In this document: one piece after another, positions 1-32,958 of the stretch
Layout: every line of letters starts with the position of its first letter
How positions within the stretch are numbered: position 1 is the first letter of the stretch
Source of the DNA: Acetobacteraceae bacterium
Lineage (GTDB): Bacteria; Pseudomonadota; Alphaproteobacteria; Acetobacterales; Acetobacteraceae
DNA length: 32,958 nt
Reading direction: 5' to 3'
Assembly: GCA_027365195.1 (NCBI GenBank)
Contig: DAHXNW010000011.1
Span: 1-32,958 of the forward strand
Made by a program: the position numbers and the translations under genes
Notes under the pieces: generated by a model
Databases searched by the model: none
Seen by the model: only the letters and a program-made list of their open reading frames with translations
What the model was told of the DNA's origin: nothing

Positions 1-193
1 GCAGGCAATCCCAGGCGGGGAAGCGCAGCACCTCGATCTCGGGGGCGACAAACGCCAGCGCCTCCGCGAGCCGCGCCATGCGGGCATCGTCGCGCGCCAC
101 GTGCAGCACGGCACCGGCGTGCTCGGCCCGCCTGCGCGCCAGCAACACCGCATCCCAGCCCTCCGGCGCGCCGAACAGCGCGAGCGCACTCAT
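1..193 (-). CDS. mfd: Transcription-repair coupling factor Mfd, N-terminal fragment (gene runs off the left edge)
   Basis: Reverse complement translates [36 protein letters not shown]...EIEVLRFPAWDCL, the typical Mfd N-terminus; ATG overlaps the sdhE stop (ATGA), and sdhE-mfd adjacency is common in alphaproteobacteria. Confidence 0.8.
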   Translation of the reverse strand, partial: MSALALFGAPEGWDAVLLARRRAEHAGAVLHVARDDARMARLAEALAFVAPEIEVLRFPAWDCL

Positions 194-507
194 CGGTTCA
201 AATCGCTGGGGGCGAAATCGCTGGGGGCGAAATTCGCGCAAGCATCGCGCATCCGGCGCAGCATCGCGCAATCATGCGCGATGGGAATCGGCTGGCGCCC
301 GGTGAGCCAATCGGCCAGCGCCACATCGGGCAGTTCCAGCACTGCGTCGAGCGTATCGATGTCGGCCGCATCGAAGGCGGCCAGACCGGCGAGCACGAAG
401 CCGCCGATCAACAGATCGGCCTCCTGCGTGCCGCGATGGGTGGCGCGAAACGCGAGCCGCCGGCGGCGGTGATCGAGCGGATCGGTGGGGATGGCGTGGT
501 CTGTCAT
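190..507 (-). CDS. sdhE: SdhE/YgfY family FAD assembly factor (succinate dehydrogenase assembly factor 2)
   Basis: Translation contains RRRLAFRATHRGTQEADLLIGGF, the SdhE signature; about 105 aa; overlaps mfd. Confidence 0.85.
   Translation of the reverse strand: MTDHAIPTDPLDHRRRRLAFRATHRGTQEADLLIGGFVLAGLAAFDAADIDTLDAVLELPDVALADWLTGRQPIPIAHDCAMLRRMRDACANFAPSDFAPSDLNR
201..230. repeat. Two perfect tandem copies of a 15-bp unit (aatcgctgggggcga) inside sdhE
   Basis: Read directly; gives the SdhE C-terminal duplication FAPSD-FAPSD. Confidence 0.95.
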
Positions 508-565
508 GCGAAACCGAGCCTATAGCGTGGCGTGCTGGCGCTGTCAGCCCATCCGCCACCACGCC

Positions 566-1990
566 TCATCGCACGCCCGACGGCCAGAGCACCACGCGGA
601 TCGTCTGCAGAATGATCAGCAGGTCGAACAGCGCGCTGAAATTCTTGACGTAATAGAGGTCGTAGCTGAGTTTCGAGCGGGCATCGTCGATCGAGGCGCC
701 GTACGGGTAGTTGATCTGCGCCCAGCCGGTCAGCCCCGCCTTGACGACATGGCGCTCGCGATAGAGCGGGATCTGCTCGGCCAGCATGGCAACGAAATGC
801 GGCCGCTCCGGACGCGGCCCGACCAGCGACATATCGCCGCTCAGCACATTGAACAATTGCGGCATTTCATCGATCCGGGTGCGCCGCAGCAGGGCGCCGA
901 CGCGGGTCACTCGCCCGTCCTTGCTCGCCGCCCACACCGCGCCTTGTGCCTCGGCATCGATGCGCATGGTGCGCAGCTTGTTGATGCGAAACACCCGCCC
1001 GTCGCGGGTGACGCGCTCCTGACGGTAGAGAATCGGGCCGCCGTCGTCGAGTTTGATCGCGACCGCCGCGACGAGCAGGAAGGGGGCGAAGCCGAGCAGC
1101 AGCAGCAGGCTCACCGCGAGATCGAGGCCACGTTTGAACACGCGGTCGAGCGTGCCGAAATAAAACCCCTCCGAATACAGCAGCCAGCCGAGTTCCATCC
1201 GCTTCAGATCGACGCGGCGGATCTCCTGCTCGACGAAGCTTAGATATTGCGTCACCGGGAAGCCGGCGATCTTGCAGGCGAGCAGATTTTCGAGCGCGAG
1301 GCCGCGCCGTTCGTCCGGCGCGACGACGATCTCATCGGCGTCGAGTCGCTGCGCGGTGCCCAGAATGTTGTCCATGCCATCCTCGATCACCGGCCCCACC
1401 GCGCCATCGGCGAGCCTTGGATCGATCGAACCGAGCACCGGGGCATGCAGGAAGGCGATTTCGTAATTCAGATTGGCGCCCTCGTGGCGCAGCATCCACT
1501 CCAGATCCCACGCCCGCTTGCCGGCCCCCACCACCAGCAGCCGGCGGCGGAAAAAGCCGCGCCGGCGCAGCAGGTAGAACACCACCCGTGTCATCGCGGC
1601 GCAGAGCAAGAAGCAGGCGAAGGCGGTCATGCTCTGACGCGCCTCGTCCTGCAACGGATAGAGCGCGAAAGTGAGGAAGGCGCCGGTCGCGACCACGCCG
1701 ATGCCGACTACCAGCGGCAGGCGGCTCAAGGAATTGCGTGTCTGCACGATCGAGTCGCGCCGATAGAGGCCGAGCGCATAGAGAGCGAGGACATTCGCCG
1801 CCGGATAGAGCAGCAGCCCGACGATCCAGGCCGAGGGGGCGTGTGTTGCCGGGAACGCATCGCGGCCGATCGCATAGGCGAGCCAATGCACCAGCGGCCA
1901 AGCGCAGAGCAGGGTGATGACGTCGAGCAGCCACACGGCCTTGCCGGTGCTGAGCGAGGCAAGGCTGGTTCCTAATTTTGTCGTCAGCAT
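566..1990 (-). CDS. Polyprenyl glycosylphosphotransferase / exopolysaccharide sugar transferase (WcaJ/GumD-like)
   Basis: 474 aa; N-terminal TM segments; C-terminal bacterial sugar transferase motifs KRGLDLAVSLLLLL...DGGPILYRQERVTRDGRVFRINKLRTM...RRTRIDEMPQLFNVLSGDMSLVGPRPERP. Confidence 0.9.
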   Translation of the reverse strand: MLTTKLGTSLASLSTGKAVWLLDVITLLCAWPLVHWLAYAIGRDAFPATHAPSAWIVGLLLYPAANVLALYALGLYRRDSIVQTRNSLSRLPLVVGIGVVATGAFLTFALYPLQDEARQSMTAFACFLLCAAMTRVVFYLLRRRGFFRRRLLVVGAGKRAWDLEWMLRHEGANLNYEIAFLHAPVLGSIDPRLADGAVGPVIEDGMDNILGTAQRLDADEIVVAPDERRGLALENLLACKIAGFPVTQYLSFVEQEIRRVDLKRMELGWLLYSEGFYFGTLDRVFKRGLDLAVSLLLLLGFAPFLLVAAVAIKLDDGGPILYRQERVTRDGRVFRINKLRTMRIDAEAQGAVWAASKDGRVTRVGALLRRTRIDEMPQLFNVLSGDMSLVGPRPERPHFVAMLAEQIPLYRERHVVKAGLTGWAQINYPYGASIDDARSKLSYDLYYVKNFSALFDLLIILQTIRVVLWPSGVR

Positions 1991-2122
1991 GCGTCTCGAT
2001 CAATCTGGGCTGCGGGCCGTTTCGCCACCGCTGCCAAACTAACAGATTTTCGTTGAAAACCAATCAGCTTTGCGTGAACTGCTGGATCATGACGGAGATG
2101 AATACAACTTTCAGTTGAAAAA

Positions 2123-3160
2123 TTACCCACAGAGAATGTCGGCCGGACAGTCGCCGCGCAGGCTGGCGCCGAGCGCCCGGCCGAGACGCTCGGCATCGGC
2201 GGCCGCACCTTCGAGCGCGCGCTTGAGCAGGAAGGAGCCATCCGGCCGCGCCACCAGCCCGGTGAGCCGCAGACGGCCGTCGGCCAGCGGCTCGGCATGG
2301 GCGCCGATCGGGGTCTGGCAGGAGCCATCGAGTTCGCCGAGCATCGCGCGCTCCGCCGTCGCCACCATGCGCGCCGGCTTGTCTTCGATCGCGCCCAGCA
2401 GTTCGCGCAGCTCGGTATCGTCGGCCCGCACGGTAATGCCGACGATGCCCTGCCCGGCGGACGGCACCATCACCGAGGGCGCCAGCACCACCGAAGCCTC
2501 GGCCTCGAGGCCGAGCCGGCGCAGCCCGGCCAGCGCGAGCAGACTCGCATCGCACTGCCGGTCATACAGCTTGGCGAGGCGGGACTGCACATTGCCGCGC
2601 AGCGTGATCACCCGCAGATCGGGTCGCGCGTGCAGCAACTGCGCCTGCCGGCGCAGCGAACAGGTGCCGACCACCGCACCCTGCGGCAGACAGTCGAACG
2701 GGGTGTTCTGGTCGGGCAACTCTCCCGCCGCATCGCCGAGGAGGAGTGAATCGCGCGCATCCTCGCGCGGCAGCGTGCAGGCGAGCGCGATGCCGGGGGG
2801 CAGCGCGGTTTCCAGATCCTTGAGGCTATGCACCGCGAAATCGATCCGCCCATCCGCCAGCGCCTCGTGGATCTCCTTGGCGAACAAGCCCTTGCCGCCG
2901 ATGTCGGCAAGCCTGCGATCCTGCACCCGGTCGCCGGTGGTCTGGATCGCGTGCTCGTGGAACACGTCCATGCCGCGCAGCACTGGGCAGAACTTGGTCA
3001 GCAGGTTGAGAAAGATGCGCGTCTGCGCCAGCGCCAGCGGCGAGGTGCGGGTGCCGACGCGCAGCGGCAACGCCCGATGGTGCCGTCGCACCCGCACCGG
3101 CGGTGCGACGTGCGGCGCGGCGAGAGGAGCGTGCGAATCGGATCCGGTGGTGACCGACAT
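2123..3160 (-). CDS. hemC: Hydroxymethylbilane synthase (porphobilinogen deaminase)
   Basis: LRVGTRTSPLALAQT, HSLKDLETALPPGI, GTCSLRRQAQLLHARPDLRVITLRGNVQSRLAKL and ELDGSCQTPIGA (cofactor Cys region) are characteristic of HemC. Confidence 0.95.
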   Translation of the reverse strand: MSVTTGSDSHAPLAAPHVAPPVRVRRHHRALPLRVGTRTSPLALAQTRIFLNLLTKFCPVLRGMDVFHEHAIQTTGDRVQDRRLADIGGKGLFAKEIHEALADGRIDFAVHSLKDLETALPPGIALACTLPREDARDSLLLGDAAGELPDQNTPFDCLPQGAVVGTCSLRRQAQLLHARPDLRVITLRGNVQSRLAKLYDRQCDASLLALAGLRRLGLEAEASVVLAPSVMVPSAGQGIVGITVRADDTELRELLGAIEDKPARMVATAERAMLGELDGSCQTPIGAHAEPLADGRLRLTGLVARPDGSFLLKRALEGAAADAERLGRALGASLRGDCPADILCG

Positions 3161-3163
3161 GGC

Positions 3164-3640
3164 TCAGCCTTCCTGAAACGGGGCGTTGAGGCGGACGATG
3201 GTGAGGTTGAGGTAGGCGGCGAAGCTGACCCACAGCAGATAGGGCAGCAGCAGCCAGGTGGCGCTGCGCGAGAAGGCACCGAGTGCCAGCATCGGCGCCA
3301 GGATCGAGAGCCACAGCAGCGGCACTTCGAGGAGCGCCCAGTCCGGCCGCTGCAGGCGGAAGAACAGCAGGCTCCAGGCGATATTGAACACGCCGTTGAC
3401 GGCGAACAGACCGAGCACCTCGGCGCGCTGCGCCCCGTTCGCAGCGTGTCGCCAGGCCAGGGCGGCGGCGATCGCGGCGAGCACCAGAATGACCGACCAG
3501 GCAGGCCCGAACGCCCAATCCGGTGGCTGCCAGGAGGGCTTGCGCAGTGCGTAATACCAGGCGCCGAGCTGCGTGAGCGCGCCACCGGCGCCGGCAACGA
3601 CGATGGCCCAGAGGGCGGCGAAGCACGCGACGATGATCAT
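3164..3640 (-). CDS. tspO: TspO/MBR (CrtK) family tryptophan-rich sensory protein
   Basis: WYYALRKPSWQPPDWAFGPAWSVIL ... NGVFNIAWSLLFFRLQRPDWALLE; start set at 3640 (ATGATCATC), ATGA overlap with the bchP stop. Confidence 0.92.
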   Translation of the reverse strand: MIIVACFAALWAIVVAGAGGALTQLGAWYYALRKPSWQPPDWAFGPAWSVILVLAAIAAALAWRHAANGAQRAEVLGLFAVNGVFNIAWSLLFFRLQRPDWALLEVPLLWLSILAPMLALGAFSRSATWLLLPYLLWVSFAAYLNLTIVRLNAPFQEG

Positions 3641-4824
3641 GCCGCCGCGAGGCCCAGCAGATGCGCCATGTTCTTGGCGAAAATACGCATATGCGCCATC
3701 GGCTTGGCGCGCACCAGTTCCTTGTTCATATAGGCATCCCACGTCAGTTGCTGCACATCGGCGTCGCGGCAGATGTTCACGAAGCGCTCGCGCCGCGCGT
3801 CATTGGCGTACCAGAAGCGCTGCATCATCCCGAGGATCCAGAACACCTGGCCATGCGATTTCATGAAGCGCCGACGCGCGCTGCGCAGCGCGCGCGCATC
3901 GCCGCTCGCATGCATCGCCTCCACCGCCTCGGCGGCGAGGCGCCCGCCGAGCATCGCGTAATAGATCCCCTCGCCGGAGGCCGGGGCGACGACACCCGCC
4001 GCATCGCCGGCGAGCACCACGTCGCGCCCGTTATCCCAGCGCGGCAGCGGGCGTAGCGGGATCGGCGCGCCCTCGCGGCGCAGCGTCTCTGCGCCGTCGA
4101 GTCCGGCGACCTCGCGCAGCGCGCCGACCGCGCCGCGCAGCGCGAAGCCCTTCTGCGCCGATCCGGTGCCGACGCTGGTGGTCGCGCCGTGCGGGAAAAT
4201 CCAGCTATAGAAATCCGGCGACAATTCGCCGCGATAATAGACATCGCAGCGCTCGGCGTCGAAATCCGTCGCGTTCGCCGCCGGCGAGCGGATGATCTCG
4301 TGATAAGCGAAGACGAAGCGCGCCCGCTCCGCCCCCGGTATCGCCTGGCGCGCGACCGCCGAGAGCGCGCCATCGGCGCCGATCACCGCCCGCGCACGCA
4401 CCTGCTGCACCTCGCCGGAGGCGAGCTTGTAGTGCACCAAAAGCGCGCCATCGGCGCCGCGCTCCAGCCGCTCGAACAGGCCGCGGCGGCGCGTGGCGCC
4501 GACGGTTGCGGCGCGCGCGCGCAGCCATTCGTCGAAATCCAGCCGGTCGACCATGCCGACGAACCCGTCCGCAATCGGCATCTGCGCTTCCCGGGCGCGC
4601 GGCGAGACGATGCGCGCCGCGCGCACCCGCGCCACCAGCAGCGAGTCGGGAATGTCGAACTCGCGCAGCAGCCGGGGCGGGATGGCGCCCCCGCAGGGCT
4701 TGATCCGTCCGGCGCGATCGAGCAGCAAAACCGAGCGGCCGAGCCGGGCGAGATCGGCGGCGGCCGTCGCACCGGAGGGGCCACCGCCGACCACCACCGC
4801 ATCGAAGGTTTCAACCTGGCGCAT
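3637..4824 (-). CDS. bchP: Geranylgeranyl diphosphate / geranylgeranyl-bacteriochlorophyll reductase
   Basis: FAD-binding N-terminus FDAVVVGGGPSGATAAADLARLGRSVLLLDRAGRIKPCGGAIPPRLL; PGC position between tspO and a pucC-like gene; start chosen at MRQVETFD. Confidence 0.93.
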   Translation of the reverse strand: MRQVETFDAVVVGGGPSGATAAADLARLGRSVLLLDRAGRIKPCGGAIPPRLLREFDIPDSLLVARVRAARIVSPRAREAQMPIADGFVGMVDRLDFDEWLRARAATVGATRRRGLFERLERGADGALLVHYKLASGEVQQVRARAVIGADGALSAVARQAIPGAERARFVFAYHEIIRSPAANATDFDAERCDVYYRGELSPDFYSWIFPHGATTSVGTGSAQKGFALRGAVGALREVAGLDGAETLRREGAPIPLRPLPRWDNGRDVVLAGDAAGVVAPASGEGIYYAMLGGRLAAEAVEAMHASGDARALRSARRRFMKSHGQVFWILGMMQRFWYANDARRERFVNICRDADVQQLTWDAYMNKELVRAKPMAHMRIFAKNMAHLLGLAAA

Positions 4825-6151
4825 GGCGTGGGCCCTTTGCTGAAGCGAGGGCAGGGCGGGGCGCATGCGGGCGTGCCTCGAACACCCGCACGGCCAATTC
4901 GGCGGCCATCAGGAACAGCGCCGCGGCGCTGGCGAACACCAGCGCATAGGCGGTGGCTGGGGCGGCGGCGAGCAGCCGCGCCGCATCACTCGCCCCGGTG
5001 CCGAGCAGGCCACCGAGGGCGAAGGCGATCGCCTGCGCGCCACCCCACAGACCGATCCGCATGCCGGTCGCTGCCTCGCCGGCGGCGCCGGCCAGTTGCA
5101 TCATCGCGCCGATGGCGGCGACGGTGAAGGCGCCGTTGGCGATGCCGAGGGCCGCGACCGTCGGGCGCAGCAAGGAATGCAGCCCGAGGCAACCGACCGC
5201 GGCGAGGGCGAGTAGGGCCGCCGCCGAGGCGGCGCAGCCGCCGATCGTCCAGCCACGCAACGCCGCCCCGCCGCCCCGGCCACCGAGCAGAGCCACCAGC
5301 AGCATGCCCGCGAAGGCGCCGCCATGCTGCAACCCGGTCAACTGCGCCGAGGCACCGGGCGGCAGATGGAACACCCGTCCGGCAAACGGTTCGAGCAGCA
5401 ATTCCTGCGCGCTGTAGGCCAGCATCGAGAGGAAGATGAACATCGTGAAATGCCGCGCCCGCCGGTCCGCCCAGACCTGCGCCAGCGCCGCGCGGAACGC
5501 CGGCCGCGCCGCGCCCTCATCGGCGGTGGCGACCGCCGGACCCTCGACGCCCCACACCGCCAGCACGGTGAGCAGCAGCGCCGCCGTGACGGTGGCCGTG
5601 GTGACGGCGAGCAGCCGGGACGCCGAGAATGGCTGCAGCCAGTGGCCGGCGAGCGTCGCGGTCAGCGCGAAGCCGGCGAACATCATCAGCCACACGATGG
5701 TCGCCGCCGCCGCGCGCCGCGCCGGCGCCACCCGCCGCGCCAGCAACGCCAGCAACGCGGTGCCGGCGGCACTCACGCCGAGGCCGACCAGCACGAAGCC
5801 CGCGAGCGCGAGGAGGATGCCGCCCGGCCGATGCGCCGGCAGCAGCGCGATGGCACCGGCCACCGTCAGCCCACCGCAGGCCAGCACCGCCATGCCGCCG
5901 ATGATCCAGGGGGTTCGCCTGCCGCCGACGTCGGAGCCATGGCCGAGGCGCGGGCGCAGCATCTGCACCGCGTAATGCAGCCCAACCAGCGCCCCCGGCA
6001 ACACCGCCGGCAGCGCCAGCTCCACCACCATCACCCGGTTCATCGTCGCCGTCACCAGCACGACGATGGCGCCGAGAGAGGTCTGCACCAGGGCGAGGCG
6101 CAGGATGCCGCCGAGGCCGAGCGGCGCGCCGGATGCCACGCGGTGTGCCAT
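4811..6151 (-). CDS. PucC/LhaA family BCD transporter (Bch2-like)
   Basis: Starts MAHRVASGAPLGLGGILRLALVQTSLGAIVVLVTATMNRVMVVELALPAVLPGALVGLHYAVQMLRPRLGHGSDVGGRRTPWI; typical family N-terminus and position between bchG and bchP. Confidence 0.88.
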   Translation of the reverse strand: MAHRVASGAPLGLGGILRLALVQTSLGAIVVLVTATMNRVMVVELALPAVLPGALVGLHYAVQMLRPRLGHGSDVGGRRTPWIIGGMAVLACGGLTVAGAIALLPAHRPGGILLALAGFVLVGLGVSAAGTALLALLARRVAPARRAAAATIVWLMMFAGFALTATLAGHWLQPFSASRLLAVTTATVTAALLLTVLAVWGVEGPAVATADEGAARPAFRAALAQVWADRRARHFTMFIFLSMLAYSAQELLLEPFAGRVFHLPPGASAQLTGLQHGGAFAGMLLVALLGGRGGGAALRGWTIGGCAASAAALLALAAVGCLGLHSLLRPTVAALGIANGAFTVAAIGAMMQLAGAAGEAATGMRIGLWGGAQAIAFALGGLLGTGASDAARLLAAAPATAYALVFASAAALFLMAAELAVRVFEARPHAPRPALASAKGPRHAPG

Positions 6152-7074
6152 CAGCCCGCCCCGGCCGCGGCGCGCAGGGCGAAGGCGCAGATCAGCATGC
6201 CCCAGACATAGAGCGTGGTGCCGGTGGCGTTGTACCACGGCGCCCGCGCCCGGGGGCTTGCCAGCAGGCGGACCATCAGCCCGAGCTGCACGACGAGCAG
6301 AAGCCCGATCGCGCCCGCCGCGAGGGTGAAGCCCCAGGTGAGCAGCAGCGCCATCACCGCGCATTGCGCCAGCGCCATCACCGCGCAGGCAACCCGCCCG
6401 GCGCCGGCGACGCCGAGCTGCACCGGCAGCGAGGCGAGGCCCATCGCACGGTCGCCCTCGATCGATTTGAAATCGTTCAGCGTCATGATGCCATGCGCGC
6501 CGACACTATAGAGGGCGGCGATGGCGAGCAGCCGCCCACCCGGCGCCGCGCCGCCGAGCAGTGCCGCGCCGGTGAACCAGGGCAGCCCCTCGTAACAGAG
6601 GCCGACCGCCGCATTGCTCCACCAGCCGTTGCGCTTCAGCCGCACCGGCGGCGCGCTATAGGCCCAGGCCAGGATGAGACCGACGATCGCGGCGCCAAAC
6701 ACCCAGCGCCCGAGCAGGGCGGCGACGGCGAGCGAGAGCGCGCTCCAGCCGATGGCGAGATAGAACCCCCAGGCGCCCGGCATCCGGCCGGAGGGAATCG
6801 GCCGGTCCGGCTCGTTCACCGCATCCACCGCACGGTCGAACCAGTCGTTCACCGCCTGGCTGGTGCCGCACACCAGCGGCCCGGCGAGCAGCACGCCTGC
6901 GGCGATCGCCGGCAGATGCGGCGTGAGCGGCCGTCCCGCCGAGATCACGCCGCAGCCGAATGCCCACATCGGCGCGAACCAGGTGATCGGCTTGAGTAGT
7001 TCGAGCACCGTGCGCGGCGACGGATAGGCGAGCGGCGCGCCGCCCAATGACACATCATGCGCGCCGCTGCTCAT
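6151..7074 (-). CDS. bchG: Bacteriochlorophyll synthase (chlorophyll synthase, UbiA family)
   Basis: LELLKPITWFAPMWAFGCGVISAG...NDWFDRAVDAVNEPDRPIPSGRM...YSAPPVRLKRNGWWSNAAVGLCYEGLPWFTG. Confidence 0.95.
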   Translation of the reverse strand: MSSGAHDVSLGGAPLAYPSPRTVLELLKPITWFAPMWAFGCGVISAGRPLTPHLPAIAAGVLLAGPLVCGTSQAVNDWFDRAVDAVNEPDRPIPSGRMPGAWGFYLAIGWSALSLAVAALLGRWVFGAAIVGLILAWAYSAPPVRLKRNGWWSNAAVGLCYEGLPWFTGAALLGGAAPGGRLLAIAALYSVGAHGIMTLNDFKSIEGDRAMGLASLPVQLGVAGAGRVACAVMALAQCAVMALLLTWGFTLAAGAIGLLLVVQLGLMVRLLASPRARAPWYNATGTTLYVWGMLICAFALRAAAGAG

Positions 7075-7077
7075 CGT

Positions 7078-8658
7078 TCAGGCGCCAGTGCTCTCGGCGA
7101 GATCGCCGAGACCATAGCGGTGCAGCTTCACATACAGGCTCTGCCGGCTGACACCGAGCATCTCGGCCGCCGAGGCGCGATTGTCGCCGGTCAGTTCGAG
7201 CGCCGCCTCGATGCACATCCGCTCGACCACATCGGTCGCCTCGCGCACCAGCTCTTTCAGCGAGACGCGCCCGATCAGCTCGGTGAGCTGCTCCATCGAG
7301 CGCGGCAACTCCCGCCCACGCTCCGCAGCGCCGACGCGCGCGACGATGCGCTCGCCGGCGCGTTCTCCCGCCCGCTCACCCATGCGCTCCCCCATGCGTT
7401 CTCCGGGGCGCTGCTCGGTCGGCAGCCGGCGGGTAACGTTGCGCACGGCAAAGCCGTAGGAGGGCTGCCCGTTGGCCACCGCGACGGCGGAAATTTCCAC
7501 CGCCGAGGCAGTACCCAACTCGCCGCGCATGGTGGTGGCGAACAACCGCACGGTGCCGCGCTGGCGCAGATTGGCCAACAGCACGCTCAGATCCACCCCC
7601 GGACGGCCGAGCCAGCGCTCCAGCGACTGCGCGCGCGCCTGCTCCTCGCTGCCCAGCTCGATCATTTCGAGGAACGCCGCATTCGCCGTCTGCACGATGC
7701 CCTCGCTATCGGTGACGACGAAGCCGTCGGGAGCCTTGTCAAGAATTTTCAGCAGCTTGGCGCCCATCTTGGAGGTCGCCGAATCGGCCTCGCCACGCGC
7801 CGCGATCAGCCGCACGAGGAAGAAGGTGCCGTTGTCCTGGCGGAACAGCGAGGCCGCGAGGCTGACCGCGCGCTTGCCGATGGCGAGCGGCACGGCGGCT
7901 TCATCGCCGCGCCCGGCGGTCTGCACCCGCGCCAGCAGAGCCTGCACGCGGGCGATGCCGGAGGTATCGAACAACTCGTCGAACGGCCGGCCGATATGGC
8001 GCTTCACCCCCTCGCCATAGAGCTTGCGGGCGGCGGGATTGGCCTCGACCACCTTATGCGTCGCCGCGTCGAGGATCATCACCGCCTCGGCGGAGGTCTC
8101 GAACAGCAGGCGATAGCGCGTCTCGACATGCTGGAGGCGCGAATAATCGCGCTCCATCGATTGCTGCGCATCCATCAGCCGCTGCTGCAGGCTCGCGATC
8201 GGGCGCAGATCACGCCCGAAGGCCACCACGCGGCCCCGCGCGCCGGCCTGCACGGCGGAATACAGCACCGGCACATCGACCGCTCTGGTGAGCGGTTGTC
8301 CGGGGACGGGGTGATTGACATGCCGCCAGCGCGGCTCGCTCTTGGAGACCGCCTCTTTCAGCAGTTGCTCGATCTTGACCCGGCTCTCGATGGTGACCGT
8401 CTCGATCCAGGGCCGGCCGATCCAGTCCGCCGAGTGCGCCAGATCCTTCGCCAGATCGTCGCTGTTGAACGCGATATCCTGCACCAGCCCATCGTGGTCG
8501 ATCACCAGTGCCATGTCGGCGGCGGCGGCGACCAGGGTTGCCGCGGAGTCGGCATCGAGGCTGCCTAGCGAACTGGCGGCACTCTTGAATGTCCTGAATG
8601 CGTTCACGAGGGACCTGACCTTTCCGTAGCGTAAATTTCCCTCCCTAGAATGCACCAT
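7078..8658 (-). CDS. ppsR: PpsR/CrtJ transcriptional regulator (PAS domains plus Fis-type HTH)
   Basis: N-terminal PpsR domain, PAS-like segments (RYRLLFETSAEAVMILDAATHKVVEANPAARKLYGE; KILDKAPDGFVVTDSEGIVQTANAAFLEM) and C-terminal HTH EAALELTGDNRASAAEMLGVSRQSLYVKLHRYGLGD. Confidence 0.95.
   Translation of the reverse strand: MVHSREGNLRYGKVRSLVNAFRTFKSAASSLGSLDADSAATLVAAAADMALVIDHDGLVQDIAFNSDDLAKDLAHSADWIGRPWIETVTIESRVKIEQLLKEAVSKSEPRWRHVNHPVPGQPLTRAVDVPVLYSAVQAGARGRVVAFGRDLRPIASLQQRLMDAQQSMERDYSRLQHVETRYRLLFETSAEAVMILDAATHKVVEANPAARKLYGEGVKRHIGRPFDELFDTSGIARVQALLARVQTAGRGDEAAVPLAIGKRAVSLAASLFRQDNGTFFLVRLIAARGEADSATSKMGAKLLKILDKAPDGFVVTDSEGIVQTANAAFLEMIELGSEEQARAQSLERWLGRPGVDLSVLLANLRQRGTVRLFATTMRGELGTASAVEISAVAVANGQPSYGFAVRNVTRRLPTEQRPGERMGERMGERAGERAGERIVARVGAAERGRELPRSMEQLTELIGRVSLKELVREATDVVERMCIEAALELTGDNRASAAEMLGVSRQSLYVKLHRYGLGDLAESTGA
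7345..7404 (-). repeat. Five degenerate 12-bp units encoding GERM-GERM-GERA-GERA-GERI in the PpsR linker
   Basis: Read directly from the sequence and translation. Confidence 0.9.
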
Positions 8659-8676
8659 GATTTATTGCGGCTCTCT

Positions 8677-9618
8677 TTAACGGGTAATCGTGCGGGCGGC
8701 GAGAAGCTGTTCGGCGCAGAGTGTCGCCTGCCGTCCGTCCGCCGCGGTGCCATCCGCGCCGACCGCCGCGGCGAGTTCCGGATGCTCGCGGAACAGCGGC
8801 CCCCCGACCATCACCGCGATGTCGTGGTTGCGCGAGAGCCGCCGTACCATGCGGATGCTGCTCGCCATCGTCTCCAATTGCGTCTGACAGCCTGTGGAGA
8901 AGCCGATCAGCGCGAAATGCTCCTGGCGCACCATGCGGCGCAGCGTGTCCAGCGAGTCGATCGCACCGCTCGACACCGCCCATCCGGCACGCCGGAAAAA
9001 GGCGGCGACCACCGTCAGGCCGAAAGAGTGCTGCTCCCCCGGCAATGGCACCAGCAGCACACGCGCCGCATGCGCCGCCACATTGGCCTCGCCCGCGATT
9101 TCGCTCTGAAACGCCGCGCCGAAGCCGTGCACCATGTGGTGCAGCCGCAATAGCGCGATGCTGACATCCGAGAATACGCACCGATCGTCCTCCCATAATT
9201 CGCCGAGATGCCGCGCGGCTGGTGCCAGAACTTCGAGATAGACACGCTCGAGGCTCAGCCCGCGCCGGCGCAGATCGTCGATGAAGCCGTGTGAGCCGCT
9301 CTCGTCCGCCGCCAGCACCAATGTGGTGAAGGCGTCGATCTCGGCCGCCGCCGGTGCGAGCACCAGCGCGGGCGATGCGACCACCAGCGGCACCGCCGCC
9401 GCCGCGTCGGCGAGGCGATGCGCGCGCACCATCCGTGGGAACACCTCGGTCTCGATCGCGCGGGTGAGCACCGCGAGCCGGCGGTCGGCGCCATCGCTGG
9501 AAGCACCGCGTGCCCGTGACGTGGAGCGGCCCTCCGACGCGCGACGGCCTTCGAGCGACCAGGGTTCCGCACCCTGCCAGAAGTGATGTCCACTGTCCTG
9601 ATGCACACGCTCAGACAT
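8677..9618 (-). CDS. ppaA: PpaA/AerR-type cobalamin-binding photosynthesis regulator
   Basis: B12-binding-like domain LLVPLPGEQHSFGLTVVAAFFRRAGW...HFALIGFSTGCQTQLETM...IAVMVGGPLF; adjacent to ppsR; ATG at 9618 is preceded by an AGGGAGG Shine-Dalgarno. Confidence 0.9.
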   Translation of the reverse strand: MSERVHQDSGHHFWQGAEPWSLEGRRASEGRSTSRARGASSDGADRRLAVLTRAIETEVFPRMVRAHRLADAAAAVPLVVASPALVLAPAAAEIDAFTTLVLAADESGSHGFIDDLRRRGLSLERVYLEVLAPAARHLGELWEDDRCVFSDVSIALLRLHHMVHGFGAAFQSEIAGEANVAAHAARVLLVPLPGEQHSFGLTVVAAFFRRAGWAVSSGAIDSLDTLRRMVRQEHFALIGFSTGCQTQLETMASSIRMVRRLSRNHDIAVMVGGPLFREHPELAAAVGADGTAADGRQATLCAEQLLAARTITR

Positions 9619-9658
9619 TCCTGCCTCCCTCATGAGTTAAAATCGACCGGCGACGGTA

Positions 9659-9676
9659 TGTCAAGCTAAATTGACG
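9659..9676. promoter_or_regulatory. Near-match PpsR/CrtJ palindrome (TGT-N12-ACg)
   Basis: TGTCAAGCTAAATTGACG in the divergent ppaA/bchF gap; one mismatch to TGT-N12-ACA, 5/6 symmetric arm positions. Confidence 0.4.
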
Positions 9677-9686
9677 TTCCATTTGC

Positions 9687-9716
9687 TTGACACTCGAAAT
9701 CGAAGCTGCGTAAGCT
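9687..9716 (+). promoter_or_regulatory. Candidate sigma70-like promoter for the bchF operon
   Basis: Perfect TTGACA (9687-9692), 18-bp spacer, weak TAAGCT at -10. Confidence 0.3.
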
Positions 9717-9937
9717 GATCCTCGTTGAGATGTCCTGCCTTGATGTGATTGGCGGAATAGCTCTTCAGGCTTTGAGAAGAATCGAACCGGCGACTGACGA
9801 TCCAGACACAAAACGGCGTCGGCGGAGATAAAATTCCCCTGCTCATCGCAGGGTCTCTGTCGGAAGCGGCGATACGGCACGGCGCGGTCGGCGACTGGAT
9901 CGGGAAGCGAAACCCGGAGGCGAGGAGATGTCAAGCC

Positions 9938-11808
<1,871 letters not shown>

Positions 11809-11810
11809 CG

Positions 11811-13323
11811 ATGCAACTCACCCTCTGGACCTACGAAGGCCCGCCACATGTCGGTGCGATGCGCGTCGCGAGTGCGATGCGCGGCGTGCATTTTGTGTTG
11901 CACGCGCCGCAGGGCGACACCTATGCCGATCTGCTGTTCACCATGATCGAGCGCCGCGCCGCCCGCCCGCCCGTCACCTACACCACGTTTCAGGCGCGCG
12001 ATCTCGGCGGCGATACGGCGGAGCTGTTCAAGAGCGCGGCGCGCGAGGCGTATGAGCGCTTCCAGCCGGATCTGCTGCTGGTGGGTGCCTCCTGCACCGC
12101 CGAATTGATCCAGGACGATCCGGGCGGCCTCGCGCGCGCCCTTGCTCTGCCGATCCCGGTGGTGGCGCTCGAACTGCCGGCCTATCAGCGCAAGGAGGAT
12201 TGGGGCGCTGCCGAGACATTCTATCAACTGGTGCGCGCCTGCGTTCGCCCCGCCCCCCGCGCGCCGCGCGTGGCCGGCCGGCCGGCGCGCTGCAACATCC
12301 TCGGCCCCACGTCCCTCGGCTTTCGCCATCGCGACGATGTGCGCGAGGTCTCTGGCCTGCTCGCGGCCCTTGGCGTGGAGATCGGCGTGATCGCCCCGCT
12401 CGGCGCCAGCCCGGCCGATCTGGCGCGGCTCGGCGAGGCGGATTTCAACATCGCGCTGTATCCGGAAATCGCCGGCACGGCGGCGCAATGGCTGCACCGC
12501 AACTGCGGCCAGCCCACGGTTCGCACGATCCCGATCGGCCTTGGCGCGACGCGCGACTTCATCGCCGAGGTGGCGGCGCTCGCCGGGGTCGATCCGGCGC
12601 CGCTGCTCGCCGGGGAGGCTGCGCGGAGTGCATGGTATGCGCGATCGGTCGATTCCAACTATCTGACCGGCAAGCGCGTGTTCATCTTCGGCGATGCGAC
12701 GCACGCGATCGCCGCGGCGCGGGTGGCGCGCGAGGAACTCGGCTTCGCCGTCGTCGGGCTGGGCAGCTACGCGCGCGGCTTTGCCCGTGAGATGCGCGAG
12801 GCGGCGGCCAGCCATGGCATCGAGGCGCTGATCACCGACGATTACCTGGCGGTGGAGGCGGCGGTCGCGGCGGCGCAGCCCGAACTGGTGCTGGGCACGC
12901 AGATGGAGCGCCACATCGCCAAGCGGCTCGGCATTCCCTGCGCGGTGATCTCCGCCCCGGTGCATGTGCAGGATTTCCCGGCGCGCTACTCGCCGCAGAT
13001 GGGCTTCGAGGGCGCGAACGTGCTCTTCGACAGTTGGGTGCATCCGCTGATGATGGGGCTGGAGGAGCATCTGCTCGGCATGTTCCGCGACGATCGGGAA
13101 TTCCATGACGGCGCCGGCCCGTCGCATCTCGGCCATACTGCCCCCAAACTGGTCGATAGGGTGCCGGTCGAGGCTGCCCCGGCCGATGAGGCTTTGTCGT
13201 GGGCCGCAGATGCGGAGCGCGAGATGCAGCGCATCCCCTTCTTCGTGCGCGGCAAGGCCCGGCGCAATACCGAGCGGTTCGCGCAGGAGCGCGGCATCGC
13301 AACCATCACCATGGACACGCTCT

Positions 13324-13352
<29 letters not shown>
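11811..13352 (+). CDS. bchB: Light-independent protochlorophyllide reductase subunit B
   Basis: [67 protein letters not shown]. Confidence 0.97.
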
Positions 13353-17923
<4,571 letters not shown>

Positions 17924-17924
<1 letters not shown>

Positions 17925-18625
17925 TGGGCGCACTCACCTATCAGGAGCGGCGCGGACGGATCGAGACCTATTTCGACCGCACCGCCGCCGATGCCTGGGC
18001 GCGGCTCACCTCCGATGCCCCGCTCGGGCGCATCCGTGCCACGGTGCGCGCCGGGCGGGAGGCGATGCGCGCGACACTGCTCGACTGGCTGCCCGCCGAT
18101 CTGTCGGGCCACCGGCTGCTCGATGCCGGCTGCGGCACCGGGGCGCTCGCGGTGGCGGCGGCGCGGCGCGGCGCGGAGGTGGTTGCGATCGACATCTCGC
18201 CGACGCTGATCCACCTCGCCAACGAACGCGTGCCCGACGATCTGGCGCCCGGCATGGTGCGCTTTCTGGTCGGTGATCTGCTCGACCCCGCGCTCGGCCG
18301 CTTCGATTACGTGGTGGCGATGGATTCGCTGATCCATTATCCGCCGGCCGAGATCGCCCGCATGCTGGCCGCCCTCGCCGCGCGCACCGAGGCGGCGGTG
18401 CTGGCCACTTTCGTGCCGCGCACGCCGATGCTCGCCGTGATGCACGCCGCCGGGCGGCTGTTTCCGCGCGGCGAGCGCGCGCCGGCGGTGGAGCCGGTGA
18501 GCGAGGCGGCGCTACGCCGGCGGCTCCGCGCGGCACCCGGCCTCGCCGGCTGGCAGATCGCGCGCACGCGGCGGGTGAGCGGGGGGTTCTACACCTCGCA
18601 GGCGATCGAAATGGTGCCGGCATGA
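17924..18625 (+). CDS. bchM: Magnesium protoporphyrin IX methyltransferase
   Basis: LDAGCGTGALAVAAARRGAEVVAIDISPTLIHLANER SAM motif; ends SGGFYTSQAIEMVPA; position after bchL. Confidence 0.95.
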
Positions 18626-20070
18626 GCACGCTCGATATGACAGCGGTGAATGCGCGGCTGGCCCGCGCCTGGGTATGGATCGGCCCGCGTTTTCTGCCGT
18701 TCGCCGATGTCGCGAGCGCCGAGGTGCCGCTTTCGCGGCTTTTGCGCCTGTCGCTGTTTCAGGTCAGCGTGGGGATGGCGGCGGTGCTGCTGATCGGCAC
18801 GCTGAACCGGGTGATGATCGTGGAATTGGGCGTGCCGGCCTGGCTGGTGGCGCTGATGGTTTCGTTGCCGCTGGTGTTCGCCCCGGCGCGCGCGCTGGTG
18901 GGGTTTCGCTCCGACACCCATCGCTCGGTGCTCGGCTGGAAGCGGGTGCCGTATCTGTGGCTCGGCACGCTGGCGCAGTTCGGCGGGCTTGCGATCATGC
19001 CGTTCGCGCTGATCGTGCTGTCGGGCGATTCCAACGGGCCGCCGATCATCGGCCAGATCGGTGCGGCGCTGGCCTTCCTGCTGCTCGGCGCCGGCATGCA
19101 CACGACGCAGACGGTGGGCCTGGCACTCGCCACCGACATCACCCCGCCGTCCGCCCATTCGCGCGTGGTGACGCTGCTCTGCGTCATGCTGGTGGTGGGG
19201 ATGGTGCTGAGTGCGGTGATCTTCGGCCTGCTGCTCGCGCATTTCAGCGAGGTCCGGCTGATCCAGGTGATCCAGGGAGCCGCGCTGAGCACCATGCTGC
19301 TCAATCTGCTGGCACTGTGGAAGCAAGAGGCGCGCGACCCCTCGCGCACCCCGATGGACCGCGCGCGGCCCGCGTTTCGCGACTCCTGGCGCGCGCTGCG
19401 CGGCGAGGCCGGGGCGGTGCGCCGGCTGGTCGCCGTCGGTCTCGGCACCGTCGCCTTCAGCATGCAGGACGTGCTGCTGGAACCGTATGGCGGGCAGATC
19501 CTGCATCTGCCGGTCGGCATGACGACGCGGCTCACCGCCCTGCTGGCGCTCGGCGGCATCGTGGGCTTCGCGTTGGGCGCCTGGGCGCTGGCGCGCGAGG
19601 TCGATCGCTATCGGCTGGCCGGTGGCGGCGGGCTGATCGGGCTGCTCGCGTTCTCGGCGGTAATTTTCGCCGCCCCGCTCGACTCCGCCGCCTTGTTCGC
19701 TCTCGGCATCGCGCTGATCGGCTGCGGCGCGGCGATTTTCGGCCTCGGCACGCTGAGTGCCGCGATGGCGCGCGCCGATGCCGGGCAGACCGGGTTGGCG
19801 CTCGGCACCTGGGGCGCGGTGCAGGCTTCGGCCGCCGGGGTCGCGATCGCCTTTGGCGGGCTGCTGCACGATGCGCTCGCACAGTTCGCCGCGCGCGGCG
19901 CGCTGGGGCAGACGCTCGCCACTCCGGCAACCGGCTATGAATGTGTCTATCTGCTCGAAATCGTCCTGCTGTTCGCGACCCTCGCGGCACTCGGCCCGCT
20001 GGTGCGTCCGGCGGGCGAGCGGGCCGCGTCCACCACGGCGCGGTTGCGCCTTGCCGAATTTCCCCGTTAA
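18622..20070 (+). CDS. lhaA: LhaA/PucC family light-harvesting complex assembly protein
   Basis: LLRLSLFQVSVGMAAVLLIGTLNRVMIVELGVPAWLVALMVSLPLVFAPARALVGFRSDTHRSVLGWKRVPYLW. Confidence 0.93.
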   Translation: MSTLDMTAVNARLARAWVWIGPRFLPFADVASAEVPLSRLLRLSLFQVSVGMAAVLLIGTLNRVMIVELGVPAWLVALMVSLPLVFAPARALVGFRSDTHRSVLGWKRVPYLWLGTLAQFGGLAIMPFALIVLSGDSNGPPIIGQIGAALAFLLLGAGMHTTQTVGLALATDITPPSAHSRVVTLLCVMLVVGMVLSAVIFGLLLAHFSEVRLIQVIQGAALSTMLLNLLALWKQEARDPSRTPMDRARPAFRDSWRALRGEAGAVRRLVAVGLGTVAFSMQDVLLEPYGGQILHLPVGMTTRLTALLALGGIVGFALGAWALAREVDRYRLAGGGGLIGLLAFSAVIFAAPLDSAALFALGIALIGCGAAIFGLGTLSAAMARADAGQTGLALGTWGAVQASAAGVAIAFGGLLHDALAQFAARGALGQTLATPATGYECVYLLEIVLLFATLAALGPLVRPAGERAASTTARLRLAEFPR

Positions 20071-20094
20071 CGTCGCAGCCTTGGGAGGCACGCC

Positions 20095-20889
20095 ATGCAC
20101 ACCGGCGCTATCACCAGCTACATCGATGTGGCCCAGCTCACGCTCTACGGCTTCTGGGCGTTTTTTGCCGGGCTGATCCTCTATCTGCGCCGCGAGGACA
20201 AGCGCGAGGGCTACCCGCTGGTCTCCGAGCGGTCCGCGACGATCCCGGTGGTCGGCTTCCCGCCGCTGCCGTCGGCGAAGACCTTCATCCTGCCGCATGG
20301 CGGTACGGCGGAGGCCCCGCGCACCGAAGCCGCTGCCTCCCTCGGCGGCCGCGCGACACCGGCCGCCACCTGGCCCGGCGCGCCGTTGCAGCCGACCGGC
20401 AACCCGATGCGCGAGGGGATTGGGCCGGCCGCCTTCGCCCATCGCGCCGAGACGCCCGATCTGTCGGCCGAGGAGGGGATGCCGAAGATCGTGCCGTTGC
20501 GCATCGCCACCGAATTCTCGCTCGCCGAGGAAGACCCCGACCCGCGCGGCATGAGCGTGCTCGGCGCCGACGGCAAGGTAGCCGGCACGGTGTGCGACGT
20601 CTGGATCGACTGGGCGGACATGCTGGTGCGCTATCTGGAGGTGGAGATCGGTGCTGGCAGCGCCTCTGGCATGGGGGCGAAGCGGGTGATCCTGCCGATC
20701 AATTTCACCCGCATCAGCGCCGATGCGCGGCAGGTGCGGGTGCATACCATCCTCGCCGAGCAGTTCGGCGATGTGCCGGCGCTGCGCAATCCCGATCAGA
20801 TCACGCTGCGCGAGGAGGACCGCATCACCGCCTATTACGGCGGCGGGCAGATGTATGCGACGCCGGCGCGTCTGGGGCCGCTGCTGTGA
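20095..20889 (+). CDS. puhA: Photosynthetic reaction centre H subunit
   Basis: MHTGAITSYIDVAQLTLYGFWAFFAGLILYLRREDKREGYPL; C-terminal LREEDRITAYYGGGQMYATPARLGPLL. Confidence 0.97.
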   Translation: MHTGAITSYIDVAQLTLYGFWAFFAGLILYLRREDKREGYPLVSERSATIPVVGFPPLPSAKTFILPHGGTAEAPRTEAAASLGGRATPAATWPGAPLQPTGNPMREGIGPAAFAHRAETPDLSAEEGMPKIVPLRIATEFSLAEEDPDPRGMSVLGADGKVAGTVCDVWIDWADMLVRYLEVEIGAGSASGMGAKRVILPINFTRISADARQVRVHTILAEQFGDVPALRNPDQITLREEDRITAYYGGGQMYATPARLGPLL

Positions 20890-21533
20890 GCCGGCCCGAC
20901 CCTGCCGCGACGCTGGACGAGCGGCGCCCGCGCGGTCTGCCGGGGCCGTTGCCGGCGGGTGAGCGGCTGCTGTGGCAAGGCACGCCGCGCTTTGCCGCCC
21001 TGCTGCGCCGGCCGTTCCATCTGCGCGCGGTGGCAATCTATTTCGCATTGCTGATGCTCTGGAGCGGGTTCTCGCGCCTGCATGACGGGGCGACGGCCGC
21101 GGTGGCGGCCAAGGCGGCGCTGTGGCTCGCCCTGCTCGGCCTCGCCGCGCTGGCGTTGCTCGCGCTGCTCGCCTGGCTGATCGCGCGCAGCACCGTCTAT
21201 TCCATCACCAACCGCCGCGTGCTTCTGCACTTCGGCGTGGCGCTGGAGATGACGCTCAATCTGCCGCTGTCGGACATCGAGGCGGTGGCGGTGGGCAAGC
21301 GCGCCGATGGCAGTGGCGATCTGCTGCTCACCCTGCCGCGCACGCCGCGCCTTGGTTATCTGGTGCTGTGGCCGCATGTGCGGCCGTGGCATTTCACCCG
21401 CACCCAGCCGCTGTTGCGCGGGCTGGCCGATGCCGCCGAAGCCGGCGCGATTCTCGCCGAGGCAGTGGCCGCGACGCTCGATGTGGCGCGACCGATCCGC
21501 GCCGTGCCGCAGCGCCACCGCGCGGCGGCCTGA
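20886..21533 (+). CDS. puhB: PuhB photosynthetic complex assembly protein (PH-domain)
   Basis: GTG start overlapping the puhA stop (GTGA); LPAGERLLWQGTPRFAALLRRPFHLRAVAIYFALL...YSITNRRVLLHFGVALEMTLNLPLSDIEAV. Confidence 0.92.
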   Translation: MSRPDPAATLDERRPRGLPGPLPAGERLLWQGTPRFAALLRRPFHLRAVAIYFALLMLWSGFSRLHDGATAAVAAKAALWLALLGLAALALLALLAWLIARSTVYSITNRRVLLHFGVALEMTLNLPLSDIEAVAVGKRADGSGDLLLTLPRTPRLGYLVLWPHVRPWHFTRTQPLLRGLADAAEAGAILAEAVAATLDVARPIRAVPQRHRAAA

Positions 21534-21543
21534 GGAGGACGGG

Positions 21544-21990
21544 ATGGCAGAGACCGCACCCCAGCGGAGTTTCCCCTTGGGTCCGTTGCTCGGCGCGGCG
21601 GCGGTACTCGCGCTGGCGGTGGCTGCGGCCGGCACCGGGCGGGTGATCGGCGCCGGGCCCGTGTTGCCGCCGGCTTCGGTGCTGGCGGCGCGGGCGATCC
21701 GCTTCGCCGATCTGCCCGATGGCGGCATCGCGGTGAGCGATGCGCGCGACGGCCATCGCGTCGGCTACGTCGCCGCCGAGGCGGACGGTTTTCTGCGCGC
21801 CAGCGTGCGCGGGCTGGTGCAGGCTCGCAAGCAGGCAGGGCAGGGGCCGGCGGTACCGTTCGAGCTCACCCAATGGTCGGACGGACGGCTGACGCTCGAT
21901 GACCCGACGACCAGGCGGCGGATCGACCTCGAAGCCTTCGGCCCGACCAATGCCGCCCGCTTCGCCCGTCTGCTCGCCGGCGCGCCATGA
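21544..21990 (+). CDS. puhC: PuhC photosynthetic complex assembly protein
   Basis: Single N-terminal TM; IRFADLPDGGIAVSDARDGHRVGYVAAEADGFLRASVRGLVQARK...FELTQWSDGRLTLDDPTTRRRIDLEAFGPTNAARFARLL. Confidence 0.9.
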   Translation: MAETAPQRSFPLGPLLGAAAVLALAVAAAGTGRVIGAGPVLPPASVLAARAIRFADLPDGGIAVSDARDGHRVGYVAAEADGFLRASVRGLVQARKQAGQGPAVPFELTQWSDGRLTLDDPTTRRRIDLEAFGPTNAARFARLLAGAP

Positions 21991-22268
21991 GCCGGCAGCG
22001 GGATATCGAGGTGGATTGCACGCTCGAAATCGAGCAGACGGCGGAGAGTCTGCACGCCCATGCCATTCCCGAGGGCGTCGAGATCCGCCCCGGTGATCGG
22101 GTGCTGCTGCTCGCGCCGCCGCCACGCGTCGGCTTCGGTGAGCGGGTGAGCCTCGCCGCGCGCGCCCGCGTCCGCCGCGCCGGGCCGTTGCTGCGCGGCT
22201 GGACGCGGCTTTGCGGACTGTTCGAACTGACCGAGCTTTACGAGGTCGGCTTCGCGCCGAAGGAGTGA
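21987..22268 (+). CDS. Small conserved-type PGC protein (93 aa) immediately upstream of acsF; possible BciE-like cyclase auxiliary subunit
   Basis: MSRQRDIEVDCTLEIEQTAESLHAHAIPEGVEIRPGDRVLLLAPPPRVGFGERVSLAARARVRRAGPLLRGWTRLCGLFELTELYEVGFAPKE; ATGA overlap with puhC, 3 bp from acsF. Confidence 0.75.
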   Translation: MSRQRDIEVDCTLEIEQTAESLHAHAIPEGVEIRPGDRVLLLAPPPRVGFGERVSLAARARVRRAGPLLRGWTRLCGLFELTELYEVGFAPKE

Positions 22269-22271
22269 CCG

Positions 22272-23336
22272 ATGTACGAAATCCCGACCGCCGCGGTACC
22301 CAACGAAGCCACCATTCACGCCCAGCAGGACACCGTGCTGAGCCCGCGTTTCTACACCACCGATTTCGCCGCGATGGACCGCATCGACGTTGGTCCGGTG
22401 CGCGCCGAGTGGGATGCACTGATCGATGAGTTGCGCCGCGACATCAACCGGGGCCATTTCATCCGCACCGATGCCTTCGACATCGATCTCTCGACCCTGC
22501 CCGACGATCTGCGACAGGAATTTCTCGATTTCCTGATCAGCTCGGTGACCGCCGAATTCTCCGGCTGCGTGCTCTATGCCGAGATCAAGAAGCGCATCAA
22601 GAACCCCGACATTCGCGAGCTGTTCGGCTTCATGAGCCGCGACGAAGCGCGCCACGCCGGCTTCATCAACGACACGCTGAAGGATTTCGGCGTCGGCGTC
22701 GATCTCGGCTTTCTGGCGCGGGCAAAAAAATACAACTATTTTCAACCCAAATTCGTTTTCTACGCGACCTATCTCTCCGAAAAGATCGGCTACGCCCGCT
22801 ACATCACCATCTTCCGCCAGTTGCAGCGCCATCCGGAGCGGGAGTTCCACCCGATTTTCCGCTGGTTCGAGCAATGGTGCAACGACGAGTTCCGCCACGG
22901 CGAGGCGTTCGCGCTGCTGATGCGCGCCGACCCGAGCCTGCTCGCCGGGCGCAACCGGCTGTGGATCCGCTTCTTCCTGCTCGCCGTGTTCGCCACCATG
23001 TATGTGCGCGACCATTCGCGCCGCGTGTTCCACGCCGCCCTCGGCCTCGACCCGACCGCGTATGATTTCGAGGTGTTCCGTATCACTGCCGAGATCGCGC
23101 GCCAGGTGTTTCCGGTGGCGCTCGATCTCGATCATCCGGCCTTCCGCGCCGGTCTCGATCGGCTGTTCCGCATCACCGAGGCGAAGGCCGAGAGCCGCCG
23201 CCGGCCGGGTATCTTCGGTGCGATCAAGCGCGCCGGGCTGACGCTCGCGGCGGGGGTGACGTTCGCGCGGCTGTTCCTGCTGCCGCCGCGCCAGAGCGCG
23301 CTGCCGAAGCAGGTTCGCCTGTCGCCGGCCTGGTAG
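22272..23336 (+). CDS. acsF: Oxygen-dependent Mg-protoporphyrin IX monomethyl ester oxidative cyclase
   Basis: Di-iron ligand region [58 protein letters not shown]. Confidence 0.97.
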
Positions 23337-23347
23337 GGAACGCGCGC

Positions 23348-25129
23348 ATGGCACGCTATGGATTTCCGATCCTGTTCGATCTCTTCGTGTGGTGGTTCAG
23401 CACCGGGCTGATCATCTATCTCGACGGTCTGCCGCGCCGCACCTTCCGCTGGAGCATGCTGGGGGCGACGGCGCTGCTCGCCGCCTCGCTCTACGGCCTC
23501 GCCCTGAGTGCGGACGATACGTCGGTGCGTGGCGCCTATATCGCCTTCACCTGCGGCATGCTGGCCTGGGGCTGGCAGGAGATCAGCTTCTACATGGGCT
23601 TCGTCACCGGTCCGCGCACCGAGCCCTGCGCCGAAGGCTGCGCCGGCTGGCGGCATTTCGGCCATGCGATCCAGACCAGCCTGTATCACGAGCTGGCCAT
23701 CATCGCGGCCGCCTGCATGGTGGTGGGGCTGACGTGGCATGCGCCGAACCAGATCGGCACCTGGACCTTCATGGTGCTGTGGTGGATGCATCAGAGTGCC
23801 AAGCTCAACGTGTTCCTCGGCGTGCGCAATCTGAACGAGGAATTTCTGCCCGAGCATCTCACCTTTCTGCGCAGCTTCCTGAAAAAGAAGCCGATGAACC
23901 TGTTGTTCCCGGTCTCGGTCACCGTCTCGACGGTGATCGCGGTGCTGCTGGTGCGTCAGGCGATGGCACCGGGGGCCGGTGCGTTCCAGGCGGCGGGCTT
24001 CACCTTCCTCGCCACGCTGATGATCCTCGCGATCCTGGAGCACTGGTTCCTGGTGGTGCCGCTGCCGGCGGCGGCGCTGTGGAGCTGGGGGCTGCGCTCG
24101 CGCAAGGCGGTGCAGGCGTTCGATGTCGAGATCGTCGCCGGCTTCCTCGGCGCCGGCAAAACCACCTTCCTGCGCCGCCGCCTCGCGGAAGCGGACCCTG
24201 CGCAGCGCACCGTGGTGCTGGTGAACGATTTCAGCGCGATGGATGTCGATGGCGCGCTGCTGCGCGAGCGCTCGGCGAACGGCGCGGAGGTGGTGGAACT
24301 GCCGAACGGCTGCATCTGCTGCTCGCTGCGTCAGGATCTGGGCAATCAGTTGAAGGCGGTGGTCGCCCGCTTCGCGCCGGACCGCGTGCTCATCGAGCCG
24401 AGCGGCGTGGCCGACGTCGCCGCCCTGCTCGGGGTCATCAACCAGCCGGAATTGCGCCCGCTGGTGCGCGGCCTGCGGGTGTTCGCGATGATCGATGCCA
24501 GCGCCTTCCTCGCCGATTTCGCCCGGCTGGCGCAGTATTTCGAGGCGCAGGCGAGGCTCGCCGACGTGCTGATCGTGAACAAGGCCGATCTCGCCTCGGC
24601 GGCCGAGATGGCGGCGGTGACGGAGACCATCCGCGCGATCAACCCCGATGCGCGCATCATCCCCGCGCGCTTCGGCGTGGTGCCGGCGGCGGTGCTCGCC
24701 GCCAAGACACCGCCGCCCGAGCCGGCGCCCGCCCATCACGATCACGCCCATCACGAGCACGCCCACCACGATCACGCGCACCACGATCATGATCATCACC
24801 ACGACGCCGGGTCCGGGCATGAGGTCGCCCTCGGCTTTGCTTCCTGGAGCACCGCGCTGGAGGGCGATTGCGACCCCGAGCGTCTGCTGGCGCTGCTTGA
24901 TGCGATCGCCGGGGGCGCTTATGGCGGGGTGGTGCGGGTGAAGGGCATCGCGCGGGTGGGCGATGGCTGGCTGCGCTTCGATGTCGCCGGCGGCCGGCCG
25001 GCGATCGCCGCCTTCGCGCCGCAGCGGGAAGAGCCGGCGCGGGTGGTGGCGATCGGTCATGGACTCGATGAGGCGGGTTTGCAGCTTGGGTTCACCGCCT
25101 GCCACGCCACGGCGTCGGCGCTGGTCTGA
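23348..25129 (+). CDS. puhE: PuhE (photosynthetic complex assembly membrane protein) fused in frame to a COG0523/CobW-type metallochaperone GTPase
   Basis: aa 1-~256 multi-TM PuhE ([35 protein letters not shown]...[48 protein letters not shown]...[13 protein letters not shown]); then Walker [10 protein letters not shown] (24140-24166), CICC (24311-24322), EPSGVAD, NKADL, His-rich tract and a CobW C-terminal-type region. No stop between the parts. Confidence 0.92.
24734..24805 (+). repeat. His-rich tract encoded by degenerate 15-bp tandem units ([24 protein letters not shown])
   Basis: Read directly: 15 His in 24 codons within the GTPase half of the PuhE fusion. Confidence 0.95.
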
Positions 25130-25193
25130 AACGCGCGTAGAGAGAGATTATTTTTTTAAGCCTGTCACGCTATCCAACAAGCCGGAGGCCAGC

Positions 25194-26405
25194 ATGAATT
25201 ACGAGGCGTTTTTCAGCGATCAACTCGACGGCCTCCGCCGCGAGGGCCGCTATCGCGTGTTCGCCGATATCGAGCGCCGGGCCGGCGGCTTTCCGCGCGC
25301 CACGCATCATCGCGCGGGCGGGCGCGAGGAGGTGACGGTATGGTGCTCGAACGATTATCTCGGCATGGGGCAGCATCCCGCCGTGCTCGCCGCCATGCAC
25401 GAGGCGCTCGACAGTTGCGGCGCCGGCGCCGGCGGCACCCGCAACATCTCCGGCACCAACCACCATCATGTGGTGCTGGAGCGCGAACTCGCCGATCTGC
25501 ATGGCAAGCCGGCGGCGCTGCTGTTCTCCTCGGGCTATGTGTCGAACTGGGCGAGCCTGAGCACCCTCGCGTCCCGGCTGCCCGGCTGCGTGGTGCTCTC
25601 CGATGCGTTCAACCACGCCTCGATGATCGAGGGCATTCGCCACAGCCAGGCGCCACGGCAGATTTTCGCCCATAACGACCCCGCCGATCTCGACCGTCGG
25701 CTCGCCGCCCTCGATCCGGCGGCGCCGAAGCTCGTCGCTTTCGAATCGGTCTACAGCATGGATGGCGATATCGCGCCGATCGCCGAGATTTGCGAGGTCG
25801 CCGAGCGGCATGGCGCCATGACCTATCTCGACGAGGTGCACGCGGTCGGCCTCTATGGCCCGCGCGGCGGCGGCATCGCCGAGCGCGAGGGGCTGAGTGA
25901 CCGGCTCACCGTCATCGAAGGCACGCTGGCGAAGGGTTTCGGCGTCATCGGCGGTTACATCGCCGCTTCCAACGCGCTCTGCGATTTCGTGCGCAGCTTC
26001 TCCTCCGGCTTCATCTTCACCACCTCCCTGCCGCCGGCGGTGGCCGCCGGGGCGACCGCGAGCATCCGCCATCTGAAGGCGAGCGGGGCGGAGCGGGCGC
26101 TTCATCAGGACCGGGTGGCGGCGGTGCGGCGCGGCCTCGATGCGGTTGGCGTGCCGCATCTGGCCAACCCGAGCCACATCGTGCCGGTGATCGTGGGCGA
26201 TCCACGCTTGAGCAAATGGATCAGCGATCAGTTGCTCGATCGCTACGGCATCTATGTGCAGCCGATCAACTACCCGACGGTTGCGCGCGGCACGGAGCGG
26301 CTGCGCATCACCCCCTCGCCGCTGCATAGCGATGCCGATATCGCCCATTTGGTCGCCTCGCTTTCGGCCATCTGGTCGGAGTTGAGCTTGCGGCGCGCGG
26401 CCTGA
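25194..26405 (+). CDS. hemA: 5-aminolevulinate synthase
   Basis: [29 protein letters not shown]...[48 protein letters not shown]...[25 protein letters not shown]. Confidence 0.97.
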
Positions 26406-26422
26406 GGCAGGGGTTTTCGCCG

Positions 26423-27475
26423 ATGGCGGCGCCATCGCCGTCCGTCTCGCCCGCGCCTGCCGCCGCGCCGTTTCCCTTCGCCGCCATCGTCGGGCAGGAG
26501 GAGATGAAGCTCGCGTTGCTGATTGCCGCCGTCGATCCGGCGGTCGGCGGCGTGTTCATCTATGGCGATCGCGGCACCGGCAAATCGACCGCGGTGCGCG
26601 CGCTCGCCGCCCTGCTGCCGGGCATGCGCGCGATCGTCGGCTGTCGCTACAATTGCGATCCGGCGGGAAGGCGCGGCTGCGACGAAAGCTGCACCGTGGG
26701 GGCGGTGGTGAAATCGCATCTCGTGCCGGTGCCGGTGGTCGATCTGCCGCTCGGCGCCACCGAAGACAGGGTGGTCGGCGCGCTCGATCTGGAGGCGGCG
26801 CTGACGCGCGGGGTGAAGGCGTTCGAGCCGGGGCTGCTGGCGCGCGCCAATCGGGGCTTTCTCTACATCGACGAGGTGAACCTGCTGGAGGATCATCTGG
26901 TCGATCTGCTGCTCGACGTCGCCGCCTCGGGCGAGAACGTGGTCGAGCGGGAGGGTTTGAGCCTGCGCCACCCGGCGCGCTTCGTGCTGGTCGGCAGCGG
27001 CAACCCGGAGGAGGGCGAGTTGCGCCCGCAACTGCTCGACCGCTTCGGCCTCTCGGTCGAGGTGAAAACGCCGCAGGATTTACCCACGCGCATCGAAGTG
27101 GTGCGCCGGCGCGACGCCTTCGAGCGCGAGCCGGAGAGCTTCGCCGCCCATTGGGAGAAGGCGGGGGCCAGGCTGCGCCGGCAGATCGTCGCCGCCCGCG
27201 CCCGCCTGCCGCTCACCCTCGTGCCGGATGCGGCGCTGGAGCGGGCGGCGCTTTTGTGCATGGCGCTCGGCACCGACGGGCTGCGCGGTGAGTTGACGCT
27301 GGTGCGCGCCGCCCGCGCGCTCGCCAGCCTCGATGGCGCCGAGAGTGTCGGCGATGCCCAGCTACGCCGCGTCGCCGCAGCCGCGCTGCGCCACCGACTG
27401 CGCCGCAATCCGCTCGACGAGGCCGGCTCGACGGCGCGCGTCGCCCGCGCGGTGGACGCGTTGTTCGGCGCATGA
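26423..27475 (+). CDS. bchI: Magnesium chelatase ATPase subunit I
   Basis: FPFAAIVGQEEMKLALLIAAVDPAVGGVFIYGDRGTGKSTAVRALAALLP; FLYIDEVNLLEDHLVDLLLDVAASGENVVEREG. Confidence 0.97.
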   Translation: MAAPSPSVSPAPAAAPFPFAAIVGQEEMKLALLIAAVDPAVGGVFIYGDRGTGKSTAVRALAALLPGMRAIVGCRYNCDPAGRRGCDESCTVGAVVKSHLVPVPVVDLPLGATEDRVVGALDLEAALTRGVKAFEPGLLARANRGFLYIDEVNLLEDHLVDLLLDVAASGENVVEREGLSLRHPARFVLVGSGNPEEGELRPQLLDRFGLSVEVKTPQDLPTRIEVVRRRDAFEREPESFAAHWEKAGARLRRQIVAARARLPLTLVPDAALERAALLCMALGTDGLRGELTLVRAARALASLDGAESVGDAQLRRVAAAALRHRLRRNPLDEAGSTARVARAVDALFGA

Positions 27476-29271
27476 GCGGGGGCATGGCCGCGCCCGCTCC
27501 TTCGCCGTGGCAGGACGCGCTGCACGTCGCGGCGCTGTTCGCGCGCGATCCGCACGGCCTCGGCGGCGTAGTGCTGCGCGCGCTGCCCGGGCCGGTGCGC
27601 GATCGCTGGCTGGCAGCCCTGCGTGCCGCCCTGCCGGTGGCGATGACGCTGCGCCGCGTGCCGCTCAATGTCGCCGACGACCGGTTGCTCGGCGGGCTCG
27701 ATCTGGCGGCGACGCTGCAGGCCGGCCGGCCGGTGCTGCAAGTCGGGTTGCTCAGCGAGGCGGATGGCGGCGTGGTGCTGCTGGCGATGGCCGAGCAGCG
27801 TGCGCCGGGCGAGGTCGCACGCCTCGCCGCCGTGCTCGATAGCGGCGTGGTGGCGTTGCAGCGCGATGGGCTGGAACGCACCCTGCCGGCGCGCATCGGC
27901 GTGGTGGCGCTCGACGAGGGCATGGCGGAGGAGGAACGCACGGCGCCGGCGTTGGCCGATCGGCTGGCGTTCCTCGTCGATCTCACCGCCATTGGGCTGC
28001 GCGAGGCGGCGGATGGCCCGCAGGCCACCGGCCTTGCCGTGCCTGTCGCCTCGGTGCGGGCGGCGGAGGCGGTGCTGGAAGGTTTGAGCGCGGCGGCGCT
28101 GGCGCTCGGGGTGTTCTCGCTGCGCGCGCCGCTGCTCGCGCTGCGTGCCGCGCGCGCCGCCGCGGCGCTGGCCGGACGCCGCGAGGTGAGCACCGAGGAT
28201 GCCGCCCTCGCCGCCCGGCTGGTGCTCGCCCCGCGCGCCACGAGACTGCCACAGGAGGCGCCGCCGCCGGAGGCCGAGGCACCACCGCCCGAGATGGAGA
28301 GCGGCCCGGACGGCGCCGATCGGGGCGATGCGCCGGCCGAGTTGCCAACGCCGGAGGAGCCGGCTTCGGAGACGCCAGGATTGGAGGACATCGTGCTGGC
28401 GGCGGCGCAGGCGGCAATCCCGGCCGGGCTGCTGGCCGAATTGCGGCTAGCCGACGGGATGCGCGCCCGCGCCCGTCTCGCCGGTGCCGCGCTGCGTCCG
28501 CGCGCGGCGCTGCGTGGCCGGCCCGCCGGGGTGCGGCGCGGCGCATGGCGGGCGGGCGCGCGGCTGCATCTGGTGGAAACCCTGCGCGCCGCCGCGCCCT
28601 GGCAGACGATCCGGCGGCCGACGATCGGGCAGGGGGCGGCGTCGGATGCGCGGATTGCCGTGCGGCCGGAGGATTTCCGCCTGCGCCGCTTCACCCGGCG
28701 CGCCCGCACCACCACCATTTTCGTCGTCGATGCCTCCGGCTCGGCGGCGCTGCATCGGCTGGGCGAGGCGAAAGGCGCGGTCGAGTTGCTGCTCGCGCAA
28801 TGCTACGTGCGGCGCGACCGGGTGGCGCTGATCGCCTTTCGCGGCCGGACGGCGAGCCTGCTGCTGCCGCCGACCGCTTCGCTGCTGCGCGCCCGGCGCA
28901 GCCTCGCCGGCCTCGCCGGGGGTGGTGGCACGCCGCTCGCCGCCGGGATCGATGCCGCCGTGGCGCTCGCCGATAATGTCGCGCGCGCCGGCGATACGCC
29001 GCTGGTGGTGCTGCTCACCGATGGCCAGGCCAATATCGCCGCCGATGGCACGCCGGGCCGGCCGGCCGCACGGCTGGAGGCGGAAGCGGCGGCGCGGCGC
29101 GCGAGGATCGCCGGCGTGCGCGTGCTGCTGATCGATACCGCGCCGAAACCGCAGCCGCTGGCGCGCAGCCTCGCCACGCTTCTGGCGGCGCAGTATCTGC
29201 CGCTGCCGCAGGCCGACGCGTCGCAGCTTTCGCGCGCCATCGCCGGCGCCAGTGCGCGGCGTGTGGCATGA
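27472..29271 (+). CDS. bchD: Magnesium chelatase subunit D
   Basis: AAA-like N-terminus, acidic/Pro-rich linker, C-terminal vWA domain TIFVVDASGSAALHRLGEAKGAVELLLAQCYVRRDRVALIAFRG; ATGA overlaps on both sides. Confidence 0.96.
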   Translation: MSGGMAAPAPSPWQDALHVAALFARDPHGLGGVVLRALPGPVRDRWLAALRAALPVAMTLRRVPLNVADDRLLGGLDLAATLQAGRPVLQVGLLSEADGGVVLLAMAEQRAPGEVARLAAVLDSGVVALQRDGLERTLPARIGVVALDEGMAEEERTAPALADRLAFLVDLTAIGLREAADGPQATGLAVPVASVRAAEAVLEGLSAAALALGVFSLRAPLLALRAARAAAALAGRREVSTEDAALAARLVLAPRATRLPQEAPPPEAEAPPPEMESGPDGADRGDAPAELPTPEEPASETPGLEDIVLAAAQAAIPAGLLAELRLADGMRARARLAGAALRPRAALRGRPAGVRRGAWRAGARLHLVETLRAAAPWQTIRRPTIGQGAASDARIAVRPEDFRLRRFTRRARTTTIFVVDASGSAALHRLGEAKGAVELLLAQCYVRRDRVALIAFRGRTASLLLPPTASLLRARRSLAGLAGGGGTPLAAGIDAAVALADNVARAGDTPLVVLLTDGQANIAADGTPGRPAARLEAEAAARRARIAGVRVLLIDTAPKPQPLARSLATLLAAQYLPLPQADASQLSRAIAGASARRVA

Positions 29272-30182
29272 GCGGCCGTCTCGACTGGGCGCGTGACGGG
29301 TGGGACTGGCCGAACCGGCAGAGCAGCCGCTTCCTGCAGGCCGGCGGGATCGACTGGCACGTGCAGACGCTGGGCAGCGGGCCGCCGCTGCTGCTGCTGC
29401 ATGGCACCGGGGCATCGACGCATTCCTGGCGGTGCCTCGCGCCGTTGCTGGCGCGGCATTTCAGTGTGGTGGCGCCGGATTTGCCCGGCCATGGGTTCAC
29501 CGGCCCGGCGCCGCGCAGTTCGCTGCCGGCGATGGCCGCGGCGGTCGCCGCACTGCTCGCGGCGCTGGCGTGCGAGCCGGTGCTGGTGGTCGGGCATTCG
29601 GCGGGGGCGGCGATTCTGGTGCAACTCTGCCTCGACCGGCGCATCGCGCCGCGCGGGCTGGTGAGCCTGAACGGTGCGCTGTTGCCGTTGCGTGGGTTGC
29701 CCGGGCAGATTTTCGCCCCGGTCGCGCGGCTGATGGTGGCACTCCCGTTGGTGCCACGGGTGTTCGCCCGCCTTGCCGCCGAGCGCAGCGTGCTGGAGCA
29801 GTTGGTGCGCGATACCGGCTCCACCCTCGATGCCGCGGGGCGTGATCTCTATGCGCGGCTCGCGCGCAACCCTGCCCATGTCGCCGGCGCGCTCGGCATG
29901 ATGGCGCAATGGGATCTGCGGCCGCTGCCCGCCGCGTTGCCGGGGTTGCAACCACGGCTGCTGCTGATCGCCGGGGCGCAGGACCGGCTGATCGCACCGG
30001 CGGAAGCGCGCCGGGTGGCGGCCCTGGTGCCGGGTGCAGCCCTGGTGACGCTGCCCGGCCTCGGCCATCTGGCGCATGAGGAGGCGCCGGAGCGGGTCGG
30101 CGAGTTGGTGGTCGATTTTGCCCGCACGCTCGGCGTGCCGGCGCCAGCGGTGGCGGAAAAGGCGACGGCATGGGCGCGCTGA
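29268..30182 (+). CDS. bchO: BchO, alpha/beta hydrolase (magnesium chelatase accessory protein)
   Basis: GPPLLLLHGTGASTHSWRCLAPLLARHFSVVAPDLPGHGFT...VVGHSAGAAILVQLCLDRR; follows bchD. Confidence 0.93.
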   Translation: MSGRLDWARDGWDWPNRQSSRFLQAGGIDWHVQTLGSGPPLLLLHGTGASTHSWRCLAPLLARHFSVVAPDLPGHGFTGPAPRSSLPAMAAAVAALLAALACEPVLVVGHSAGAAILVQLCLDRRIAPRGLVSLNGALLPLRGLPGQIFAPVARLMVALPLVPRVFARLAAERSVLEQLVRDTGSTLDAAGRDLYARLARNPAHVAGALGMMAQWDLRPLPAALPGLQPRLLLIAGAQDRLIAPAEARRVAALVPGAALVTLPGLGHLAHEEAPERVGELVVDFARTLGVPAPAVAEKATAWAR

Positions 30183-30436
30183 TGCAGGGCACGGCGCTCG
30201 CCGATACGGTGTTGGCGGTGATGGCGCTGGAGGCGCTGGTGGTGTTGGTCTGGTCGCGATTGGGGGATCGCGGCCTCGATCTCGCGGTGGGGCTGCTGCC
30301 GGGCGCCTGCCTCGTGCTGGCGCTGCGCGAAGCGCTGTTGCGGGCGGATTGGCGCTGGATCGGTCTCGCGCTCGGCGGCGCGTTGATCGCGCACGCCGCC
30401 GATCTGCGCCGGCGCCTGCGCCGGGTGGCGCGATGA
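30170..30436 (+). CDS. Small hydrophobic membrane protein of unknown function (88 aa)
   Basis: MGALMQGTALADTVLAVMALEALVVLVWSRLGDRGLDLAVGLLPGACLVLALREALLRADWRWIGLALGGALIAHAADLRRRLRRVAR; coupled to bchO (13-bp overlap) and crtI (ATGA). Confidence 0.75.
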   Translation: MGALMQGTALADTVLAVMALEALVVLVWSRLGDRGLDLAVGLLPGACLVLALREALLRADWRWIGLALGGALIAHAADLRRRLRRVAR

Positions 30437-31947
30437 GGCTCGATGCGGCGCGCGCTGGGCGGCCGGCCCCTCATGCGGTGGTGATCGGCAGTGGTTTCGG
30501 CGGGCTCGCCGCCGCGATCCGCCTCGGCGCGCGCGGCTATCGGGTGAGCGTGCTGGAGCGGCTCGCGACACCGGGCGGCCGGGCGCGGGTGTTCCGCCAG
30601 GATGGCTTCACCTTCGATGCCGGCCCGACCATCATCACCGCACCGTTTCTGCTCGAAGAGTTGTGGCAGCTCTGCGGCAAGCGGCTCGCCGACGATGTCG
30701 AGCTGCGCCCGGTGGCACCGTTCTATCGCATCCGCTTCGACGATGGCGCCTGGTTCGATTACAGCGGCGATGCGGCGGCGATGCGCGCCGAGGTGGCGCG
30801 TTTCGCGCCGGGCGATGTGGCCGGCTACGAGCGCTTCATGCGACATAGCGAGGCGATCTTTCGCATCGGCTTCGAGCAGTTGGGCGATGCCTCCTTCGAC
30901 CGCTTCACCGCCATGCTGCGCATTCTGCCCGATCTGCTGCGTCTCGGCGGCTGGCGCAGCGTGCATGGGCTGGTCGCGCGCTACATCAAAGACCCGCGGC
31001 TGCGCGTCGTTTTCAGCTATCACCCGCTGCTGATCGGCGGCAATCCGTTCAGCGCCAGCGCGATCTATTGCCTGATCGCCTTTCTCGAACGGCGCTGGGG
31101 CGTGCATTACGTGATCGGCGGCACCGGCCGGCTGATCGCGGGCATGGCCGCACTGATCGCGGGGCAGGGCGGGGAGCTGCGCCAGAACGCGGAGGTGGCG
31201 GAGATTGTGTTGCGCGACGGTGCCGCCTGCGGCGTGCGCCTCGCCTCCGGGGAATTTGTGGCCGCCGACATCGTCGTCTCCAACGCCGATTCCGCCTGGA
31301 CCCTCCGCCATCTGCTGCCGCCCGCCGCGCGCCGGCGCTGGAGCGACCGCAAGCTCGACCGCGCGCACTATTCCATGGGGCTGTTCGTCTGGTATTTCGG
31401 CACCAGCCGGCGCTATCCGGAGGTGGCGCATCACAGCATTCTGCTTGGCCCGCGCTATCGCGGCCTGCTCGACGATATTTTCACCAAACAGCGTCTGGCG
31501 GCGGATTTCAGCCTCTATCTGCACCGACCGACGGCGAGCGATGCCTCGCTCGCGCCGCCCGGCTGCGATGCGTTCTACGTGCTCTCGCCGGTGCCCAATC
31601 TGCAGAGCGGCATCGACTGGCAAAGCGCCGCCGAACCGTACCGCCAGGCGATCGCGCGGCATCTGGAGGCGACGCTGTTGCCGGGGCTGGAGGCGTCTTT
31701 GTTGTCCTCGCGGGTGATGACGCCGCAGGATTTTCACGACGATCTGCTCAGCCCGCATGGCGCGGGTTTCGGGCTGGAGCCGGTGCTGCGGCAGAGCGCA
31801 TGGTTCCGCCCGCACAACCGCAGCGAGGAGGTTGCGCGTCTCTTCCTCGTCGGTGCTGGCACGCATCCGGGCGCCGGTGTGCCGGGCGTGCTCTCCTCGG
31901 CGCGTGTTCTCGACAGGGTGGTGCCGCATGCCTCCGAACTCGTCTGA
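30433..31947 (+). CDS. crtI: Phytoene desaturase
   Basis: HAVVIGSGFGGLAAAIRLGARGYRVSVLERLATPGGRARVFRQDGFTFDAGPTIITAPFLLEELW...LFLVGAGTHPGAGVPGVLSSARVLDRVV. Confidence 0.95.
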   Translation: MRLDAARAGRPAPHAVVIGSGFGGLAAAIRLGARGYRVSVLERLATPGGRARVFRQDGFTFDAGPTIITAPFLLEELWQLCGKRLADDVELRPVAPFYRIRFDDGAWFDYSGDAAAMRAEVARFAPGDVAGYERFMRHSEAIFRIGFEQLGDASFDRFTAMLRILPDLLRLGGWRSVHGLVARYIKDPRLRVVFSYHPLLIGGNPFSASAIYCLIAFLERRWGVHYVIGGTGRLIAGMAALIAGQGGELRQNAEVAEIVLRDGAACGVRLASGEFVAADIVVSNADSAWTLRHLLPPAARRRWSDRKLDRAHYSMGLFVWYFGTSRRYPEVAHHSILLGPRYRGLLDDIFTKQRLAADFSLYLHRPTASDASLAPPGCDAFYVLSPVPNLQSGIDWQSAAEPYRQAIARHLEATLLPGLEASLLSSRVMTPQDFHDDLLSPHGAGFGLEPVLRQSAWFRPHNRSEEVARLFLVGAGTHPGAGVPGVLSSARVLDRVVPHASELV

Positions 31948-32958
31948 AGCCACCGATCCGGGGGCCGCTGATCTGGCCGAGTGCCGCGCGCTGCTACGGG
32001 GCGGCTCGCGCAGTTTCCACGCCGCCTCGCGCCTGCTGCCGCGCCGGGTGCGGGCGCCGGCGGCGGCCCTCTATGCTTTCTGCCGCCTCGCCGATGACGC
32101 GATCGACACGCCGGGTGCCGGGCCGGTCGCCCTCGAGTCGCTCTATGCACGGCTTGCGGCGGCCTATCGCGGCGATCCGGCACCGATCGCCGCCGACCGC
32201 GCGCTCGCCGCCGTGCTCGCCCGGCATGCGATTCCGCGCGCGCTGCCCGAGGCGCTGCTGGAGGGTTTCGCCTGGGACGCCGAGGCGCGCCAGTATGACG
32301 ATCTCGCCGCGTTACAGGATTATGCGGCGCGGGTGGCGGGAACGGTCGGGGCGATGATGGCGCTGCTGATGGGCGCGGATGACGCCGCGACGCTCGCGCG
32401 CGCCAGCGAACTCGGCGTGGCGATGCAACTCACCAATATCGCTCGTGACGTGGGCGAGGATGCGAGCGCCGGCCGGCTCTATCTGCCGCTCGACTGGCTG
32501 CGCGAGGCGGGGATCGAGCCGCAGGCGTGGCTCGCGCAGCCGCGCTTCGATGCGGCACTGGCCGGGGTGATCGCCCGGCTGCTCGCCGCTGCGGAGACGC
32601 TCTATGCGCGTGCCGCGCCGGGCATCGCCCGGCTGCCGCATGGTTGCCGCCCGGCGATCCGCGCCGCCGCCGCATTGTATGCCGAGATCGGCCGCGCCGT
32701 GATGCAGCCGGGGCATGACCCGGTGCGGCGTCGTGCCGTGGTGCCCGGGCGGCGCAAGCTCGTGCTGCTCGCCCGTGCCGTGCTGCCCGCGAAGGCTCGT
32801 GAGACGCCGCTCGCATCGCCGCTGCCGGCGGTGCGTTTTCTGGTCGAAGCGGCGGCAAGGCCGCCGCGCGCGACGGCGCCGACGCTCTGGCAGCGCGCCG
32901 ATCAGCGTCTGGCCTGGCTGATCGCCTTGTTCGACCGGCTTGAGCGCGACGCATTTGA
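31928..32958 (+). CDS. crtB: Phytoene synthase (3' end beyond the window)
   Basis: Manual translation from ATG 31928: MPPNSSEATDPGAADLAECRALLRGGSRSFHAASRLLPRRVRAPAAALYAFCRLADDAID...MQLTNIARDVGEDASAGRLYLPLDWL; still open at the last base (final tga is out of frame). Confidence 0.93.
   Translation, partial: MPPNSSEATDPGAADLAECRALLRGGSRSFHAASRLLPRRVRAPAAALYAFCRLADDAIDTPGAGPVALESLYARLAAAYRGDPAPIAADRALAAVLARHAIPRALPEALLEGFAWDAEARQYDDLAALQDYAARVAGTVGAMMALLMGADDAATLARASELGVAMQLTNIARDVGEDASAGRLYLPLDWLREAGIEPQAWLAQPRFDAALAGVIARLLAAAETLYARAAPGIARLPHGCRPAIRAAAALYAEIGRAVMQPGHDPVRRRAVVPGRRKLVLLARAVLPAKARETPLASPLPAVRFLVEAAARPPRATAPTLWQRADQRLAWLIALFDRLERDAF

Follow-up and report, generated by a model that had tools for sequence, protein, structure and literature searches.

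A PuhE–COG0523 GTPase fusion in the photosynthesis gene cluster of Acetobacteraceae and other phototrophs, and its possible role in metal handling

Introduction

COG0523 proteins are G3E GTPases recognised by a set of defining motifs (PMC2770081). Cobalt-binding CobW is marked by an extra conserved cysteine pair (C56, C61) upstream of the CxCC motif; the characterised proteins YeiR and YjiA, which have no such pair, prefer zinc and bind Fe(II) weakly (PMC7895991). The activator of Fe-type nitrile hydratase also belongs to this family (PMC2770081). PuhE (TIGR03055/DUF3623) is a membrane protein with near-universal H114-E115 and E231-H232, encoded between acsF and hemA. For R. capsulatus, the title of Aklujkar 2005, as quoted in PMC11762602, describes puhE as a putative negative modulator of bacteriochlorophyll production. 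Zn-bacteriochlorophyll occurs in Acidiphilium rubrum, where Mg chelatase inserts Mg first, according to work cited in PMC4944227; how Zn then replaces Mg is stated to be unknown (PMC7242693).

Here we describe a gene in which PuhE and a COG0523 GTPase are joined in frame. By sequence, one half belongs clearly to PuhE and the other to COG0523. No paper naming PuhE together with COG0523 was found among the openly licensed literature that we searched, and the papers on COG0523 and on Acetobacteraceae in that literature did not mention the fusion. The main text of the COG0523 survey of Haas 2009 contains neither 'photosynth' nor 'fusion' or 'fused'. A preceding sequence-only reading of this DNA had stated that no role of such a fusion was described, which agrees with this literature.

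Gene architecture and family membership

The window, i.e. the whole stretch of 32,958 nucleotides that was analysed, comes from an Acetobacteraceae genome of 2.93 Mb that is 86% complete; the nearest relatives compared include Acetobacteraceae genomes. The fusion gene lies between acsF and hemA, as expected of the puhE of a puh operon. It is one uninterrupted open reading frame from ATG to stop, and the junction of the two halves is free of frameshifts and stop codons. Pfam assigned the 593-residue product to DUF3623 (E = 1.3e-116), cobW (E = 3.4e-42) and CobW_C (E = 4e-11), and the N-terminal part scored 343.2 bits against the NCBIfam PuhE equivalog TIGR03055 (cut-off 164.05). The ORF call and these domain searches thus bore out the proposal that a single frame runs from PuhE into a complete G3E GTPase with a C-terminal domain. 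All motifs quoted in that proposal were present, and the His-rich linker can be added to them (Table 1).

No conserved ATG, GTG or TTG was found around the junction among the carriers compared, so that a single polypeptide is expected. An internal start yielding a separate GTPase was rejected on the same ground.

Table 1. Features of the fusion gene and its neighbours in the window. Residues are those of the 593-residue product.
Feature	Residues	Position	Strand	Basis or remark
puhE-cobW fusion gene	1-593	23348..25129	+	ORF call, Pfam, no conserved internal start near junction
PuhE (DUF3623) domain	1-254	23348..24109	+	Pfam, TIGR03055, AlphaFold2 model
PuhE transmembrane (TM) helices, seven	2-26, 30-54, 60-82, 100-129, 136-156, 186-205, 212-236
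C94-x3-C98-x4-H103-x2-H106, TM3-TM4 loop		23627..23665	+	candidate metal acceptor, predicted cytoplasmic
Short linker past TM7	255-259	24110..24124	+
COG0523/G3E GTPase domain (Pfam cobW)	260-438	24125..24661	+	Pfam, fold match
Walker A / G1, GFLGAGKTT	265-273	24140..24166	+	motif alignment of carriers
CxCC motif, CICC	322-325	24311..24322	+	motif alignment of carriers; metal-binding motif by family
Walker B with Glu, EPSGVAD	350-356	24395..24415	+	motif alignment of carriers
G4 motif, NKAD	411-414	24578..24589	+	motif alignment of carriers
His-rich linker, 16 His	463-486	24734..24805	+	disordered in AlphaFold2 model
CobW_C domain	497-585	24836..25102	+	Pfam; persists without GTPase in other lineages
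acsF, upstream neighbour		22272..23336	+	aerobic cyclase from position and similarity; Pfam Rubrerythrin
hemA, downstream neighbour		25194..26405	+	aminotransferase class I/II family; 5-aminolevulinate synthase from context

The fusion resembles other PuhE proteins in its N-terminal 254 residues, its place in the operon and the two conserved residue pairs, but differs by the GTPase, His linker and CobW_C at its C-terminus and by a C-x3-C-x4-H-x2-H loop that is absent from most PuhE. With YjiA, YeiR, CobW and ZigA it shares the COG0523/G3E motifs: Walker A, Walker B with Glu and an intact NKxD, all nearly invariant in the carriers, and GCxCC, which reads GCICC at residues 321-325. It also shares their His stretch and CobW_C. 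Unlike these proteins, it is joined behind a seven-helix membrane protein inside a photosynthesis gene cluster. In the GTPase tree, a long stem leads to a single clade (support 99) of the fused GTPases, separate from the 50 stand-alone COG0523 proteins that were included from related genomes.

CobW, which serves cobalt supply for B12, is loosely nearest to the fusion in the GTPase tree (support 92), and has in common with it the CxCC motif, a His-rich stretch ahead of CobW_C and a tetrapyrrole context. However, the fusion lies in the photosynthesis cluster, scored far under the CobW equivalog cut-off (TIGR02475; 129.7 bits, cut-off 332.1) and lacks the CobW-specific cysteine pair, which is present as CGIPGC in the host's own CobW-like paralogue. 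Against ZigA (NF038288) it reached 101.9 bits, with a cut-off of 600. Judged by these curated cut-offs, the fused GTPase does not belong to CobW or to ZigA. A Zn-handling GTPase is favoured instead, because YeiR and YjiA, likewise without the cysteine pair, prefer zinc (PMC7895991). The best fold match of the fused GTPase was Zn(II)-bound YjiA (4ixm).

The host genome contains five Pfam cobW loci, namely the fusion, one UreG-like locus and others. Elsewhere in the window, a CrtI-family ORF (30076-31947) has about 130 residues ahead of its desaturase domain, and probably starts further downstream than listed. Two large ORFs of the photosynthesis cluster, at 18622-20070 (+) and 4811-6364 (-), had no NCBIfam match at the thresholds used.

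Recurrence of the fusion across genomes

The search for the combined PuhE and CobW architecture that the sequence-only reading had proposed, made by protein search against a collection of species genomes and by surveying related genomes, recovered the same in-frame junction in 46 distinct PuhE sequences. Carriers were found in families including Acetobacteraceae and Aurantimonadaceae, and comprise Acidiphilium, Acidocella, Lichenicoccus, other Acetobacteraceae, Jiella, Aurantimonas, Fulvimarina, Pararhizobium mangrovi, Lichenibacterium and metagenome-assembled genomes (MAGs) labelled Ferrovum. Several are isolates (A. rubrum ATCC 35905, Lichenicoccus roseus, Fulvimarina pelagi and Jiella spp.). 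Since the join recurs in independently assembled genomes, an assembly or frameshift artefact, which had been named as a possible refutation, was ruled out.

Among 66 sampled PuhE-bearing genomes of the window's family, about 15 carried the fusion, one of them truncated where its contig ends, and six carried a GTPase-less PuhE with CobW_C. In the other families of the class sample, the fusion occurred in one of 25 PuhE-bearing genomes. The view that PuhE normally stands alone therefore holds for most genomes, but the fusion is not unique to the window. No plasmid record carried a fusion-type GTPase at an E-value of 1e-40.

In nearly all carriers acsF adjoins the fusion, mostly just upstream. 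This raises the possibility that the GTPase delivers iron to the di-iron cyclase AcsF, much as the Fe-type nitrile hydratase is served by a COG0523 activator (PMC2770081). We consider such delivery improbable, because acsF is also found upstream of puhE, at the same place but without a GTPase, in 93 of the 95 PuhE-only loci. Adjacency to acsF was accordingly rejected as the reason for the GTPase: the gene lies upstream in most genomes whatever the architecture of puhE. The combination of CxCC and a His-rich linker also fits zinc better, and YeiR and YjiA bind Fe(II) only weakly (PMC7895991).

A few carriers deviate from the common pattern. In Jiella pelagia (L058), the fusion is intact except for one frame change in its GTPase half, due to either a sequencing error or a recent mutation. 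In Lichenibacterium minor (L063) and in L045, the fusion gene is located outside the puh operon and has neither acsF nor hemA nor puhA in its vicinity. The MAG with L045 contains two copies of the gene: L046 in the operon, and L045 itself, which has a SNF2-type helicase gene close to it.

Evolutionary history and selection

For 11 of the 13 pairs, the GTPase half had an omega of 0.033-0.112, with values similar to those of PuhE, which indicates that this half is under purifying selection; the His linker is under looser constraint. This strong selection, and motifs that remain intact across families and in transferred clusters, make it very improbable that the GTPase is a neutral passenger of no function in phototrophy, even though it has been lost several times.

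A third architecture, PuhE followed by CobW_C without the GTPase, was found in Blastochloris sulfoviridis, in relatives of Roseiarcus and in several members of the window's family. The loci concerned include L087:6001-7170, L103:6001-7125, L030:1201-2256, L035:1189-2244, L266, L269 and L273. Pfam did not report this CobW_C in four of five tested cases, so that standard annotation misses the domain. The CobW_C domains of the fused and the GTPase-less forms grouped together against 47 stand-alone COG0523 proteins, with a support of 90 that is not decisive. In the PuhE tree the architectures are scattered, with at least 11 changes (many forks are weak), and CobW_C outlives the GTPase in several separate places. 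No stand-alone copy of the fusion GTPase was found in the flanks of GTPase-less PuhE, nor any close stand-alone relative in 24 fusion-less genomes.

Traces of decay were found in several lineages. In Pelagibius (L038), a His-rich scrap and the last part of CobW_C remain behind PuhE, and in L042 a His-rich scrap does; we regard both as fossils of a loss. Three full-length carriers, and no others, have lost CxCC: L078, L270 and L079, the last from the L020 genome. The His linker is gone in all three. The pair L078/L079, the one motif-lost pair tested, had an omega of 0.41 in the GTPase and 0.17 in PuhE. Read from this one pair, metal binding and constraint on the GTPase appear to decay together. 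In L057, L059, L063 and L243, the His linker is absent although CxCC is kept. This pattern suggests to us that the join is old and has since decayed repeatedly, with metal binding lost first in some lineages.

Predicted structure and a candidate metal site on PuhE

The AlphaFold2 model of the fusion (pLDDT 87.9, pTM 0.75) consists of seven membrane helices, the GTPase domain, CobW_C and, ahead of the latter, the His linker, which is disordered; PuhE modelled alone reached a pLDDT of 95.0. A fold search with PuhE alone gave no significant match, and its sequence had no match in the PDB. The PuhE loops rich in K and R (residues 24-36, 84-109, 160-184 and 238-262) alternate along the chain. By the positive-inside rule, the C-terminus, and hence the GTPase, is predicted to be cytoplasmic. 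This N-out/C-in topology would place the GTPase and the TM3-TM4 loop on the same side of the membrane.

The C-x3-C-x4-H-x2-H loop was present in all 35 fused PuhE, in 17 of 85 PuhE-only sequences and in none of 11 PuhE with CobW_C but no GTPase. When H148 in TM5 is added to C94, C98, H103 and H106, the set was again complete in 35/35 fused sequences, against 9/85 and 0/11, respectively; only two phylogenetically independent contrasts fall on supported branches, too few for significance to be attainable, so that the association with the fusion could reflect shared descent. C98, H103, H106 and H148 stand out as fixed in fused PuhE and rare elsewhere, and are possible metal ligands. We regard the Cys2His2 set on the TM3-TM4 loop as a candidate metal acceptor site.

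Taken with the architecture, its conservation and its recurrence, these predictions lead us to a plausible, if tentative, reading: the fusion is a membrane-tethered metallochaperone or metal switch of the COG0523 type, probably for zinc, that acts in cis on PuhE. The GTPase, loaded with GTP and metal, would transfer this metal, with Zn(II) as the most likely one, to the Cys2His2 set of PuhE, and metal supply would thereby set the activity of PuhE in bacteriochlorophyll production and reaction-centre assembly. The His-rich linker presumably stores metal. Points in favour of this reading are the recurrence and single origin of the join, the low omega, the Cys/His set, the same-side topology and the fold match to Zn-bound YjiA. 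Points against it are the presence of the Cys/His loop in 17 PuhE-only sequences, the missing His linker in some carriers of CxCC, and the many phototrophs without a GTPase at the same operon position. The idea of a membrane-tethered metal GTPase had already been put forward by the sequence-only reading. It is now partly supported by an intact, predicted cytoplasmic COG0523 GTPase on PuhE, with CxCC, a His linker, purifying selection and the Cys/His quartet.

The same domains might also act as a metal sensor. The GTPase, its metal and CobW_C would then make up a regulatory head for turning PuhE on and off, and no metal would be handed on. The survival of CobW_C without the GTPase is what one would expect of an interaction or regulatory domain, and a negative modulator, as in the quoted title of Aklujkar 2005 (PMC11762602), would fit such a switch. 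However, the Cys/His set of PuhE tracks the GTPase, and a pure sensor would not need it; moreover, the long His-rich linkers, with up to 42 His, suggest storage or transfer. We therefore consider a pure sensor rather unlikely.

The join is also of wider use. Where a COG0523 protein is physically linked to a candidate partner, the usual hunt for clients of this family comes down to a single protein. PuhE, which is conserved but without a solved relative, gains a biochemical handle.

Relation to zinc bacteriochlorophyll

Glutamate at PufL-168 is a mark of A. rubrum that we take to be tied to its Zn pigment. Eleven genomes, which form one clade in the Acidiphilium/Acidocella part of the tree, have this residue (pufL of L118-L123, L128-L130 and L132, from Acidocella, Acidiphilium and related MAGs, and of L172). 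Its presence in the Acidocella MAGs and their relatives predicts Zn-bacteriochlorophyll there. Ten of the 11 genomes carry the fusion, which is intact in A. rubrum (L065, duplicate L017); the exception, MAG L082, has PuhE alone. An apparent break of pufM in the L082 genome was dismissed as a sign of decay, because the record has a stretch of N at this place.

In contrast, 20 of the 30 fusion carriers examined have His168 and presumably a Mg pigment. They include the host genome of the window (FHYNPAHM), whose pufL sits on a different contig from the fusion. Hence, the fusion is not sufficient for Zn pigment, and its use as a simple marker of that pigment was ruled out. The join also appears older than the change to Glu168. 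Of the 10 Glu168 carriers, 8 have a cysteine pair inside the His linker; all 20 His168 carriers lack such a pair. The difference may reflect one event, since all Glu168 sequences belong to one clade.

These results bear on whether the fusion is a dedicated zinc donor for the Mg-to-Zn exchange of Acidiphilium-type phototrophs. The intact fusion in A. rubrum, its presence in nearly all Glu168 genomes, the linker cysteines and the Mg-first order of insertion with its missing replacement step (work cited in PMC4944227; PMC7242693) all speak for such a donor. Nevertheless, the His168 carriers, the greater age of the join, the GTPase-less L082 and the single clade make it unlikely. The most elaborate version makes the missing factor of Acidiphilium Zn-bacteriochlorophyll a GTP-driven membrane machine, which would move zinc from the His store to the PuhE loop and on to the pigment or assembly site; this version seems to us equally doubtful. 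Of the earlier suggestion that metal is delivered or allocated at the site of bacteriochlorophyll synthesis, AcsF delivery is thus disfavoured and a Zn-pigment role is not general.

The metallochaperone or metal switch acting on PuhE leaves room for a lineage-specific extension. In the Acidiphilium/Acidocella lineage, a fusion with extra linker cysteines could also be the entry point of zinc for Zn-bacteriochlorophyll. The fusion is a natural candidate for recruitment to the Zn pigment. The question of how Zn replaces Mg in A. rubrum (PMC7242693) thereby gains a concrete gene from the organism's own photosynthesis gene cluster, with named residues to mutate.

A third residue at PufL-168, Met, was observed in two Pelagibius MAGs (L161, L167) that have also lost the GTPase.
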